Below are positions 1 to 64,000 of a stretch of 64,000 nt of DNA, in pieces (the first letter of the stretch is position 1; each line of letters starts with the position of its first letter). The translations under genes and the position numbers were made by a program. This DNA is from Haloarcula marina (GTDB taxonomy: Archaea > Halobacteriota > Halobacteria > Halobacteriales > Haloarculaceae): positions 1,736,001 to 1,800,000 of the forward strand of contig NZ_CP100404.1 in NCBI RefSeq assembly GCF_024218775.1. Reading direction: 5' to 3'. The notes below the pieces were generated by a model that worked only from the letters and a program-made list of their open reading frames with translations, was not told the DNA's origin and did not search any database.

Positions 1-185
1 GTTGGCCATGACGTAGGCGAACTCGAACCGCCCTTCCCCTTCGACTGTGCCTCTTCGCGATACTGTTCGATGATGTGCTCCGGGACGCTCCCCGTCTCGA
101 ACAGTAGTCGGCCGACGAGGGTACTCTTCCCGTGGTCGACGTGGCCGATTATCGCGAGGTTCTGGTGTGGTGTGTGGGAATTCAT
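1..185 (-). pseudogene. EF-1A-like GTPase 5' fragment with frameshift (window edge)
   Basis: Read leftward from the ATG at 185, the product begins like archaeal translation elongation factor 1[21 protein letters not shown] (G1/P-loop GHVDHGKS), then [20 protein letters not shown] and KGKGG. At about position 28 one base is missing relative to the family. The expected continuation FEFAYVMxN is present only after a one-base shift; in the original frame it reads [10 protein letters not shown]-1A delivers aminoacyl-tRNA to the ribosome, so a frameshifted copy cannot be the essential gene and is probably a decayed duplicate. The rest lies outside the window, so the length is unknown. A sequencing error is the alternative. 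The tyrosine recombinase 0.7 kb away fits a region of rearrangement. Confidence 0.72.
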
Positions 186-345
186 AGGTCTAGCTCCGCG
201 TTAGTCCCACCCTCGCTGACACCATCTCGGCCGGTGCGCTCAAAGGTTAGATGACCAACAATAGGGGTGCGGCGAACGGAGAGATTTCACAGATAGTTCG
301 TCACAGATTACATTCTCGTCTCGGACCCCGTGATAATGGGAAGGG

Positions 346-354
346 GTTATATTT
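346..354 (+). promoter_or_regulatory. TATA box for the DUF7344-type gene
   Basis: The AT-rich element TTATATTTT lies about 26 nt before the ATG at 376 in an otherwise GC-rich stretch. That spacing is typical of leaderless haloarchaeal transcripts. Confidence 0.6.
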
Positions 355-375
355 TCCGACGGATTCGAATTAGTC

Positions 376-747
376 ATGGTAAATCATGAGGTAATCGGCG
401 GGCGATTGACTGATGACGAAGTGTACGACCTATTGAGTCACCCGCACCGCATCAGCGCCATTCGATGCCTCCGTCGGCAGGACGAAGCCGTCTCGTTCAA
501 CGAGTTGGCAGAATACATCGCGATGGAAGTCGAACCGGACGGCGATATTCGGAACGGAGAGTTGATTGGGCGAATCAAGACGCAACTACATCACGCACAC
601 CTCCCGAAGTTGCTCGACGCGGGCGTCGTCGAGTTCTCTCAGGAAACTGACCTCGTGCGGCTCACCGCCGAGGAGGAACTCCGGCCGTTTTTCACCGAAG
701 TCTCGCGAATCAAAGTGACCACGCAACTCACGGCGGCGGACTGGTAG
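376..747 (+). CDS. DUF7344-type winged-helix protein
   Basis: This 123-residue soluble protein looks like a haloarchaeal DUF7344 winged-helix protein. LTDDEVYDLLSHPHRISAIR and the following CLRR match the usual opening helix. A recognition-helix region (residues 38-55) follows, then IGRIKTQLHHAHLPKLLDAG, the typical wing/dimer part of ArsR-like folds. No metal-binding cysteine cluster or membrane segment is seen. Family members are presumed DNA-binding regulators but their targets are unknown. It has its own TATA box with leaderless spacing and stands alone, just outside the left inverted repeat of the recombinase block. Confidence 0.8.
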   Translation: MVNHEVIGGRLTDDEVYDLLSHPHRISAIRCLRRQDEAVSFNELAEYIAMEVEPDGDIRNGELIGRIKTQLHHAHLPKLLDAGVVEFSQETDLVRLTAEEELRPFFTEVSRIKVTTQLTAADW

Positions 748-844
748 CCCGTCTCTGCGACTCTCCCCCTCGCATCCCATTATTCGACAGTGCCGCCTGT
801 GCCCTCGGTTCGTCTCGGTTTTCCCGCCACAACGCTTCCAATTA

Positions 845-866
845 GATATAGCACTATGAGATTTAT
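845..866 (+). repeat. Left copy of 22-bp inverted repeat flanking the recombinase block
   Basis: GATATAGCACTAT, then 2 nt, then GATTTAT. The same arrangement occurs in opposite orientation at 3977-3998, with 20 of 22 positions identical. The core ATAG-CA-CTAT is itself a dyad. The copy lies 51 nt beyond the stop codon of the tyrosine recombinase gene. It could be a recombination site or one end of a mobile segment. Confidence 0.65.
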
Positions 867-917
867 GTGTTCGCAGGGAACCGGATAGAGATATCCAAAA
901 ACCGATAAGTCCGGGCG

Positions 918-1958
918 CTACTGGCCCAATGAGTAGATATTCGCCTCGTAGACCTCTCGAACCCTGTTGCCCCATTCGTGTGTGTACGTGTCGATAACGT
1001 CCTGAGCCACGTCGCCGCGGAGATACTTCACGACGCCGCGGTCCCCAGTCCGGTCCCGCAGATGGGTGGTGAAGAAGTGTCGGAAGTAGTGCGGCGTGAC
1101 GTTCTCCTCGGTCCCGCCGCCCTCCCGGTACCATCCGTGTCCCCGGGCGTGCCGTTCCACGATGTGGTGGACCATATCGGGCGTTACACGCCTGCCCCAG
1201 TCCCCACTCGTCGAGACGAACAGCGGCATCGCTTCCGACCGCGTATCCGGCCGAATCGCCAGCCAGCGACGGAGGACGCGTGCCAACTCGTCGTCGACGG
1301 GAACGGTCGTATCACGTTTTCGCTTGTTCGATGCCGTCCGTTCCTCGCCGTTGAGGACGCTCCCGCGCGCGGGTTCCGCGGCGATGTAGAGCGAGTCCGG
1401 CCGACCGTCTAGGGCGGCACGAGCAGGTATCTCCGGCCGTGGACCGGGGTCTGCGAGCGAGAGGTCCCGAACGTCGAGATTACAGAGTTCCCCGACACGC
1501 ATCCCGGTCTTGAGTAAGGTGACGACGAGCGCCTGTTCCAGCGGATGTGTGACGGTATCGACGAACTGCCGCATCGACGCAACGTCTATCTCCCTGCGCG
1601 TGGGGTCCGTGTTGATGGCCTCGTCCATCTCCTCGACGACGAGCGTCATCGGGTTCGACTCGAAGGCCCCGACCTGGGTCATGTACGCGTAGAATCGGTG
1701 GAGATAGGACGCGTACGTCGCGACGGTACTCTCGCTCGCGTCACCCCGGAGGCTGTGGACGTACGCCATACAGTCCCGATGAGACGCTTCTGCGATGGGG
1801 ACAGGCCGCCCGCCGTCTTTGAGGAAGGTTTCGAAGTCGCGCAGCACTCGTTCGTAAAACTCCCGGGTTCGCTCGCTCTTGCCGTGGTAGGTGATATCTT
1901 CGAGGAAGTAGCCGACCGGGTCGCTGACGGCGTCGGTCGACTGCGTATCGGAACTCAT
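918..1958 (-). CDS. Tyrosine recombinase/integrase (XerC/D-like)
   Basis: This 346-residue site-specific recombinase has the expected two-domain layout. An N-terminal SAM-like core-binding domain covers about residues 10-110 (repeated YxxxLRxF and TYxSYLHRFY helices). The C-terminal catalytic domain covers about 125-335. Visible catalytic residues are Arg154 in TGMRVGEL, the HxxR motif His290/Arg293 in HYFRHFF, and the YTH motif with Tyr325 and His327. A basic stretch NKRKRD near 211-216 probably supplies the active-site lysine. The start codon overlaps the end of the upstream DUF5805-type gene by 4 nt (ATGA), so the two are co-translated. The inverted repeat at 845-866, just past its stop, may be one of its sites. 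The catalytic set looks intact. Confidence 0.92.
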   Translation of the reverse strand: MSSDTQSTDAVSDPVGYFLEDITYHGKSERTREFYERVLRDFETFLKDGGRPVPIAEASHRDCMAYVHSLRGDASESTVATYASYLHRFYAYMTQVGAFESNPMTLVVEEMDEAINTDPTRREIDVASMRQFVDTVTHPLEQALVVTLLKTGMRVGELCNLDVRDLSLADPGPRPEIPARAALDGRPDSLYIAAEPARGSVLNGEERTASNKRKRDTTVPVDDELARVLRRWLAIRPDTRSEAMPLFVSTSGDWGRRVTPDMVHHIVERHARGHGWYREGGGTEENVTPHYFRHFFTTHLRDRTGDRGVVKYLRGDVAQDVIDTYTHEWGNRVREVYEANIYSLGQ

Positions 1959-2383
1959 TCCGCCAACACGTACCCCCCGTGGCGACCGCTGTATCGAACC
2001 CGACCGGCAGACTGGAGTTCCTGCATCGTCTCGTCGAGACGTTCCTCGATGTCGTCAGTCAGTGCTGCGAGGAGTTCGTCCCAGTCGTAGTGATTCCCGT
2101 CGGCGAGGACTTGCTCGACCCGCCTCTTCAGCCCGTCGACCCCTGGGGTTACGGCCGAAGAATCGGGTTCCTCTCGGTTCGGTTCGTTCACCCGCTCCGG
2201 CGTTGCAGCCGATTCGGGTGGCTCGAAGCCCTTGCGGCCCGCTTGCACCATCGTTCGGATAAATTCGCTTTGACTCATGCCAAGTTCGTCGGCGTGTTCC
2301 TGCCACCGCTCTTTCTGGTAGCGGGGGACGTACGTTCGAATCGAGACAGTCTCGTCCGCCCCGTCGTCTCCGGCCATATGCAC
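1955..2383 (-). CDS. DUF5805-type ribbon-helix-helix-like protein
   Basis: The 142-residue product has two parts. Residues about 10-50 (VSIRTYVPRYQKERWQEHAD, then LGMSQSEFIRTMVQAGRKG) resemble an RHH DNA-binding unit and match the haloarchaeal DUF5805 family. Residues about 85-142 look like a small winged helix (DWDELLAALTDDIEERLDET...GRVRYSGRHGGYVLAE). An alternative start is the second ATG at 2377. The gene overlaps the recombinase by 4 nt, so it probably acts as its regulator or accessory factor; this role is inferred from position. A TATA-like TTTATC (plus strand GATAAA, about 2425) sits upstream. Confidence 0.75.
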   Translation of the reverse strand: MHMAGDDGADETVSIRTYVPRYQKERWQEHADELGMSQSEFIRTMVQAGRKGFEPPESAATPERVNEPNREEPDSSAVTPGVDGLKRRVEQVLADGNHYDWDELLAALTDDIEERLDETMQELQSAGRVRYSGRHGGYVLAE

Positions 2384-2435
2384 CCCATGTAACCCGTGTA
2401 CTTCAAAGTAGTCCCACTAATCCAGATAAACACAC

Positions 2436-2545
2436 TTATTTGGGTGAGTAGGTGTTTCACAGGGGCCCTGACGGGACCATACGCACTGATAAAAACTCAC
2501 CTTCGGACAATCTCCGATGATTCGGAGTGTCACCTACACAAATAA
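2436..2545. repeat. Imperfect inverted repeat upstream of the DUF5805/recombinase operon
   Basis: The arm TTATTTGGGTGAGTAGGTG (2436-2454) is mirrored by CACCTACACAAATAA (2531-2545). Between them a perfect small hairpin CTCCGA-TGAT-TCGGAG lies at 2512-2527. The arrangement lies 50-160 bp upstream of the operon start, so it could be an operator region or an element remnant. Confidence 0.4.
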
Positions 2546-3777
2546 AAATAACGACGACTCGTAGCAATCGTTTCGGGTGTCCAACAGTAAGCTCCTAGTC
2601 GGGTCCCACCGCGTTCGGGGTATCACACCGACGACACTGAATGATTCTCGAAGATATCGACGCTCCACGTCGTTCGGACTATTTGACCCAGTGTGTTTGG
2701 TCCTGTGGCGCCCTCCGAGACACCGCACCCGAGTTGTTTTCGAGGCGTAATTCAGCCGACGAGGGGGAAATTCGTAGCCTCGTCAGTCCCGAGTTCAGAC
2801 TGACGAACGATACGTGCCGGTCGGCAGGGGAGCATTAGGGTCCCCCAGAGAGACAGATGCAACGGTCAATCGGCGCCGTTCAAGAGCTCCGCTCGTTCAC
2901 CCTCTGAAACGACCGTCTCCGCTGGAGGCCCACGTCGCTAGCCAGTGGGCTTCATCGATATCGACGTTCTCGTACCTCCTTCTGTCGTCCTTCTGTATCG
3001 TGTCCCCATCTGGCCGAGCGAGAGGGTGTGTCAAGGCACACTATGAGTACGGGCCGCAACGGAAATTATCCACCGTCGACGGGAGATTCCTTGTAGTGGT
3101 TCCCAAGCATCTGCCGAACTGTGTCGTCGGGACAGGCTGAGGAGAGGGATTTCGTACACTCCCGCTGTATCAACACGCCCGTACGCCATCGAGCGTCTCT
3201 TGCGTCGACGACGCGATTCATTCCTCACGGGAGAGTTATTGAGCGGCGAGGGCCGAGTTTCGGATTGCCGAGCGAAAGAAGCGTCTCCTCCGAGAACCTG
3301 CCGGACGATAGTGGGATACGGACCGTTGCAGTTCGTCTGTGGAAGACACGTCGCCACGACGTGACAAACAGTCCAGGAGTCCCGGAACCGACGAGTAAAT
3401 CGAGCGCAATCCCAAAATCCGTAGTCGGAACCACGGTCGGGACCAATGATGCGGTGAGAAGCATAGCCGTCGACGTGCTGAAATCGAAGTATCCACAGGC
3501 GGAGTCCCGAATCGTGTCTACGACGAACGTCCGCTCGGCGGTTCCTGACGCCGTATTGAGGACGACGTGCTTTCCTCCGCCTCGTGCCTCTCAGACGGAT
3601 CCGCCGTCGCGACTCACGTCCTCCTCCGCGTTCCGCCCACGGCGACGTCGTGGGCGTTTTCCCGGTCCTACGCTCGTACTCCACGAATCCAAAACGGGAT
3701 GTGCCTCGAAAATCGAGAGAGCAGTATGGGCGACGTGACACTAACTCGAACCGCTACGCGACGACGGGGGGAGATGC
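2546..3777. other. Gene-poor stretch inside the recombinase block
   Basis: About 1.2 kb without a convincing gene. Several overlapping ORFs exist on both strands but none has a recognisable domain, and third-position GC is lower than in neighbouring genes. A 65-codon plus-strand ORF at 2641-2838 has no recognisable feature. The best trace of past coding is on the minus strand at 3225-3740 (listed separately). Confidence 0.5.
3225..3740 (-). pseudogene. Possible decayed ORF (no family recognised)
   Basis: On the minus strand, one reading frame gives protein-like sequence across an internal stop at 3591-3593: about CHVAHTALSIFEAHPVLDSW upstream of the stop, then HVVLNTASGTAERTFVVDTI and a hydrophobic run AMLLTASLVPTVVPTTDFG before a stop at 3225. 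Third-position GC is about 65-70 percent, between coding and random for this genome. The opposite strand shows the Ser/Thr-rich shadow that real genes produce here. It may be a relic of a cargo gene. No family is recognised. Confidence 0.22.
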
Positions 3778-3900
3778 ATGGCTGACCCCGCGCTGGTTCG
3801 GTTGTTCATGATACTCATCGTTCTCGTCGTGATGCTCGTGGGGCTTATTGGGTCGATGTACCTCGTGAAATACCTGATTCAGGTCACCTTCGAATCGTAG
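3778..3900 (+). CDS. 40-residue single-pass membrane protein
   Basis: An ATG at 3778 follows a strong purine-rich Shine-Dalgarno-like run (GGGGGGAG, 5 nt upstream), unusual in this mostly leaderless genome. The product opens MADPALVRLF and contains one continuous hydrophobic helix (about residues 8-32: MILIVLVVMLVGLIGSMYLV), then a short amphipathic tail ending QVTFES. Function is unknown. The gene lies inside the inverted-repeat-bounded block, 77 nt before the right repeat, and is transcribed opposite to the recombinase. It could be a small cargo protein of that segment. Confidence 0.55.
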   Translation: MADPALVRLFMILIVLVVMLVGLIGSMYLVKYLIQVTFES

Positions 3901-3976
3901 TTTTCGGCGTATTTCTCGGGCTTTACTGACAGAAATATGCCACTCAACATCCTGCGCTACGGCGCATTCGCGACGT

Positions 3977-3998
3977 ATAAATCGTATAGTGCTATATC
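3977..3998 (-). repeat. Right copy of 22-bp inverted repeat flanking the recombinase block
   Basis: Read on the minus strand this is GATATAGCACTAT, 2 nt (AC), GATTTAT, matching 845-866 at 20 of 22 positions. Weaker similarity (CAAC....CCA.TT) extends outward on both copies. The two copies face each other and enclose 3,154 bp. Confidence 0.65.
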
Positions 3999-4045
3999 GA
4001 AATGGCCATGTTGAATTCTGTTTTCGCGACTGCCGTATCCGACGA

Positions 4046-4378
4046 TTATCGCCGTATCGACGGCCTCGTGCCGGTGGCAGGGAATTTCCGAAACGGCGGG
4101 TACGCCTCGCAGACGATGAGGTCGTAGCGGGGCGTTCGCGGGTCGTACCGCCGGAGCGCGCACCGGTACTGTTCTGTCGCTTCGAGGGCCGCGCGAGCGG
4201 TCGCTCGGCTTTCGAAGCGTCGTCCGGCAACGGGGACCGGTCGCTCGCCGGTCCGCCCGCAAACGACGTAGTATCGGCCGTCGTCGCTCGCAAACTGTTC
4301 GATGGATTCTCGAATCTCGACGAGTGTCGGTCCAATCTCTGGTCGGTCGACAGCGGTCGATTCCGGACGGGTCGTCAT
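4046..4378 (-). CDS. Small conserved protein paired with iron-binding protein (copy 1)
   Basis: 110 residues, soluble, starting MTTRPESTAVDRP. It overlaps the stop of the upstream substrate-binding protein gene by 4 nt (ATGA), so the two are coupled. It is a clear relative of the protein at 7714-8229. Shared positions include DDGRYYVVCGRTGERPVPV against DPDGGFVVACRESGLRPEPV, and YRCALRRYDPRTPRYDLIVCE against YRAAIRRVDPALATYDFVVSE. No known catalytic motif is seen; a conserved Cys in VVCG/VVAC is notable. Each copy follows its own siderophore-binding protein, which points to a role in iron uptake. The function is unknown. Confidence 0.75.
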   Translation of the reverse strand: MTTRPESTAVDRPEIGPTLVEIRESIEQFASDDGRYYVVCGRTGERPVPVAGRRFESRATARAALEATEQYRCALRRYDPRTPRYDLIVCEAYPPFRKFPATGTRPSIRR

Positions 4379-5595
4379 ACCTCTCCCCCGACGATGTTCG
4401 CGACGCGCTGTCGGTCGAACAACTGCTCGTCCGCGGGGATGTCCGGGTAGTGCTCGCCGTCCTCGTAGCGCGGCCACTCGCCGAACAGGTCCGGGTAGAG
4501 CTGTTTTGCGCCCATCTCTATCTGGAAGAGGTTCATTATCGGGCCCTGATAGCGCATCCCGGCGGGGACCACGCGGTCGTTTTGCACCGCGCTGAGTTGA
4601 CTCCCGACCTCGTGGTCTTCGAGGCGCTTTCGCGTCTCGGTCATGCTGTAACTCGGGGTCATCCCCCAGAGGTGGAGGAACACGTCGGGATCGGCTTCGA
4701 GCATCGCCTCGTAGTCGACAGTCCCCCACAGGCCGCTCCAGTCCTCCTCGGCGAAGGCGTCGTTCGCGCCCAGCGGTCGCGTGTCGGCCAGCCAGTAGCC
4801 CGGTTTGTTGAGGTGGTAACTGTAGAACTGACTGCCGTCGGCCGCGAGGGTCGCCCGGACGACCGTCGGTCGCTCGGACTTCGGCGGCAAGTCGGACTGG
4901 ATGGTCGAGACGAGGTCCGCGTGGACATCGGCCAGCGCCTCGTAGCGAGCCTGTTCGTCGAACACTTGTGCGACTTTCCCGAACAGGTCCCAGAGCGTGT
5001 AGTACTCGTAGTCGTCGTATCCCTCGGGCGGTGACGCCCGCGTACCGCTGTAGAAGTTCCCGAACCAGGGCGCGACCTGTTCGGCGATTTCGGTCACATC
5101 AGTCTCGTCCCAGTTGGTCTGCGTCGGCGCCCACGCGGGGTCGGCGAGGTGGACGTCGCTGTCGAGCGCGTACAGTTTCTCCTTCGAAAGGCCACCGCTC
5201 AGCGGGTCGTACAGCCCCTCCCAGTCGAAGGAGACGCCGTCTAGATGGTGCGTGTAGTGGTTCAACGTCGTCCCCGACATCTCGGGGACGTAGACGGAGT
5301 TCACGGCGTCGCCGCGGCCCAGCGCTACCGCCATGTCCGCGTACTGCGGGAAGACGGTGAACACGTCCTCCGGCGCGGCGTCGAACGTCACGTCGCCGAC
5401 CGGTGATATGCTCACGGTAGTGCTCGGGTCGGTCGCCGTCTCGGTGTCAGTCGACGACGCACCGCTGTCTGGGGTCGTCTCAGAACCACTGCCGTCGGTA
5501 CAGCCAGCTAAGAGGCCGCCAGCGACGACCGCACCGCCGTACTTCAGGTACTCCCGCCGCGTCGGTTCGGCTTCGCCTTTCCTGTCGGTTGCCAT
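4375..5595 (-). CDS. Iron-siderophore ABC transporter substrate-binding lipoprotein (copy 1)
   Basis: 406 residues. The N-terminus has a twin-arginine signal (Arg13-Arg14 in TRREYLKYGGAVVAGGLLAGC) ending in a lipobox with Cys32, then a Ser/Thr/Asp-rich linker. The protein is therefore a Tat-exported, lipid-anchored binding protein on the outer face. The body resembles the FecB/BtuF-type periplasmic binding family: DVTFDAAPEDVFTVFPQYADMAVALG near residues 65-95 and repeated W/Y-rich lobes. It most likely binds ferric siderophores or a related complex for the permease/ATPase at 5651-7665. Two iron boxes sit directly upstream and a TATA-like ATTTATTG is about 24 nt before the ATG, so leaderless, iron-repressed transcription is expected. 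Confidence 0.88.
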   Translation of the reverse strand: MATDRKGEAEPTRREYLKYGGAVVAGGLLAGCTDGSGSETTPDSGASSTDTETATDPSTTVSISPVGDVTFDAAPEDVFTVFPQYADMAVALGRGDAVNSVYVPEMSGTTLNHYTHHLDGVSFDWEGLYDPLSGGLSKEKLYALDSDVHLADPAWAPTQTNWDETDVTEIAEQVAPWFGNFYSGTRASPPEGYDDYEYYTLWDLFGKVAQVFDEQARYEALADVHADLVSTIQSDLPPKSERPTVVRATLAADGSQFYSYHLNKPGYWLADTRPLGANDAFAEEDWSGLWGTVDYEAMLEADPDVFLHLWGMTPSYSMTETRKRLEDHEVGSQLSAVQNDRVVPAGMRYQGPIMNLFQIEMGAKQLYPDLFGEWPRYEDGEHYPDIPADEQLFDRQRVANIVGGEV

Positions 5596-5598
5596 ATT

Positions 5599-5614
5599 TT
5601 TAGGCTTACCTAAA
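5599..5614. promoter_or_regulatory. DtxR/IdeR-like iron box, proximal, first binding-protein promoter
   Basis: TTTAGGC-TTA-CCTAAA lies between the TATA-like element (5616-5623) and the start codon at 5595. Its dyad resembles the bacterial DtxR/IdeR iron box (TTAGGTTAGCCTAA type). A repressor here would sit on the transcription start. Confidence 0.7.
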
Positions 5615-5634
5615 ACAATAAATGCGTTCCGGTT

Positions 5635-5650
5635 TTTAGGCTAGCCGAAA
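5635..5650. promoter_or_regulatory. DtxR/IdeR-like iron box, distal, first binding-protein promoter
   Basis: TTTAGGC-TAG-CCGAAA, a second site 36 bp from the first. It abuts the stop codon of the ATPase gene (5651). The same half-sites TTTAGGC and CCGAAA recur at 9420-9435. Confidence 0.6.
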
Positions 5651-6541
5651 TCACTCGGAGAGCGCGCCGTGCGGGGCGACGTGGGGGCCGGTCGGACTCT
5701 CGCTGTCGACGCTCGCGTCGACGTTGAACACGTCGGCGAGCAGTTGCTCGGTCACGACCTCTTTCGGCGGTCCCCAGTCGTAGGGTTCGCCGTCCTGCAT
5801 GGCGACGACGTTGTCGGCGAACCGCGCGGCCTGCCCGATGTCGTGGAGGACGATACCGACGGTGACGCCCGCTTCCTCGTTGAGGGTCCGGACGACTTCC
5901 ATGACGCGCAGTTGGTGGTGCAAGTCCAGATACGTCGTCGGTTCGTCCAACAGGAGCACGTCGGTGTCTTGAGCGAGCACCATGGCAATCCACGCGAGTT
6001 GCTTCTGTCCGCCGCTCAGGTTCGCCATCTCTTTCTCGCGCAGGTGCCCCACGCCAGCCAGTTCGATGGCTCGGTCGACCGCTTCTCGGTCGTCGTCGGT
6101 GACCGTCTCGAAGAAGCCGCGGTGCGGATAGCGGCCGTGGAAGACGAGGTCCTCGACACTGATGCTCTCCGGCGACTGATTCTCCTGAGACAGCAGCCCC
6201 AGTTTGGTAGCGAGTGTCTTCGCATCGACCGATTGCACCCGCTCGCCGTCCAACAGAACCCGGCCCGAATCGGGCGCGTGCTGGTTCGCCATCGCTTTCA
6301 GGAGCGTGCTCTTCCCGCTGCCGTTCGGGCCGACGAGGGCCGTCACCTCGCCTGCCGGGAGGAGGACTTTCTCGCACTCGACGACCGGTTCGTCGGTCGT
6401 CGGATAGCCGATTTCGAGGGCCTCGCCGACGAGTTCGCTGGACCGTGCTTCGGTAACTGTCCCGTTCGTCTCGGTCGCTTCGTCACCCGACCGCTCGTCC
6501 CGGCCGTCGCTGATATCGCGAACGTGTCCGCTTTCGTGCAT
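5651..6541 (-). CDS. Iron-siderophore ABC transporter ATPase (FecE/FepC-type)
   Basis: The start chosen is the ATG at 6541, which overlaps the permease stop by one base (TGATG) and gives 296 residues. Upstream codons in the same frame lie inside the permease gene. After an acidic 50-residue lead, the ATPase core shows Walker A GPNGSGKST (about residue 85), the Q-loop LLSQENQ, signature LSGGQKQ, Walker B VLLLDEPT and the H-loop IVLHDI. It powers import of iron-siderophore type substrates through the adjacent permease. The long acidic N-terminus is unusual compared with bacterial FecE. The gene ends at the distal iron box of the next unit. Confidence 0.93.
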   Translation of the reverse strand: MHESGHVRDISDGRDERSGDEATETNGTVTEARSSELVGEALEIGYPTTDEPVVECEKVLLPAGEVTALVGPNGSGKSTLLKAMANQHAPDSGRVLLDGERVQSVDAKTLATKLGLLSQENQSPESISVEDLVFHGRYPHRGFFETVTDDDREAVDRAIELAGVGHLREKEMANLSGGQKQLAWIAMVLAQDTDVLLLDEPTTYLDLHHQLRVMEVVRTLNEEAGVTVGIVLHDIGQAARFADNVVAMQDGEPYDWGPPKEVVTEQLLADVFNVDASVDSESPTGPHVAPHGALSE

Positions 6542-7665
6542 CAGATGCCCCCCATCGCGTCCTGCTTGCGCATCAGGAAGAGGAAGTACGGACCGCCGAT
6601 GAGGCCGGTCACGATACCGACTGGGACCTGCGCGGCGGACCCGACGACGACGCTCATGCCGAGGCGTGCGCCCACGTCGGCGGCGACCATCAGCGCCGGG
6701 CCAGCGAACAGACAGCCGACGACGAGTTGCTTGTACTCGCTGCCGACGATGTTGCGGACCATGTGCGGGACGATGAGGCCGACGAAGCCGACGATTCCCG
6801 CGACGGCGATGCTCGCGGCCGCCGCCAGCACCGCGACTCCGGAGAGCGCGAACCGGACCTTCTCGACGCTCATCCCGAGAGATTTGGCCGTGCTCTCGCC
6901 GAGTAAGAGAACGTTCAGTTGCCGGGACCCGAGCAGGGCCAGCACCATCGCGACGACGCTCCACGGGAGCGCCATGCGCACCTGCTCCCAGTCGGTCCCG
7001 GTCAGCGACCCCGTCGTCCACGCGATAGCGGACTGGACGACGCCGATGTCGTCGGCGAAGAAGAACAGCGCCGTCTGGAGGCTGCTGAAGACGGTGCCGA
7101 CGATGACGCCCGCCAAGACGAGACGGACCGGTGACGTGCCGTTCTTCCACGCGATTGCGTAGACGACGAGGAACGCGACTGCGCCGCCGAGTGCGGCGAT
7201 GAGCGGCAGGAACGTCGACAGCCCAGAGAAGACGACCAGCGTGAGCAGAATCATCAGTCCCGCCCCCGAGGAGACGCCGAGGATGAACGGACTCGCCAGT
7301 TCGTTCCGGGTGACCGCCTGAAAAATCGACCCCGAGACTGCGAGGTTCATCCCGACGAGGACGGCGACGAACACCCGCGGAAGCCGGATGTTCCAGACGA
7401 TGAGGCTCTGCTTGCTCATCTCCGGCAGGTCCGTCCCGAACAGGAAGGCCCCCCACGCCTCGAGGTTCAGGAGGACGCCGGGGTCCAGAACCGCCTGCCA
7501 CGCCTCCGCGAGCGTCATCGAGAACGTCCCGAAACTCACCTGCACGAGGCCGCCGAGGACGACGATGACGAGGCTCCCGGCACAGAGGGTCACTAGCGGA
7601 CCGTCGACCCAGTCGAACCAGCCCGCTTGCTGAGAGTCGGACGTCGAACCGGTGGTCGTCGCCAC
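6541..7665 (-). CDS. FecCD-family iron ABC permease
   Basis: 374 residues with many hydrophobic helices, typical of the FecCD/BtuC permease family (8-10 membrane segments). Landmarks include NIRLPRVFVAVLVGMNLAVSG, the classic early motif of this family; a Gly-rich ALSGVAVLAAAASIAVAGIVGFVGLIVPHMVR stretch that forms the ATPase-coupling loop; and PVGIVTGLIGGPYFLFLMRK at the C-terminus. Because the family works as a homodimer, one permease gene is enough. It lies between the small-protein gene at 7714 and the ATPase, in one transcription unit with the second binding protein. Confidence 0.94.
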   Translation of the reverse strand: MATTTGSTSDSQQAGWFDWVDGPLVTLCAGSLVIVVLGGLVQVSFGTFSMTLAEAWQAVLDPGVLLNLEAWGAFLFGTDLPEMSKQSLIVWNIRLPRVFVAVLVGMNLAVSGSIFQAVTRNELASPFILGVSSGAGLMILLTLVVFSGLSTFLPLIAALGGAVAFLVVYAIAWKNGTSPVRLVLAGVIVGTVFSSLQTALFFFADDIGVVQSAIAWTTGSLTGTDWEQVRMALPWSVVAMVLALLGSRQLNVLLLGESTAKSLGMSVEKVRFALSGVAVLAAAASIAVAGIVGFVGLIVPHMVRNIVGSEYKQLVVGCLFAGPALMVAADVGARLGMSVVVGSAAQVPVGIVTGLIGGPYFLFLMRKQDAMGGI

Positions 7666-7713
7666 GCTAGCGCACCTCCGCGTGCGGTCGGCCGCCGAGC
7701 ACCTGTCGCGGAG

Positions 7714-8229
7714 TCATGCGTTCTCCGTGAGCTTCGAGTCCAGTTGTCGCGTGACGAACTCGTCGTCCAACAGGGAGTCGGGGCCGGTGAAGTGGACGAC
7801 CGCCCCGTTCTCGACACGGAGCCACTCGTCGCTCCCGTTGCCAGCGACGGTTACGGTCTGTCGCGACTGCGGAAGCCCGTTCTCGCGCCGTCCCTCGGTC
7901 CATTCGCGGACGCGGGCGATTTCGACCGTCTCGTCGCTCGCTTCGGAGACAACGAAGTCGTACGTCGCCAGCGCGGGGTCGACGCGTCGTATCGCCGCGC
8001 GGTAGCGGGCCGCCAATCGAGCGGCCGTCTCCGCGTCGTCGTACCGGCCAAACCGCACGTCACGGACCGGTTCCGGCCGGAGTCCGGACTCGCGACAGGC
8101 GACGACGAAGCCCCCGTCCGGGTCGGCGAGGGTCGAGATGCGGTCGCGAACCGTCGAGACGATGTCGCTCACGCAGGCGTTCGGGCGGTCCGACCCACTG
8201 GAAGTGTTCCGGTCCACGGCGTCTGTCAC
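7714..8229 (-). CDS. Small conserved protein paired with iron-binding protein (copy 2)
   Basis: 171 residues from a GTG start at 8229, one base after the TGA of the binding-protein gene. The in-frame ATG at 8289 would overlap that gene by 59 nt and adds only low-complexity Ser/Thr residues, so it was not chosen. Residues about 30-95 are homologous to the copy-1 protein at 4046-4378 (FVVACRESGLRPEPV, RYRAAIRRVDP, TYDFVVSE). A C-terminal extension of about 70 residues (RVREWTEGRRENGLPQ..., LDDEFVTRQLDSKLTENA) is absent from copy 1. Function is unknown; the gene order points to siderophore handling. Confidence 0.72.
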   Translation of the reverse strand: MTDAVDRNTSSGSDRPNACVSDIVSTVRDRISTLADPDGGFVVACRESGLRPEPVRDVRFGRYDDAETAARLAARYRAAIRRVDPALATYDFVVSEASDETVEIARVREWTEGRRENGLPQSRQTVTVAGNGSDEWLRVENGAVVHFTGPDSLLDDEFVTRQLDSKLTENA

Positions 8230-8230
8230 G

Positions 8231-9379
8231 TCAGAACTCCCCGTTGACGATGTCCGCGACGCGCTGGCGGTCGAACAGTTCCTCGTCAACGTCGTAGAGT
8301 TGGCCCGCAGTTCGCTCGGTCAGCACGAGGTTCGTGATGGGGCCTTGATACAGCCCACCCGCGCGGTACACGTCGCCGTTCTCGACGGCGGTGAGCGCGC
8401 TCGCTGTCTCGTGGTTTCGGAGGAAGTCGACGACGGTGTCCTGGAACTCTTCGCGGGTCATCGCCTCGTAACCGCGGAGCATGAGGACTTCGGGGTCCAC
8501 GTCGAGGACGGTTTCGAGGTCTATGGCCGCGCGACTCCCGTGGAAGTCCTGAATATTCGTCTCGGCGAGCGCGTCCCGCACGCCGAGGTCACGCAGATGC
8601 TTGAAGCCGGTGCCCTCGCCGACGATGTACGGGTAGGACTCCTCGGGTTCGTCGCCGACGCCCCAGAGGACGGCGACGGCGGGTCGGTCGGTCTGTCCGG
8701 GGACGACGGGCGCGAGGTTCGAGCGGAAGTCGTCGTGGAGTGCTTCGAACGCCTCGTATCGGTCGGTCCGCTGGAACACCTGCGCGAGTTTCTCGAAGCC
8801 CTCGTAGAGGTTGTAGTAGCGGTAGTCCTCGTGCCACGGAAAGTGCTGGGCGTAGATGCAGTTGCCGAAGAATGGGCCGACGTTCTCGACGATTTCGTCG
8901 ACATCAGACTGGTCCCACCCCTTGAACCGGTTCATCAGGAAGTTGGGGTCGATGACGTGTACGTCGCCGTCGAGTTCGAAGAACAGTTCCTTGCTGACCC
9001 CGTCCTGATACAGCGACACCATCTCGCTCTTGTCGACGGAGACGCCGGGGACTTCGTCGTAGTACTGGGTGTGATACCGACTCGTCAGCCAGACTCCCTT
9101 CGGCGGTTCGAGACCGAGGGCGACGCCCATGTCGGCCCAGCTCCCGTTGTTGGCGACCCACGTCTCGGGGACGCCGTCGAACTCTACTTCGCCGACGGGG
9201 GCCATCTCGACCGAGTAGGAACGCTCCTGTGTGGCAGTCGCCTCGGTGCTGGTCGACTGGGGGTCGGACCCGATTCCGGTCGAACACCCGGCGAGCAAGC
9301 CGCCTGCGACCACCGCGCCGCCAGCCGTAATGTAGTCTCGACGTGTCGGGGCCTCCGTACGTGGGACAGCGTGAACCAT
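8231..9379 (-). CDS. Iron-siderophore ABC transporter substrate-binding lipoprotein (copy 2)
   Basis: 382 residues. The N-terminus has a Tat signal with Arg13-Arg14 (TRRDYITAGGAVVAGGLLAGC) and lipobox Cys32, nearly identical in layout to copy 1. The mature part is a FecB-like binding protein (VEFDGVPETWVANNGSWADM, later RGYEAMTREEFQDTVVDFL). It heads a four-gene unit: binding protein, small partner, permease, ATPase. The sequence differs clearly from copy 1, so the two probably bind different ligands while sharing one permease and ATPase; this is inferred. The promoter has two iron boxes and a TATA-like GTTATC about 25 nt before the ATG. Confidence 0.88.
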   Translation of the reverse strand: MVHAVPRTEAPTRRDYITAGGAVVAGGLLAGCSTGIGSDPQSTSTEATATQERSYSVEMAPVGEVEFDGVPETWVANNGSWADMGVALGLEPPKGVWLTSRYHTQYYDEVPGVSVDKSEMVSLYQDGVSKELFFELDGDVHVIDPNFLMNRFKGWDQSDVDEIVENVGPFFGNCIYAQHFPWHEDYRYYNLYEGFEKLAQVFQRTDRYEAFEALHDDFRSNLAPVVPGQTDRPAVAVLWGVGDEPEESYPYIVGEGTGFKHLRDLGVRDALAETNIQDFHGSRAAIDLETVLDVDPEVLMLRGYEAMTREEFQDTVVDFLRNHETASALTAVENGDVYRAGGLYQGPITNLVLTERTAGQLYDVDEELFDRQRVADIVNGEF

Positions 9380-9383
9380 ATTG

Positions 9384-9399
9384 ATTAGGCCAGCCTAAA
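9384..9399. promoter_or_regulatory. DtxR/IdeR-like iron box, proximal, second binding-protein promoter
   Basis: ATTAGGC-CAG-CCTAAA lies 5 nt before the start codon at 9379 and downstream of a TATA-like element at about 9402-9409. It is the same 16-mer design as 5599-5614. Confidence 0.7.
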
Positions 9400-9419
9400 T
9401 CCTGATAACCCCTTCGAAA

Positions 9420-9435
9420 TTTAGGCGGACCGAAA
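9420..9435. promoter_or_regulatory. DtxR/IdeR-like iron box, distal, second binding-protein promoter
   Basis: TTTAGGC-GGA-CCGAAA shares both half-sites with the distal box at 5635-5650 and has the same 36-bp spacing to its proximal box. Confidence 0.6.
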
Positions 9436-9597
9436 TTAGGGGTGGCCTGGCGGTAGTGTCCATCGTCGTTTCGTCGATGGTCGCGGTCGTCGCGCTGGCG
9501 TTTCTACCCGACGTGCCGTCCGTGGGTCAGTGTACTTGACCCCGCTACCGGACAGCGACACGCTTATTCGCGCGAGACGACGATTTCGCACAAGCAG

Positions 9598-11262
9598 ATG
9601 AGCACGGAGCAGACGGACCCGACGGAGACGGAGGCCTTCCAGAAAGTGTGTGCGGAGTTGGTCGACCGCATCCTCGCTGGCGAGGTGGAACGCGACGACG
9701 TGGAGTCCGCGAAGATAGACGTCTGTCGGGAGTTCTCGGCCCCGAAGGTCCCCCAGAACTCCGAACTGCTCGACTACGCCCCACAGGAACACCGCGAAGT
9801 GCTGGAGGAAGTCCTCCAGCGAAAGCCCGTCCGGACGGCGTCTGGTGTCTCGCCCATCGCCATCATGACCTCGCCCGAGCGGTGTCCCCACGGGAAGTGT
9901 CTGTACTGCCCGGGCGGCCCCGACTCCGAGTTCTCGTCGGCACAGTCCTACACCGGCCACGAACCCGCCGCCGCCCGCGGCGAGCAGAACGACTACGACC
10001 CCTACGGACAGGTTACGCTCCGCCTGAACCAACTCCGGGAAATCGGCCACCCCGTCGACAAGGCCGAACTCATCATCATGGGCGGGACGATGACCGCCCG
10101 GAGCCACGACTATCAGGAGTGGTTCGTCAAGCGGGCCTTGGAGGCGATGAACGACTTCGACGTCGACGCCGACCCCTCGCCCGCAGAGGGCGTCAGTTTC
10201 GCCGAGGCCAGCGAGGACTACGAGTTCCGCTATCTGGAGGACGTCATCGCCGAGAACGAGACGGCCGACGTGCGCAACGTCGCGACGACGTTCGAGACCA
10301 AACCCGACTGGTGCGACCCGGAGCAAATCGACCGGATGCTGGACCTGGGCGGCACGAAAGTCGAAGTCGGCGTCCAGACCACCTTCGAGCGCATCAATCG
10401 CGAGATGCATCGCGGCCACGGCGTGCAGGCGAGCATCGACGCCAACCGCCGCCTGCGGGACTCGGCGTTCAAGGTCGGCTTCCACATGATGCCCGGCCAA
10501 CCCGGGATGTCCAAGGAGATGTGCTTAGAGGACTTCCGTCGCATCTTCTCGGAGTCGCGCTGGAAGCCCGACTACCTCAAAATCTACCCGACGCTCGTCG
10601 TCCCGGGGACAGTCACCTACGACTGGTGGCAGAAGAACGACTTCGACCCGCTGGACAATCAGGAGGCGGCGGAACTCGTCGCCGAAATCAAAGACATGAT
10701 TCCCCGCTACACGCGGCTTCAGCGCGTCCAGCGGGACATCCCCGCGGACTTCATCGAGGGCGGCGTGTGGAAGTCGAACCTCCGGCAGTTGGCGTGGCAG
10801 GAGATGGAGAAACACGACTGGTCCTGCGACTGCATCCGCTGTCGGGAGGCGGGCCACAGCGAGAACGAGGCCGAGAACGTCAAACTCGACGTGCTGACCT
10901 ACGAGGCCTGCGGCGGCACGGAGCACTTCATCTCGTTCGAGGACTTCGAGAAGGACGTGCTCGTGGGCTTTTGCCGCCTGCGGTTCCCCGACGACCCGGT
11001 CCGGCGCGAACTGCAGGACGCCGCGCTGGTACGCGAACTCCACGTCTACGGCAACGCCGTCGGCGTCGGGCAAGCGGGCGGCGACGAGGACCACCAACAC
11101 AAGGGCTACGGGAAGCGCCTGCTCCGAACGGCCGAGGAGTTGGCCCGCGACGCCGGATTCTCGAAAATCGCGGTCATCTCGGGCATCGGCGTTCGGGAGT
11201 ACTATCGCGAGAAACTCGACTACGTGCAGGACGGGCCGTACGTGTCGAAGCAGTTGCAGTGA
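9598..11262 (+). CDS. elp3: Elp3 tRNA uridine-34 modifying radical SAM/GNAT enzyme
   Basis: 554 residues, full length for archaeal Elp3. The radical SAM domain carries the Fe-S motif Cys96-x4-Cys101-x2-Cys104 (CPHGKCLYC) followed by PGGPDSEFSSAQSY. The C-terminal GNAT acetyltransferase domain shows DEDHQHKGYGKRLL (acetyl-CoA loop) and GVREYYREKLDY near the end. Together they build the cm5-type side chain on wobble uridine of tRNAs from acetyl-CoA. In archaea Elp3 acts without the eukaryotic Elongator subunits. The gene stands alone; a hairpin CGACC-GCAA-GGTCG (11273-11286) follows the stop. Confidence 0.96.
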   Translation: MSTEQTDPTETEAFQKVCAELVDRILAGEVERDDVESAKIDVCREFSAPKVPQNSELLDYAPQEHREVLEEVLQRKPVRTASGVSPIAIMTSPERCPHGKCLYCPGGPDSEFSSAQSYTGHEPAAARGEQNDYDPYGQVTLRLNQLREIGHPVDKAELIIMGGTMTARSHDYQEWFVKRALEAMNDFDVDADPSPAEGVSFAEASEDYEFRYLEDVIAENETADVRNVATTFETKPDWCDPEQIDRMLDLGGTKVEVGVQTTFERINREMHRGHGVQASIDANRRLRDSAFKVGFHMMPGQPGMSKEMCLEDFRRIFSESRWKPDYLKIYPTLVVPGTVTYDWWQKNDFDPLDNQEAAELVAEIKDMIPRYTRLQRVQRDIPADFIEGGVWKSNLRQLAWQEMEKHDWSCDCIRCREAGHSENEAENVKLDVLTYEACGGTEHFISFEDFEKDVLVGFCRLRFPDDPVRRELQDAALVRELHVYGNAVGVGQAGGDEDHQHKGYGKRLLRTAEELARDAGFSKIAVISGIGVREYYREKLDYVQDGPYVSKQLQ

Positions 11263-11459
11263 GGAGATCGAGCGACCGCAAGGTCGAACGGTGGGGTAGA
11301 ATCAACGAGACGGTGCGAATCTCGAAGGGCTATCGACGAGTTCGTTCTCGACACACTTCAACCGTCACAATATGGTCGACTGTCTGTCGGTGAGATGGAC
11401 GAGAAAACGGGTAGCGTCCCACGACTACCGGATGCCAACGGGGGGACTCGTCTGCATGT

Positions 11460-11474
11460 CGGGCGTGACGCCCG
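11460..11474 (-). terminator. Hairpin just past the FAD oxidoreductase stop
   Basis: CGGGCG-TGA-CGCCCG is a perfect 6-bp stem with a 3-nt loop, beginning 1 nt after the TAA of the minus-strand gene at 11476. No T-run follows, so termination activity is uncertain. Confidence 0.3.
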
Positions 11475-11475
11475 G

Positions 11476-12036
11476 TTAGAGTTCGGGCACGTCCGACGGC
11501 ATGTCGAAGTCGTGGTAGTACTCGCCTTTCTCCTTCGAGAGGATGTCGAGAACGGCGGCCGCGCCGTCGCCCGAGGCGATGACCGCCTGCCACTTCTCCG
11601 CGCGACCCATCGCGCCGGTAGCGTAGACGTTCTCGACGCTCGTCTCCATGTCGAGGTCCACGTCGACCACCTCCTCGTCGGTGAACGCACAGCCGAGTCC
11701 CTCGGCGAGGCTTCGGTCGCCGCCCGTGGCGAGGACGACGTACGACGCGGTGTACTCGCCGTCCGCTGTGGTCACGACGAAACCCTCGTCTGTCTGCGCC
11801 ACGTCGGTGACTTCCTCGTCGCGTAGCGCCGCCCCGCGGTCGCTCGCCTGCCCGCGGGTGACTGCGAGGAACTCGTCACCGCTTATGGACCGAATCGCGG
11901 GATAGTTGAACAGGTGCGCCTTGTGCATCCACGACTCGTCCGTATCGAACAGTACCGTGTCGAGGTCGTTCTTCGCCGCGTACAGCGCGGCGCTCAGTCC
12001 CGCGGGACCGCCGCCGACGATTACTATATCTGCCAT
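11476..12036 (-). CDS. FAD-dependent oxidoreductase, thioredoxin-reductase-like, single domain
   Basis: The ATG at 12036 gives a 186-residue protein that opens directly with the dinucleotide-binding motif MADIVIVGGGPAGLSAALYA. Later landmarks are the ATGG motif (VVLATGGDRSLAEGLG) and the C-terminal FAD motif VENVYATGAMG. It is shorter than thioredoxin reductase (about 310 residues): the NADPH-domain insertion and the CxxC redox pair are missing, so it is not a classical TrxR. The promoter carries the same TTACC-N4-GGTAA dyad as the divergently placed pirin gene, suggesting a shared redox regulator. Confidence 0.8.
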   Translation of the reverse strand: MADIVIVGGGPAGLSAALYAAKNDLDTVLFDTDESWMHKAHLFNYPAIRSISGDEFLAVTRGQASDRGAALRDEEVTDVAQTDEGFVVTTADGEYTASYVVLATGGDRSLAEGLGCAFTDEEVVDVDLDMETSVENVYATGAMGRAEKWQAVIASGDGAAAVLDILSKEKGEYYHDFDMPSDVPEL

Positions 12037-12068
12037 ACACGACGGAAGCAGAGCCTCGAAAAAGAGTC

Positions 12069-12084
12069 TTACCATCTGGTAAGC
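12069..12084. promoter_or_regulatory. TTACC-ATCT-GGTAA operator, oxidoreductase promoter
   Basis: The perfect 16-bp dyad CTTACCATCTGGTAAG is centred about 40 nt before the start at 12036. The same design recurs at 12862-12875 before pirin. Confidence 0.65.
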
Positions 12085-12104
12085 ACGTGGTATCGAATCG
12101 GCGA

Positions 12105-12848
12105 TTACAGCACGAACGGGCCGCGCTGGTCGATGGGTTCCTCGTGGGGACGACCGGCGACGGCGACAGCGCGGAGGGTCGCCTCGCTCTGCACCTCCAG
12201 GGCAGACGCGGTGGTCACCGGTACTACGTCGCCCTCGGTAAATCGATAGCCGTCGACGGTCCCAGACCCGGCGACGCCGTAGAGAAAGCCCGGCCACCCG
12301 TCGGGAAGCGACCACGTCCACGTCTCGTCGACTGTCACGTCCAGGTACTCCATCGGCGTCCGGAGGTCGACGGGCGACCCCGACCCCACGACGGTCGTGA
12401 CCGTCGCACCGTCCCTCGTCTCGGTCGGGAGTTCGGCGGCGCTCGCGTCCACATAGTCGGGGTCGGCGTCCTTCTGCGACCGCGGAAGATTCACCCAGAG
12501 TTGCAGACCCGAACAGGCCTCGCCGTCCGCGGGGAACTCCGAGTGGCGGATACCGCTTCCCGTCGTGATGCGCATCACGTCGTTCTCGGTGGCGGTGTTC
12601 GAGATGCCCAGCGAGTCCTCGTGTACCATCCCGCCGTCGAGCATGTACGAGACGATTTCGAACCCGCGGTGGGGGTGCATCGGAAACCCCTGGTCGGGGT
12701 CGATGTAGAAGCGCTCGAACAGCACGAACGGGTCCAGATTGTGCGGATACGCGCTCGTCGGGAACGCGCGGTTCGACCGCACGCCTGTCCCGTGTCGGAC
12801 TATCTCGCCCGAAATCGGTCTGGTCGACACCTGCTCCTTCTCGCTCAT
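12105..12848 (-). CDS. Pirin family protein
   Basis: 247 residues with the pirin cupin signature: RAFPTSAYPHNLDPFVLFER near residue 28, then FPMHPHRGFEIVSYMLDGGMVHEDSLG, whose His residues bind the metal, and GSGIRHSEF in the second motif. Pirins are non-heme iron proteins; some act as quercetin dioxygenases or redox-sensing cofactors, and the archaeal role is not known. The gene follows a TTACC-N4-GGTAA operator 14-27 nt upstream, shared with the FAD oxidoreductase, which fits control by an oxidative or chlorine stress regulator. That link is inferred. Confidence 0.9.
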   Translation of the reverse strand: MSEKEQVSTRPISGEIVRHGTGVRSNRAFPTSAYPHNLDPFVLFERFYIDPDQGFPMHPHRGFEIVSYMLDGGMVHEDSLGISNTATENDVMRITTGSGIRHSEFPADGEACSGLQLWVNLPRSQKDADPDYVDASAAELPTETRDGATVTTVVGSGSPVDLRTPMEYLDVTVDETWTWSLPDGWPGFLYGVAGSGTVDGYRFTEGDVVPVTTASALEVQSEATLRAVAVAGRPHEEPIDQRGPFVL

Positions 12849-12861
12849 AGCCCTACTTAGC

Positions 12862-12875
12862 TTACCACGCGGTAA
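12862..12875. promoter_or_regulatory. TTACC-ACGC-GGTAA operator, pirin promoter
   Basis: A perfect 14-bp dyad 14 nt before the pirin ATG (12848), with half-sites identical to those at 12069-12084. Confidence 0.65.
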
Positions 12876-12920
12876 AACTTGGCGAAGGGATATTCGTCGG
12901 GACGGGCGACGGCAGTCGAG

Positions 12921-13292
12921 TCACAGGGCGTCGTACTTCTCAGCGAGGCCGACAAGGCCGAACAGCACTGCGCTCAGGCCGCCGATGCCGACGAGCACGA
13001 TGTAGGCGACGCCCTCGACGCCTGCGGGAGCGGTCGCGAAACCGCCGAAGACGGCGACGCCGACCGCGATATCGCCGAGGCCGCTACAGTCCTGCAGGTC
13101 GACGCGTCGGCCCGCGAGCGCCGTCGTCCGCTCCGTTGCGGCGAGCAAGAACAGACATCCCGCGAGCGCGAGGCCGCCCGCGAAGACGGTCTGTCCGAGG
13201 CCGCCGGTGATGGATGCCTGCCCGTACAGGATTCCGAGCACGGCGACACCGCCGAGACAGAGGAGGCCTGCGAGGAGATTGAGTCGACTCAC
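12921..13292 (-). CDS. Four-helix membrane protein, unknown
   Basis: The preferred start is a GTG at 13292 (123 residues, VSRLNLLAG). The ATG at 13361 would overlap the divergent SRPBCC gene and adds a Gly/Pro/Arg-rich lead that does not look coded. Four hydrophobic segments are visible: LLAGLLCLGGVAVLGILYG, TVFAGGLALAGCLFLLA, IAVGVAVFGGFATA and GVAYIVLVGIGGLSAVLFGLVGLAEKY. It resembles small haloarchaeal DoxX/YgaP-sized membrane proteins in size only; no family is recognised. Upstream of it is the pirin gene on the same strand, 72 nt away. Confidence 0.65.
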   Translation of the reverse strand: MSRLNLLAGLLCLGGVAVLGILYGQASITGGLGQTVFAGGLALAGCLFLLAATERTTALAGRRVDLQDCSGLGDIAVGVAVFGGFATAPAGVEGVAYIVLVGIGGLSAVLFGLVGLAEKYDAL

Positions 13293-13354
13293 CACGCCGA
13301 AGCGTCGGCCGCGAGGCGGAAAGCCGTTGAGGGTTCGGCCCCTCGATTCGGGCG

Positions 13355-13816
13355 ATGCCACGGGTCACGCGGGAGACGTACATCGACGCGCCGCGAGCAC
13401 GGGTGTTCGACCTCGCGCGCCACGTTGAGGCCCACGTCGCGACGATGCCGAACGAATCGGCGTCGGGCGCGACGGGACTGCTTGGACCGGGCGACGTGGT
13501 GACGTTCCGCGCGCCGCAGTTCGGGTTCCCGTTCGAACTCACCGCCGAAATCGTCGCGTTCGACCGCCCGCGCCGGTTCCGCGACGAGCAGGTTTCGGGC
13601 GTCTTCGGGTCCCTCTCGCACGACCACGAGTTCGAAGCACGCGAGGGCGGGACGCTGATGCGCGACGACGTGCGATTCGAGATGCCGTTTGCTCCCTTGG
13701 GTCGGGTCGGAACGCCGATTGCGCGACGACGGCTCGAACACCTCATCGAGTACCACGCCGAGGCATTGAAGCGCGTGGCGGAGAGTGACGAGTGGCGGCG
13801 ATTTCTGGACGGCTAA
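13355..13816 (+). CDS. SRPBCC (START/Bet v1-like) domain protein
   Basis: 153 residues with the SRPBCC ligand-binding fold. It opens with the edge-strand pattern RVTRETYIDAPRARVFDLAR, then GDVVTFRAPQFGFPFELTAEI and DHEFEAREGGTLMRDDVRF. It ends in the long C-terminal helix RRLEHLIEYHAEALKRVAE. These proteins bind hydrophobic ligands; the ligand here is unknown. A second SRPBCC gene lies at 58548-59000. The gene is convergent with the Tat protein gene at 13848. Confidence 0.85.
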   Translation: MPRVTRETYIDAPRARVFDLARHVEAHVATMPNESASGATGLLGPGDVVTFRAPQFGFPFELTAEIVAFDRPRRFRDEQVSGVFGSLSHDHEFEAREGGTLMRDDVRFEMPFAPLGRVGTPIARRRLEHLIEYHAEALKRVAESDEWRRFLDG

Positions 13817-13847
13817 GTGACGGTCCGACTGCGTGTCACGACTGTCG

Positions 13848-14639
13848 CTACGACCGAGCAACGGAACTGTTGAGCAGTTCCTCGGCCAGGACGTCGATGC
13901 CCAGAACGTCCTCGCCGGGCGTGGCGCTCGTCTCGAACCCCGCGGGTTCGGCGGGCGGGCCGCCCCGATTCTCCCGCGGCGGCGCGCCGTGGGCGTAGAC
14001 GCCGTCCGGATGCGGGTAGGTCCAGACGTGCATCATACAGGGCGTGTCACACGGGAGTCTGAAACCGTCGCCGCCGTCGCCCCATAGCTGTCGGTACTTC
14101 CACCACGCGTACCGGCCCGGAAGGCCGACGTGCTGATGCCACGGCGAACAGCGCTGCTCGTCGTCCTCGCCGTAGACGGAGGGGGCCGACACCCGGTCGC
14201 CCTCTCGTGTCGCGACGAACATCAGGCCGAGCGGTCGCCACCACTTGTTGTCGACCATGATTGCGGCCGGTCGTGACGCGTCGAAAATCGAGTCGTCGCC
14301 GATGTAGCGGGGGTTCAGCCAGTGTGACCACCCCCCCGAACTGTCGCCCGTCAGCACGTCGAAGTACGGGACGAAGCCGTCTTCGAGGAGCGCGCCCACA
14401 GTGTCGAAGTCGGAATCGAGGGATTCGGTCGCCGCACCGAGTAACTCCTCCGTTCGGGGATGGTCGTCCCGACACCCCTTCCGGGTCGACCCGTCGCAGT
14501 CGCGCATCGCCGGACGCGAGGTCGCGTCGGGACAGCGCTCAGAGCCACCGCCCCCCATTCCCATGAACCCGAGTGCCCCTCCGGAGGCGCGGAGGACGTC
14601 GCGGCGGGCTATCGGTCGGTCGGAGGTATCGTCGTCCAT
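13848..14639 (-). CDS. Tat-exported protein of unknown family
   Basis: 263 residues from the ATG at 14639; a TTG at 14654 is also in frame. The N-terminus carries a twin-arginine motif (IARRDVLRASGGALGFMGMG) but no lipobox, so export without lipid anchoring is likely. The mature part is rich in Cys, Trp and His: ERCPD, RDCDG, KGCRDDH, then SGGWSHWLNPRYIGDD, SPWHQHVGLPGRYAWWKYRQ and LPCDTPCMMHVWTYPHPDGV. This reads like a metal- or disulfide-containing extracellular domain. I recognise no family. The intergenic region shared with the MBL gene at 14788 contains four strong dyads. Confidence 0.7.
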   Translation of the reverse strand: MDDDTSDRPIARRDVLRASGGALGFMGMGGGGSERCPDATSRPAMRDCDGSTRKGCRDDHPRTEELLGAATESLDSDFDTVGALLEDGFVPYFDVLTGDSSGGWSHWLNPRYIGDDSIFDASRPAAIMVDNKWWRPLGLMFVATREGDRVSAPSVYGEDDEQRCSPWHQHVGLPGRYAWWKYRQLWGDGGDGFRLPCDTPCMMHVWTYPHPDGVYAHGAPPRENRGGPPAEPAGFETSATPGEDVLGIDVLAEELLNSSVARS

Positions 14640-14687
14640 ATGGTGTTGTGCCAAACCCTACTCGCATTACTACTCAGTGGCTATCGA

Positions 14688-14786
14688 CGCTAAGGTCGGC
14701 TTAGCGGCCCGAAATTGTCGGCAGGGACGCGTGAATATGTCACGCACTATTCAGTGCGGTTTTGTCCTTCGAGGACCAACTGGTTG
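14688..14786. promoter_or_regulatory. Stack of dyads between the Tat protein and MBL genes
   Basis: Five inverted repeats follow in about 100 bp: CGCTAAG-N5-CTTAGCG (14688-14706), GCGTGA-N5-TCACGC (14729-14745), CGCACT-N4-AGTGCG (14743-14758), GTCCT-N3-AGGAC (14764-14776) and CAAC-N2-GTTG (14777-14786). The last ends 1 nt before the MBL start codon. They may be operators, or hairpins of a short leader RNA. Confidence 0.5.
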
Positions 14787-14787
14787 T

Positions 14788-15576
14788 ATGGTTCGCCGAC
14801 TCTGTGAGGGGGTGTGGCTGTTGGAACTCGGGTTAGTTCCGCCGCTCGCCTCGAACGCCTATCTCGTCGACGAGCGTCGCGTCGGCGGGGACGAGGACGG
14901 CGTGACAGATATCCGGGCAGACGGCGGCACGGAAACCGCCGAAATGGGAGATGATGGTGAGAGCCACGGCAGCGACCTCACCCTCGTGGACACCGGTCTC
15001 TGGTGGAACGAACCGTCCATCGGCGACGAACTCGGCGCGCTGGGCTACGAAGCGGCGGACATCGACCGCGTGTTGCTGACGCACTACGACCTCGACCACG
15101 TCGGCGGACTGAACCGCCTCGTACCGGCGTTCGACGGCCCCGTCTACGTCGGAAGCGAGGACCTCGCGTTGCTCGACGGCCGCCTCGACCCGCAGTGGCT
15201 CCACCACAAGGGGCTCTTTCACCGCGCGAGCCGTCGGTTGTTCCCGCTGCCGGACCTCGACGTTCGACCGCTTTCTGACGGCGACACCGTCGGTGGCTTC
15301 ACCGCCTATCACACGCCGGGACACAACCCCGGCCACGTCGCCTACTACCACGAGGCCGCGTCGACGGCCTTCCTCGGCGACCTCGTCTGGTCGGAGGAGG
15401 GGGCGCTGACGACCCCGTTCTGGGGGGATTCCTACGATATGGACCGCCTGCGAGCGAGCGTCGGCGGCCTCGCCGACCGGCTACCTGACTTCTCCGTGGC
15501 GGCGATGGGCCACGGCGACCCGCTCGTGACCGGCGGGAGCGACGCCCTACGGACGCTGGCCCGCCGCGTCTCGTAG
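14788..15576 (+). CDS. MBL-fold metallohydrolase
   Basis: 262 residues from the ATG at 14788. The metallo-beta-lactamase motif reads LTHYDLDHVGG (about residue 95), where the usual second His of HxHxDH is Asp. Later metal ligands are in HTPGHNPGHVAYY and FLGDLVWSEEG, and a final GHGDPL. This HxDxDH variant occurs among hydrolases such as lactonase- and glyoxalase-like members, but the substrate is unknown. An acidic insert (residues about 27-65) separates the first strands, probably a haloarchaeal surface loop. It is transcribed away from the Tat protein gene through the dyad-rich region. Confidence 0.88.
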   Translation: MVRRLCEGVWLLELGLVPPLASNAYLVDERRVGGDEDGVTDIRADGGTETAEMGDDGESHGSDLTLVDTGLWWNEPSIGDELGALGYEAADIDRVLLTHYDLDHVGGLNRLVPAFDGPVYVGSEDLALLDGRLDPQWLHHKGLFHRASRRLFPLPDLDVRPLSDGDTVGGFTAYHTPGHNPGHVAYYHEAASTAFLGDLVWSEEGALTTPFWGDSYDMDRLRASVGGLADRLPDFSVAAMGHGDPLVTGGSDALRTLARRVS

Positions 15577-15638
15577 GCGTCGCTGGCAACGGTGAGGCGT
15601 GGGGAGATTATTTACTGCCGCCGTCCGTGGGTTCTGAT

Positions 15639-16673
15639 ATGACGGCGAAGCTGGCAATCGTCGGGGCGGGCGCGGCCGGAGCGGCGGCGACGTACGCCCT
15701 CCGTGAGACGCCTATCGAGGTGACGGTCCTCGAAAAGAGCCGCGGCGTCTGCGGGCGAGCGGCGACCCGCCGCAAGAACGATTGCACCTACGAGTACGGG
15801 GCGAACTACATCAAAGCCGACGACGAGCGAGTCGCCGAACTGGTGACTGAAACGCTCCCGAGCGACGGCCTCGTCGACATCGAGGAGCCGATTTACGCCT
15901 TCGACCGGAGCGACGAGATACGGGAGGGCCGCGAGGCCGACGAGCACAAGTGGACCTACGAGACGGGCATCACCCAACTGGCGAAACGCCTGTTCGCCGA
16001 GACTGACGCGACTGTGGAGAACGGCGTCCGCGTCGAGACGCTACACCGCCTCGACGACGGGTGGCGGGTCGTCGACGACGAGGGGACCGACCGGGGCCGC
16101 TTCGACGGGGTCTTGCTCACGCCGCCAGCCCCGCAGACCGCAGATTTGCTCGGCGAGGCCAAGTGGGACCACGACCACTGCCGGGAGTTCCGGCAGGCCA
16201 TCGCGTCGGTTCCATACCGGACGGTGGTCGCGGGCATCCTGCACTACCCGTTCGAACTCGACGTGCCGTGGTACGCGGCGGTCAACACCGACAAGGACCA
16301 CGACATCGGCTGGGTCGCCCGCGAGGAGTGCAAAGACGGGCACGTCCCCGGCGGCGAATCGCTCTTGCTCGTTCAGATGAACGAGCCGTGGTCGGTCGCC
16401 AACTACGACGAGCGACCGGACCGGATGCTGGACGCCATCGCCGAGCGGACCGCCCGCCTGGTGGGTGACGAGCGACTGACGGACCCCGACTGGACGGACT
16501 ATCAGCACTGGCGTTACTCCCAACCGGAGGCGCAGGTCGACCGCGAGGCCATCGCGCCCGCGTCCGACCACGACCTCTTTTTCGCCGGGGACTGGGTCGC
16601 CGAGGAAGCGCGCGTTCACGCCGCCGTTCGGAACGGGTTAGAGGTCGGCGAGGCGATTGCCGACACGCTCTGA
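15639..16673 (+). CDS. Renalase-like FAD-dependent amine oxidase family protein
   Basis: 344 residues from the ATG at 15639. The protein opens with the Rossmann FAD motif LAIVGAGAAGAAATYAL, then VLEKSRGVCGRAATRR, which matches the renalase/NAD(P)-FAD oxidoreductase group (E-K-S-R-G-x-x-G-R-x-A-T/S). YEYGANYIKADD follows as in this group. The C-terminal FAD site reads HDLFFAGDWVAEEARVHAAV. It presumably oxidises a small amine or a reduced nicotinamide isomer; the true substrate is not known. It is convergent with the lipoprotein gene at 16674, with adjacent stop codons. Confidence 0.88.
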   Translation: MTAKLAIVGAGAAGAAATYALRETPIEVTVLEKSRGVCGRAATRRKNDCTYEYGANYIKADDERVAELVTETLPSDGLVDIEEPIYAFDRSDEIREGREADEHKWTYETGITQLAKRLFAETDATVENGVRVETLHRLDDGWRVVDDEGTDRGRFDGVLLTPPAPQTADLLGEAKWDHDHCREFRQAIASVPYRTVVAGILHYPFELDVPWYAAVNTDKDHDIGWVAREECKDGHVPGGESLLLVQMNEPWSVANYDERPDRMLDAIAERTARLVGDERLTDPDWTDYQHWRYSQPEAQVDREAIAPASDHDLFFAGDWVAEEARVHAAVRNGLEVGEAIADTL

Positions 16674-17702
16674 CTAGCCGGGCGTCCCCTCGGGACCGCC
16701 TTCCCGAATCCCGAACTTCACTCCCCCGACGGTGAACGGACCGGTGACCGGCGGCGGATACGACGGGTGACGGCGCGTGTGTAACACGACTTCGGTGGCG
16801 CTCGGCACGTACGCCGACAGCAGGTTCCGGAACTGCGGATTCGCGGCCGCCTGTTCGGGGATGTAACTGGGGACGTTCTGCCAGAGGTCGGAGACGAACA
16901 GGGTGTAGGTCGCCGCTTCGCCGAGACCAGGGTCCGCCGTGACCGTTATCGTGGACCCCGCTCTGGTCACGTCCTGCACTGCTGCCGTCGGCGTCAGTTC
17001 GAGACGGGGACCGTCGACACCGAACGTCTGTCCTACCGCGACTGGCCGCCGGTCGTCGCCCGCCTCACGCCAGCCAGCGACGACGAAGGCGTAGACGCCG
17101 CCGCCCAGCCCCGAAACGGGGACTCGCGTCACGTCGCCGTCGAGTTCGATGCTCCCGGCGTCCGAGCGCGGGTCCAGCCACTCCTCGGCCTCGTTGTCGA
17201 CCGCCAGTTCCCAGTGGCGTTCGCCTCGCCCGCCCGTCGCCGTCCGCACCTCGTCGATGTCTATCGCGGTCGGTCGCACGGTGAACCACTGGTCGCCGAC
17301 GTACTTCTGAAGCGACCACGGCGGTCGCAACCCTCGCAGCGAGGCGTCGCCCGTCGCGGCGTAGCGGAACCCGACCCGTCCCTGCGGGAGTTGCAAGATT
17401 CGGTCGCTGTCGACGCGTTCGAGACGGAACGGCGACCCCGCCGTCGCACCGGACTCGTCGCAGTGACGGGTGACGGGGCGCGATTCGTCGAGCGGGAACC
17501 CCGGACACGGCGCGTCGGTGTCCAGCAGCGGTTCCGGCGGCGTCGCCGTGGCCGTCGGGACCGGTGCGGGCGTCACCGTCTCCCGGCCGAGTCGCGCGTC
17601 GACGCGGCGGCCCGGGCACCCGGCCAACAGTCCCGTCGCGGCCGCGCCGACCGCGGTGAGGAAGCGTCGGCGGGTGGCCCTCGGTCGCGGTCCGTCGTCC
17701 AT
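16674..17702 (-). CDS. Tat lipoprotein, Ig-like extracellular protein, unknown
   Basis: 342 residues from the ATG at 17702; the longer in-frame start at 17813 runs into the divergent rqcH promoter. The Tat signal TRRRFLTAVGAAATGLLAGC gives a lipobox Cys, followed by a Thr/Pro-rich linker (TVTPAPVPTATATPPEPLL). The mature domain is beta-rich (WSLQKYVGDQWFTVRPTAID, HWELAVDNEAEEWLDP), like other haloarchaeal cell-surface lipoproteins with an Ig-like fold. No enzyme motif is seen. It is divergent from rqcH, 100 nt apart. Confidence 0.75.
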   Translation of the reverse strand: MDDGPRPRATRRRFLTAVGAAATGLLAGCPGRRVDARLGRETVTPAPVPTATATPPEPLLDTDAPCPGFPLDESRPVTRHCDESGATAGSPFRLERVDSDRILQLPQGRVGFRYAATGDASLRGLRPPWSLQKYVGDQWFTVRPTAIDIDEVRTATGGRGERHWELAVDNEAEEWLDPRSDAGSIELDGDVTRVPVSGLGGGVYAFVVAGWREAGDDRRPVAVGQTFGVDGPRLELTPTAAVQDVTRAGSTITVTADPGLGEAATYTLFVSDLWQNVPSYIPEQAAANPQFRNLLSAYVPSATEVVLHTRRHPSYPPPVTGPFTVGGVKFGIREGGPEGTPG

Positions 17703-17802
17703 ACACCGCTTCGGGGTCCCGAGCGTATTGTCCTTCGGGAGGCGGAACCCGCTGGTCGTGCGGTCCCGACAGGCCTTTGCGTCGCCGCCGACAGCCACCG
17801 AC

Positions 17803-19941
17803 ATGGACCACAAGCGGGAGCTGACGAGCGTCGACCTCGCGGCCTTGGAGGGGGAACTCGCCGACTACGCCGGGGCGAAACTCGACAAGGCGTACCTCTA
17901 CACCGAGGACGACCTCGTCAGGCTGAAGATGCGGGATTTCGACCGCGGGCGGGTGGAGTTCATCATCGAGGTGGGCGACGTGAAGCGCGCCCACGTCGCC
18001 GCCGCCGAACACGTCCCCGACGCGCCGGGGCGGCCGCCGGACTTCGCGATGATGCTCCGTAACCGACTCTCCGGTGCGGACCTCGTCCGCGTCGAGCAGT
18101 TCGAGTTCGACCGTATCATCGAACTGGAGTTCGACCGCGAGGACGGCTCTACCACCATCGTCGCGGAACTGTTCGGCGACGGCAACGTGGCCGTCTTGGA
18201 CGAGCACGGCGAGGTAATCGACTGTCTGGAGACGGTGCGCCTCAAATCGCGGACCGTCGCACCGGGAGCCACCTACGAATTCCCGTCGGCGCGGTTCAAC
18301 CCCTTGACCGTCGACTACGAAGGGTTCGTCGCGCGCATCCGCGAGTCCGATTCGGACATCGTACGGACGCTGGCGACTCAACTCAACTTCGGGGGCCTCT
18401 ACGGCGAGGAACTCTGCTCGCGGGCGGACATCGACTACAACATCCCCGTCGAAGAAGTGACCGACGAGCAGTTAGAACGACTGTACGACATCGTCACAGA
18501 GATGGGTTCCCGCCTGCGCGAAGGGAACCTCGACCCGCGGGTGTACTACGAGTCGACCGGCGACGGTGACGCGGAGGACCCGGAGAACCGCCAGCGAGTG
18601 GACGTGACCCCCATCCCCCTCGAAGAGTACGAACACCTCTACAGCGAGGGATTCGAGGCGTTCAACGACGCGCTGGACGACTACTTCTTCAACTTCCAGC
18701 GAGAGGACGAAGTCGAGGGCGGCGAGACGAAACGCCCCGACTTCGAGGCGGAGGTGTCGAAGTACGAGCACATCATCCGCCAACAGCAGGAGGCCATCGA
18801 CGACTTCGAGGCCGACGCGGAGGCCGAACGCGAGAAGGCGGAACTCCTCTACGCCCGGTACGACCTCGTCGACGACGTTCTCTCGACGGTGCAGGCCGCC
18901 CGCGCCGACGACGTGCCGTGGGACGAAATCGAGTCGACGTTCGCCGAGGGCGCGGACCGTGGCATCCCCGAAGCCGAGGCCGTCGTCGGCGTCGACGGCA
19001 GTGAGGGGACGGTCACGCTCGAAATCGACGGCACGCGCGTCACCGTGGACGCGAGCGTCGGCGTCGAGAAGAACGCCGACGAACTGTATCAGGAGGCCAA
19101 GCGAATCGAGGGCAAGAAGGAGGGCGCACTCGCGGCCATCGAGGACACCCGCGAGGACCTGGAAGCCGTGAAACAGCGCCGCGAGGAGTGGACGGCCGAT
19201 GACGGCGGGGCGGACGCCGCGGACGAGGAAGACGACGAGGGGGAACCGACCGACTGGCTCTCGGAGCCGTCGATTCCGATTCGGAAGAACGAGCAGTGGT
19301 ACGAGCAGTTCCGGTGGTTCCACACGTCAGACGGTTACCTCGTCATCGGCGGCCGCGACGCCGACGACAACGAGGAACTGGTCCAGAAGTACCTCGAACG
19401 CGGTGACAAATTCTTCCACGCGCAGGCTCACGGCGGTCCGGTGACGGTGCTGAAAGCCACCGGCCCGAGCGAACCCGCGAAGGAAGTCGAGTTCCCGCAG
19501 TCGTCGCTGGACCAAGCCGCGCAGTTCGCCGTCTCGTACTCCTCGGTGTGGAAAGACGGGAAGTTCGCTGGCGACGTGTACATGGTCGACCCCGACCAAG
19601 TCTCGAAGACGCCCGAGAGCGGCGAGTATCTGGAGAAGGGCGGGTTCGCCATCCGCGGCGACCGAACCTACTTCGAGGACACGCCCGTCGGCGTCGCCGT
19701 CGGCATCATCTGCGAGGACCGGACGGAGGTGGTCGGCGGCCCGCCCGCGGCCATCCGCCCACAGGCGGCCACCAGTATCACGGTGGAACCGGGTCAGTAC
19801 GCCCAGAACGACATCGCCAAACGCCTCTACCGGGAGTTCAAGGACCGCTTCGCCGACGAGACGTTCGTCCGTAAAGTCGCCAGTCCCGACCGGATTCAGG
19901 AGTTCCTGCCGCCGGGCGGCAGTCGGATGGTCGACGAATAG
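17803..19941 (+). CDS. rqcH: RqcH/NEMF family ribosome-rescue factor
   Basis: 712 residues from the ATG at 17803. The domains are a NFACT-N fold (residues about 1-170, KRELTSVDLAALEGELADYA, LRNRLSGADLVRVEQFEFDR), helix-hairpin-helix and coiled-coil parts (about 290-470, many charged residues), and a C-terminal NFACT-R domain (about 490-600: WYEQFRWFHTSDGYLVIGGR and DKFFHAQAHGGP, hallmark of the family). RqcH binds split 60S/50S subunits with peptidyl-tRNA and directs C-terminal tailing of stalled nascent chains. The pelota gene sits 1.7 kb downstream on the same strand, so ribosome-rescue functions are clustered. Asp/Glu-rich linker at about 460-480. Confidence 0.94.
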   Translation: MDHKRELTSVDLAALEGELADYAGAKLDKAYLYTEDDLVRLKMRDFDRGRVEFIIEVGDVKRAHVAAAEHVPDAPGRPPDFAMMLRNRLSGADLVRVEQFEFDRIIELEFDREDGSTTIVAELFGDGNVAVLDEHGEVIDCLETVRLKSRTVAPGATYEFPSARFNPLTVDYEGFVARIRESDSDIVRTLATQLNFGGLYGEELCSRADIDYNIPVEEVTDEQLERLYDIVTEMGSRLREGNLDPRVYYESTGDGDAEDPENRQRVDVTPIPLEEYEHLYSEGFEAFNDALDDYFFNFQREDEVEGGETKRPDFEAEVSKYEHIIRQQQEAIDDFEADAEAEREKAELLYARYDLVDDVLSTVQAARADDVPWDEIESTFAEGADRGIPEAEAVVGVDGSEGTVTLEIDGTRVTVDASVGVEKNADELYQEAKRIEGKKEGALAAIEDTREDLEAVKQRREEWTADDGGADAADEEDDEGEPTDWLSEPSIPIRKNEQWYEQFRWFHTSDGYLVIGGRDADDNEELVQKYLERGDKFFHAQAHGGPVTVLKATGPSEPAKEVEFPQSSLDQAAQFAVSYSSVWKDGKFAGDVYMVDPDQVSKTPESGEYLEKGGFAIRGDRTYFEDTPVGVAVGIICEDRTEVVGGPPAAIRPQAATSITVEPGQYAQNDIAKRLYREFKDRFADETFVRKVASPDRIQEFLPPGGSRMVDE

Positions 19942-20046
19942 CACGGCTCACGCAAGGTTATATACTTGTTGGTCGTATTATACGTAGAGACTGATAGGGG
20001 CTCGTCCCGGCGGGACGGTCCTCCACCGCGTCTCGGGAGACAGACC

Positions 20047-20748
20047 ATGTTTCAAGAAGCACTAAACTATCCACGAAACAGCGACAGCGCACTGAAGAAC
20101 GTTGCCATCGGCGGATTGCTACTGTTCGTTAGCTTCCTCGTCGTCCCGACGTTCCTCGTGTTAGGGTACGTCGTCAGGGCGCTTCGGGGCGTTCTCGACG
20201 GCGTCGAAGAGCCCCCGGAGTTCGACGACTGGGGCGAGATGCTCGTCGACGGCCTGAAGGTGTTCGCCATCGGGTTCGTCTACGCGCTGATTCCGGCGAC
20301 CATCGCCCTCGTGGCGGTGTTCGCGACCGGTCTGACCGGGGCTATCGGCGGCGACAGTAGCGGCGCGGGACTGGCTATCGGCCTCATCGCCTTCGCGGCG
20401 TTGGCGCTCGTGACCGTCGTCTCGCTGGTCATCGGGTACGTGATTCCCGCGGCTATCGTGTCGTGGGTCCGCGCTGACCGCCTCGGGGCGGCCTTCTCGC
20501 CCAGCGAGATTCGACCGCTGGCGTTCAGCCGCACGTACGCGACCGGGTGGCTCGTCGCCTTCGGTATCAGCCTGCTGTCGGCCATCGTCATCGGCGTGTT
20601 GAACGTGGTGGTCATCGGCGCAATCCTCGCGCCCTTCATCACGTTCTACGCGAACGTGGCCGGGACGCACGCTATCGGGTCGGCGGTTCGGGAGATGCCC
20701 CTCGTGGAGGACGGCCCCGACGCCCCCGCCAGCCAACCCGCGGCCTGA
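20047..20748 (+). CDS. DUF4013 membrane protein (copy 1)
   Basis: 233 residues. The DUF4013 pattern is clear: MFQEALNYPRNSDSALKNVA, then IGGLLLFVSFLVVPTFLVLGYVVRALRGVL and EPPEFDDWGEMLVDGLKVF. About six hydrophobic segments follow. The start is the ATG after a GGGAGACAGACC leader, with a TATA-like GTTATATACTT further up. Family members are integral membrane proteins of unknown role found in many archaea. The gene is 105 nt after rqcH and ahead of a paralogue and pelota. Confidence 0.85.
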   Translation: MFQEALNYPRNSDSALKNVAIGGLLLFVSFLVVPTFLVLGYVVRALRGVLDGVEEPPEFDDWGEMLVDGLKVFAIGFVYALIPATIALVAVFATGLTGAIGGDSSGAGLAIGLIAFAALALVTVVSLVIGYVIPAAIVSWVRADRLGAAFSPSEIRPLAFSRTYATGWLVAFGISLLSAIVIGVLNVVVIGAILAPFITFYANVAGTHAIGSAVREMPLVEDGPDAPASQPAA

Positions 20749-20806
20749 GCGGGACGGTATAGATTTTTGACGACTCCCATCGGCAAGTGACGAGTACGGT
20801 CGGTCG

Positions 20807-20859
20807 TATCGTCACACGACTGACGATAGATTGGCACACGACTGACGATATATCGTCAG
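20807..20859. promoter_or_regulatory. TGACGATA operator array before the second DUF4013 gene
   Basis: Four copies of the 8-mer: TATCGTCA (20807-20814), TGACGATA (20821-20828), TGACGATA (20843-20850) and TATCGTCA (20851-20858). The last two form the perfect 18-bp palindrome CTGACGATATATCGTCAG (20842-20859). The two forward copies lie in a 16-nt direct repeat CACACGACTGACGATA with 22-bp spacing, two helical turns. The array ends 46 nt before the start at 20906, so it is most likely a repressor or activator site. Confidence 0.65.
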
Positions 20860-20905
20860 ACAGTCATTACCCGTCGTCGGCCGAAGTACGAGATACTGAT
20901 TCACA

Positions 20906-21637
20906 ATGTTCGAAGACGCACTTAGATTTCCGTGGAACGGCGAGCAGAACGTAGAGACGCTCCTCATCGGCGGGGTGTTGACCTTACTGGGGTTCCTGTT
21001 CGTTCCGGTACTGTTCGTTTATGGCTACCTGGTCCGCACCGTCAGGGAGGTGTCGGCGGGCGACACCGACGCGCCGCCGGCGTTCGACGAGTGGGGCGAT
21101 TTGCTCGTCGACGGCATCGTCGCGTTCGCCATCTCGATCGTGTACGCCATCGTTCCGGCGCTGGCAATCGCGGTGGCCGCGGTGTCGTTTTTCGTCCCCG
21201 TGGTCGTCGTCGACGGCGGCGGCGGACCCACCGGGCCGTCGTCCGGCATCTTCGCCGTCGGCGGACTCCTCCTCGCGTTGCTCGTGCTCTCGCTCGCGGT
21301 ACTGCTGTCGCTCGCTGCGGCGTACCTGTTCCCGGCCGCCATCGCGATGTTCGCGCGGACCGGCCGGTTCGGGTCGGCGTTCTCGCCTCGTGAGTTGCGC
21401 ACCGTCGCCACCGACCGGCGGTACGCCGTCGCGTGGCTGGTCGCCGTCGGCATCTCCGTCCTCGCCCAAATCGTCGGGAGCGTCGTCGCCGCCACGGGCA
21501 TCGGGATACTGCTCGTGCCCTTCTTCGTCTTCTACGGCTACGTCGCGGGGGCGTACGCCATCGGCGTCGGCGTCTCGGACATCGACGTCCCCGGCCGTGC
21601 CGACGAGGACGCGCGGACCGGTCAGGCAGCGGTCTGA
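20906..21637 (+). CDS. DUF4013 membrane protein (copy 2)
   Basis: 243 residues, paralogous to copy 1: MFEDALRFPWNGEQNVETLL, GGVLTLLGFLFVPVLFVYGY, PPAFDEWGDLLVDGIVAFAI, PAAIAMFARTGRFGSAFSPR and AGAYAIGVGVSD all have counterparts at the same relative positions. About six membrane helices are visible. Copy 2 has the TGACGATA array before it, which copy 1 lacks, so the two are probably regulated differently. Function is unknown. It ends 39 nt before the pelota start. Confidence 0.85.
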   Translation: MFEDALRFPWNGEQNVETLLIGGVLTLLGFLFVPVLFVYGYLVRTVREVSAGDTDAPPAFDEWGDLLVDGIVAFAISIVYAIVPALAIAVAAVSFFVPVVVVDGGGGPTGPSSGIFAVGGLLLALLVLSLAVLLSLAAAYLFPAAIAMFARTGRFGSAFSPRELRTVATDRRYAVAWLVAVGISVLAQIVGSVVAATGIGILLVPFFVFYGYVAGAYAIGVGVSDIDVPGRADEDARTGQAAV

Positions 21638-21676
21638 ATAGCAGGGCACTTGTGGGCGGGCGATGGAGGTCCATCC

Positions 21677-22744
21677 ATGCAGATTAAGAGCCGGGAAGCC
21701 ACCGGCGAGGGTCGCGAACGCGTCGAGGTGGTCCCCGAGACGCTCGACGACCTCTGGCACCTCTCGCACGTCGTCGAACCCGGCGACCACGTCTCCGGCG
21801 ATACGACGCGGCGCATCCAGCGCAACGACGATAACCTCCGGGACAAGGGCGGCGAGCGCGAACACCTGTGGCTCGAACTGGAAGTCACGGACGTGGAGTT
21901 CGCGAAGTTCGCGAACCGCCTCCGCGTCGGCGGGGAAATCGTCGACTGCTCGCGCGAGGACCAACTGGGCTTTCACCACACGCTGAACGTCGAGGAACAC
22001 ACCGAACTGACTATCGAGAAACGGTGGAAATCCGACCAGGAAGACCGCCTCGCCGAAGCCGTCGAGGCGACTGAGAACCCCGACGTGGCTATCGTCACCG
22101 TCGAAGAGGGCGAAGCGCACGTCCACACCGTCGCCCAGTACGGCACTGAAGAACGGGCGTCGCTCACTTCCACGACGGGGAAGGGAGAGTACGCCCGTCC
22201 CCGCAAGGAACTGTTCGCCGAACTCGCCGACGTGGTTCGGCGGCAGGACGTGGACGCGTACATCCTCGCGGGACCGGGATTCACGAAACAGGACGCGTTG
22301 GACTACTTCCGCGAGGAGATTCCCGACATCGCCGAGCAGATGACCGTCGTCGACACCGCGAGCGTCGGCGACAGGGGCGTTCACGAGGTGCTCAAGCGCG
22401 GGGCCGTCGAGGACGTGCAACAGCAGACCCGCATCGCCGAGGAGGCCGACCTCATCGACGAACTGATGGCCCGCATCGGCGAGGGGGCGGAAGTCGCCTA
22501 CGGCCCCGAGGAAGTGGCGAAAGCCGCCGACTACGGCGCTATCGAGACGCTACTGGTCCTCGACGAACGCCTCCGCGTCGAGCGGTCGGGCGAGGGCGAG
22601 TGGGACATCGACGTGGACCGCCTCATCGAGACGAGCGAGCAGAAGGGCGGCGACGTGACCGTCTTCTCGGCGGAGTTCGCACCCGGGCAACAACTGGCGA
22701 ACCTCGGCGGTATCGCGGCGCTCCTGCGCTACCGCCTCGACTGA
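21677..22744 (+). CDS. pelA: Pelota (mRNA surveillance, ribosome rescue)
   Basis: 355 residues from the ATG at 21677 ([18 protein letters not shown]), full length for archaeal pelota/Dom34. The N-terminal Sm-like domain includes [18 protein letters not shown]. The central eRF1_2-type domain contains [18 protein letters not shown] and [13 protein letters not shown], and the C-terminal eRF1_3-like domain ends [20 protein letters not shown]. Pelota recognises an empty A site in stalled ribosomes and, with ABCE1, splits them. The GGQ motif of true release factors is absent, as expected. RqcH, which acts after splitting, lies upstream on the same strand. Confidence 0.96.
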
Positions 22745-22862
22745 GGAGTGTCCACGCCGATACCGTCCGTCGCTCCAGAACGTATCAGCTCGGATAACGT
22801 CCGAAACGGTTTTTTGGCAGACTCTCACATGTTGGAGTAGTCCGTGGTGGGCGGGTTGGAGA

Positions 22863-24020
22863 ATGTCATTCGAAGAACAACCGGATTTCGCGAGACAGGT
22901 GGCCGACCTCAACAAGTACGGTCAGGCACTCAACCGGTGTGAGACCGTCGAGGAGGTGGTCTCGCTCACGCTCGAAGCCATGTCGCTGCTCTTCGAGTTC
23001 TCTTACTCCACGTTTATCGAGGTCAGAGAGGGGGGCCCTCGCGTCGTCCACAGCACGAATCCGCGGCTATCGAGCGGTGACGAGGCGAGCGCCGTCGCGA
23101 AAGAAGCGCTCGAAACCCGACAGACGGTCATCGCCAGCGACGAGCGAGCGGGGATAGCCCCGGAGTCGGACGTGCGGGCGACGCTCGCCGTCCCCGCGCA
23201 GGTCGGTGACGAAGTGACCGCGATTCTGGTCACGCGGTCGACCTCGACCGACTCGCTCGGCGACGAACAGAGCCGACCGCTAGAGATTCTCGCCTCGCAC
23301 GCCGCCACCGCCGTCAGCAACATCCGGTCCCGAGAGCGTTTAGAACGGGCGCGACAGGACTTGGAGACGCGCAAGGAGATGATCGAGATGTACGACCGTC
23401 TCCTTCGCCACGACCTCGGGAACGACCTACAGATAATCGCGGGATTCGCCGACGCCGTCCAGATGGAGGTCGACGGACAGGCCGAAGAGTACGTCGGCAA
23501 GATTCAGCGCGCCGCCCGGAGTTCCGCCGACCTCATCGAACGCGTCGGCAATCTCGTCTCCACGCTCGAACGACAGGACGAACCCGAACCGCGCGCCCTC
23601 GCTCCGCTACTGACACAGACGCTCGACAACGTCGAGCACAGTCACGAGTCGCTGTCGGTCACGTACGACGCCGCGGAGTTCGACTACCGCGTGTACGGCG
23701 GCGAACTACTGGACTCGGTGTTCACCAACGTCGTCTCGAACGCCGCGGTCCACAACGAGGGCGACGTCCACGTGGACGTTTACGCGGTAGAATCGAGTCC
23801 TGAGGAGGTCGTGGTCGGGTTCGCCGACGACGGAAGCGGCATCCCGGAAGACGTGCGCGAGCAGATTTTCGAGATGGGCGCGAAGGGACCGGACAGTTCC
23901 GGAAGCGGATTCGGCCTCGGTTTCGTGCGGGCGCTGGTGGAGTCCTACGGGGGCAGTGTCACGGTCGGAGAGAGCGAGGCTGGCGGTGCAGACTTCCGAG
24001 TTACGCTCCGGCGTCTCTGA
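22863..24020 (+). CDS. Cytosolic GAF-domain sensor histidine kinase
   Basis: 385 residues without membrane segments. A GAF sensor domain occupies about 20-155 (FEFSYSTFIEVREGG..., LAVPAQVGDEVTAILVTRST). The H-box is YDRLLRHDLGNDLQIIAGFAD (His near 182). The ATPase domain shows an N-box VVSNAAVHNEGDV, G1 FADDGSGIPED and G2 SGSGFGLGFVRALVESYGG. The layout is typical of haloarchaeal HATPase kinases that lack a nearby response regulator. The signal is unknown. It is convergent with the RNase Z-like gene (stop codons 1 nt apart). Confidence 0.92.
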   Translation: MSFEEQPDFARQVADLNKYGQALNRCETVEEVVSLTLEAMSLLFEFSYSTFIEVREGGPRVVHSTNPRLSSGDEASAVAKEALETRQTVIASDERAGIAPESDVRATLAVPAQVGDEVTAILVTRSTSTDSLGDEQSRPLEILASHAATAVSNIRSRERLERARQDLETRKEMIEMYDRLLRHDLGNDLQIIAGFADAVQMEVDGQAEEYVGKIQRAARSSADLIERVGNLVSTLERQDEPEPRALAPLLTQTLDNVEHSHESLSVTYDAAEFDYRVYGGELLDSVFTNVVSNAAVHNEGDVHVDVYAVESSPEEVVVGFADDGSGIPEDVREQIFEMGAKGPDSSGSGFGLGFVRALVESYGGSVTVGESEAGGADFRVTLRRL

Positions 24021-24021
24021 A

Positions 24022-24783
24022 TCACGCTTTTCCAACGGTAATCGTCAGACCGTCCTTCGCGAATCGAACGTCGCCGTCGTATCGCGCTGCCAGCGAGGCG
24101 GACATCTCATCGTGATGGCCCTCCGTGTGCGGGTAGAGATGCGTGAGATAGACCCGGCCGACTTCGGCGTCGGCCGTGTCGAGGGCCGCGCCGAGCGAGG
24201 ACGGCGTGGGATGATTCGACACGTCCACGTCGTCGGGGAACGAGCAGTCGTGAACGAGGACGGCCGCGCCGTCGGCGAACTCGATGAGTTCGGGAAACGC
24301 CTCTGAGTCGCCGCTGAAGGCCATCGTCGGGCCGCCGCCGACGGGGGCGAGTCGGTACGCGAAACACTGCATCGAGTGGCGCGTCTCGACGGCGTCCCCG
24401 TCGAACCCGGCGAGCGAGAACGGCGCTTCGTCGAGGTCGCGAAGGGTCAGCGACAGGCGGTCCTGCATGTACTCGTGGACGGCGAGGAGGTCCTCGACGA
24501 GTTCTGCGGTCCCGGGCGGTCCGGCGACGGTGAGGTCCGTCTCGCCCGCCAACCAACGGGCCTTCATCAGCACGTCGAGGTCTGAGATGTGGTCTAAGTG
24601 GTGGTGAGTCAGCAACACGGTGTCGACACCCTCGTATCCGGGGCCGGTCCGCGCCAGGGCGTCGAGGACGCCGCTCCCGCAGTCGACGAGCAGCGTCTCA
24701 CCGTCGGCTTCGAGGAGGTAGCCGGACTGGGAGCGCTCGCCGGTCGGCATCGCACTACCCGTACCGAGAAACGTGAGTCGCAT
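24022..24783 (-). CDS. RNase Z/arylsulfatase-type MBL-fold hydrolase
   Basis: 253 residues from the ATG at 24783 (MRLTFLGTGSAMPTGERSQS). This start and LTHHHLDHISDLDVL match the elaC/RNase Z-like MBL family. Further landmarks are MAFSGDSEAFPELIEFA (third metal Asp), VHDCSFPDDVDVSNHPTPSS (equivalent of AHExTF...HST) and a final His in LTHLYPH. Because the exosite for tRNA is not evident and the C-terminal part is short, this may be a general phosphodiesterase rather than the true tRNA 3' processing enzyme. Substrate unproven. Confidence 0.85.
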   Translation of the reverse strand: MRLTFLGTGSAMPTGERSQSGYLLEADGETLLVDCGSGVLDALARTGPGYEGVDTVLLTHHHLDHISDLDVLMKARWLAGETDLTVAGPPGTAELVEDLLAVHEYMQDRLSLTLRDLDEAPFSLAGFDGDAVETRHSMQCFAYRLAPVGGGPTMAFSGDSEAFPELIEFADGAAVLVHDCSFPDDVDVSNHPTPSSLGAALDTADAEVGRVYLTHLYPHTEGHHDEMSASLAARYDGDVRFAKDGLTITVGKA

Positions 24784-25064
24784 AGTCACCACAATCGAGG
24801 GGAGGGCCAAAGGCGTTGGCGTCAGCGGGGGCGGGCGGTGGGGAAAGCCGCTGGGGACAGCGGGGAGGGCTGTCAGCGGAGTCCGGTGGGGGCGACCGGA
24901 CGGCCGTCAGCGGGGCGGTGGTCGGCGACGCGATGTCACCGAACAGGGCGGGGCAAGCCGGGGCGTCCCGCGACGGCGCAGTTACACCTTGGACGGGGGA
25001 TATAAAAAGTGGTTCTGAGGCTCAAAACTCGTTTTGAACGACCCAAAGTCGTTGTTGGCTGGGC
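24784..25064. other. G-rich, structured intergenic region
   Basis: 281 bp with strong G-skew on the plus strand and no gene. GTCAGCGG recurs three times (about 24820, 24875 and 24907), and a perfect 7-bp stem GTCCGGT-N7-ACCGGAC (about 24881-24901) is present. A TATA-like GATATAAAAAG lies at about 25000. A short structured RNA is conceivable; no known RNA family motif is recognised. Confidence 0.35.
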
Positions 25065-25928
25065 TTACGCGTCGTTGTAGTACCACATCACGCCGACGAT
25101 GACGACGACCAGTAGGCCGCCGAGGAAGAACGCCAGTCCCGGCGCGAGTTCGAACCCGCCGCCGCTGGCCGCGGTCGCCATCTCGGTCGCCTCGCGGGCC
25201 ATCTCGACGGTCTGTGTCGGTTCCTCGGTCGGTATCGGTGTCGACGTGGGTTCGGGCGCGGGCGTCGCCGTCGGTTCCGCGGTGGCCGCTGGCGTCTCCG
25301 TGGCTTCCGCGATGCCGATACCGCCGTCCCCCGACGTGGTTTCGGCGGCCGTCGCGGTTTCGGTCGCTTGGGGCGTGGCCGTCGGGGTGCTCTCTGGCGT
25401 CGCTTCCGACGCCTGACTCACGGCACCCCCGCTTCCGCCTTCCGCGCCGTCGGCCCCACCGGCAGACCCGGTCGCGCCTATCGGGAGCGGGACGTTCCCG
25501 AGCAGTATCTGAACGACGACGCTGGCCGCGGTGAGCAGGCCGACGACGGGAACGAGACGGCGAACGAGCGAGCGAAGGGACCGCTTTCGCTCGCGCGTAC
25601 CGACGAACAGCACGAGGGGGTCCTCGGGCGGTTCGTACACCTTCATCTCTTGGCCCTTCTCGGAGTACTGGGTCCCGGCGACTGCTATCAACTCCTCGTT
25701 TTCGAGCTTTTCTAAGTGATAGGAGACCTTCTGGATGGACATTCCCAGACGGTCGGCGAGTTCGGAGGGGGTGCCGGGGTCGCTATAGACGGCGTTGAGA
25801 ATTTCACGGGCCGTCTCGGAGGAGAGCGCGTCGAGGACGGAGGAAACGTCTTCGTCGACGCCGACGATTTGGAGTTCCCCGTCCTGAGACGTACTCGCGT
25901 CGGGGCCACGCGAGGGCAGCAGGGACAT
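25065..25928 (-). CDS. Membrane-anchored winged-helix regulator with Thr/Pro stalk
   Basis: 287 residues from the ATG at 25928. An ArsR-type winged helix occupies about 18-95 (VSSVLDALSSETAREILNAV, LGMSIQKVSYHLEKLENEEL). A first hydrophobic helix (about 123-145, LVPVVGLLTAASVVVQILLG) is followed by a long Thr/Pro/Ala-rich stretch (about 165-250), then a second helix (AFFLGGLLVVVIVGVMWYY) at the C-terminus. This layout places the DNA-binding domain inside the cell and the stalk outside. Such proteins occur widely in haloarchaea, with unknown signals. Confidence 0.82.
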   Translation of the reverse strand: MSLLPSRGPDASTSQDGELQIVGVDEDVSSVLDALSSETAREILNAVYSDPGTPSELADRLGMSIQKVSYHLEKLENEELIAVAGTQYSEKGQEMKVYEPPEDPLVLFVGTRERKRSLRSLVRRLVPVVGLLTAASVVVQILLGNVPLPIGATGSAGGADGAEGGSGGAVSQASEATPESTPTATPQATETATAAETTSGDGGIGIAEATETPAATAEPTATPAPEPTSTPIPTEEPTQTVEMAREATEMATAASGGGFELAPGLAFFLGGLLVVVIVGVMWYYNDA

Positions 25929-26082
25929 ATACTTACAGTGAGCGAATTCCACCGTAATGAATCTCGTGGAGACTGTGACGGAATTTTCACTGTCGACGTC
26001 GTAACTAGCCCCTCAGTCCTCCCAAACGAGTTGGGCGGAACCCACTTGCCCGTCCGGTTCCACGCTTCGGTAAGAGCCGACA

Positions 26083-28833
26083 ATGGGTGGACGAGAGCGC
26101 CTCGCGGCGACGGACCCGTCGTTCGACGCCGACGCGGTCGACATCGACGACGCCGACGTGCTGGACCGCCTCGCGCCCGTCGTCCGAGAGTGGTGGGTCG
26201 AGCAGTTCGGCGAGTTCGTCCCCGGCAACGGCGGTTTTTTCACGCCGCCACAGAAGGAGGCCATCCCGCTCATCCACGAGGGGGAGAACGCGCTCATCTG
26301 CGCGCCGACGGGGTCCGGCAAGACGCTCGCTTCCTTCACCGGCATCATCAACGAACTGTTCGCGAAGGCCCGCGAGGAAGAACTGGAGAACTCGGTCTAC
26401 TGCCTGTACGTCTCGCCGCTGAAATCGCTCGCCAACGACATCCATCGGAATCTCGAAGTTCCCCTAGCGGGCATCACGGAGAAACTCGACGAGCGAGGGG
26501 AAGACGTGGATATTCGGCACGCGATTCGCCACGGCGACACTAGCGACAGCGAGCGTCAGGCGATGCTGGAGACGACGCCGCACATCCTCAACACCACGCC
26601 GGAGACGCTCGCCATCCTGCTCAACTCGCCGAAGTTCAAAGAGAAGTTAGAGACCGTCGAGTACGTCGTCGTCGACGAGATTCACAGCCTCGCCGAGAAC
26701 AAGCGCGGGACGCACCTCTCGGTGTCCTTAGAGCGGTTAGAGGAGATGGTCGAGGAGCCGCCGACCAGAATCGGTTGTTCGGCGACGGTCGAACCCCTCG
26801 ACACTGTCGCGGAGTTCCTCGTGGGCCGCGAGGAACCCGGTGGCCCCGCTCGTCCCTACGAAATCGTCGACACCCGGTTCGCCCGCGATTTCGACGTGGA
26901 ACTGTCCTGTCCGACAGACGACCTCATCGATACGCCGCGGGACGTGGTCACCGAGCGGTTCTACCGGCAACTCCACGACCACATCCAGTCACACACGAAC
27001 ACCCTCGTGTTCACGAACACCCGCTCCGGGGCCGAACGCGTCCTCCACAACCTCCGCGAGACGTTCGCCGAGTACGACGAGACGAACTCGGGGTGTCACC
27101 ACGGGTCGCTCTCGAAGGAGAAGCGCCACGAGATAGAGCAGTCGCTGAAAGACGGCGAGTTGGACGTGGTCACCACGTCGACGAGTCTGGAACTGGGCAT
27201 CGACATGCCTCACATCGACCTCGTGGTGCAGGTGGGGTCGCCGAAGTCCGTCGCCTCGTTGCTCCAGCGCATCGGCCGCGCCGGACACCAGTTGGGCGAG
27301 ACGGTCCAGGGTCGCGTCGTCGCCCTGGACCGCGACGAACTCGTCGAGTGCGCGGTGATGCTGAAGAAGGCAGAGGACGGCTTCGTCGACCGGGTGTTCA
27401 TTCCCGAGAACGCGCATGACGTGGCGACACAGCACGTCTACGGCATGGCTATCAATCGGGTCCGCCCGGAACTGGAGGTCCGGGCCGTCCTCGAACGGGC
27501 GTACCCATATCGGAACTACACCGACCAGGACTGGGAACGCCTGTGTCGCTACCTCACCGCCGACTACCCCGGGATGGAGGACAAGAACGTCTACGCGAAG
27601 ATTTGGCGCGACGAGAACGACCCGCCCGACGGCGAGTACCACTACGACGAGTTCGACGTGGGCGAGCGACTCATCGGCAAGCGGGGCCGCCTCGCGCGGG
27701 TCATCTACATGACCAACCTCGGGACGATTCCCGATTCGTTCACCTGCGACGTGCTCATCCGCGGCGGTGACGAGTGGGTTGGACAGTTGGACGAGTCCTA
27801 CCTCGACACCTTGGAGAAGGGCGATGTGTTCGTCCTCGGTGGGTCGAACTACGAGTACCGCTACCGCCGCGGGTCGAAGGTGTACGTCGACCCGACGAGC
27901 GCCCGGCCGACGGTCCCCTCGTGGTTCTCCGAGCGACTACCGCTGTCGTACGACCTCGGCCGGGAGATTCTGACGGTACAGCGAGAACTGCTCGACAACC
28001 TCGAACGCGGCGGGATGTCCGAAGTGCGAAACTGGCTCCGAACCTTCCCCATCGACGAGAACAGCGTCCGGGCCATCGCGCGGATGTTCCGCGAACAGGT
28101 GGCCTACGCCGGTGCCGAGAGCGTCGCTACAGACCACCGACTCGTCATAGAGGAGGCGAAAGACCACGACGAGTACGAGCGCCACTACTACGTCCACTCG
28201 AACTACGGCCGCCGGTTCAACGACGGCCTCTCGCGCCTCCTCGCGTACCGGGTCGCACAGGAGGCAAACGCCAACGTGCAGGTCGCCGTCGCCGACAACG
28301 GCTTCTCGCTGTCGATGCCGCTGAACCGGAAAGTCGACCTGCGACGCATCCTCGAAGGCATCGACCCCGCGGACGTACGCGACGACCTGCGAGCGAGTCT
28401 CGACGGCACGGACCTCCTCCAGCGGTACTTCCGCATCAACGCGACGCGCTCGCTGATGATTCTGAAGCGGTACAAGGGCTACGAGAAGTCCGCCAGCGAA
28501 CAGCAAGTGTCGTCGGAGATGTTGCTCGGGTTCGCCGAGGACCTCGGAGACTTCGCCGTCGTCGAGGAGACGTACCGCGAGATTCTGGAGGACAAACTCA
28601 ACGTCGCCGGTATCGAGGACGTGCTGACGGACCTCGAGCGCGGGGCCGTCGACGTGACCTCGGTCCGCGTCGACTCCCCGTCGCCGCGGGCGTTCGGCCT
28701 CGCGACGCTGATGGCGAGCGACGTTGTCCTCGCCGAGGACGAGTCCGCCGTCCTCGAAGAGTTCCACCGGCGGGTCATGGCGGAGATTGAGGGTGAGACG
28801 GACGGGGATGGCGCAGTGGCAACGGACGACTGA
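26083..28833 (+). CDS. lhr: Lhr-family ATP-dependent helicase
   Basis: 916 residues with the Lhr core. RecA1 has the Q motif FFTPPQKEAIPLIHEGENAL, Walker A CAPTGSGKTLASF, and Walker B VVVDEIHSLAENKRG (DEIH). RecA2 has STSLELGIDMPHIDLVVQVG and LLQRIGRAGH. The winged-helix/Lhr-specific region follows (RGGDEWVGQLDESYLDTLE), and the C-terminal domain runs to about 900. Lhr helicases unwind DNA or RNA-DNA hybrids and are linked to repair and transcription-coupled processing in archaea. Its start follows a 154-bp intergenic region shared with the divergent wHTH gene. Confidence 0.95.
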   Translation: MGGRERLAATDPSFDADAVDIDDADVLDRLAPVVREWWVEQFGEFVPGNGGFFTPPQKEAIPLIHEGENALICAPTGSGKTLASFTGIINELFAKAREEELENSVYCLYVSPLKSLANDIHRNLEVPLAGITEKLDERGEDVDIRHAIRHGDTSDSERQAMLETTPHILNTTPETLAILLNSPKFKEKLETVEYVVVDEIHSLAENKRGTHLSVSLERLEEMVEEPPTRIGCSATVEPLDTVAEFLVGREEPGGPARPYEIVDTRFARDFDVELSCPTDDLIDTPRDVVTERFYRQLHDHIQSHTNTLVFTNTRSGAERVLHNLRETFAEYDETNSGCHHGSLSKEKRHEIEQSLKDGELDVVTTSTSLELGIDMPHIDLVVQVGSPKSVASLLQRIGRAGHQLGETVQGRVVALDRDELVECAVMLKKAEDGFVDRVFIPENAHDVATQHVYGMAINRVRPELEVRAVLERAYPYRNYTDQDWERLCRYLTADYPGMEDKNVYAKIWRDENDPPDGEYHYDEFDVGERLIGKRGRLARVIYMTNLGTIPDSFTCDVLIRGGDEWVGQLDESYLDTLEKGDVFVLGGSNYEYRYRRGSKVYVDPTSARPTVPSWFSERLPLSYDLGREILTVQRELLDNLERGGMSEVRNWLRTFPIDENSVRAIARMFREQVAYAGAESVATDHRLVIEEAKDHDEYERHYYVHSNYGRRFNDGLSRLLAYRVAQEANANVQVAVADNGFSLSMPLNRKVDLRRILEGIDPADVRDDLRASLDGTDLLQRYFRINATRSLMILKRYKGYEKSASEQQVSSEMLLGFAEDLGDFAVVEETYREILEDKLNVAGIEDVLTDLERGAVDVTSVRVDSPSPRAFGLATLMASDVVLAEDESAVLEEFHRRVMAEIEGETDGDGAVATDD

Positions 28834-28887
28834 GCGTGGGGTGTTTTCCGTGCGGTCGTCACCAGTTTCGGACCGGCTAGGGTCCAG

Positions 28888-29008
28888 ATGACGCTGTTCG
28901 GACTGCTCGTGGTCGTTCTTCGAGGGAATACTGCCGCTCCCGCTCTTTGGTCTAATCCTCGGCGTTCTCGGAACGGGACTCGTCGTGAGTGCCATTCCCT
29001 CGGAGTGA
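28888..29008 (+). pseudogene. Possible small hydrophobic ORF with frameshift
   Basis: From the ATG at 28888 one frame reads MTLFGLLVVVL. The adjacent frame then continues EGILPLPLFGLILGVLG and TGLVVSAIPSE with a stop at 29006. Removing one base near 28919 would join them into a 39-residue protein that is mostly membrane-spanning. It may be a decayed gene, a recoded gene or a sequencing error. The longer ORF in the first frame (to 29319) runs into the carbonic anhydrase gene and is not supported. Confidence 0.28.
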
Positions 29009-29081
29009 GTCGCGTCGTAGACACCGACACTTGTTGCCTAATTGAACAGAACGAAGGAGCGGTCGAGGGTAGTGTGACAGT

Positions 29082-29708
29082 ATGCCACATCACACGCATG
29101 GCACGGAGCGTGCGGAACCGGAACCGGGACGCGTCCACGAGTCCGTCGACGCCGACGTGGACGCTCGGGACGACTGGGCGCGACGCCGCCAGAAGGGCAT
29201 CCCCACGGACAAGCAGTTGCTCGTCGTGGCCTGTATGGACGAGCGAATCCCCGTGGAGGAGGCGCTGGGACTGGAACTCGGCGACGCACAGGTGTTTCGA
29301 AACGCGGGCGGAAAGGTGACGGGAGACGTGATTCGGTCGGCGGCCTTGACGACGCAGTTCTTCGATACGACGGAGATAATCGTCGTCAACCACACCGACT
29401 GCGGGATGATGAGCGCGAGCGACGAGGATGTCGTCGCGGGGCTGGAGGCGGCCGCTGACAAGGACTTGGACCGCGTGGACATCGACCCGTCGCTGCCGGA
29501 CCTGAACATCGGTGACCACTCGGTGGCCGAGTGGGTTCGGATGACGGACGACATCGACGAGGCGTGTGCGGCACAGGTCGAGTACCTCCGGAGCCACGAA
29601 CTGATACCGGACGCCGTCACCGTGAGCGGCTACGTCTACGAAGTCGAGAGCGGCCACCTCCGCCGACCGGGCGAGCGCGTGGCCGAACGCGTGAACGAAC
29701 GGGGATGA
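29082..29708 (+). CDS. Beta-carbonic anhydrase family protein
   Basis: 208 residues. Zinc-binding motifs of beta-carbonic anhydrases are visible: CMDERIPVEEALGL (CxDxR type, Cys about 51, Asp 53) and VVNHTDCGMMSASDE (His-x-x-Cys). FRNAGGKVTGDVIRSAALTT between them matches the family. The first 45 residues are an acidic extension. The product would interconvert CO2 and bicarbonate in the cytosol; the divergent C-terminal half leaves some room for another role. Its neighbours give no pathway clue. Confidence 0.9.
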   Translation: MPHHTHGTERAEPEPGRVHESVDADVDARDDWARRRQKGIPTDKQLLVVACMDERIPVEEALGLELGDAQVFRNAGGKVTGDVIRSAALTTQFFDTTEIIVVNHTDCGMMSASDEDVVAGLEAAADKDLDRVDIDPSLPDLNIGDHSVAEWVRMTDDIDEACAAQVEYLRSHELIPDAVTVSGYVYEVESGHLRRPGERVAERVNERG

Positions 29709-29732
29709 CCCCGTCCGAACGGTCGGCGACGC

Positions 29733-30614
29733 CTACTCGTCGGCCCCCTCGAACGCGGTGAACCCGTCGAGCGAGACGAAGACGCCGCCGGTCAGTGACG
29801 GTCGCATCACGTACTCCGCCGGGTACTCGTCCGCGGTCGGGTACACGGAGGGGGTCTCGAACTCGTTACGAACCGGTTCCGTGAGGCCGCCGAGGAATTC
29901 GTTGGTCACCATCGGTTCGAGGAAGGTGAGTCGCCCGGTGCCGCTCCCGTCGACGTCGTAGGCCCCGTACACCATCGTGTGCGTGAACTCCCCGTCCGCT
30001 TGGAACTCGGGACCCGAGGGGTCGACGAGGTGTTCGCCCATCTCCTCTTCGACCAACGGCGCGTCGGGTTCCCCGTCGCCGTCGGTGTCCACCAGCGGTA
30101 TTCGCTGGTACCCCGAGGGTATCTGTGCGTCGGGAAGCGCGTACGTCGCCGGGCCGGTCGTAATCGGTTCGACGGTCGATTCCGGCACTGTGTAGAAGTG
30201 GAGGTCGAAGTGCGGCACCGTGTAGACGTCCGGCGGGGGGTGTCCCTCGGGGTTGTAGTGGAACGCGAGGAAAGTGAACTGGTGCGTCGCCACTCCCTCG
30301 GGGAGGTGAAGGTGTGCCCCCAGTTCGTCCTCGTCGAAGGCGGCCATCGCGTCGGCGTCGATGTACACGCCCAGCGACGAGAGGTTCCCCTGCGGATTCG
30401 TGGTCGCGTAGGTCCGGACAACGCCGTCCAGATAGTCGATGTCGTCCCCCCAGACCACGTCGTGTGTCTCGGGTTTCGGATGTGCTGTCGTCGCCCGCGT
30501 GAAGGTCGTTCCTCCGACGACCAGTCCGCTCCCGGCGAGTACCGCACCCGCCACGACCCCTCGCGCGAGGAAGCCCCGCCGCGAGACTTCCCTGTGTGGT
30601 TCTGTGTCTGGCAT
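29733..30614 (-). CDS. Tat-exported DUF5602/TTHB210-like protein
   Basis: 293 residues with a twin-arginine signal (SRRGFLARGVVAGAVLAGSG) without a lipobox Cys. The mature protein is beta-rich and matches the DUF5602/TTHB210-like pattern: HLHLPEGVATHQFTFLAFHY, PHFDLHFYTVPES and FTHTMVYGAYDVDGSGTGRL. Histidine-rich HFDLHFY looks like a metal site. Homologues are secreted hydrolase-like proteins of unknown substrate. The gene is convergent with the carbonic anhydrase gene. Confidence 0.75.
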   Translation of the reverse strand: MPDTEPHREVSRRGFLARGVVAGAVLAGSGLVVGGTTFTRATTAHPKPETHDVVWGDDIDYLDGVVRTYATTNPQGNLSSLGVYIDADAMAAFDEDELGAHLHLPEGVATHQFTFLAFHYNPEGHPPPDVYTVPHFDLHFYTVPESTVEPITTGPATYALPDAQIPSGYQRIPLVDTDGDGEPDAPLVEEEMGEHLVDPSGPEFQADGEFTHTMVYGAYDVDGSGTGRLTFLEPMVTNEFLGGLTEPVRNEFETPSVYPTADEYPAEYVMRPSLTGGVFVSLDGFTAFEGADE

Positions 30615-30924
30615 CGCTCCACGGTGGTTGCTCCACCGGTCGAGTGACGTGTCCGATAACGGATAGTTATTCGCACCGAACTCGACGCCCCGCTCTCAGC
30701 CCGCCGTCACGTGGTCGACGCCGAACAAAGTAAGTGTCGGATAGGTGTAGTTTCCGAGCGAGTCGTAGCCCGCCGCCAGCGTGGATACGGTCTCACTCAT
30801 CGACCAGTAGTCTCACAATCCCGTCATCAGTATCTCGCTCGGCCGAACAACCACCCGCAGCGTCGCCGACAGGCGTCCGACGCCAGCCCCATGATTAATC
30901 CGGTTCACGGCCATTCGGTGAGGT
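30615..30924. other. Intergenic stretch with a possible 34-codon ORF
   Basis: 310 bp between divergent genes. The minus strand holds one short ORF at 30696-30800 (34 residues, MSETVSTLAAGYDSLGNYTY then PTLTLFGVDHVTAG) with about 76 percent GC3; whether it is expressed is unknown. GATAACGGATAGTTATT near 30656 may serve as the minus-strand promoter of the DUF5602 gene. Nothing else is seen. Confidence 0.35.
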
Positions 30925-31386
30925 ATGGAGTCGTTGCACCCGCGAGTCAGGTTGTTGTGGGCCGTCCGGACGGCGGTCGCCGCTTCGGTGCTCGCAGGCC
31001 TCGCCCTCGTCGCTGACCGGTTCGTCGTCTCGGTCCCGTCGAGCATTGTCGGCGTCGGCTGGTTGCTCCTCGTCGTACTGGGGACCGTCCACGCGGTCTT
31101 CGCGCACCGAATCTGGCGGTTCGCACTCCAAGAGGACGCGCTGTTTCTGGTCCGTGGAGTCCTCACGCGAACCGACACGTCGGTCCCCTACGTCCGGGTC
31201 CAGCACGTCGACACGACGCGCGGCCCGGTCGAACGGGCGGCGGGTCTCGCCAGCGTCGTCGTCTACACCGCCGGGTCGCGCGGCGCGGACATCACCATCC
31301 CCGGACTGCGACCGGAACGGGCGACCGAACTCCGCGAACGACTGCGGGACCTCGCCATCGAGAGCGAGGCGACCGACGCGGTATGA
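30925..31386 (+). CDS. YdbS-type bacterial PH-domain membrane protein
   Basis: 153 residues. Two membrane helices open the protein (WAVRTAVAASVLAGLALVAD and IVGVGWLLLVVLGTVHAVFA), followed by one bPH_2 domain (about 65-150) with LVRGVLTRTDTSVPYVRVQH and VVVYTAGSRGADITIPGL. Its stop overlaps the next start by 4 nt (ATGA). In Bacillus, YdbS and YdbT form a pair implicated in resistance to a bacteriocin or in membrane integrity; the archaeal role is unknown. Confidence 0.85.
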   Translation: MESLHPRVRLLWAVRTAVAASVLAGLALVADRFVVSVPSSIVGVGWLLLVVLGTVHAVFAHRIWRFALQEDALFLVRGVLTRTDTSVPYVRVQHVDTTRGPVERAAGLASVVVYTAGSRGADITIPGLRPERATELRERLRDLAIESEATDAV

Positions 31387-32969
31387 AACGGCTCCACCCC
31401 CTGAGCGCGGTGGTTCAGGTCGGGCGTGGGGTCCTTCAGGGCGGTATCTTCGGGTTCTTCGTCGGCACGGCGCTCGCGGGCGCGCTCGGACTACCCGCGT
31501 GGGCCGTCCCCGCGCTCGCACCGGTCGGGGCCATCCTCGCGGGCGGGTTCGCCCTCGCCCGGTACTACCGGTTTCAGTACGAAATCGCGGGGGACACGCT
31601 GGCCGTCGAATCAGGCGTGTTCGCCCGGCAATCCCGCGAGATTCCGCTCGGCCGGATTCAGAACGTCGACCTGCGACAGGGCGTGTTGAACCGGTTGCTC
31701 GGACTGACTATCGTCGCCTTCGAGACGGCCGGGGGCAGTACCACGGAGGCGACCCTCGACGCCGTCGACGAGGGAGAGGCGGACCGACTCCGCCGACTCG
31801 TCCAGCGCCACGACCCGGACGCGGAGCGGCGAGAGCGCGGGACGGATACAGCGGACGAGGCTCCGACGGAGTCACCGACGGGACTGGCGGGCGGTGGGTC
31901 TGCCGGAGTCGCCGACGCCGAGGAGACGACGGAACTGTTCGCCTTCACGTGGCGGGACCTCCTGACGTACGCCGTCGTCTCCGTCCGGCCCGCGGCGCTG
32001 GTGCTGACCCTCGTGGGGTTACCGCTCGGCGGTGACCTCGTCGGTGCGGTCCTGCAGTTCAACCTCGACATCGTCGGGGCCGCGGCGTCCCCCTCGCTCT
32101 CGGTGCTAGATGCGGTCGGGCCGCCGCGACTGGTCGCGCTCGTTCTCCTGACCGGCGTGGAGTTCTTGCTCGCCGCGCTGGCGGTCAGCGTCGCGTTGAC
32201 CATCGTCGAGTACTACGACTTCCGACTGTTTCGGGAGGGGGACGACCTGCGCTACCAGCGGGGCCTCATCCGGCGGTACAGCGGCACGATTCCGCTGTCG
32301 AAAGTCCAGACAGTGAGCGTCAGCGAAAACGTCCTGATGCGCCGGTTCGGGTTCGCGACACTCACCGTCGAGACGGCGGGGTACAGCGGCGGCAATCAGC
32401 AGTCGTCACACGGCGTCGCCGTCCCGATGGCCCCGCGTTCCGTGGTGTACGAACTCGCCCGAGACATCGAACCGTTCGACGACCTCGACTTCGAACGACC
32501 GCCGACCCGCGCCCGACGGCGCTACGCCGCTCGATTCGGCGTCGCCGTCGCCGCACTCACCGGACTCGCCTACGGCGTCGATTCGCTCGTTCTGGACACG
32601 GGCTACTGGTGGCTTCCGTCGCTGTTGCTGGTGGTGGCCCCCGTCGCCGCGCACCTCCGGTGGCGACACCGCGGGTTCGCAGTCGACGACGACGCGTTCG
32701 CGACGCGAAGCGGGTTCTGGCGGCGTACCACGCGAATCGTGCCGTACTACCGCATCCAGACTGTCTTCGTTCGTCGCTCGCCGTTCCAACGCCGCCGGAA
32801 TCTCGCCACGGTGACCGCCGACACGGCCAGTACGAGAAGCGTCTTGGGCGGGGCCGCGCGGGCCTACGACGTCGACGAAGGAACGGGGGCGGAACTCAGA
32901 GAGAAACTGCGAACGCGGTTGTACGCCGACCTCCTCGCTCGGAAGGCGGCATCGGAACGGGACGGGTAA
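31383..32969 (+). CDS. YdbT-type protein with three PH domains
   Basis: 528 residues. Three bPH_2 repeats are separated by paired membrane helices. Each repeat shows the SG(V/L)xxRxxxxIPLxRIQxV pattern: QSREIPLGRIQNVDLRQG (about 85), YSGTIPLSKVQTVSVSE (about 300) and TTRIVPYYRIQTVFVRRSPF (about 455). It is the larger partner of the preceding YdbS-type gene, coupled by a 4-nt overlap. The acidic insertion between the first and second repeat (residues 140-185) is a haloarchaeal loop. The pair probably forms a membrane complex. Confidence 0.86.
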   Translation: MKRLHPLSAVVQVGRGVLQGGIFGFFVGTALAGALGLPAWAVPALAPVGAILAGGFALARYYRFQYEIAGDTLAVESGVFARQSREIPLGRIQNVDLRQGVLNRLLGLTIVAFETAGGSTTEATLDAVDEGEADRLRRLVQRHDPDAERRERGTDTADEAPTESPTGLAGGGSAGVADAEETTELFAFTWRDLLTYAVVSVRPAALVLTLVGLPLGGDLVGAVLQFNLDIVGAAASPSLSVLDAVGPPRLVALVLLTGVEFLLAALAVSVALTIVEYYDFRLFREGDDLRYQRGLIRRYSGTIPLSKVQTVSVSENVLMRRFGFATLTVETAGYSGGNQQSSHGVAVPMAPRSVVYELARDIEPFDDLDFERPPTRARRRYAARFGVAVAALTGLAYGVDSLVLDTGYWWLPSLLLVVAPVAAHLRWRHRGFAVDDDAFATRSGFWRRTTRIVPYYRIQTVFVRRSPFQRRRNLATVTADTASTRSVLGGAARAYDVDEGTGAELREKLRTRLYADLLARKAASERDG

Positions 32970-33032
32970 AAACCGACGTGGCCGATGGGTGGCAGTCGCT
33001 CGGCCAGCAACAACATCACCCCTCGAACCGAC

Positions 33033-33137
33033 TCACTCGACGTGCCGCTTTCCGCACTGCTGGCAACTGAACAGTATTCCGTCGGAAAGTTCCTGTTCGG
33101 CCGCGAGGGGAAAACCGCAGTCTGGGCAATCTGCCAT
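33033..33137 (-). CDS. 34-residue zinc-ribbon protein
   Basis: This ORF is too short for most gene finders. It starts at the ATG at 33137, 24 nt downstream of the TATA-like TATTAATT (33161-33168), so it has its own leaderless promoter. The product MADCPDCGFPLAAEQ... ends LFSCQQCGKRHVE and carries two CxxC knuckles (CPDC and CQQC) 20 residues apart: a single minimal zinc ribbon with almost nothing else. Similar micro-zinc-finger proteins are common in haloarchaea and bind zinc; their partners are unknown. It lies directly downstream of the Dna2-like nuclease-helicase gene on the same strand. Confidence 0.72.
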   Translation of the reverse strand: MADCPDCGFPLAAEQELSDGILFSCQQCGKRHVE

Positions 33138-33193
33138 TGATTCGTCTTACACAACCGGTGTATTAATTCCACCCACTAACTACGTCGGTATCC

Positions 33194-35971
33194 TCACCCG
33201 CGCGCCCACTCGACCATGCGCTCGTACACCTCGTCGCTTGCGAGGGCGTCGGCGTCGCCGACCAGCACGAGCGCCTTCTTCGCCCGCGTGAGCGCGACGT
33301 TGATACGTCGGTAGTCCTCGAACAGCGGTCCCGAGAGGTCGCCCGTGGCGACGAACGAGACGACGATGACGGACTTGCTGGACCCCTGAAACCGGTCGAC
33401 GGTGTCGACGGCCACCTGGGGGAGGCGGCGATTGAGTTCCGATACCTGCGCGCGGAACGGCGCGATGACGCCGATTTCCGCTGGCGGAACGCCAGCGTCG
33501 CGGTAGGCGGCGACCACGTCTGCGACGGCGTCGGCCTCCGCGGGATTCGTGTTGCCCCGCTGCGTGCCGTCGGGGTCGACGAACGCGACCCGGTCCCGAA
33601 GGTGTGGCGGGAGAGCGTCCATCGACACACCGTCTATATCGTCGATGCGCTGGGCTGCCACCTGGCCGGTGGCGGGGCGTAACTGCCCGTCGTAGAACTC
33701 CCGGGAAGCGAACGCCTGAATGTGCTGGGCCATCCGGTACTGCCGGTCGAGCATCACGCCCGCCTCGGGGTGGGCGTCGATGAGTCGCTCGAACAGCGAG
33801 GTCGACAGGGTCTCGTCCTCCGACTGGACCACCGGCGGAAGTTGCTGGTGGTCGCCGACGAGCGTGAACCGGTCGGCCAGCGTCGTCGCGGCGAGCGTTC
33901 CGGGCTCTGTCAACTGTCCGGCCTCGTCGACGACGGCCACGTCGAACGACTGGCTCTGCATTGCCGTCCCGCCGCAGGTCGCCGTGGTCGCGGCGACGAC
34001 CGGCGCGCTTTGGAGCGTCCCTGCACATTCCTCGGGGTCGCCGGACTGCTCTAAGCGATACTTCTGCATGTCGTCGCGGACGCCGCTCTCGGTTCCGACG
34101 CGGACGATGTCGGTGAAGCCCTGCTCTTCGAGGGCTTCGATGGCGTTGTCGACGGCGCGGTTGGTGAACGCCGAGAGGAGGACCCTGTCCCCGCGCTCGA
34201 CGAGCGCCCGGACCATCCGGGCGAGCGTGTACGTTTTGCCGGTCCCCGGCGGCCCGTGGACCAGCGCGAAGTCTTCAGCACCGACTGCCAACTGCACGGC
34301 TTCGTTCTGGGCCTCGTTGTTGCCGATGTACGTCTCCTCGACCGCTTCGAACTCGGGGTCCCGCCGTCCGAACAGCACGTCTTTTCGCTCGGGCGCTTGC
34401 GTGAGCAGGGCGTCGTGGAGCGCGTTCTCCAGGCGGTCGGTCGTCAGTTCCGATGGGTACACGTCGAGGCGGCGGAGTTCGAGGGGTTCGTCCGTCGTCA
34501 CGAGTATCGTCTCGCCGCCAGCGTCCGGAGCAGTTCCCTCGCCTTCATCTTCCCCTTTCCCGATGCGCTCGACCCGGCCGAGTTCCGCGTCGCCCCGGAC
34601 CGGGTCGCCGTCGCTGGCCATCACGTAATCGCCCTCGCGAATCTTCGAGACGGCCCCCGTGCCGCGGGCAGAGAGTTCCCAGCGGCCGTCGTCTAACTGC
34701 CGTCGTCCGGTCGGTTCCAGGTCGACGAGCGCCCGGTCGTCGTCGGCCCGTTCCTGCGGGGACTGTTCCCACAGTTTCGCGTACTCGCGGTGGGTCGCGC
34801 GCCGTTCGGCCTCGATGGCGTCGTAGAAGCGCTCGAAGTACTCCCGTTCCTCGTGGGGGATCGCGACGCCGACCTGCCCGGCCTTCGACTCTTGGTCGAG
34901 GCGACCCGAGACGGCCATACAGGTGTCCTGCTCGAAGCAGTACTCGCACTTGGCGTTGGCCTCGTAGCCGGTGGGAACGCCCGTGTCGTGTTCCATCGCC
35001 GCGATGGCGTTCCGGGTGCGGATGACGTACTTCAGCAGGCCCGCGCCGATGGAGAACTCCTTTGCGGGAGAGAGGTCGCCGCTCTCCTCGTTGCGGTCGA
35101 CGGCGGCGTTCTTCGTGTAGAGGAGCGTGCCCGTATCGGGCGCGGCGTCGATGGGGGTCTGTGTCGCGCCGCCGTCACCCGCCATCACCTCGCTCGCGCC
35201 GAGCGTGTTGGCCGCCCGCTCGCCCAACATGAGCGCGTACGCCGTCGCCTGAATCTTGTCCTGAAAGCGCGGTTCGCGCTTGGTGTTCTTGCCGGTCTTG
35301 AGTTCCACGGGCATCCCCCGGCGGACGGCGTCGGCCCGTCCTTTCATCCCGTATCGTTCGGAGATGAGCGTCATCTCCGAGCGCCAGTCGTCGGACTCCG
35401 TGAGCGTCCCTTGCTGTAGCCACCCCTCGATGGCCTTCGCGTGGTCGCGCACGTCGCCGGCCACCTCGTCGGCCCCGCGGCCCAACAGACCGATGTCCAG
35501 TCCGGCGGCCTCGATTTGGTCGTCGATTGCTGTCTCCACGTCACGCCCGCGAAGGAGGTCACCGAACACCTCGTGGACGACGGTCCCTTTCACGAGCGGG
35601 TACGCGAGGTCCGCGCCGTCGAGTTTCCGAAGGTAGTACATCCGGGGACACTGGACCCAGGCCCGGACGTCGGTCACGTCCACGAGGAACGAGGGTTCGA
35701 CGACGACGGTGGCGTCGCCACCGGCGGAGTACTGCGTCTCGCCGCGGTACTGTCGCTCGTCGGCGTCGTACACCGCGAGTTCCATCCCCGGTTCGAGGTA
35801 GTCGGCCGTCTCCGTCCACTTCCCCCACAGGGTCACGTCGGTGGGTTCTCCGGCCCCCCGGTCCGGACGAACGGTCACTTCACAGAGGTCGCTCTCGCCG
35901 TACTGCGTCTGGACCGTTTTCGGGTCGGACACGTCGACGACGACGCCGCGAAGTTGCACGATACTGCCCAC
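33194..35971 (-). CDS. Dna2-like nuclease-helicase (Cas4/RecB-type nuclease plus SF1 helicase)
   Basis: The start chosen is the GTG at 35971 (925 residues, VGSIVQLRGVVVDVSDPKTV). The in-frame ATG at 36226 would put 85 AT-rich-coded residues upstream with no family match. Residues about 1-100 form an OB-like part. Then comes a RecB/Cas4-like nuclease (VRAWVQCPRMYYLR, MPVELKTGKNTKRE, and a Fe-S-type cysteine set including CEYCFEQDTC). The SF1 helicase follows: Walker [28 protein letters not shown] and SFVATGDLSGPLFEDYRRIN. Such proteins trim flaps and resect DNA ends. A small zinc-ribbon gene follows it. Confidence 0.9.
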   Translation of the reverse strand: MGSIVQLRGVVVDVSDPKTVQTQYGESDLCEVTVRPDRGAGEPTDVTLWGKWTETADYLEPGMELAVYDADERQYRGETQYSAGGDATVVVEPSFLVDVTDVRAWVQCPRMYYLRKLDGADLAYPLVKGTVVHEVFGDLLRGRDVETAIDDQIEAAGLDIGLLGRGADEVAGDVRDHAKAIEGWLQQGTLTESDDWRSEMTLISERYGMKGRADAVRRGMPVELKTGKNTKREPRFQDKIQATAYALMLGERAANTLGASEVMAGDGGATQTPIDAAPDTGTLLYTKNAAVDRNEESGDLSPAKEFSIGAGLLKYVIRTRNAIAAMEHDTGVPTGYEANAKCEYCFEQDTCMAVSGRLDQESKAGQVGVAIPHEEREYFERFYDAIEAERRATHREYAKLWEQSPQERADDDRALVDLEPTGRRQLDDGRWELSARGTGAVSKIREGDYVMASDGDPVRGDAELGRVERIGKGEDEGEGTAPDAGGETILVTTDEPLELRRLDVYPSELTTDRLENALHDALLTQAPERKDVLFGRRDPEFEAVEETYIGNNEAQNEAVQLAVGAEDFALVHGPPGTGKTYTLARMVRALVERGDRVLLSAFTNRAVDNAIEALEEQGFTDIVRVGTESGVRDDMQKYRLEQSGDPEECAGTLQSAPVVAATTATCGGTAMQSQSFDVAVVDEAGQLTEPGTLAATTLADRFTLVGDHQQLPPVVQSEDETLSTSLFERLIDAHPEAGVMLDRQYRMAQHIQAFASREFYDGQLRPATGQVAAQRIDDIDGVSMDALPPHLRDRVAFVDPDGTQRGNTNPAEADAVADVVAAYRDAGVPPAEIGVIAPFRAQVSELNRRLPQVAVDTVDRFQGSSKSVIVVSFVATGDLSGPLFEDYRRINVALTRAKKALVLVGDADALASDEVYERMVEWARG

Positions 35972-36099
35972 GACCGGCCCGGGAAAAACGCTGTCGGTAC
36001 CTGTGATTCGACGACGGCGCGCGCCCCTCGCCGCACACGTGCGTTCGCAGAAGGGACATCTGAACCACGCAGTGAACCACGAATCATACAATAAAATAC

Positions 36100-36182
36100 G
36101 CGTGGAAAAAACACATATCGTCAAGACTGAAAGTTTAAGAATATCGGAGAATAGTACCCATAGTTGTCGAAATTTTCCACGC
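36100..36182. repeat. Inverted repeat in the AT-rich region upstream of the Dna2-like gene
   Basis: GCGTGGAAAA (36100-36109) is mirrored by TTTTCCACGC (36173-36182) within an unusually AT-rich 280-bp gap between two divergent genes. It could be an operator pair. No T-rich unwinding element plus G-run is seen to support a replication origin. Confidence 0.4.
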
Positions 36183-36250
36183 AAGTTCCGATAGTTTACA
36201 TCTGCACCCCATTTCGATACATTCATTTACTCCCCTTCGAAACGGAGTGT

Positions 36251-36424
36251 ATGAGCGTAGAACCGCAGTCGCTCGGCAGTACGGTCGGTCAGGGTCGACG
36301 TGTCGTCACGGCGCTCGACGACACGGACGGAGAGGAGCGGGTCGTTATCGCCGACATCTCGGCGGACGACGTGTGGCTCTCCATGCCGACGACAGCGTCG
36401 GCGGCCCTCGTCGACTGGCGGTGA
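36251..36424 (+). CDS. 57-residue conserved haloarchaeal protein
   Basis: The ATG at 36251 gives MSVEPQSLGSTVGQGRRVVT...DVWLSMPTTASAALVDWR. The second half (ERVVIADISADDVWLSMPTT) looks like a compact beta-sheet protein; no membrane segment or cysteine is seen. Small proteins of this kind occur in haloarchaea without known function. It is divergent from the Dna2-like gene across an AT-rich promoter region and convergent with the DUF2237 gene. Confidence 0.7.
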   Translation: MSVEPQSLGSTVGQGRRVVTALDDTDGEERVVIADISADDVWLSMPTTASAALVDWR

Positions 36425-36446
36425 GGCCGGTCGAGATACGCGGTTC

Positions 36447-36815
36447 TCAGTTCTCGTGACTGTACTCCCGAAGCGTCTCCAGCGAGACGTCTTCGAGGAC
36501 GTCCTCGCTCGTCGCGGCGAGGACCACCGGGGGTGCGTGCCCCGCTTCCCGGGCTTCTATCCACCGCGGCACGCACAGACACCAGCGGTCGCCCGGTTCG
36601 AGGCCGGGGAAGTTCAGTTCCGGCCGCGGGGTCACGAGGTCGTTTCCCTGTGCTTTGCTGAACTGGAGGAACTCCTCGGTCAGCACCGCGCAAATCTCGT
36701 GTCTCCCGGGATCTCGGGCCAGCGGGTAGCAGTAGCCGTCGCGCATGAACCCCGTGACGGGGTCCATCGAACAGCCTTCGAGTTCGGCGCCGAGGACGTT
36801 GGTCTCGCTCTCCAT
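36447..36815 (-). CDS. DUF2237 family protein
   Basis: 122 residues from the ATG at 36815 (MESETNVLGAELEGCSMDPV); longer in-frame starts run into the promoter region. The family pattern is strong: TGFMRDGYCYPLARDPGRHE, ICAVLTEEFLQFSKAQGNDL, FPGLEPGDRWCLCVPRW and AREAGHAPPVVLAATSEDVL. Four conserved cysteines suggest a metal or redox site. The function of DUF2237 is not established. It is divergent from the gene at 36947, with a strong dyad between them. Confidence 0.92.
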   Translation of the reverse strand: MESETNVLGAELEGCSMDPVTGFMRDGYCYPLARDPGRHEICAVLTEEFLQFSKAQGNDLVTPRPELNFPGLEPGDRWCLCVPRWIEAREAGHAPPVVLAATSEDVLEDVSLETLREYSHEN

Positions 36816-36863
36816 ACCGGTTCCATCGGCCGTCGGTGTAAAGGCGTTCGGCTCCCCGTCGCA

Positions 36864-36885
36864 CCGTCGAGCGGTACCTCGACGG
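36864..36885. promoter_or_regulatory. Palindromic dyad between DUF2237 and the acidic gene
   Basis: CCGTCGAG-N6-CTCGACGG is a perfect 8-bp inverted repeat in the 131-bp region between divergent starts (36815 and 36947). A shared operator is the simplest reading. Confidence 0.45.
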
Positions 36886-36946
36886 GGTCCGCAGATGGCG
36901 GAGACCGATGCCTTCATTCTGACCCGACGCCAAGCAGGAACCGACT

Positions 36947-37492
36947 ATGCGCGTTCGTGACTGGCAGGACATCGTCGAGGACGTGATACACAGCGGTGCC
37001 GACCCCGGCGGGTGGCGCGCTGTCGGCGGCGACCGCGCGAACGGCATCGGCGAGGACATCTACATCGGGCATCCGTCGGCGGGCGTCTTCCAACTGAAGA
37101 CCTACGCGAAGAACCCCTTCGAGGTACAGGGAGTCGGGTCACAGGTCGCACGGCGCATCGACGAGGACATCGATCCGCTGTTTCCCACGGAGGGAAGCGG
37201 CCTGTTCGGCGTCCAGCAGGCACCGGAAGACGAGGACGACGCCGAACAGAAAGCGAAGAACCTCGAAACCGTCATCGAGACGCACGCCGACGCGCCGACG
37301 ACGCCGCGGGCGATGCTCGAAGACGTGCTAGACGCGGTCGACTCACCCGCGTACGGCCCGATGGAGTTCGACCAGTACGACCGCCCCGAGCGGATGGACG
37401 AGTTGACCGAGACGTTCGAGGAAGCCGAGGAACTGCTCGACGCGGAGTTCGAGGACATCATCGACGAAGACGTCGAGCGAGGATTCTACTGA
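36947..37492 (+). CDS. Acidic conserved protein, unknown
   Basis: 181 residues, soluble and very acidic toward the C-terminus (FEEAEELLDAEFEDIIDEDVERGF). The N-terminal half reads RDWQDIVEDVIHSGADPGGW, ANGIGEDIYIGHPSAGVFQL and KTYAKNPFEVQGVGSQVARR, which looks like a small globular domain. No family is recognised. Its stop TGA overlaps a following ATG (TGATG), beginning a relay of overlapping ORFs. Confidence 0.7.
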   Translation: MRVRDWQDIVEDVIHSGADPGGWRAVGGDRANGIGEDIYIGHPSAGVFQLKTYAKNPFEVQGVGSQVARRIDEDIDPLFPTEGSGLFGVQQAPEDEDDAEQKAKNLETVIETHADAPTTPRAMLEDVLDAVDSPAYGPMEFDQYDRPERMDELTETFEEAEELLDAEFEDIIDEDVERGFY

Positions 37493-37539
37493 TGCCGATG
37501 ACACCGACATACGCGAGCGACGGATCGGGTGGCGACTGA
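37492..37539 (+). CDS. 15-codon mini-ORF linking two genes (TGATG relay)
   Basis: The ATG at 37492 overlaps the preceding TGA, and the mini-ORF's own TGA (37537-37539) overlaps the ATG at 37539. The peptide is MPMTPTYASDGSGGD. Its main effect may be translational coupling of the flanking genes rather than a product with its own function. Confidence 0.35.
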   Translation: MPMTPTYASDGSGGD

Positions 37540-37871
37540 TGGTCGGCCCCTCCATCAGCGCGGACGAACGCAAGCGGTTTCTGGTGCAGTTGAAAATCGG
37601 TTTCGCCCTGTTGGTCGGCGGGTCGATGGGACTGGTCACGCTCTGGGGCGGAGGCACTCTCCTCGTCGCGGCGGTGGCCGTCTTCGGCGCGACGGCGGTG
37701 GGTGGCCTTCTCGCTCACTACACGTTCCCGGACAGCATCGCCGAGACGCCGTACGACGACACGCTGGACCGCGGACCGAAACCCGGTGCGCGGACCCGAC
37801 GCCGTCGGAGCGGCGACGACGAGTTCGAGCGAGCAACCGACGGCGATGGTCGGCGCTCGGACTCGAAGTAA
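37539..37871 (+). CDS. Small two-helix membrane protein
   Basis: 110 residues with two hydrophobic helices (QLKIGFALLVGGSMGLVTLWGG and LLVAAVAVFGATAVGGLLAHY) followed by an Arg/Asp-rich cytosolic tail. No family is recognised. It is coupled through the mini-ORF to the acidic protein gene upstream and is convergent with the FemAB-like gene. Confidence 0.68.
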   Translation: MVGPSISADERKRFLVQLKIGFALLVGGSMGLVTLWGGGTLLVAAVAVFGATAVGGLLAHYTFPDSIAETPYDDTLDRGPKPGARTRRRRSGDDEFERATDGDGRRSDSK

Positions 37872-37880
37872 CGCGGGCCG

Positions 37881-38972
37881 TCAACCGAGATGCTTGAGGT
37901 ACAGCGAGCGACAGCGTCGGAACAGGTCCCACGCCGACCCGTCGCCGCGCTCCCACACCAGCGTCGGCACGACCTGTCCGCCGAATCCCTCCTTGTACTG
38001 GAACTGGCCGCTGTCGTAGTCGGGTTTCGTCGACCCGAGGTCGTAGTAGTCGTAACCGTGGTCGATGCCCCAGCGCACGACGTAGTCGTAGAGCAGTTCC
38101 GAGGCGTGGTGTTTGTAATACTGCTTCGGGATGGCGGCGAGATAGCCGTGGACGGACGACTGCTCGTCGTCGAGTATCTCCAACACCCCGCCAGCGTACT
38201 CGCCGTCGACCCGCGCGGTGACGAGTAGCAACCGGTCGCGCATCTCCAGCAGTTCCTCGAAGAATTCGAAGGGGAACGGGGTCGTTCCGACCCGGTCCAT
38301 CACGTCCTCGTAGGCCCGGTAGAACCGCTCGATACTGTCGCGGGTAATCTCGGTTTCGGACACCTCGCAGTCGTTATCGCGCCCCTTCTCGACCCCTTTG
38401 CGCCGCGACCGACTCATCCGACTGAGCAGGTCGTCGTAGCCCCGCGAGAGGTGAAGCAGGAACCGGCACCGCCGCCGGTTCGGTTCGTACCCGTGGGACT
38501 GGAGCAAGGTGTTATAGCGGAGGTAACTGGAGTCGAGCGCGCGTATCTCGTGAACGATTGTCCGGCCCGCGACGAGGTCGTCGAGAGTCGACAGCATCGT
38601 TCGGAGCGCCGCGTCGGTGTCGGTGGTGATGATTGGCCCGCCGAATCCGGGGTCCAGCGAGGTCAACCGTCGGAACGGCGCCTGTTCCGCACCGTCGAGG
38701 GGTGCGAGGACGTTCGGAAAGAGGCCGATGAGGTTCCCGTCTTTCTCGACGAGGAGGTGGCAAGCGTCGTAGCCGAATCCGGACTCGACTGCCCGTATCC
38801 ACTCGTGGCGGTGAAAGACGCTCCCGCGGCTCGCCCGCTCCACGACCGCGTTCCACCGCTCGCGACCGACCGACTGAACCGACTCGCACACCCGCAGGTC
38901 GAGGGCGGATTCGGGTGCCCCGAACGCTCCGTCGACCTGACCGCCGAGTGTGTCGCGACTGAGCAGTCCCAT
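37881..38972 (-). CDS. FemAB/GNAT-like acyl- or peptidyltransferase
   Basis: 363 residues with the two-lobe FemAB-type acetyltransferase fold. Landmarks are FHRHEWIRAVESGFGYDACH, LSRMSRSRRKGVEKGRDNDC (middle), VHGYLAAIPKQYYKHHASEL and LYDYVVRWGIDHGYDYYDLG, then STKPDYDSGQFQYKEGFGG (C-terminal motif). In bacteria, relatives transfer aminoacyl groups to lipid II; in archaea without murein they probably act on polysaccharides or exported glycolipids. The substrate is unknown. It stands as a single gene. Confidence 0.82.
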   Translation of the reverse strand: MGLLSRDTLGGQVDGAFGAPESALDLRVCESVQSVGRERWNAVVERASRGSVFHRHEWIRAVESGFGYDACHLLVEKDGNLIGLFPNVLAPLDGAEQAPFRRLTSLDPGFGGPIITTDTDAALRTMLSTLDDLVAGRTIVHEIRALDSSYLRYNTLLQSHGYEPNRRRCRFLLHLSRGYDDLLSRMSRSRRKGVEKGRDNDCEVSETEITRDSIERFYRAYEDVMDRVGTTPFPFEFFEELLEMRDRLLLVTARVDGEYAGGVLEILDDEQSSVHGYLAAIPKQYYKHHASELLYDYVVRWGIDHGYDYYDLGSTKPDYDSGQFQYKEGFGGQVVPTLVWERGDGSAWDLFRRCRSLYLKHLG

Positions 38973-39090
38973 CTGGACCCGCCTACTCGAAGTGTGGGTA
39001 AGGTTATTGACGGCTTTCAGCGGACACGGACAGTCTATTCGCGGTCCGAAAAGTGCGGTTATCGTCGGTTCAGTCGAGTGAGGGTTCCGG

Positions 39091-40041
39091 TTAGGGGTCC
39101 ACGCGCTGTATCCATAGGCTCGGATTATCTATCTCGTCGTCCGTCGGCAGCGTCTCCGGCGAGTCCCACACTCGTCCGGCGGCGGCGACCCCCCGTTCGT
39201 CCGCGACGGCCTCGAAGAAGGCCTTCCCGCGCTCGTACTGCTGGCGCTTCATCCCCAGTCCGAGGACGCGGCGGACGAGTTCGGCGACCGGGCCGCGGCC
39301 CTGCCGTCGCTCGTCGACTTTGCGTCGCAAGTCGTCGTACTCGTCGTCGAACGCGCGGTCCATCAGGAGTTCCGCGTACCCCTCCACGGCAGTCATCGTG
39401 GTGTCGAGTTTCCCGAGCGACGACCGGTCCAGATTCCCGTTGCTCAGGCGCTCGATGGTGTCTTCCATCGTCGTCTCCATGTGCTCTGAGAGCCACGGGG
39501 CCGCGCCGAACTCGGCGGCGTGGGTCACCTCGTGGAACGCTATCCAGCGGCGGAATCGGTCGTGGTCGACGTCGAGTTGCCGGGCGACCTTCTGAATGTT
39601 CGGTCGCACGAAGTACAGCGCGTGGTCGTCGCTCTCGGCCAGGAGGAGCGGGTCGTACTGCCCCAGGACGTTGTTCGCGAGGAAGGTCAGGGCGAACGCC
39701 ATCGACCCGGTGTTCGCGACGCGCGCGACGCCGGGGACGAACTCCGCCTGCTGTTCGAGTGGGGCCATCACCCGCCGGAACGTCGCGACGTTGGCGTCTA
39801 TCCAGTGGTGGCGGTGCTGAATCTCGACTGTCTCGGGGAGGTCGAAGTCCAGTTCGCCCACCGCACGGACGCGGTTTCGGGCGTCCCGAACGTCGGTGGC
39901 GTACCCCTCGCGTTCGGCCGGTGACACGTCGAGGTCGCCCGCGTCCGTCGACGCCTTCGCGGCCTCTGCGACGGCAGTCCAATCTATCGGACCGTCGCCG
40001 GAGGCCGACGCGACGGCGCGGACGCTGTGATACAGTCCCAT
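39091..40041 (-). CDS. DUF2342 zinc-dependent metalloprotease
   Basis: 316 residues with the HExxH zinc motif in FHEVTHAAEFGAAPWLSEHM and a later conserved block TTMTAVEGYAELLMDRAFDD. This matches the DUF2342 family, sometimes annotated as F420 biosynthesis-associated zinc-dependent metalloproteases. The real substrate is not known. There is no signal peptide, so it acts in the cytosol. Confidence 0.88.
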   Translation of the reverse strand: MGLYHSVRAVASASGDGPIDWTAVAEAAKASTDAGDLDVSPAEREGYATDVRDARNRVRAVGELDFDLPETVEIQHRHHWIDANVATFRRVMAPLEQQAEFVPGVARVANTGSMAFALTFLANNVLGQYDPLLLAESDDHALYFVRPNIQKVARQLDVDHDRFRRWIAFHEVTHAAEFGAAPWLSEHMETTMEDTIERLSNGNLDRSSLGKLDTTMTAVEGYAELLMDRAFDDEYDDLRRKVDERRQGRGPVAELVRRVLGLGMKRQQYERGKAFFEAVADERGVAAAGRVWDSPETLPTDDEIDNPSLWIQRVDP

Positions 40042-40119
40042 ACTCCGAGAAGGGGGTCAGCACGCAAAGGTTTTCTCCCCTCACCGCCCCTCGAATCGGC
40101 GCGACCCCGTCGCCGTCTG

Positions 40120-40359
40120 CTACATCTCGATGTCGTCGTCCGACCCCCCGCCTCGTCGCTTCTTGGCGGCGACGACGCCGCCCACGACGAGAAGCAACGC
40201 GAGGAGGGCGAGCAGTCCCGCCTTCTTCCCGCCCGCGCTACCAGTCTCCGCGGCGTCGTCCAGCGATTCGCCATCGGCCGCACCCGCGCCGCTCCCGGGG
40301 GCGTTGGCCGTGAACTCCGCGCCATCCATGTGCAGTTCGAGCAGTGTGAATTTCGCCAT
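40120..40359 (-). CDS. 79-residue membrane-anchored protein
   Basis: MAKFTLLELHMDGAEFTANA opens a short beta-strand region. Then come a flexible Gly/Ala/Asp linker, one membrane helix (AGLLALLALLLVVGGVVAA) and a KKRRGGG stop-transfer run. The shape is an N-out, C-in single-pass protein. Function is unknown. It lies between the DUF2342 and M42 peptidase genes on the minus strand, 79 nt upstream of DUF2342. Confidence 0.7.
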   Translation of the reverse strand: MAKFTLLELHMDGAEFTANAPGSGAGAADGESLDDAAETGSAGGKKAGLLALLALLLVVGGVVAAKKRRGGGSDDDIEM

Positions 40360-40514
40360 GCTGATACTTTTCTCTCCGAACGCTTATCCGTTGTGCCGGG
40401 GCGGTATCCGACCGACGGTCGGCGCAGGGGCGCACCTCCGTCGTGCCCTCCCTTCGTAATTTTCGGTTGCCAGTACCCCGGAAGTTCATCAGTGGGGACG
40501 GCATACGCGGCGGT

Positions 40515-41573
40515 ATGGACGAGCGACGACGCGAGTTCTTGGAAGCGCTGTTGACCACGCCCGCTCCCTCGGGCTACGAGGCCGACAGCCAGCGGGTCTG
40601 GATAGACTACGTCGAGCAGTTCGCCGACGAGGTCCGAACCGACGAGTACGGCAACGCCGTCGCGACGGTCCACGGCGGCGACACCGCCGTCGCGTTAGCA
40701 GGTCACGGCGACGAAATCGGCTTCATCGTCCGTGACCTGACCGACGACGGCTTCCTCCGTATCGAGCGCATCGGTGGGTCGGACAAGACGGTCTCGCGGG
40801 GCCAACACGTCACGGTTCACACCGCCGACGGCCCCCTCTCGGGCGTCGTCGGGCAGACGGCCATCCACCTCCGGGACCAGGACGACGAGAGCGTCCCCGA
40901 GATTGCCGAACAGCACGTCGACGTGGGTGCCGCGGACGGCGAGGAACTGGAAGCGCTGGTCGACCGCGGCGACCCGATAACGTTTCAGCAGGCGCTCTCG
41001 GACCTCGAAAACGGCCGCATCGCGGCCCGCGGGATGGACAACCGAATCGGCATCTGGGCGGCCGCAGAGGCGCTCCGACGGGCCGCCGAGCGCGGGACGG
41101 ACGCGACGGTTCACGCCGTGTCGACGGTCCAGGAGGAAATCGGCTTGCAGGGCGCGAAGATGGTCGGGTTCGACCTCGACCCGGACGCGGCCGTCGCCAT
41201 CGACGTGACCCACGCGACGGACGCCCCGGACGCCCCGGGGAAGCGTTCGAACGGTATCGAACTCGGCGGCGGGCCGGTCGTCGCGCGCGGGAGCGCCAAC
41301 CACCCCGTCGTCGTCGACGCTCTGCGAGCGACGGCCGAGGAGGCAGAAATCGACGTGCAGTTGCAGGCGGCGGGCATCCGGACCGGGACCGACGCCGACG
41401 CCTTTTACACCTCCCGGGGCGGCACTCCGTCGGTCAACGTCGGCTTACCGAACCGATACATGCACACGCCGGTCGAAGTCATCGACCCGGCGGACCTCGA
41501 TTCGCTGGCCGAACTGCTGGCCGGGTTCGCCGTTCGCGCCTCGGAGTCGGCCCCGTTCGCAGTCGACGTCTAA
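40515..41573 (+). CDS. M42 family aminopeptidase (TET/endoglucanase-like)
   Basis: 352 residues from the ATG at 40515. Metal-binding and catalytic motifs of M42 dinuclear peptidases are visible: LAGHGDEIGFIV (His, Asp), GMDNRIG (Asp), TVQEEIGLQGA (catalytic Glu-Glu), AIDVTHATDAPD and NRYMHTPVEV (His). M42 enzymes assemble into tetrahedral dodecamers and remove N-terminal residues from short peptides made by the proteasome. The substrate preference cannot be told from the sequence. Confidence 0.93.
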   Translation: MDERRREFLEALLTTPAPSGYEADSQRVWIDYVEQFADEVRTDEYGNAVATVHGGDTAVALAGHGDEIGFIVRDLTDDGFLRIERIGGSDKTVSRGQHVTVHTADGPLSGVVGQTAIHLRDQDDESVPEIAEQHVDVGAADGEELEALVDRGDPITFQQALSDLENGRIAARGMDNRIGIWAAAEALRRAAERGTDATVHAVSTVQEEIGLQGAKMVGFDLDPDAAVAIDVTHATDAPDAPGKRSNGIELGGGPVVARGSANHPVVVDALRATAEEAEIDVQLQAAGIRTGTDADAFYTSRGGTPSVNVGLPNRYMHTPVEVIDPADLDSLAELLAGFAVRASESAPFAVDV

Positions 41574-41720
41574 CCCGGTCGACCGACTGACTGGGCGTTG
41601 GTATCCGGGTCATAACGAACCCCGTCGCTGGTCACGAGTTCCGTATGTCTCGCGCCGCCCGACCGTCAGCCTCGACACGCTCCACTACCCCAGACAGAAC
41701 GGGGTGTGTCGGTCGGTAAT

Positions 41721-42863
41721 ATGGACTTTCCCGTCTCGCGAGGGCGGGCGGCGTGGTGGGTCGTCGCGGCGGGCGTGGCCGCCGTCGTCTCGTGGGTGCT
41801 GTTCGAGTACGTCGGTACGGTCGTCCTCGGCCTGTTCCTGTACTACGTCACCCGACCGGCGTACCGACGCCTGAACAAGTTCCGGTGGCTGCGACCGAGC
41901 ATCGCCGCGACGACGGCGCTACTGTTGCTCGCCGTCCCAATCGTCCTCCTCGTCGCCTACACGTTCGCCATCGCGGGACAGGAACTTGGTCGCCTCCAGC
42001 GGACGGTCGACCTCGGTCCCGTCGCGGACCGCATCGACCCGTATCTCGATATTTCGGCAGTCGTGCAGGACCCCGAGATGCTCCTCCAGAACCCGGACCT
42101 CGTCTCGGCGGGACAGGTAGTCGCACAGGGCACGCTCGACTACGTTCCGCTCGTGGGGACGTTCCTCGTCAATCTCTTCCTCTCGCTGGCGCTGGCCTTC
42201 TACCTCCTCCGAGACGGTCCCCGCCTCAGCCAGTGGTTCCGAGACACGTTCGGAAACGGGCAGAGCGTCCTCGCGAGGTACACGCGCGCCGTCGACGAAG
42301 ACCTCGGGAGCGTCTTCTTCGGTAACATCCTCAACGCGCTCCTCATCGTCGTCGTCGCCGTCGTCGTCTACACCGTGTTGAACCTCTTCGCGCCGAACGA
42401 AGGCATTCCGTACCCGGCGCTCATCGGCGTCCTCGCCGGGGCCGCGAGCCTCGTTCCGGTCGTCGGGATGAAACTCGTCTACGTCCCCGTCGCGCTGGGA
42501 CTGTTCGGCCGTGCGGTGCTGAGGGGGGACCCGCTCTGGTTCCCCATCGCGTTCACCGTCGCGACCATCGTCCTCATCGACTTCATCCCGGACCTCCTCC
42601 TCCGCCCGTACGTCTCCGGCCGGAACCTCCACGTCGGCCTCGTGATGATTGCGTACATCATCGGCCCGCTCCTCTTCGGGTGGTACGGCCTCTTTCTCGG
42701 GCCCCTGTTGCTCGTCCTGATCTTTCACTTCGCGAAAATCGTCGTCCCGGAACTGGTCGACAGACCGCGGACGCGCCCGGTCGGCGTCCCCCCGGAACCC
42801 CCGGCGAAAGAGGGGGGTGACGACCCCAACGACGCCGATTCGACCGACGCTGACGCGGCCTGA
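41721..42863 (+). CDS. AI-2E family (TqsA-like) transporter
   Basis: 380 residues; the ATG at 41721 is chosen over an upstream GTG at 41706. The protein has seven to eight membrane segments with the family's typical order. These include FEYVGTVVLGLFLYYVTRPA near 25-45, FLVNLFLSLALAFYLLRDGP in the middle, FFGNILNALLIVVVAVVVYT, and LLRPYVSGRNLHVGLVMIAY near the C-terminus. AI-2E family members include AI-2 exporters and Na+/Li+ antiporters; the substrate here is unknown. The C-terminal tail is acidic. Confidence 0.9.
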   Translation: MDFPVSRGRAAWWVVAAGVAAVVSWVLFEYVGTVVLGLFLYYVTRPAYRRLNKFRWLRPSIAATTALLLLAVPIVLLVAYTFAIAGQELGRLQRTVDLGPVADRIDPYLDISAVVQDPEMLLQNPDLVSAGQVVAQGTLDYVPLVGTFLVNLFLSLALAFYLLRDGPRLSQWFRDTFGNGQSVLARYTRAVDEDLGSVFFGNILNALLIVVVAVVVYTVLNLFAPNEGIPYPALIGVLAGAASLVPVVGMKLVYVPVALGLFGRAVLRGDPLWFPIAFTVATIVLIDFIPDLLLRPYVSGRNLHVGLVMIAYIIGPLLFGWYGLFLGPLLLVLIFHFAKIVVPELVDRPRTRPVGVPPEPPAKEGGDDPNDADSTDADAA

Positions 42864-42944
42864 CTGGCGGTACTGCTGTCTGAATGGTGAATAATGGGCC
42901 TCGCAAGCGGTACGTTTAAGCGGCAGTCACTATCCCAACCGAAT

Positions 42945-43127
42945 ATGAGTGGACGACCGCTGGACGTTCTCGAAGCCTCGCTCGGCGAAGAAGTCACCGT
43001 ACAACTGAAGGGCGGCGAGATATTCGAAGGGACGCTAACCGGGTACGACCAGCACATGAACCTCGTCGTGGAAGACGAAGACACAACGATTATACGCGGG
43101 GATAACGTCGTCTCGATTAACCCATGA
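42945..43127 (+). CDS. Sm-like archaeal protein (SmAP/Lsm)
   Basis: 60 residues from the ATG at 42945. Both Sm motifs fit: Sm1 [25 protein letters not shown] and Sm2 [10 protein letters not shown] (RGDNV/RGDSI type). SmAP forms a heptameric ring that binds U-rich RNA and acts in RNA metabolism. It is shorter than bacterial Hfq, as is normal for archaea. Its stop overlaps the start of L37e (ATGA). A TATA-like GTTTAAG lies about 30 nt upstream. Confidence 0.96.
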
Positions 43128-43297
43128 CTGGTGCAGGAACCCCGAGCCAGGGTAAGAAGAACACCACGACACACACGAAGTGTCGCCGGTGTGGCAACAA
43201 GTCGTATCACACCAAGAAGAAGGTCTGTTCGTCGTGTGGCTTCGGCAAATCGGCGAAACGACGAGACTACGAGTGGCAGTCGAAAGCAGGCGAATAA
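43124..43297 (+). CDS. rpl37e: 50S ribosomal protein L37e
   Basis: 57 residues, start overlapping the SmAP stop by 4 nt. It begins [20 protein letters not shown] and has a zinc ribbon with CRRCG and CSSCG knuckles, followed by basic [13 protein letters not shown]. It fits the archaeal L37e length and motif exactly. The SmAP-L37e pair is conserved in archaea, so the gene is likely transcribed as one unit with SmAP and perhaps with purF, which starts 10 nt later. Confidence 0.97.
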
Positions 43298-43306
43298 CAC
43301 CAAACC

Positions 43307-44749
43307 ATGCACGAGAAGTGCGGCGTTGTTGGCATCTCTCTCGAGGACCGTAACGCCGCCCGTCCCCTCTATTACTCCCTTTACGCTCTCCAGCACCGCG
43401 GCCAAGAGTCCGCTGGCATCGTCACCCACGACGGCTTCCAGCAGCACAGCCACGTCGAGATGGGCCTCGTCGGCGACGCGTTCGACAACGACGACCTCGA
43501 ATCGCTGAACGGGTCGAACGGTATCGGCCACGTCCGGTATCCGACGGCGGGCAGCGTCAACGCCTGCTGTGCGCAACCGTTCTCGGTGTCGTTCAAGTCC
43601 GGGTCGCTCGGCCTCTCACACAACGGGAACCTCGTCAACGCCGACGAAATCGGCGACGAACTGGCCGACCTCGGCCACGCCTTTACCTCCGACGGGGACA
43701 CCGAAGTCATCGCCCACGACCTGGCGCGCAACCTCTTGGAGGAGGACCTCGTCCGCGCCGTCAAGCGGACGATGGAGCGCATCCACGGGTCGTACTCGCT
43801 GACCATCATGCACGACGAGACGGTGCTGGGCGTGCGGGACCCGCAGGGGAACCGCCCGCTGTGTATCGGCGAACTGGACGACGGCTACGTCCTCACGTCC
43901 GAATCCGCCGCCATCGACACGCTCGACGGCGAACTCATCCGCGACGTGAAACCGGGCGAACTCGTCGTCCTCCACCCCGACGGGACGGGATACGACACCT
44001 ACCAACTCATCGAACAGGAGAACACGGCCCACTGCTTCTTCGAACACGTCTACTTCGCGCGCCCCGACTCCACCATCGACGAGAGTCTGGTGTACGAAGT
44101 CCGGCGCGAACTGGGCCGGAAACTCTGGGAGGAGTCCGGCGTCGAGTCCGACGTAGTCCTGCCCGTGCCCGACTCCGGGCGCGCGTTCGCCTCCGGATAC
44201 GCCGAGGCCGCACAGGACGACGGCTCAGACATCGAGTTCGCCGAGGGTCTGATGAAGAACCGGTACGTCGGCCGGACGTTCATCATGCCGACCCAGGACG
44301 AACGCGAACGCGCCGTCCGCCTGAAACTCAACCCCATCAAGTCGACCATCGAGGGGAAGAAAGTCACCATCATCGACGACTCCATCGTCCGCGGGACCAC
44401 GTCGACGCAACTCATCCAGTTGCTCAAGGACGCTGGCGCGGAGGAAGTCAACGTCCGCATCGGCGCCCCGCCCATCGTCGCCCCGTGTTACATGGGCATC
44501 GACATGGCCTCGCGCGAGGAACTCATCGCGGGCGACCAGTCCGTCGAGGGGATTTGCGAGGAGATAGAGGCGGACTCCCTGTCGTACCTCTCCATCGACG
44601 CCATCGCCGAGACGCTGGAGACGAGCAAGGCCGACCTCTGTCTGGGCTGTGTCACCGGGAAGTATCCGTACGACATCGAGGGCGAGGAGACTGACCGGGA
44701 CGTGGCCCGCCCGCAAATCGGTAGCGAACCGACCATCGCCGACGACTAG
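43307..44749 (+). CDS. purF: Amidophosphoribosyltransferase
   Basis: 480 residues, the first step of purine biosynthesis: it transfers ammonia from glutamine to PRPP. The N-terminal Ntn hydrolase begins MHEKCGVVGISLEDRNAARP; the likely catalytic Cys5 would be exposed by removal of a four-residue propeptide. The PRPP-binding loop is VTIIDDSIVRGTTSTQLIQL near residue 353. CLGCVTGKYPYDIEG at the C-terminus adds Cys residues of the kind that bind an Fe-S cluster in some PurF enzymes. It follows L37e closely, an arrangement common in haloarchaea. Confidence 0.97.
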   Translation: MHEKCGVVGISLEDRNAARPLYYSLYALQHRGQESAGIVTHDGFQQHSHVEMGLVGDAFDNDDLESLNGSNGIGHVRYPTAGSVNACCAQPFSVSFKSGSLGLSHNGNLVNADEIGDELADLGHAFTSDGDTEVIAHDLARNLLEEDLVRAVKRTMERIHGSYSLTIMHDETVLGVRDPQGNRPLCIGELDDGYVLTSESAAIDTLDGELIRDVKPGELVVLHPDGTGYDTYQLIEQENTAHCFFEHVYFARPDSTIDESLVYEVRRELGRKLWEESGVESDVVLPVPDSGRAFASGYAEAAQDDGSDIEFAEGLMKNRYVGRTFIMPTQDERERAVRLKLNPIKSTIEGKKVTIIDDSIVRGTTSTQLIQLLKDAGAEEVNVRIGAPPIVAPCYMGIDMASREELIAGDQSVEGICEEIEADSLSYLSIDAIAETLETSKADLCLGCVTGKYPYDIEGEETDRDVARPQIGSEPTIADD

Positions 44750-44854
44750 CGCGCCGAGCGCGGCCCTCGATTATTTCGAACGGGGAGCGAACGCGAGTCG
44801 TGACCAGCGTTAGGCGTGGCCGAATCTCGACCCCTCTGGAATGGAACCGGGGCC

Positions 44855-45412
44855 TTACCACACCAGATACAGCATCGCGTAGACGACGATACCCAGCGAG
44901 AAGGAGACGAGCCACATCGTCGCGGCGAGTTTCCCGGCGCGGGGGTGGTTCGTCTGTGCCAACTCGGCGACGGGGTACGTCGCCGCGAGCAAGAGGACGT
45001 AGTACACCGCCGGGATGGCGACGACAGCCAGCAGGATGTGGACGGCCAACAGCGGCAGGTACACGTAGGACTCGACGACGGCCGGTCCCGCGAAGTCGGT
45101 CGGCCCAACGAGCGTGACCCGGTAGAGATAGAGGACGAGGAACGTCGCGAATAACGCGAACGTCGCGAGCATCAGTCGGCGGTGGCGAGCGACGTTCCCG
45201 TCGCGAATCGCGCGGACGCCGAGGACGATAGTCCCGATGGCCGTGGCGCTGATGAACGCGTTGGCGTGGGGTATCGCCGCGAGGACGGCGTCCGGGGCCG
45301 ACGGGATGGCTGCGCTGGGGATAGCGCCGAGGACGGCACCGAAGACGAGCGCCAGTGAGACGACGGTCAGCACGCCGGTCAGCGCGGGGACTCGGTCGCG
45401 AACGTCGAACAT
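44855..45412 (-). CDS. DUF420 membrane protein
   Basis: 185 residues, five or six membrane helices. The DUF420 pattern is present: IPHANAFISATAIGTIVLGV with RDGNVARHRRLMLATF after it, HILLAVVAIPAVYYVL and TNHPRAGKLAATMWLVSFSL. DUF420 proteins cluster with heme-copper oxidase genes and may assist assembly. Here the oxidase genes begin 1.1 kb away, beyond a phosphatase-superfamily gene. The precise role is not known. Confidence 0.88.
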   Translation of the reverse strand: MFDVRDRVPALTGVLTVVSLALVFGAVLGAIPSAAIPSAPDAVLAAIPHANAFISATAIGTIVLGVRAIRDGNVARHRRLMLATFALFATFLVLYLYRVTLVGPTDFAGPAVVESYVYLPLLAVHILLAVVAIPAVYYVLLLAATYPVAELAQTNHPRAGKLAATMWLVSFSLGIVVYAMLYLVW

Positions 45413-45522
45413 ACCGAATCTTGGGGGCTGGCGATAATGTGGGTTGTGACATCCGGTCGTCGTCGGTGACCGACATCGCAGAGGGCTAGGGAGAGGCTAC
45501 GTGACGCATACTCCGTCTAACA

Positions 45523-46470
45523 ATGCGTTTTGTTCGCAGAGGTTTCCGTGTCATGTCGCTACTGCAACGCGCCTACTACCAGTACGTCGGGACGGCGATG
45601 TCTATTCTCTCGCGCTACCCCGTCGGCACCAACGTCTACGAACGGGAGTGGGACGCGCTCGTAATCCTCGATACGTGCCGCGTGGACGCGCTCCGAGAAG
45701 TGGCGCCGGAGTACGACTTCATCGGCGACGTCGACAGCATCTGGTCGGTCGGGTCCGCGTCGGCCGAGTGGATTGCGCAGACGTTCACCGAGCGCCACCG
45801 GGACGAAGTGGCGCAGACGGCGCTGGTCTCCGCGAACGCGTTCACCGAGCGAGTGATGAAGAACCGGGAGTTCCCCGAGAACGGCCGCGGCATCTCGAAC
45901 ACGAACTGGCAGACGCTGTACCACGAGGACTTCCTGTACGTCGACCAACCGTGGAAGTACGCCGACCCGCCGCCGGTCGGACTGACGCTCCCGCGTCCGG
46001 TCACCGAACGAGCTATCAGTGTCGGCCGGGAGTTCGACCCCGGGCGCCTCGTCGTCCACTACGAACAGCCACACCACCCCTTCACGGCGCGAGCGATTCG
46101 AGAGGGCCGCGAGGAACTCGAACCGTGGGAGGGCAAGCCCTTCGACTACCTGAAAGACGGCGGCGACTACGAGAAGGTATGGGAGGCGTATCTGGACAAC
46201 CTCCGGTGGGTGTTAGACGAGGTGGAACTGCTCTTGGAGAACCTCGACGCGGAGAAAGTCGTCCTCTCCGCCGACCACGGCAACGCCTACGGCGAGTGGG
46301 GGATGTACATGCACCGGTACGCCGTCCCCGTGCCCGAGGTCAGGCGCGTCCCGTGGGCCGAGACGACGGCGACTGACGAGGGGACGTTCGAACCGACGCT
46401 CGAACCGCCCGAGCGCGACCGCGAGGTAGACACGGACGAACACCTCCGGCAACTCGGCTACCTCGAATAG
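45523..46470 (+). CDS. Alkaline-phosphatase-superfamily (sulfatase-like) protein
   Basis: 315 residues, with an alternative start at the ATG at 45553 (MSLLQRAYYQ). It shows the metal-binding cores of this superfamily: WDALVILDTCRVDALREVAP near the N-terminus, and VLSADHGNAYGEWGMYMHRY (the DHG motif) near the C-terminus. HYEQPHHPFTARAI adds a metal His. Relatives in haloarchaea sit in glycan loci and may transfer or remove phosphate or sulfate groups. No signal peptide is obvious. It stands between DUF420 and coxB. Confidence 0.78.
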   Translation: MRFVRRGFRVMSLLQRAYYQYVGTAMSILSRYPVGTNVYEREWDALVILDTCRVDALREVAPEYDFIGDVDSIWSVGSASAEWIAQTFTERHRDEVAQTALVSANAFTERVMKNREFPENGRGISNTNWQTLYHEDFLYVDQPWKYADPPPVGLTLPRPVTERAISVGREFDPGRLVVHYEQPHHPFTARAIREGREELEPWEGKPFDYLKDGGDYEKVWEAYLDNLRWVLDEVELLLENLDAEKVVLSADHGNAYGEWGMYMHRYAVPVPEVRRVPWAETTATDEGTFEPTLEPPERDREVDTDEHLRQLGYLE

Positions 46471-46505
46471 GCGACCCAATCGGGCGAGGCTGTCGGGGAG
46501 GCCGG

Positions 46506-47252
46506 TCAGGCGGGCGGTGCGACACGTGCCGCCGTCGTGGCGTTGTCTCGCTGGTCGGCCACCCAGTCATCGTAGGCGGACTGGTTCAGGACGACGACAC
46601 TGCCGTGCATCCGACTGTGACCCGACCCGCACAACTCTGCGCAGTAGAGGCGGTAGGTCCCGTTCTGCGTCGCGTTCGTTCGCGCGACGGCGGTCTGTGC
46701 GGGGAAGATGTCCTGTTTGATACCGAGTTGCGGGACGTAAAAGGAGTGAATCACGTCCGTCGACCGGAGTGAAAACCGCACGTCGGTGTCCCGCGGGATG
46801 ACCAGTCGCGTTTGGGTAGTCACGTTCGCGTCGGGGTAGTGGAACTCCCAGCCCCACTGGTAGGCCAATACCTCGATTTCCATGTCGTCGTCGAGTTCGC
46901 CGCCGGGTTCCGTCGGCCCGGCCGCGGCCGGTGAGATGTAGGGGTTCGAGAGGACGAAGAAGGCCGAAACGCCGACGAAGACCAGAATCGCGCCCGTCGC
47001 CGCCGTCCACGTAATCTCCAGCGCGGGGTCGTCGATGGTGGGACGCGGTCGGTCGTTGTTCCGGAAGCGATAGATGGCGTAGACGAGCGTCAGTTCGACG
47101 AACAACGTCAACGGTAACGCGACGTACAGCAACTGCTCGTTTAGGTCGTCGATGGCCGCCCGGTTGACCGACTGGGCGGCGGCGGGCGTCGCGAACAGGC
47201 AGACTCCGGCGGCGAAGAGACAGAGCCACGCGAACCGGCGACTGTGACGCAT
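46506..47252 (-). CDS. coxB: Heme-copper oxidase subunit II
   Basis: 248 residues from the ATG at 47252. A signal-like helix (FAWLCLFAAGVCLFATPAAAQ) and two membrane helices (YVALPLTLFVELTLVYAIY and ATGAILVFVGVSAFFVL) precede the periplasm-facing cupredoxin domain. The CuA site is intact: VIHSFYVPQLG (His) and CAELCGSGHSRMHG (C-x3-C-x3-H-x2-M). It receives electrons and passes them to subunit I. The TATA element TTATAT (47279-47284 on the minus strand) lies 27 nt upstream, so the transcript is leaderless. It is divergent from coxA. Confidence 0.95.
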   Translation of the reverse strand: MRHSRRFAWLCLFAAGVCLFATPAAAQSVNRAAIDDLNEQLLYVALPLTLFVELTLVYAIYRFRNNDRPRPTIDDPALEITWTAATGAILVFVGVSAFFVLSNPYISPAAAGPTEPGGELDDDMEIEVLAYQWGWEFHYPDANVTTQTRLVIPRDTDVRFSLRSTDVIHSFYVPQLGIKQDIFPAQTAVARTNATQNGTYRLYCAELCGSGHSRMHGSVVVLNQSAYDDWVADQRDNATTAARVAPPA

Positions 47253-47278
47253 TGTCACTCGGTTCTGCTGGCTGGCAC

Positions 47279-47284
47279 ATATAA
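47279..47284 (-). promoter_or_regulatory. TATA box of coxB
   Basis: TTATAT read on the minus strand, 27 nt before the coxB ATG at 47252, in a GC-rich surrounding. Confidence 0.6.
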
Positions 47285-47333
47285 TTTGGCCAACGGAAGG
47301 ACTGCGGGCCGATGCGTGTCGATTCTCGCGTAG

Positions 47334-47339
47334 TTTTAT
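47334..47339 (+). promoter_or_regulatory. TATA box of the coxA transcript
   Basis: TTTTAT lies about 27-30 nt before the ATG at 47366, which heads a 19-codon ORF overlapping coxA. It is too close to the ATG at 47344 to serve that codon, and it is about 85 nt from the coxA ATG at 47422. Confidence 0.5.
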
Positions 47340-47365
47340 TTGAATGGCACTACCAGTGATTGGCA

Positions 47366-47425
47366 ATGACTACCGCCACCGTGTCGTCGCCGAGTGTCGT
47401 GGCCTCAACCCCCGAGAAACGATGA
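47366..47425 (+). CDS. Possible 19-residue leader ORF coupled to coxA
   Basis: MTTATVSSPSVVASTPEKR, ending in a TGA (47423-47425) that overlaps the coxA ATG (ATGA at 47422). The predicted transcription start from the TATA box at 47334-47339 falls on its ATG, so a leaderless message would be translated into it first and reach coxA by termination-reinitiation. Whether the peptide has a role is unknown; it might only set the oxidase expression level. Confidence 0.4.
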   Translation: MTTATVSSPSVVASTPEKR

Positions 47426-49689
47426 ATCGGGCCGTCGTCGAAGGGTCCGCACTGGCCCTGCTTGCGACTGCGATTCTCGCCCTCTGGTTCTACAGCCGTC
47501 ATACCGTTCGCCCGGAGAGCGACGGCGGCTACACCACCCGCGAGGAGATACGGTTCGAAATCGGGCGCCTCCAATCGGAGGTCTATCGCTGGCTGACGAC
47601 CACGAACCACCGCGACATCGGTATCCTCTACATCGTCTTCGGAACCGTCGCGGGCCTGTGGGGCGGCGTCGACGCGATGATGCTCCGCACGGAACTGCTC
47701 ACCCCGCCCGCGGACATCTGGACGCCGGAGACGTACAACGCCCTCTTTACGACCCACGGGCTGACGATGCTCATCTTCTTCGTCCTCCCCGTGTTCTTCG
47801 GTATCGGCAACTACGTCCTCCCCCTGCTCATCGGGGCCGACGACATGGCGTTTCCGCGGGTGAACGCCATCGGTTTCTGGTTGCTCCCACCGGCGCTGCT
47901 GCTCGTTCGGATGGGCCTGTTGGTGCAGGTCGGCGGGCAGGTGCTGAGCCTCGTCTTCCCCGAAGACGCCATCCGCTTTTTTCTCACCGTCCGCGAGGTC
48001 AGCGTCGGATGGACACTCTACGCCCCGCTGTCAGTCCAGCAACCGAACCCGCAGATAGACATGCTCCTGTTGGGCCTCCATCTCTCGGGTATCGCGACGA
48101 CGGTAGGCGCCATCAATTTCATCGCCACCGTCGCCTACGAGCGCGCGGAGGACGTGACGTGGGCCAATCTGGACATCTTCTCGTGGAACATGCTCGTGAC
48201 CAGCGGCCTCGCGCTGTTCGCGTTCCCCCTCCTGGGAAGCGCCCTCGTGATGCTCCTCTTGGACAGGAACCTCGGGACGACGTTCTTCGCGACGGGCGGG
48301 GGCGGCCCCATCCTCTGGCAACACCTGTTCTGGTTCTGGGGCCATCCCGAGGTGTACATCCTCTTCCTCCCGGCTTCGGGATTGATGAGCACGCTCCTCC
48401 CGAAGTTCGTCGGGCGGAAACTGTTCGGGTATAAGTTCGTCGTCTACTCGACGCTCGGACTGGGCGTCCTCTCGTTCGGCGTCTGGGCGCACCACATGTT
48501 CGTCTCGGGCGTCGACCCGCGGCTGAAGGCGTCGTTCATGGCTATCTCCATCGCTATCGCCGTTCCGAGCGCCATCAAAGTGTTCAACTGGATAACGACG
48601 ATGTGGGACGGGGACATCGACATGTCCGCGCCCTTCATCCTCTGTACGGGCGGCATCTCGACGTTCATCGTCGGCGGCGTCACGGGCGTCTTCCTCGCCG
48701 TCGTCCCCATCGACGTGCTGTACCACGGCACGTACTACGTCGTCGGCCACTTCCACCTCATCGTCGTCGGCATCATCCCGTTCCTGATGATCGCCGCGAG
48801 CTACTACTGGTACCCGCTCATCACCGGCCGCTGGTACGACACGCGGCTGGCGAAGTTTCAGGCGGTGCTCATCGTCTTCGGGTCGTTCGTGACGTTCATG
48901 ACCCTGCTGGTCGTCGGTGGTCTCGGCCTCCCGCGCCGTCAGGCCATCTACCCCGTCGAGTACCAACTCGCCCAGCAAATCGCCACCGTCGGCGCGTACA
49001 TCATCGGTCTGAGCGCGCTGCTGTGGCTCTACAATATGCTCGTCTCGTACTGGCGCGGCGACGTGGTCCAGACGACGGACCCCTGGGGACTGAAGGCCAC
49101 CCAGCAGTTCACCCGAGAATGGCAGTGGTTCGAGGAGCGGATGGTGGACAAGTACGACCTCGAACCGGCAGAACCCGACAGCACGCGACGCCCCTACGCG
49201 CCCGAACTGGAACCGCTGGGACTGCTCGGTGGCGTCGGCAGCGTCGTCGAAAACGTCTACCGTAACGCCTCGATGGCGGCCATCGGCGGGTTCGTCGGCA
49301 CGGTGCTGATGACCGGCGGCATCGGGACGGCCGTGGTCGTCGGCGTCCTCGACCCCGCCTCGTTCGGCGAAATCGCCGAGTTGGTCGGCCTGCCCGCTGA
49401 CCCCCTCATCGGGGCCGGTCTGTTCCTCGTCGGCGGGACGGTGACGTGGCCGCTCCTGTTCCTCGCGTTCCAGGAGTACCTGCCCGGCCGACTCCTCTTC
49501 GAGACGGGCCTCGTCTTCTCGACGCTCATCTTCTCGGGGTTCGCCATCGCCTTCTACACCGGTCAGTCCGGACTCGCACTGGTGGGGTATCTCGGATTCA
49601 GCCTCGTCGCCCACTGGGCGTATGGCCTCGGTCTGACGGTGACCTTCCAGTATCTCCGCTCGCGTCGGCGGGCACGCGGGGGACAGTAA
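47422..49689 (+). CDS. coxA: Heme-copper oxidase subunit I
   Basis: 755 residues from the ATG at 47422; an in-frame ATG at 47344 gives 26 extra residues that precede the predicted transcription start. The twelve-helix core carries the heme and copper ligands: TTHGLTMLIFFVLPV (low-spin heme His), WFWGHPEVYILFLP (CuB His and cross-linked Tyr), AHHMFVSG (CuB His pair) and VVGHFHLIVVG (heme His pair). A long C-terminal extension of about 150 residues adds extra membrane helices (AAIGGFVGTVLMTGGIGTAV, LIGAGLFLVGGTVTWPLLFL). It reduces O2 to water and pumps protons. The next gene starts 1 nt later. Confidence 0.96.
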   Translation: MNRAVVEGSALALLATAILALWFYSRHTVRPESDGGYTTREEIRFEIGRLQSEVYRWLTTTNHRDIGILYIVFGTVAGLWGGVDAMMLRTELLTPPADIWTPETYNALFTTHGLTMLIFFVLPVFFGIGNYVLPLLIGADDMAFPRVNAIGFWLLPPALLLVRMGLLVQVGGQVLSLVFPEDAIRFFLTVREVSVGWTLYAPLSVQQPNPQIDMLLLGLHLSGIATTVGAINFIATVAYERAEDVTWANLDIFSWNMLVTSGLALFAFPLLGSALVMLLLDRNLGTTFFATGGGGPILWQHLFWFWGHPEVYILFLPASGLMSTLLPKFVGRKLFGYKFVVYSTLGLGVLSFGVWAHHMFVSGVDPRLKASFMAISIAIAVPSAIKVFNWITTMWDGDIDMSAPFILCTGGISTFIVGGVTGVFLAVVPIDVLYHGTYYVVGHFHLIVVGIIPFLMIAASYYWYPLITGRWYDTRLAKFQAVLIVFGSFVTFMTLLVVGGLGLPRRQAIYPVEYQLAQQIATVGAYIIGLSALLWLYNMLVSYWRGDVVQTTDPWGLKATQQFTREWQWFEERMVDKYDLEPAEPDSTRRPYAPELEPLGLLGGVGSVVENVYRNASMAAIGGFVGTVLMTGGIGTAVVVGVLDPASFGEIAELVGLPADPLIGAGLFLVGGTVTWPLLFLAFQEYLPGRLLFETGLVFSTLIFSGFAIAFYTGQSGLALVGYLGFSLVAHWAYGLGLTVTFQYLRSRRRARGGQ

Positions 49690-49690
49690 G

Positions 49691-50194
49691 ATGGCAGAGG
49701 AGTCCATCCTGTTCACGTACGTCGCGCCGTTCCTCGGCGTCCTCCTCGTGGCGATGGGCATCGGCGGGGCCGTCCCCGGTGGCTACGCGCTCATCCAACA
49801 GGAGATAAGCAACTGCGGCGACCCGACTATCGCCGTCGAAGGCCCCGCGGAGACGGAGCGACGCTTCGGCGAGGTGACGCCCCAGATTCGCCGCTTCCAG
49901 TTCGACGCCCTCTCAGAGGCCGAACAAACGGCGTTCACCGAGGCCCTCGACGACCCTATCGGCGAAGCCCACGTCGACGGCGACTTCCCGAACGGTGATG
50001 CCTTCCGCAACGGTTCTATCGTCGTCTACGAGGACCAGCGACACTACGTGACCGTCGTCTCGGAGAACCCGTGTTTCGACGCCGCGGCGCTCCAGTTCCC
50101 GTTGGGCGTGTTCGCCATCGCGCTGGGCCTCGTCGGCATCCTCACGCCGCCCTTGTACCGGAAACTGGTCGAGTTGGAGCGGAGCGCGGGCTGA
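49691..50194 (+). CDS. Two-helix membrane protein in the oxidase operon, unknown
   Basis: 167 residues, starting 1 nt after the coxA stop, so cotranslated. One N-terminal helix (YVAPFLGVLLVAMGIGGAVP) and one near the C-terminus (FPLGVFAIALGLVGILTPPL) flank an outward loop of about 105 residues (RRFQFDALSEAEQTAFTEAL, GSIVVYEDQRHYVTVVSENP). Two Cys, NCGDPT and NPCFDA, bracket the loop and could form a disulfide. The gene order suggests an oxidase accessory or assembly factor; the family is not recognised. Confidence 0.7.
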   Translation: MAEESILFTYVAPFLGVLLVAMGIGGAVPGGYALIQQEISNCGDPTIAVEGPAETERRFGEVTPQIRRFQFDALSEAEQTAFTEALDDPIGEAHVDGDFPNGDAFRNGSIVVYEDQRHYVTVVSENPCFDAAALQFPLGVFAIALGLVGILTPPLYRKLVELERSAG

Positions 50195-50208
50195 CGGCTG
50201 AAGCGTTC

Positions 50209-51033
50209 TCAGACGGCGGACCCGACGTACAGGACGACCACGAGGAGTATCCAGACGGCGTCGACGAAGTGCCAGTACAGCGAGGTGGTCCGAATCGCCG
50301 TGTCGCGCTCGGGCGAGTAGTGTCCCCGAAGCGCCCGGCCGAACGCGATAGCGATGAGGACGACCCCCAGTGAGACGTGGAGGCCGTGCAGACCCGTCAG
50401 GCCGAAGAAGGCGCTCCCGAGGACGCCGCTCGAAAGCGTAAATCCGGACTCGACGAGGAGTTCGTAGTACTCGTAGGCCTGTCCGCCGAGGAAGACGACA
50501 CCGAGCAGTAGCGTCGCGCCGAGGAGTCCCAGGAACTTCCGCCGGTCGCCATCTTCGAGCGCTTCGTGGCCGTAGTGGATGGTGACGCTACTGGCGAGCA
50601 ACAGCGCCGTGTTGACGACGACGAGCGACCCGAGGAGGCCGGGAAGCGGGTCCGGCGGCCACGCGCCAGCCCTGATGAACGCGTAGTAGACGAATCCGGC
50701 GGAGAACGTCGCCACGTCGGACACGAGGAACAGAACCATCGCGTTCGTGTACAGGTCCCGGGTTCCAGTTCCGGCCGCCTGCCGATAGCCCGCGATGAAC
50801 GCCTCGTTCGCCCAGCCAGCGAGGCCGACGACGAGGCCGATAGCCCCGGCGGCGACGAGTGACGTCGGCAAGAGCGTCGGGACGAGGTCCCGACCGATGA
50901 AGAAGAGGCCCGCGCCGAGATACAGTCCGGCGGCCCCGACGGCCGCGACGAGGGGCCACCGACTCCGGTGGTCGTGTTCGTCGTGTTCCCCCTCGCTCGC
51001 GTGTGCGGAGGCGACTTCCGTCGATTCGGCCAT
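50209..51033 (-). CDS. coxC: Heme-copper oxidase subunit III
   Basis: 274 residues, seven membrane helices as in CoxC: RWPLVAAVGAAGLYLGAGLF, VLFLVSDVATFSAGFVYYAF (the acidic Asp corresponds to the DCCD-reactive Glu region in other CoxC), GLHGLHVSLGVVLIAIAFG (the conserved GLH-x-H motif) and YWHFVDAVWILLVVVLYVGS. It stabilises subunit I. It is convergent with the coxA operon, 14 nt apart, rather than in line with it. Confidence 0.94.
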   Translation of the reverse strand: MAESTEVASAHASEGEHDEHDHRSRWPLVAAVGAAGLYLGAGLFFIGRDLVPTLLPTSLVAAGAIGLVVGLAGWANEAFIAGYRQAAGTGTRDLYTNAMVLFLVSDVATFSAGFVYYAFIRAGAWPPDPLPGLLGSLVVVNTALLLASSVTIHYGHEALEDGDRRKFLGLLGATLLLGVVFLGGQAYEYYELLVESGFTLSSGVLGSAFFGLTGLHGLHVSLGVVLIAIAFGRALRGHYSPERDTAIRTTSLYWHFVDAVWILLVVVLYVGSAV

Positions 51034-51105
51034 GCGACACGATGCGCTCGCCGTCGTTAAATAACTGGCCCGCGGGGGGACCGCTCGGAAAAACCGCGGC
51101 CGACC

Positions 51106-53373
51106 TTACTGGAAGGTCCGGCTGACTTTGTCCTCTTCGAAGTCCGGTTCGGCGGTGTCGAACCGCTTCTCGATTTCCGCGTAGCGTTCGCGGGTGTCTT
51201 CGGTGACGCTCGGGCCGACTTCCCCGAGTGCGTGCTCGAAGTGGTCCATCGTCACGCGGACGTTGCCGACCGACTCGTCGATGTCCTCGGGGTCCACGCT
51301 GTTGATGAACTCGCGGGTCGCGGCCATCGACGCCTCGCGGCAGACGGCCTCGATGTCTGCGCCGACGTAGCCCTCAGTCCGGCGGGCGAGGCTGTCGAGG
51401 TCCACGCCGTCCGCGAGCGGTTTCTCGCGCGTGTGGACGCCGAAGATTGCGCGGCGCGCCTCTTCGTCGGGGACAGGCACGTGGACGTGCCGGTCGAGGC
51501 GACCCGGGCGGAGCAGCGCGCTGTCGATGAGGTCCGGCCGGTTGGTCGTGGCGACGACGACAACGTCCTCCATCTCCTCGATGCCGTCGAGTTCCGTCAG
51601 TAGTTGCGAGACGACGCGCTCACCGACGCCGGAGTCGGTCTGCCCGCCGCCGCGTTCGGTGGCGATGGAGTCGATTTCGTCGAAGAACACCACGGTCGGG
51701 GCGTTCTCGCGGGCCTTGCTGAACACTTCGCGGACGCCCTTCTCGGACTCACCGACGAACTTGTTCAGCAGTTCCGGCCCCTTCACCGAGATGAAGTTCG
51801 AGTCGGCCTCGTTGGCGACGGCCTTCGCCAGCAGGGTCTTCCCCGTGCCGGGCGGGCCGTACAGCAGGACCCCCTTGGCCGCTTCGAGGTCCATCGACTG
51901 GAACACCTCGCCGTATTCCAGCGGCCACTGGATGGTCTCGCGGAGGCGCTCTTTCGTGTCTTCGAGGCCGCCAACGGACTCCCACGTCACGTCGGGAACT
52001 TCGACGAACACCTCCCGGAGCGCGGAGGGTTCGATACCCTTCATGGCGTCCTTCATGTCGTCGTCGGTAATCTCCAGACGTTCGAGGACTTCGGCGTCAA
52101 TCTCCTCGGATTCGAGGTCGAGTTCCGGGCGGATGCGCCGGAGCGCGTTCATCGCACTCTCCTTGGTCAGGGAGGCGAGGTCGGCCCCGACGAAGCCGTG
52201 GGTGTTCTCGGCGTAGCTGTCGAGGTTGATTTTCTCGGAGAGGGGCATCCCGCGGGTGTGGACCTGCAGGATTTCCTTTCGCCCCTCCTTGTCCGGGACG
52301 CCGATTTCGATTTCGCGGTCGAAGCGGCCACCCCGGCGGAGGGCGGGGTCGATAGCGTCGACGCGGTTGGTCGCCCCGATGACGATGACCTGTCCGCGCT
52401 CTTCGAGACCGTCCATCAGCGAGAGCAGTTGGGCGACGACGCGGCGCTCCACGTCGCCTTGGGTCTCGCCGCGCTTGGGGGCGATGGAGTCGATTTCGTC
52501 GATGAAGACGATTGCGGGGGCGTTCTCGGAGGCCTCGTCGAACACCTCGCGGAGTTGCTCCTCGCTCTCGCCGTAGTACTTCGACATGATCTCCGGCCCT
52601 GAGATGGTGGTGAAGTGCGCGTCGATTTCGTTAGCGACGGCCTTCGCCATCAGGGTCTTCCCGGTGCCCGGCGGGCCGTGCAGGAGGACGCCCTTCGGCG
52701 GTTCGATGCCGAGTTGCTGGAACAGTTCCGGGTGGCGCATCGGCAACTCGATCATCTCGCGGACCTGTTCGAGTTCGTTGTCGAGGCCGCCGATGTCCTC
52801 GTAGGTCACGTCGGGAGAGCCACGGTCGGCCGAGCCACTCTCGCCGCGAATCTGTTCGGCGGGCTTTTCGCTGACCTGAATCTCCGTCGAGTCGGTGACG
52901 ACGACGGTCCCGCCGGGGTTCGTGTCCGCGATTTTCAGCGGAATCTTCTGTCCCGACATCGAGGAGAGCGGGCCGAGACCGAAGCTAACGGGGACGGTCT
53001 GTCCCTTCGTGACGGCCTGTCCGCTCAGGTTGTTCCGAATCATCGGGCCGACGTTCCCGCGAACGCGCAGGTTCTGGGGAAGCGCGACGGTGACGGCGGT
53101 AGCCGGTTTCACTTCGGCCTTCTCGACGGTGACGCTGTCGTCGATACCGACACCGGCCTCTTGCCGCAACTGCCCGTCGATGCGGACGATGCCGCGGTCT
53201 TGGTCCTCCGGGTAGCCCGGCCAGACGCGCGCGACGGCCCGGTTGCCCTGCTTGCCCTCGATGACGATGTAGTCGCCGTTTTCGAGGTCCATCTGGTCCA
53301 TCGCGGCGCGGTCGATTGCCGCCAATCCGCGCCCAGCGTCCTTCTGTTTGAGTGGTTTGACGTTGAGTTTCAT
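51106..53373 (-). CDS. cdc48: Cdc48/VCP-like AAA ATPase
   Basis: 755 residues. The N-terminal double-psi and four-strand domains (about 1-190) include [19 protein letters not shown] and [20 protein letters not shown]. Two AAA modules follow, each with Walker A GPPGTGKT, a Walker [10 protein letters not shown] or FDEIDSIAT and a second region of homology ending in GRFDR or GRLDR. Archaeal Cdc48 unfolds proteins for the proteasome. Its ATG overlaps the stop of the upstream small-protein gene by one base (TGATG), making a tight two-gene operon. Confidence 0.97.
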
Positions 53374-53621
53374 CAGTTATCTCCCTCCGCTGCTGACAGT
53401 TCGATAGTGAGAATCCCGTTGTTGATAAACGCTCGTGCGCCAGCGGATTCAGGCACCTCCTGCTCGAACTGCTCGTCGCCCGCGACGACGATGACGGTGC
53501 CGTCGACGACGTCCACGGAGGCGTCGCCGACGAACCCCACGTCCGCCGCGAGTACGGTGCTGTCTTCGTACTCGTACCGGCGGAGTGACGCCTCGTCGAA
53601 CAACTGTTGGTTTGAGTTCAT
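53373..53621 (-). CDS. Small Hsp20-like partner gene of cdc48 (DUF7127-type)
   Basis: 82 residues from the ATG at 53621 ([20 protein letters not shown]). The rest is a compact beta sandwich: [40 protein letters not shown] and [14 protein letters not shown], with the I-x-I/L-type end of small heat-shock proteins. It resembles the haloarchaeal DUF7127 group found before cdc48. TATA TTTTTATACTT (53644-53654, minus strand) lies about 27 nt upstream. Coupling to cdc48 by TGATG suggests an adaptor or cofactor of the ATPase; this is inferred. Confidence 0.8.
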
Positions 53622-53643
53622 GCTAACCAAGAGTAAGTGCGAC

Positions 53644-53654
53644 AAGTATAAAAA
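53644..53654 (-). promoter_or_regulatory. TATA box of the cdc48 operon
   Basis: TTTTTATACTT on the minus strand, about 27 nt before the ATG at 53621: strong promoter-like spacing for a leaderless transcript. Confidence 0.6.
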
Positions 53655-53770
53655 CCTATCGCTAAAATTCGCTATACAGTGGCGGGTACCGACGTAATTG
53701 CTTGAAAGCGGTTCACACCTCTGCGTTCGCGCCACACCCTTTTATTCACTACGCTCACGAACGGCGTGGC

Positions 53771-54547
53771 ATGGAGACAGTCGGTCACGACGGTCGGACG
53801 ACCGCGTACAGAGCCGTCGACGACGGCGACGGCCCGGCCACGCTGTACGTTCACGGGAGCGGCGGGACGGGGCGCGTGTGGGGCAATCAGTACGCGCCGG
53901 GTGGTCCGACCCATCCCGCCGCCGCCGTGGACCTGAGCGGGCACGGCGAATCCGACGACATCGAGACGGGAGCGGGCACCGAGACGCTCTCGGCCTACGC
54001 CGCGGACGTGGTCGCCGTCGCCCGAGCGACGGACGCCGATGTGCTCGTCGGCAACTCGCTGGGCGGGGCCGTGGCCCTGTGGACCGCGCTGGAGACGGCG
54101 TGGGTGCCGTCGGCCCTCGTCCTGACGGGCACCGGCCCCACGCTCCCGGTGTTCGAGGGACTACGCGAGTGGCTGGCGACCGACTTCGAGCGAGCCGTCG
54201 ACTTCCTTCACGGCGAGGACCGCCTGTTCCACGACGCGGACCCCGGTGTCGAGGAACGGTCCCGCGAGCAGATGCGGGCGACCGGGCAACGGGTCACCCG
54301 CCGGGACTTCCTCACCTGCCACACCTACGACGTGGCCGACCGGCTCGGCGAGATTTCGGTCCCGACGCTGGCGCTCTGTGGCGAGTACGACACGCTGACC
54401 CCCCTGTCCTACCACGAGCGACTGGCAGCGGAGATTCCGAACGCCGAGTTCGAGCGCATTTCCGAGGCCGCCCACCTCGCCATGCTGGAACGGCCGGGCG
54501 CGTTCAACGAGGCGGTCCGGTCGTTCCTCGACACCGCGGACCTGTGA
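53771..54547 (+). CDS. Alpha/beta hydrolase
   Basis: 258 residues from the ATG at 53771. The TATA-like TTTTATTC at 53740 is 27 nt upstream, which excludes the earlier in-frame start at 53702. The catalytic triad is visible: nucleophile Ser in VLVGNSLGGAVALW, Asp in ALCGEYDTLTPLSY, and His in ISEAAHLAMLERPG. The oxyanion loop is YVHGSGGTGRVWGNQY. It is probably an esterase or epoxide-hydrolase-like enzyme with an unknown substrate. Confidence 0.92.
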   Translation: METVGHDGRTTAYRAVDDGDGPATLYVHGSGGTGRVWGNQYAPGGPTHPAAAVDLSGHGESDDIETGAGTETLSAYAADVVAVARATDADVLVGNSLGGAVALWTALETAWVPSALVLTGTGPTLPVFEGLREWLATDFERAVDFLHGEDRLFHDADPGVEERSREQMRATGQRVTRRDFLTCHTYDVADRLGEISVPTLALCGEYDTLTPLSYHERLAAEIPNAEFERISEAAHLAMLERPGAFNEAVRSFLDTADL

Positions 54548-54551
54548 CCGT

Positions 54552-55238
54552 TCAGTCGAGCCAATAGTACCGCGGCCCGAGCGCGAAAAAGAGGAGTCCC
54601 ACGGCGAGCATCAGTCGCGGGGCGGCCCTGTCGAGCGCCGTCGGCGCGACGACGGAGGCGAACACGAGGACGCCCATCGGAACGACAGTTTTGGGACCGG
54701 GCTTTGGGTAGTCGAAGGGCGACACCTGCGCCGCCGCCAGAAGCGCCGTTCCGGCGGCGACGATTACTGGGTCGGTGATGCCCGCGAGATAGCCGGTCGC
54801 CAAGATAATCGCCCCGAGCGAGTTCGGCATCCCGGGGCGCTCGTCTGGAGCGTCGAAGTACGTCGAGTAAAACGCCGTCCGGACGATGGAGAAGACGACG
54901 TACAGCGAGGCGACGAGGGCGACGCCGACGTAGACGAGCGGCGGGCTACCCGTGATGTCGCCGAACGCCCCGGTCAACAGGACGTAGACGAAGAGGCTCG
55001 GTGTCGCGCCGAAGGAGATGACGTCCGTAATCGAGTCCAACAGCGGCCCCACCTCGGAGCTGTCGCCGCTACGGGCGACGATGCCGTCTAAGGCGTCGAC
55101 GATGACCGACAGAAGCAGTAGCCGCGCGGCCAGTCCCAGGTCGGCGAAGGCGACGGCCCCGGCGACGAACCCGACGACGGCGTTGACGAGGGTGACCGAG
55201 TCGGCGACACTGAGTCGGCGGTGGACCGCGAATCCCAT
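54552..55238 (-). CDS. pssA: Archaetidylserine synthase-type CDP-alcohol phosphatidyltransferase
   Basis: 228 residues, multi-pass. The CDP-alcohol phosphotransferase motif D-x2-D-G-x2-A-R-x8-G-x3-D-x3-D is intact in DALDGIVARSGDSSEVGPLLDSITD. PssA in haloarchaea makes archaetidylserine, converted to archaetidylethanolamine used to anchor PGF-CTERM proteins through the ArtA sorting system. The start MGFAVHRRLSVADSVT is the normal N-terminus. The decarboxylase PssD is not in this window. Confidence 0.9.
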   Translation of the reverse strand: MGFAVHRRLSVADSVTLVNAVVGFVAGAVAFADLGLAARLLLLSVIVDALDGIVARSGDSSEVGPLLDSITDVISFGATPSLFVYVLLTGAFGDITGSPPLVYVGVALVASLYVVFSIVRTAFYSTYFDAPDERPGMPNSLGAIILATGYLAGITDPVIVAAGTALLAAAQVSPFDYPKPGPKTVVPMGVLVFASVVAPTALDRAAPRLMLAVGLLFFALGPRYYWLD

Positions 55239-55283
55239 GCGTATCCGGTTGGCGACCGCCTACATGAAAGAGTCGAAAGCGGG

Positions 55284-55967
55284 TCACTCCTCGGGCAGGT
55301 CGTACCCCATCACGAGTCGGGCGGCCGTCGCCAACGTTCCGAAGACGAGGAGGAACAGTTGCCACCCGCCCCGGGCTACCGGGAAGATACGGTCGACGTT
55401 CTCCGGTTCGGCCTGCCCCGGCGTCGGGTCGACGCCGGTGTCCATCTGGACGGTACTCGTGTTGCCGAGCGAGCGAAGCGACGGACTGGCACCGCCGCCA
55501 CTGCCACCGCTCGCGGCCGCCTCCGTCTCCCACTCGACGAACGTCTGGACGATGCCGCGCTGGGTCGACAGTTCGAGTTTGCCCCGGATGACGTAGAACT
55601 CGTCGTGGATAGGCCACAGGAGGTTCGCACCGCCAGCGACGGCGTCGAACAGGACGTGGCCGACGGCGTAGACGAGGACGCAGAACCACGCGACGCGCAC
55701 ACCGTACGCCCCCCATCGACTGCGGATGTACGACTCATCCCGGACGTAGAGGTCCACCGCGAGGCCCCCCGCGACAATCGCCGGGATGACAAGGTTCGTC
55801 GTCGCGGTCCGGTGGCCGTACTGGGAGAACAGCGCGATGAACGCGTCGAGGTCGGGAATGGTGACGACCACGAGGGAGAGCAACAGCGAGCGCCGGTCGA
55901 ACGCCGCGCCCAGTAGCGTCGCCGCCAGCAACCCGACGAACGCGTAGTGGACGACCAGCGATGGCAT
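55284..55967 (-). CDS. YdjM-type membrane-bound metal-dependent hydrolase family
   Basis: 227 residues with about six membrane helices. The family pattern is MPSLVVHYAFVGLLAATLLG (His7) then VVTIPDLDAFIALFSQYGHR and GHVLFDAVAGGANLLWPIHD, with Asp and His residues that bind the metal. A Gly/Ser-rich linker (about 155-190) precedes the last helix. YdjM-like proteins are inner-membrane hydrolases with unknown substrates. The gene is upstream of pssA on the same strand, 45 nt apart, so the two may be cotranscribed. Confidence 0.85.
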   Translation of the reverse strand: MPSLVVHYAFVGLLAATLLGAAFDRRSLLLSLVVVTIPDLDAFIALFSQYGHRTATTNLVIPAIVAGGLAVDLYVRDESYIRSRWGAYGVRVAWFCVLVYAVGHVLFDAVAGGANLLWPIHDEFYVIRGKLELSTQRGIVQTFVEWETEAAASGGSGGGASPSLRSLGNTSTVQMDTGVDPTPGQAEPENVDRIFPVARGGWQLFLLVFGTLATAARLVMGYDLPEE

Positions 55968-56132
55968 ACGTTCACTGTTGGCAGGACGAAAATGAGTGTT
56001 GCGGTGAGACGTACCAGAGTCTATTTACCGGCCGTTCGCTAGTGCTGCCACAGGGTGAACGAAAATGGGTGCAGTGGTGGTTGGACAGAGGTATTCGAAC
56101 GCGTCGACCGGTGACCGTGGGGCGGGCGTACA

Positions 56133-56672
56133 GTGACTCGCGAGGACGGCCAGCGTGCCGCACCGTCGATAGCACTGGAAGCGGGCCAGCAGGCGCTTCT
56201 CTCCGTGGGTTCGCTGAAGTCACCGTTGAGCGAACTTCCGCAGAGCGGCGCGGACTCACTGCTGGTCGTCTCTTCGACGGCCCCGGCGGACCTCGAAGAC
56301 GAACTCGCGACACTCGACCGGGACCCGCGTTCGGTGGGCCACATCCCCATCTCCGGGTCGGACATTTCCTACGACGGCCCGATGTGGACCTGTGACCCCC
56401 TCGTCCCCGACGACTTGACGGGGTTGAGCATGCGTCTCTCGACGGCGATGCAGGGCCTAGAGGCCGACCGTGGCTGGGTCATGTTCGACAATCTCAACGT
56501 GTTCTTGATGTACGCGCGAGAGGAGCGCGTACTTCGGTTTCTGGACCACACCATGGGCCTCGCACGCGAGCGAAACCTCCGCGGCGTCTACGCAGTCGTC
56601 GCCGACGCACTCGACGAGCAAACCTACGACGTGTTGCGTCGGACGGTCGACGTAGAACTCGACCGACGGTAG
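56133..56672 (+). CDS. DUF7504-type RecA-like regulatory protein
   Basis: 179 residues from a GTG at 56133. The fold resembles haloarchaeal RecA/KaiC-like proteins that lack a P-loop: AGQQALLSVGSLKSPLSELP, ADSLLVVSSTAPADLEDELA, GWVMFDNLNVFLMYAREERV and LRGVYAVVADALDEQTYDVL. Walker A is absent, so ATP hydrolysis is unlikely. Family members are often regulatory partners of histidine kinases; that role is inferred. It is convergent with the MFS gene, 5 nt apart. Confidence 0.68.
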   Translation: MTREDGQRAAPSIALEAGQQALLSVGSLKSPLSELPQSGADSLLVVSSTAPADLEDELATLDRDPRSVGHIPISGSDISYDGPMWTCDPLVPDDLTGLSMRLSTAMQGLEADRGWVMFDNLNVFLMYAREERVLRFLDHTMGLARERNLRGVYAVVADALDEQTYDVLRRTVDVELDRR

Positions 56673-56677
56673 CCGGG

Positions 56678-58018
56678 TCAGTCGCTCGGCGTCGCGCCGT
56701 CGGCGTGGCTGTCGACCGCGGCCTCGCTCTGAAGGAGCACGATGGTGGCCGGGACCAGCGCGAGACCGCCAGCCACGAACGGTGCCCAGTACGCGACACC
56801 GGTGTACAGGCCACCGGCGATTCCCGGGCCGAGTGTCCGGGAGAGACCGTTCGTGCTCTGGACGACGCCGAACATCCCGCCCTGTGCGCCCTCGTCAGTA
56901 TAGCCCGAGATGAGCGTCTCCAAGAGGATGCTCGACAGGCCGTAACTGGCTGCTATCGGAGTGAGGACGCCCCCAAGTGCCACGAGGTCGGCCGACAACG
57001 TCGTCCCGACGAGAGGAACCGCCAGCGACGGCGTGACGGTCGCGATAGTCCGACTGAACGGGAGTGCGACGAACGAACAGGCCAACACGGCGAGACAGAG
57101 CGCCGCCAACCGACGGACGCCGACGCGGTCGCTGAGCGGGCCGACGAGGGTCGCTTGTACGACCGTCGCGACGAGCGCCAGGTACGTGAACAAGTAGCCG
57201 TTCGTGGCCGTTCCGTACCCGTAGATGTCGCCGGTAAAGAGCACGAACTGCGACTCCAGCGAGGCGAACGCGAACCAGACGAGCAGATAGGCGACCAGCA
57301 GGCCGCCCAGCACCGGCGTCCCGAGGGCCTGACGGATAGCCGCCAGGCGGCCCGTCTCGGGCGTCGTCTCCGCCCCACTCTCGTTCTGGCCCGTGTTCGT
57401 CTCTGGAAGGATGACGATGCCCACAAGGAGGTTCACGAGACTGAGTACCGCGGCGACGAATCCCGGGAGCGAGAACTCGTTAATCGGCACGAACGCGGGA
57501 ATCACGCTGAGGCCGCCGACGGCATCGACCACCGCTGGCGAGGAGGTGACTGCGCCGATGCTGGGGCCGAAGAGGAAGCCCACGCCGAAGGCAGCGCCGA
57601 TGAGACCGAGTCCTTTCGCCCGTTTCTCCGGTGGCATGATGTCGGCGATGTAGGCCTGCGCCGCGGCGATGTTGCCACCCATCACACCCGCGAGAATCCG
57701 CGAGGCGAACAGGAGTAGCAAGCCGCCGAAGACGGAAGACAGACCGAACAACGTCCACGCGACGACGCTCCCGGCCACTGAGACCAACAGGACGGGCCGC
57801 CGCCCGTACTGGTCGCTCAGACGACCCAGCAACGGCGCGAACACGAACTGTGCGCCCGCGTAGGACGTGAACAGGAGGCCAGCCACGAACTCCGACGCTC
57901 CGAAGTGCTGTGCGTACAGCGGCAGTATCGGCACGACGATACCCCATCCGAGTAAGTCCACGACGACGATACCGAACACCACCGCGAGCTTCTGTCGTCT
58001 GTCTGAAATCCCCCACAT
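56678..58018 (-). CDS. MFS drug/metabolite transporter (TetA-like)
   Basis: 446 residues, about twelve membrane helices. Motif A between helices 2 and 3 reads GRLSDQYGRRPVLLVSVAGS, and its second-half copy is VGPLSDRVGVRRLAALCLAV. PLYAQHFGASEFVAGLLFTS and MGGNIAAAQAYIADIMPPEK also match the TetA-type DHA1 subfamily. It would export drugs or small metabolites using the proton or sodium gradient. The central loop (about 190-215) is acidic. Confidence 0.92.
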   Translation of the reverse strand: MWGISDRRQKLAVVFGIVVVDLLGWGIVVPILPLYAQHFGASEFVAGLLFTSYAGAQFVFAPLLGRLSDQYGRRPVLLVSVAGSVVAWTLFGLSSVFGGLLLLFASRILAGVMGGNIAAAQAYIADIMPPEKRAKGLGLIGAAFGVGFLFGPSIGAVTSSPAVVDAVGGLSVIPAFVPINEFSLPGFVAAVLSLVNLLVGIVILPETNTGQNESGAETTPETGRLAAIRQALGTPVLGGLLVAYLLVWFAFASLESQFVLFTGDIYGYGTATNGYLFTYLALVATVVQATLVGPLSDRVGVRRLAALCLAVLACSFVALPFSRTIATVTPSLAVPLVGTTLSADLVALGGVLTPIAASYGLSSILLETLISGYTDEGAQGGMFGVVQSTNGLSRTLGPGIAGGLYTGVAYWAPFVAGGLALVPATIVLLQSEAAVDSHADGATPSD

Positions 58019-58100
58019 ATCTGTGGTGGTGAGATAGCGGAATAAAATCTCTTTCGGAACCCCGCCCTCGGCGTGTTATCGGTTCGACTGCCGACGCGAA

Positions 58101-58502
58101 TCAGTTCGCGGCCTGCTCGACGAGCGTTCGAAGGGTGCCCTCGTCTTGGACGCCGACGCGCCGTTCTGCCACCTCGCCGTCGACGTACAGCAACAGCGTC
58201 GGAACTCCCTGCACGTTGTGCCGCTGGGCCAGCGACTGGAGGGCGTCCACGTCCACCTTGGCGACGACGGCGTCGGTATCGGCGGCGAGCGTCTCCATCG
58301 TGGGTTCCAGCATCTTACACGGGCCACACCAGTCGGCGTAGAAGTCCACGAGGACCACCTCCTCGTCGGCCACGATCTCCTCGAAATGGACCGGACTCTC
58401 GACGTGAACGGGGGTCGTTGGCTTCCCCGATTCGTCGAGGAGTCGCTCTCGTTTGGCCGCTCGAATCGCCTCTCGCTCGTCTGATTCGTTCGTTTCGTTC
58501 AT
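58101..58502 (-). CDS. Thioredoxin
   Basis: 133 residues. After an acidic 38-residue lead (MNETNESDEREAIRAAKRER), the thioredoxin fold carries the active site FYADWCGPCKMLEPTMETLA and the cis-Pro loop GVPTLLLYVDGE. It reduces protein disulfides in the cytosol. The N-terminal extension is longer than in E. coli thioredoxin (109 residues). A thioredoxin reductase partner is not in the window; the FAD protein at 11476 lacks the redox cysteines. Confidence 0.94.
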   Translation of the reverse strand: MNETNESDEREAIRAAKRERLLDESGKPTTPVHVESPVHFEEIVADEEVVLVDFYADWCGPCKMLEPTMETLAADTDAVVAKVDVDALQSLAQRHNVQGVPTLLLYVDGEVAERRVGVQDEGTLRTLVEQAAN

Positions 58503-58547
58503 GGCCCCACGTACGCCACCGTTCCGCTTAACCGCTCTGTCGATGTG

Positions 58548-59000
58548 CTATGGGCGTACACGACCGGACTCGGCGCGAGCGAGTTCGGCGGCCCGCCGCC
58601 GCAGGCCGACGTTCATCTGTTCGAACCCGCGGCGTATCCGGCGTTCCATCGCGCCGACGACCGGACCTGCCAACGGGCCGTCGATGACTTCGTGTTGGAC
58701 GAAGCGGGTGCCCCCGTCGGCGAGTTCGTCCAAGCGGAAACTGTGTTCGGCGTCGTGGCCGAACAGCGAGGAGCGCCAGCGGAGTTCGCGCCTCGGGTCG
58801 ACGACCGTGATTTCCGGGGCGAAAGAGACGGTCGGCAGTCCGGGGACCGAGAGCCGCGCCGAGACGCGTTCGCCGACGGCGTACTCGCCGTCGACCGAGA
58901 GGAGCGTGTTCCACTGCGGGTACGCGGCCACGTCGGTCAGGACTGCCCAGACGACGGTTGGCGGCGCTGACACGTCGACGGTCGCTGTGACCTCCGGCAT
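58548..59000 (-). CDS. SRPBCC domain protein (second copy)
   Basis: 150 residues from the ATG at 59000 (MPEVTATVDVSAPPTVVWAV); longer starts in frame overlap the divergent PRC-barrel gene. The SRPBCC pattern includes LTDVAAYPQWNTLLSVDGEY, GTRFVQHEVIDGPLAGPVVG and a C-terminal helix RRIRRGFEQMNVGLRRRAAE. It binds an unknown hydrophobic ligand. The first SRPBCC gene at 13355 is not closely similar in sequence. Confidence 0.88.
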   Translation of the reverse strand: MPEVTATVDVSAPPTVVWAVLTDVAAYPQWNTLLSVDGEYAVGERVSARLSVPGLPTVSFAPEITVVDPRRELRWRSSLFGHDAEHSFRLDELADGGTRFVQHEVIDGPLAGPVVGAMERRIRRGFEQMNVGLRRRAAELARAESGRVRP

Positions 59001-59154
59001 CGCTCGACGGTACGGATTCTCTGCTGAAAAGCCTCCCGTGTGTTCCCGTAGCAGAATTTTCCGGTCGACCACCGAGGATACGAGGGACGGACCGCTGAAA
59101 CCAGCGTCTGACGCGCAATGAAGCTTTAAGACCCGTCCCACCAAGAACTGCTGT

Positions 59155-59460
59155 ATGGATAAAGAGAGTATTCCACAGGAGATTACCACGCTCGTCGGGC
59201 GAGAGGTGTACTCGAACAACGGCGTGTTCGTCGGCGAAGTCGAGGACATCCGACTGGACCTCGACAAGCAATCCGTCACTGGTCTCGCCCTCCACCAACT
59301 GAACAGCGAACTGTTCGGTGCGGACGTGCAGTCCTCCCGCGGCGTCATCCTCCCGTACCGCTGGGTGCAGGCAGTCGGCGACGTGGTCATCGTCAACGAC
59401 ATCGTCGAGCGACTGCGCCGCCCGGAGACCGACGAGGACGAAGAAGAAGTCCCGGCCTAG
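59155..59460 (+). CDS. PRC-barrel protein, resembling cell-division protein CdpB1
   Basis: 101 residues. The PRC-barrel fold (about 8-80) reads ITTLVGREVYSNNGVFVGEV, EDIRLDLDKQSVTGLAL and GVILPYRWVQAVGDVVIVND, then an acidic tail. It resembles the haloarchaeal PRC-barrel proteins that link FtsZ to the membrane machinery (CdpB1/CdpB2); the match is by fold and size. A TATA-like AGCTTTAAG lies about 27-30 nt upstream. It is convergent with the RCK-DHH gene, the two stops sharing a CTAG (59457-59460). Confidence 0.78.
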   Translation: MDKESIPQEITTLVGREVYSNNGVFVGEVEDIRLDLDKQSVTGLALHQLNSELFGADVQSSRGVILPYRWVQAVGDVVIVNDIVERLRRPETDEDEEEVPA

Positions 59461-60917
59461 TTCCCGTTCGCACTCTCGCCGCTGGAACTGTCGACACCCA
59501 TCGCCTCGAACAGTTTCCGTTTGACGGCTTCTTCGGTCAGTTCTAACAGCGTATCCCGGTTGTCGTCGTTCGTCTCCAACCCGGTGAAGATGCCGAGCGG
59601 TATCTCTACGCTCGCGTCCGTCGAGTGTCCGGCCGTCTCGCCCATCCCGCCGAAGGCGTCCGAGAGGACCTTCCCGATGTTCATGCGGATGTCCTTCGAC
59701 CGGGCGGCGAGGTAGATGGTGTCGTCGGCGATAGCGAACACCGCCGTCGTCGTGATGCCTTCGAGGTTGAGGAGGTGCTGGGCGGCCTGCGAGAGCGCGT
59801 CCCGGTCGCGAATGAACCCGGCGTTCGAAACGAGGTGACTGCCCTGTACCTCCCGGTTGCGGATGGCCTCGGCGAGAACGTCCAGCGTCTCGGGACTCAT
59901 CGACGGCGATTCGACCTGTTCCAGCGTGTCGTGGTCGGCGAACGGATAGAGGTACGCCGCCGCGGTCAGGTCCGCCGGGGTGGTGTCGCGCTTGAAGTCC
60001 AGCGTCTCGGCCCGAATGCCGTACAGTAGCGCCGTCGCGACGGTCTGGTCGAGCGAGAGGTCGAGTTCCTGAATGTACTTCGTGAGAATCGTCGAGGTGG
60101 CCGAGACGTTCGGTCGGATGTCCGAGAACGTCGCGTCGTGTTCGTGTTCGTGCTCGTAGTGGTCGATGATGACGTCGACACGGTCGAGTACCGGTTCCCC
60201 GCCCTTGGCCACGTCGACCAAGGCGAACGTATCGTAGTCGTCGAGGTCGACTGATTCGCGCGCCGACAGCTCGATACCCAGCAGATTCACGAACGCGCGG
60301 TTCTCCTGATGGCCGATTTCTCCCTCGTAGATGATGTCGGCCTCGACGTCCCGGCTATCGGCGATGGCCCGGAGCGCGGCCGCGGACGCGATGGAGTCTG
60401 GGTCGGGCGAGCGCTGGATGAGGATAGCCATGCGCTCCTCCGTGGCGTCGATAACGTCGCTCAACTGCGAGGCCTTGTACTCCAGTTCGCCCGTCTCCAG
60501 CGCGCGAAGCGCCGAGTCGGCGATGACCGCGGAGGGATTGATCACCACGTCGGCCCCCAAGTCAGTCAGTTCGTCTGCCGATACCGGGTCGTCCGCCCGA
60601 GCGACGATGAACTGGTCGCCGCCGGCGGCCCGGATGTTCCGAACGGCTTCGGCGTTCGCGTTCACGTCCGGGGACATGATGAGGACCACGTCGCGTTCGC
60701 TGACCGTCTCGACGACGTGTTCTTCGGAGATATCGGCTTGCTGGGCGTTCAGGTCCTGGTCGCGCAACGCTTCGACGCGACCCTCGTCGGCGTCGAGGAT
60801 GAGCACGTCCTTGCCCTCCTCGACCAGTTCTTCGGCCACGGCGTGGCCCACACTCCCGCATCCCAAGATAGCGTACGTCGACATCGAGGCCATCGTGATG
60901 CCGCTGGCTGCACTCAT
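59457..60917 (-). CDS. RCK (TrkA-N) plus DHH/DHHA1 phosphoesterase fusion
   Basis: 486 residues from the ATG at 60917, about 27 nt below a strong TATA element. Residues about 12-130 are a Rossmann RCK domain (YAILGCGSVGHAVAEELVEE, NAQQADISEEHVVETV). The DHH domain follows: IQRSPDPDSIASAAALRAIA, IDHYEHEHEHDATFSDIRPN and SATSTILTKYIQELDLSLD (catalytic Asp/His). DHHA1 completes the C-terminus. Such fusions hydrolyse small cyclic or linear oligonucleotides in some lineages; the substrate here is unproven. It is convergent with the PRC-barrel gene. Confidence 0.9.
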   Translation of the reverse strand: MSAASGITMASMSTYAILGCGSVGHAVAEELVEEGKDVLILDADEGRVEALRDQDLNAQQADISEEHVVETVSERDVVLIMSPDVNANAEAVRNIRAAGGDQFIVARADDPVSADELTDLGADVVINPSAVIADSALRALETGELEYKASQLSDVIDATEERMAILIQRSPDPDSIASAAALRAIADSRDVEADIIYEGEIGHQENRAFVNLLGIELSARESVDLDDYDTFALVDVAKGGEPVLDRVDVIIDHYEHEHEHDATFSDIRPNVSATSTILTKYIQELDLSLDQTVATALLYGIRAETLDFKRDTTPADLTAAAYLYPFADHDTLEQVESPSMSPETLDVLAEAIRNREVQGSHLVSNAGFIRDRDALSQAAQHLLNLEGITTTAVFAIADDTIYLAARSKDIRMNIGKVLSDAFGGMGETAGHSTDASVEIPLGIFTGLETNDDNRDTLLELTEEAVKRKLFEAMGVDSSSGESANGN

Positions 60918-60936
60918 TGGGTTTGTCTGTGGGTGC

Positions 60937-60950
60937 GATATACTTATATC
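60937..60950 (-). promoter_or_regulatory. TATA region of the RCK-DHH gene
   Basis: GATATA-CT-TATATC, an AT-rich dyad 20-33 nt before the ATG at 60917. Its symmetry means it may also be a regulator site. Confidence 0.55.
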
Positions 60951-61115
60951 ACACCGTCTCCCGTACGGTCTGTACAACCCGTGACGTGGCTGGTCGGCAC
61001 ACCCCCTCAGTTACCCTCGACCGTCGATTCAGGGTGTCAGTCGTGCTACCGTCACGCGAATTTCTCGGCTCGAAAGGAAACGTATTTACAAACCCCTCCG
61101 CAAGAAACATTCGCT

Positions 61116-61189
61116 GGGCCGGTAGCTCAGTCTGGCAGAGCGACGGCCTCTTAAGCCGTCGGTCGAGGGTTCAAATCCCTTCCGGCCCG
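61116..61189 (+). tRNA. trnK: tRNA-Lys (CUU anticodon)
   Basis: A complete 74-nt cloverleaf: acceptor GGGCCGG paired with CCGGCCC, D-arm GCTC...GAGC, anticodon stem ACGGC/GCCGT with loop CTCTTAA (anticodon CTT, lysine AAG), T-arm GAGGG-TTCAAAT-CCCTT and discriminator G. No intron is seen. CCA is not encoded, as usual in haloarchaea. A TATA-like GTATTTACA (61082-61090) lies about 30 nt upstream. Confidence 0.97.
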
Positions 61190-61220
61190 TTTTCCACGAG
61201 GACGCTACTGGGTAGCGAAG

Positions 61221-61233
61221 CGGTTTCAAACCG
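61221..61233. repeat. Dyad between tRNA-Lys and the small membrane gene
   Basis: CGGTTT-C-AAACCG, a perfect 6-bp inverted repeat 32 nt after the tRNA. It could help end transcription or bind a regulator. Confidence 0.35.
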
Positions 61234-61313
61234 AGTAACCGTGGTTATAATCGAAGCAATATCTGACACGTTCCCGGGAAACAGATTTATGCCCGCCTCG
61301 TGAACGGCCGACT

Positions 61314-61562
61314 ATGCCTGCCCTCCCACTGTTGCAGTTGCCCGGCGGCGCCGAACTCATCATCGTACTGGTCGTATTGGTCATCGGTCTCGCGATACTC
61401 GTGGGGTCCATCCTCGCGACCTACTGGGTGTACAAGGACGCGACGAGACGCGGCGACGACAACGCCATCATCTGGACGGTCCTGACGGCGCTCGGGTTCT
61501 TCATCGGCCTGATTCCCGGCCTCATCGTGGTCGCCGTTTACGCCCTCGTCGTTCGGAAGTGA
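61314..61562 (+). CDS. 82-residue two-helix membrane protein
   Basis: MPALPLLQLPGGAELIIVLV opens the protein, followed by helix 1 (LVIGLAILVGSILATYWVYK), a charged turn DATRRGDDNA and helix 2 (ALGFFIGLIPGLIVVAVYAL) with a basic end. The pattern (YWVYKDA..RG) resembles the PLDc_N-type small membrane proteins. A TATA-like CAGATTTATG lies about 30 nt before the ATG. Function is unknown. Confidence 0.72.
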   Translation: MPALPLLQLPGGAELIIVLVVLVIGLAILVGSILATYWVYKDATRRGDDNAIIWTVLTALGFFIGLIPGLIVVAVYALVVRK

Positions 61563-61571
61563 ACGGCGGCC

Positions 61572-62012
61572 TCAGTGGTCCAGTTGCTTGGCCATCGCGA
61601 CGTGCGGAATCCCCGCTTCTTCGAACGTCTCGCCGACGACTTCGTAGCCCAGTGACTCGTAGAACCCGCGAACGTGCGTCTGCCCGTGGAGTTTCGCTTT
61701 CGTCGCCCCCCGTTCTCGGGCGCGTTCCTCCGCCGTTTCCATCACCCGCACACCGAGGCCCTCGCCGCGATAGTCCGCGAGGACCGCGACCCGTTCGACC
61801 TTGGCCGTCGCATCGTCGACGAGGCGAAACCGGGCCGTCGCCACCGGTGTCTCGCCGTCGGTGACGACGACGTGCGTGGCCACGCCGTCCTTATCGTCCA
61901 TCTCCACCGCCTCCGGGACGCCCTGTTCCTCGATGAACACCGTCCGGCGGACGCGCCGCGCTAGGTCGCCGAGTTCGGCGTCGTCACCGACGCGGCAGTC
62001 GTACGATTCCAT
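61572..62012 (-). CDS. GNAT family N-acetyltransferase (ElaA-like)
   Basis: 146 residues from the ATG at 62012 (MESYDCRVGDDAELGDLARR). The acetyl-CoA loop is VERVAVLADYRGEGLGVRVM; RRTVFIEEQGVPEAVEMDDK opens the fold, and HGQTHVRGFYESLGYEVVGE near the C-terminus is the usual end. The overall pattern matches ElaA/YjcF-like GNATs. The acceptor is unknown. It is convergent with the small membrane gene. Confidence 0.9.
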   Translation of the reverse strand: MESYDCRVGDDAELGDLARRVRRTVFIEEQGVPEAVEMDDKDGVATHVVVTDGETPVATARFRLVDDATAKVERVAVLADYRGEGLGVRVMETAEERARERGATKAKLHGQTHVRGFYESLGYEVVGETFEEAGIPHVAMAKQLDH

Positions 62013-62107
62013 GGGGGTCGTTGGCCGGTCGGCGCGGAGTATCTTGCGTTCCGGGCCCGACCACCGCCCGAAACTATCTATGTGTCGGGCAGAGTACACT
62101 CCCCTGT

Positions 62108-62335
62108 ATGTCCCACGAGTACGTCAGCGACCACGAGCACGACGTGTCGGCCGAGTACCTGTATCCCTCGGACGCCGACGTGCTCGCTATCCACGACGAC
62201 GACGACGGCCGACTGGTCGTGGAAGTCGCTACGGTGTGTCCCGAGTGTAGCACGACGTTGGCGCTGGCCGCGCCGGTCGAGTCGGTGCGGGAGGTCGACG
62301 TGGACCTGCCCCTGGACGACGACTACTACGACTGA
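62108..62335 (+). CDS. 75-residue acidic protein with one zinc knuckle
   Basis: MSHEYVSDHEHDVSAEYLYP, then a beta-rich part with VVEVATVCPECSTTLALAAP (one CPEC knuckle) and an acidic tail ending LPLDDDYYD. With one CxxC it could bind zinc only as a dimer or with His residues of the N-terminus. Such proteins are widespread in haloarchaea; the function is unknown. A TATA-like CTATCTATG lies about 30 nt upstream. Confidence 0.68.
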   Translation: MSHEYVSDHEHDVSAEYLYPSDADVLAIHDDDDGRLVVEVATVCPECSTTLALAAPVESVREVDVDLPLDDDYYD

Positions 62336-62368
62336 GAGAATCCCGAGCGACCCGCCGAGCGGCGGCGA

Positions 62369-63853
62369 TTAGCTCTCGGGGCTGTAGTTCGGCGCTTCGT
62401 CCGTAATCATCACGTCGTGCGGGTGGCTCTCCTGCTGGCCCGCCGCGGAGACGCGGACGAACTCGGCGCGTTCCTTGAACTCCGGAATCGTCTCGGCGCC
62501 GACGTAGCCCATGCCGGACTGCATCCCGCCGACGAGTTGGTGGAGTTCGGAGGCGAGCGACCCCTTGTACGGCGTCGCGGCCTCGACGCCCTCGGGGACG
62601 TACTCCTCGTTCTCGTCGTCTTCCTTGAGGTAGCGCTCGCCGCCGCCTTCGTTCATCGCGCCGACGCTCCCCATGCCGCGGTACTGCTTGTACTTCTTGC
62701 CGTTCATGGTGATGACGCGACCCGGTGCTTCGTCGGTCCCGGCGAAGTACGACCCGAGCATCACCGCGTCGGCCCCCGCGGCGATGGCCTTGATGGCGTC
62801 GCCGGAGTACCGAATCCCGCCGTCGGCGATGACCGGCACGTCGTGTTGGCTCGCCACGTCGGCAACCTGCGAGACGGCCGTAATCTGGGGCATCCCCGCG
62901 CCAGTGACGACGCGCGTGGTACAGATGGAGCCGGGACCGATACCGACCTTCACGCCGTCGGCGAAGTCGACGACGGCCTCGGCGGCCTCCCGGGTGCCGA
63001 TGTTGCCGACGACCACGTCGGCGTCGACTTCGGCTTTGATTTCGCGGGCGCTGTCGATGACGTTCGCGTTGTGCGCGTGGGCGCAGTCGATGAACAGGAT
63101 GTCCGCGCCAGCGTCGGCGGCGGTCTGGGCACGGCCCACCTCGAACGGGCCGACGGCGGCCCCGACCCGGAGCTTTCCGTTCTCGTCGCGGGCGGCCTCG
63201 TCGTACTCGCGGCGCTGGAGGACGCCCTTCATCGTCACGAGACCGACGAGTCGGTTCTCCTGGTCGACGATGGGGACGCGCTCAATCTTGTGGTCGTACA
63301 TCAGTTCGAGCGCTTCCCGCGGCGTCACGTCTTCGGGGGCCGTGACCACTTCGTCGGTCATGGCCTCGGTGACGGCGTCGGACTCGCCGACTTCGAGGTA
63401 CGGCCGGATGTCGGTGCCCGAGATGATACCCAGCACTTCGCCGCTCTCCTCGTCGACGACGGGCGCGCCGGAGACGCCGCGGCGCTCCATCATCTCGTCG
63501 ACTTCCTTGACCGTCTGTTGGGGGCTGGCCGTGACGACGTCGCGGATGATGAGTTCGTCTGCGCGCTTGACGCGCTCGATTTCGGCCGCCATCTCCTCGG
63601 CGTCCATGTTGCGGTGGAGGACGCCGAGTCCGCCCTGCCGGGCCATCGCGATAGCCATGTCGCTCTCGGTGACGGTGTCCATCGCCGCGGTCAGCACCGG
63701 GACGTTGAGACTGACGCTCTTCGAGACGCGTGTGCCGGTGTCGGCCTCGTCGGGTTCGACGCGCGACTCCTTCGGTCGCAGGAGTACGTCGTCGAAGGTC
63801 AACGCTTCCGGGACGCGGAGTTTCTCGGAGAAAGGCTCGGAATCGTTCGCCAT
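62369..63853 (-). CDS. guaB: Inosine-5'-monophosphate dehydrogenase
   Basis: 494 residues from the ATG at 63853 ([20 protein letters not shown]), full length; the earlier in-frame ATG at 63979 adds residues without family match. The TIM barrel holds the catalytic loop [20 protein letters not shown] with the active-site Cys. The CBS pair (about 95-215) includes [20 protein letters not shown] and [20 protein letters not shown]. The flap [20 protein letters not shown] follows. It makes XMP, the committed step to GTP. The purine gene purF is 18 kb away. Confidence 0.96.
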
Positions 63854-64000
63854 GTAAGTCGTCCATGACCGCCGGGCAAAAACGTTGCGAGACGGCATCG
63901 CTCTGGTGTGTGGTGGCACAGCGTGTCCGGAATTTCGACGGTCAGCGGGACACCCGTCCAGTTTATGCGCCGAATTCACACGGTTCGCGGCGTGTGGTCC
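63854..64000. other. Right-edge intergenic sequence
   Basis: 147 bp upstream of guaB, containing its promoter region. No further gene is recognised before the window ends. Confidence 0.5.

Follow-up and report, generated by a model that had tools for sequence, protein, structure and literature searches.

The coxA gene of Haloarcula marina is preceded by a short leader ORF that ends inside the coxA start codon, and this stop/start layout is kept across the order of haloarchaea, not local to this species. The layout is conserved more than the peptide that the leader encodes, and comparison across related loci and reading frames indicates that it is more than chance. We propose that the leader ORF probably acts as a ribosome-loading cassette, in which leaderless initiation and translation of the mini-ORF would be followed by reinitiation at coxA. 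We infer the transcript start, the translation of the leader and its coupling to coxA from sequence comparisons.

The locus was analysed within a 64,000-nucleotide stretch of the genome, hereafter called the window, and its features are collected in Table 1. The leader ORF, which starts at ATG 47366 and encodes the peptide MTTATVSSPSVVASTPEKR, sits between the divergent coxB and coxA. The first T of the TATA-like box is located 31 nt 5′ of the leader ATG and 87 nt 5′ of the coxA ATG. An earlier note on this DNA had described the TGA of a 19-codon ORF as overlapping the coxA ATG in the form of an ATGA; that junction was confirmed exactly. The coxB mRNA is apparently leaderless, because of the position of the TATA-like match before its start codon. 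The nearest named relatives of CoxA are found at the Halomicroarcula rubra and Haloarcula pellucida loci (92%).

Table 1. Features of the leader-coxA locus of Haloarcula marina (coordinates in the window)
Feature	Coordinates	Strand	Description
TATA-like box of the leader-coxA transcript, TTTATT	47335..47340	+	Sole YTTAT match in 47301-47370
Leader ORF	47366..47425	+	19 sense codons and TGA; ATG is the predicted transcript start
ATGA overlap, leader stop/coxA start	47422..47425	+	TGA 47423-47425 over coxA ATG 47422-47424
coxA	47422..49689	+	COX1 domain fused to DUF6789 (Pfam); start at 47422
coxB, divergent	46506..47252	-	Pfam; TATA-like match 32 nt before ATG; without leader ORF
ORF, 167 aa	49691..50194	+	No Pfam match; begins one nt past the coxA stop

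The position of the box was compared with a genome background of 413 predicted genes, based on crude gene calls in 464 kb of the same genome, window included. There were 35 YTTAT-like matches at the four positions -31 to -28 of the predicted starts of these genes, compared with 0 to 3 at any other position. As the spacing of the coxA box equals this genome-wide peak, the leader ATG would occupy the leaderless-start position of this genome, and the natural prediction is an mRNA 5′ end at or adjoining 47366. The earlier suggestion that the TATA position fits transcription from the leader ATG thus holds as a prediction. Among the matches listed for other haloarchaea, the TATA box lies 30 to 31 nt from the leader ATG in 72 of 94 paired loci, whereas its distance to coxA varies from 59 to 121 nt. 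The distance to the leader ATG is 40 nt in 11 of the 94, and a short 5′ UTR and not a strictly leaderless start is therefore predicted there.

We then assessed conservation at haloarchaeal coxA loci. From 167 matching loci, 37 were dropped for an identity below 57% or an alignment starting beyond residue 30, and 26 because their 170-nt region was identical to another, leaving 104. L156, which has no start near the aligned position, was removed, and of the 103 loci tabulated six more were set aside as they align only from beyond residue 3 (L063, L064, L065, L067, L159 and L160); no leader was found in these six, whose CoxA N-terminus cannot be aligned. There remained, among the matches listed, 97 distinct loci with a conserved CoxA N-terminus, and a leader ORF of 8 to 29 codons is present in 96 of them, 95 with ATG and one with GTG (L157 has a GTG leader only). 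The carriers span at least five families (f1, f4, f6, f7 and f17), and those that are named include Haloferax, Halobaculum, Haloglomus, Salinigranum, Natronococcus, Natrinema, Halorientalis and Halorarius. The sole exception in the 97, L022 (G010:C4), has neither a leader nor a TATA-spaced ATG; it is the second coxA copy of a genome whose other copy, L163, has a leader.

The position of the leader stop is similarly constrained. Conservation of the ATGA junction, which had been put forward as a check, was borne out: among the matches listed, the leader end lies at +4 of the coxA start in 70 of 96 cases, at +7 in 17, at +1 in four and at -2 in five, and the coxA start reads RTGA in 78 of 97 loci. 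In L057 and L127 the second codon of coxA is GAC, which abolishes the ATGA, and the leader stop is found instead 2 nt before the coxA ATG.

Several counts show that the frame of the leader is kept although its length changes. ATGs picked by TATA spacing alone (28 to 33 nt, in any frame) all fell in the leader frame (75/75, among the matches listed), and no ATG lies at 28 to 33 nt from a TATA match in the other 22 of the 97 loci listed. Mapped on a FastTree tree of CoxA, the distance from that TATA-spaced ATG to the first CoxA codon shows at least 20 changes, each of them a multiple of three. Among the 97 loci listed, the leader frame accounts for 90 ATGs at -65 to -35, compared with 10 and 1 for the two others. 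Stops at -44 to -5 occur in the leader frame in five of these 97 loci, compared with 30 and 27 for the other frames, and five is likewise the count of leaders that stop 2 nt ahead of coxA. Under a rough null, an ORF ending at -3 to +8 is expected for 0.275 of ATGs; the product over 14 single-linkage clusters (65% identity) is 1.4e-8, a rough value that is conditional on the ATG being present and treats the clusters as independent.

An N-terminal extension of CoxA, whether begun at the in-frame ATG 47344 or produced through a frameshift from the leader, is hardly credible. Although the frame from ATG 47344 is open in this genome (781 aa), and an in-frame upstream ATG precedes any stop in 16 of the 97 loci listed, the predicted transcript start lies 22 nt downstream of this ATG. 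In addition, an in-frame stop occurs no more than 111 nt upstream of coxA in 73 of the 97 loci listed, and coxA is annotated from the equivalent of 47422 in three related plasmid records, whose gene table, known to be incomplete, gives no leader gene. A CoxA start at 47344 was rejected on these last two grounds. Annotation is affected, since the annotated relatives list no leader and taking the longest open frame of the window would set the start of coxA wrongly.

Conservation of position and of an open frame would also be expected if the leader encoded a small protein with a function of its own, placed before coxA by chance. However, leader peptides vary from 8 to 29 codons in length and their sequences differ between clades. 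We counted substitutions between close pairs of leaders, the pairs not being independent. The Haloarcula set (12 sequences) yielded 30 synonymous versus 81 non-synonymous changes, where 0.31 synonymous to 0.67 non-synonymous is expected at random, and a more distant group (22 sequences) yielded 24 versus 42, a weak synonymous excess over the random expectation of 0.26 to 0.70. There is thus no clear purifying selection on the leader peptide in these two sets of close pairs; a conserved micro-protein was rejected on these counts, and we regard a small protein as very improbable. As the ORF is kept across salt-loving archaea and the peptide is not, a role in recruiting ribosomes is suggested, and the passage of ribosomes is a likelier requirement than the peptide itself.

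We also considered a regulatory leader, in which translation of the mini-ORF would sense oxygen, copper, haem, an amino acid or the state of the ribosome and set the oxidase level beyond a constant coupling. A terminal oxidase is a plausible target, and the end of the leader has a feature that is unexplained: the last sense codon encodes Arg in 53 of the 70 leaders with a 4-nt overlap, whereas among background RTGA pairs CG or AG precedes the start in only 3 of 21. Over all 96 leaders, Arg is the final residue, or precedes the Cys of a 7-nt overlap, in 73, in most cases as CGA and then TGA (both leader counts among the matches listed). Apart from this enrichment, the hallmarks of an attenuator or arrest peptide (regulatory codons, arrest motif, RNA structure) were not found, folding having been computed on the window sequence. 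No Rfam match was obtained at E values up to 1, and three stretches of the window sequence folded no better than their shuffles (z of 0.17, 0.82 and -0.32), on which grounds an RNA element was rejected. With peptides that diverge between clades in the absence of clear purifying selection, regulation by the leader is unlikely.

Another way to translate coxA would be direct initiation on a leadered mRNA whose 5′ UTR measures about 56 nt, the leader ORF being dispensable. Haloarchaea are reported to translate leadered mRNAs without Shine-Dalgarno (SD) sequences efficiently and without scanning (PMC3986360), and SD-like matches of at least 5 nt are found just before coxA in 38 of 59 loci below 70% identity, compared with 12 and 0 in the controls. 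Such matches are present in 3 of 10 loci at 70 to 80% identity (controls, 0 and 1) and in just 1 of 28 in the Haloarcula group (controls, 0 and 0), and the SD is described as non-functional at H. volcanii 5′ UTRs (PMC3986360). Direct initiation would moreover fail to account for the retention of the ATG, of an open frame and of the stop position, and we consider it quite improbable.

Our preferred reading therefore remains ribosome loading through the leader. Transcription would start at or next to 47366, as predicted from the TATA spacing, yielding an mRNA that begins with the leader AUG. Ribosomes would initiate there by the leaderless route and read the 19 codons up to the TGA that overlaps the coxA AUG; after termination at this stop they would begin again on coxA. 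This course of events is suggested by conservation and by published coupling in Haloferax. What selection maintains would then be a 5′-terminal AUG, an uninterrupted frame and the place of the stop, with little constraint on the peptide, and coxA would be poorly translated without translation of the leader. The proposal was based on several published observations. Leaderless transcripts make up 72% of the protein-coding transcripts of H. volcanii (PMC4983044). Coupling was tested for nine overlapping gene pairs of H. volcanii, and was strict in 13 of 14 pairs in H. volcanii and Escherichia coli, with a variable contribution of the SD (PMC6728339). Reinitiation is reported to require an overlap or a very short gap, a stop/start distance of -8 to +6 nt being indicative of termination-reinitiation (PMC10666635), and all 96 leader ends among the matches listed fit this range.

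Some observations count against ribosome loading. These include the initiation on SD-less leadered mRNAs mentioned above and the weakness of leaderless initiation in some constructs with a 5′-terminal start codon (PMC3986360), as well as the 40-nt spacing in 11 of 94 loci, the lack of a leader in L022 and in the six loci with an unalignable N-terminus, and the GTG-only leader of L157. As for the earlier claim that oxidase translation depends on a short leader peptide, the kept TATA spacing, frame and overlap fit dependence on translation of the leader, but a need for the peptide itself is less likely.

The leader does not appear to be a general property of oxidase genes, a possibility that was rejected as none of 20 paralogous starts has a TATA-spaced leader. 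No overlapping short ORF was present at 17 of these loci, and the remaining three have one but no TATA match, with up to three candidate starts considered per locus and a strict TATA pattern. In the survey of 413 genes, in which gene calls were crude and several starts were tried per gene, a leader at the correct TATA spacing was found for six genes including coxA, compared with 0 to 3 (mean, 1.0) for 12 shifted windows. This suggests that further genes of the genome, such as that for pyruvate kinase, may bear leaders of this kind.

For the five other genes, whose names are our reading of the sequences, loci of the genus were compared using a widened TATA window. The pyruvate kinase-like gene (L200:6234-7988, minus strand; L208-L236) has a TATA-spaced leader with an 8-nt overlap in 28 of 30 genus loci, one of the misses being a gene fragment. 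An order-wide search yielded this leader in 3 of 27 further loci, one of them from the same genus, and in most other families the gene starts directly. These counts indicate that the pyruvate kinase leader is clade-specific, whereas that of coxA is found order-wide. Short TATA-spaced leaders precede the gene for an amylase-like secreted protein (L196:9377-10672, minus strand; L283-L294) in 8 of 12 loci, with a spacing and length that vary between clades. A gene of unknown function has a TATA-spaced leader in 8 of 26 genus loci, and an overlapping ORF in 21 of 26 when no TATA match is required. TATA-spaced leaders were found in 2 of 5 genus loci for a membrane gene and in 2 of 14 for a flippase-like gene.

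The closest known kind of element is the leaderless "coupled" small ORF of mycobacteria. Leaderless transcripts there are reported to open with a small ORF that is absent from the annotation and ends in a TGA overlapping the RTG of the gene as RTGA (Shell et al. 2015, PMC4633059), and in the example given the layout is conserved and the peptide is not. The coxA leader has the same stop/start layout: it is a small ORF in another frame, its TGA lies over an RTG start, and it is unlisted in three records; its peptide, too, is weakly conserved. Unlike the mycobacterial ORFs, some coxA leaders overlap the gene by 7 nt or 1 nt or end 2 nt short of it, and translation was measured in mycobacteria (PMC4633059) whereas we infer it for coxA. 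The mycobacterial cases are also bacterial, whereas here a single archaeal gene keeps the layout across an order. It is this domain of life and the order-wide maintenance at one gene that are notable in the coxA leader.

Termination-reinitiation pairs described in haloarchaea (PMC6728339, PMC10666635) share with coxA the organism group, ATGA or GTGA overlaps and the dependence on a short distance. Those pairs consist of annotated genes, however, whereas the upstream cistron of coxA is an ORF of 8 to 29 codons at the predicted transcript start, with little conservation of its peptide. In E. coli, 5′-terminal uORFs likewise combine a 5′-end AUG with a short ORF before the main gene, which they can affect (Beck et al. 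2016, PMC4965119), but their mRNAs also carry a conventional SD leader, and most Haloarcula coxA loci have no SD-like match. The uORFs described in long 5′ UTRs of Haloferax volcanii are likewise small (15 to 31 codons) and haloarchaeal (Babski et al. 2016, PMC4983044). That survey took UTRs of 150 to 250 nt only and lists 16 cases in 97 transcripts in a table from which coxA is absent, and its uORF section does not discuss stop/start overlap. Among the papers listed in searches of the open-licence literature, there was no report of a haloarchaeal coxA leader or of a class of such ORFs in haloarchaea.

If the proposed mechanism is true, selection has acted on a leaderless, reinitiation-coupled mini-ORF at a central respiratory gene throughout an archaeal order. 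It may even be, although we put this forward tentatively, that haloarchaea generally use short 5′-terminal ORFs, largely indifferent to the peptide, to feed ribosomes into selected genes. Coupling would then be an evolvable expression dial, because the coxA case is order-wide and long maintained and those of other genes, such as that for pyruvate kinase, are clade-specific. If true, such general use would be the counterpart in archaea of what the coupled ORFs do in mycobacteria. The coxA leader offers a simple natural system in which haloarchaeal ribosomes would meet a 5′ AUG and then an overlapping start, and the reason why some haloarchaeal mRNAs have a short leader becomes a question for reporter experiments.

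Other observations were made on the coxA genes themselves. In L167 (G013:C1:529538-532505) coxA was found as two separate matches, to query residues 1-181 and 292-752, and the gene thus looks interrupted. On a Halobaculum litoreum plasmid, coxA is present at two places, L043 and L044, with an identical upstream region. Because the 167-aa ORF downstream of coxA starts so close to the coxA stop, it may in turn be coupled to coxA; at the equivalent junction, the three annotated plasmids have gaps of 1, 1 and 7 nt.
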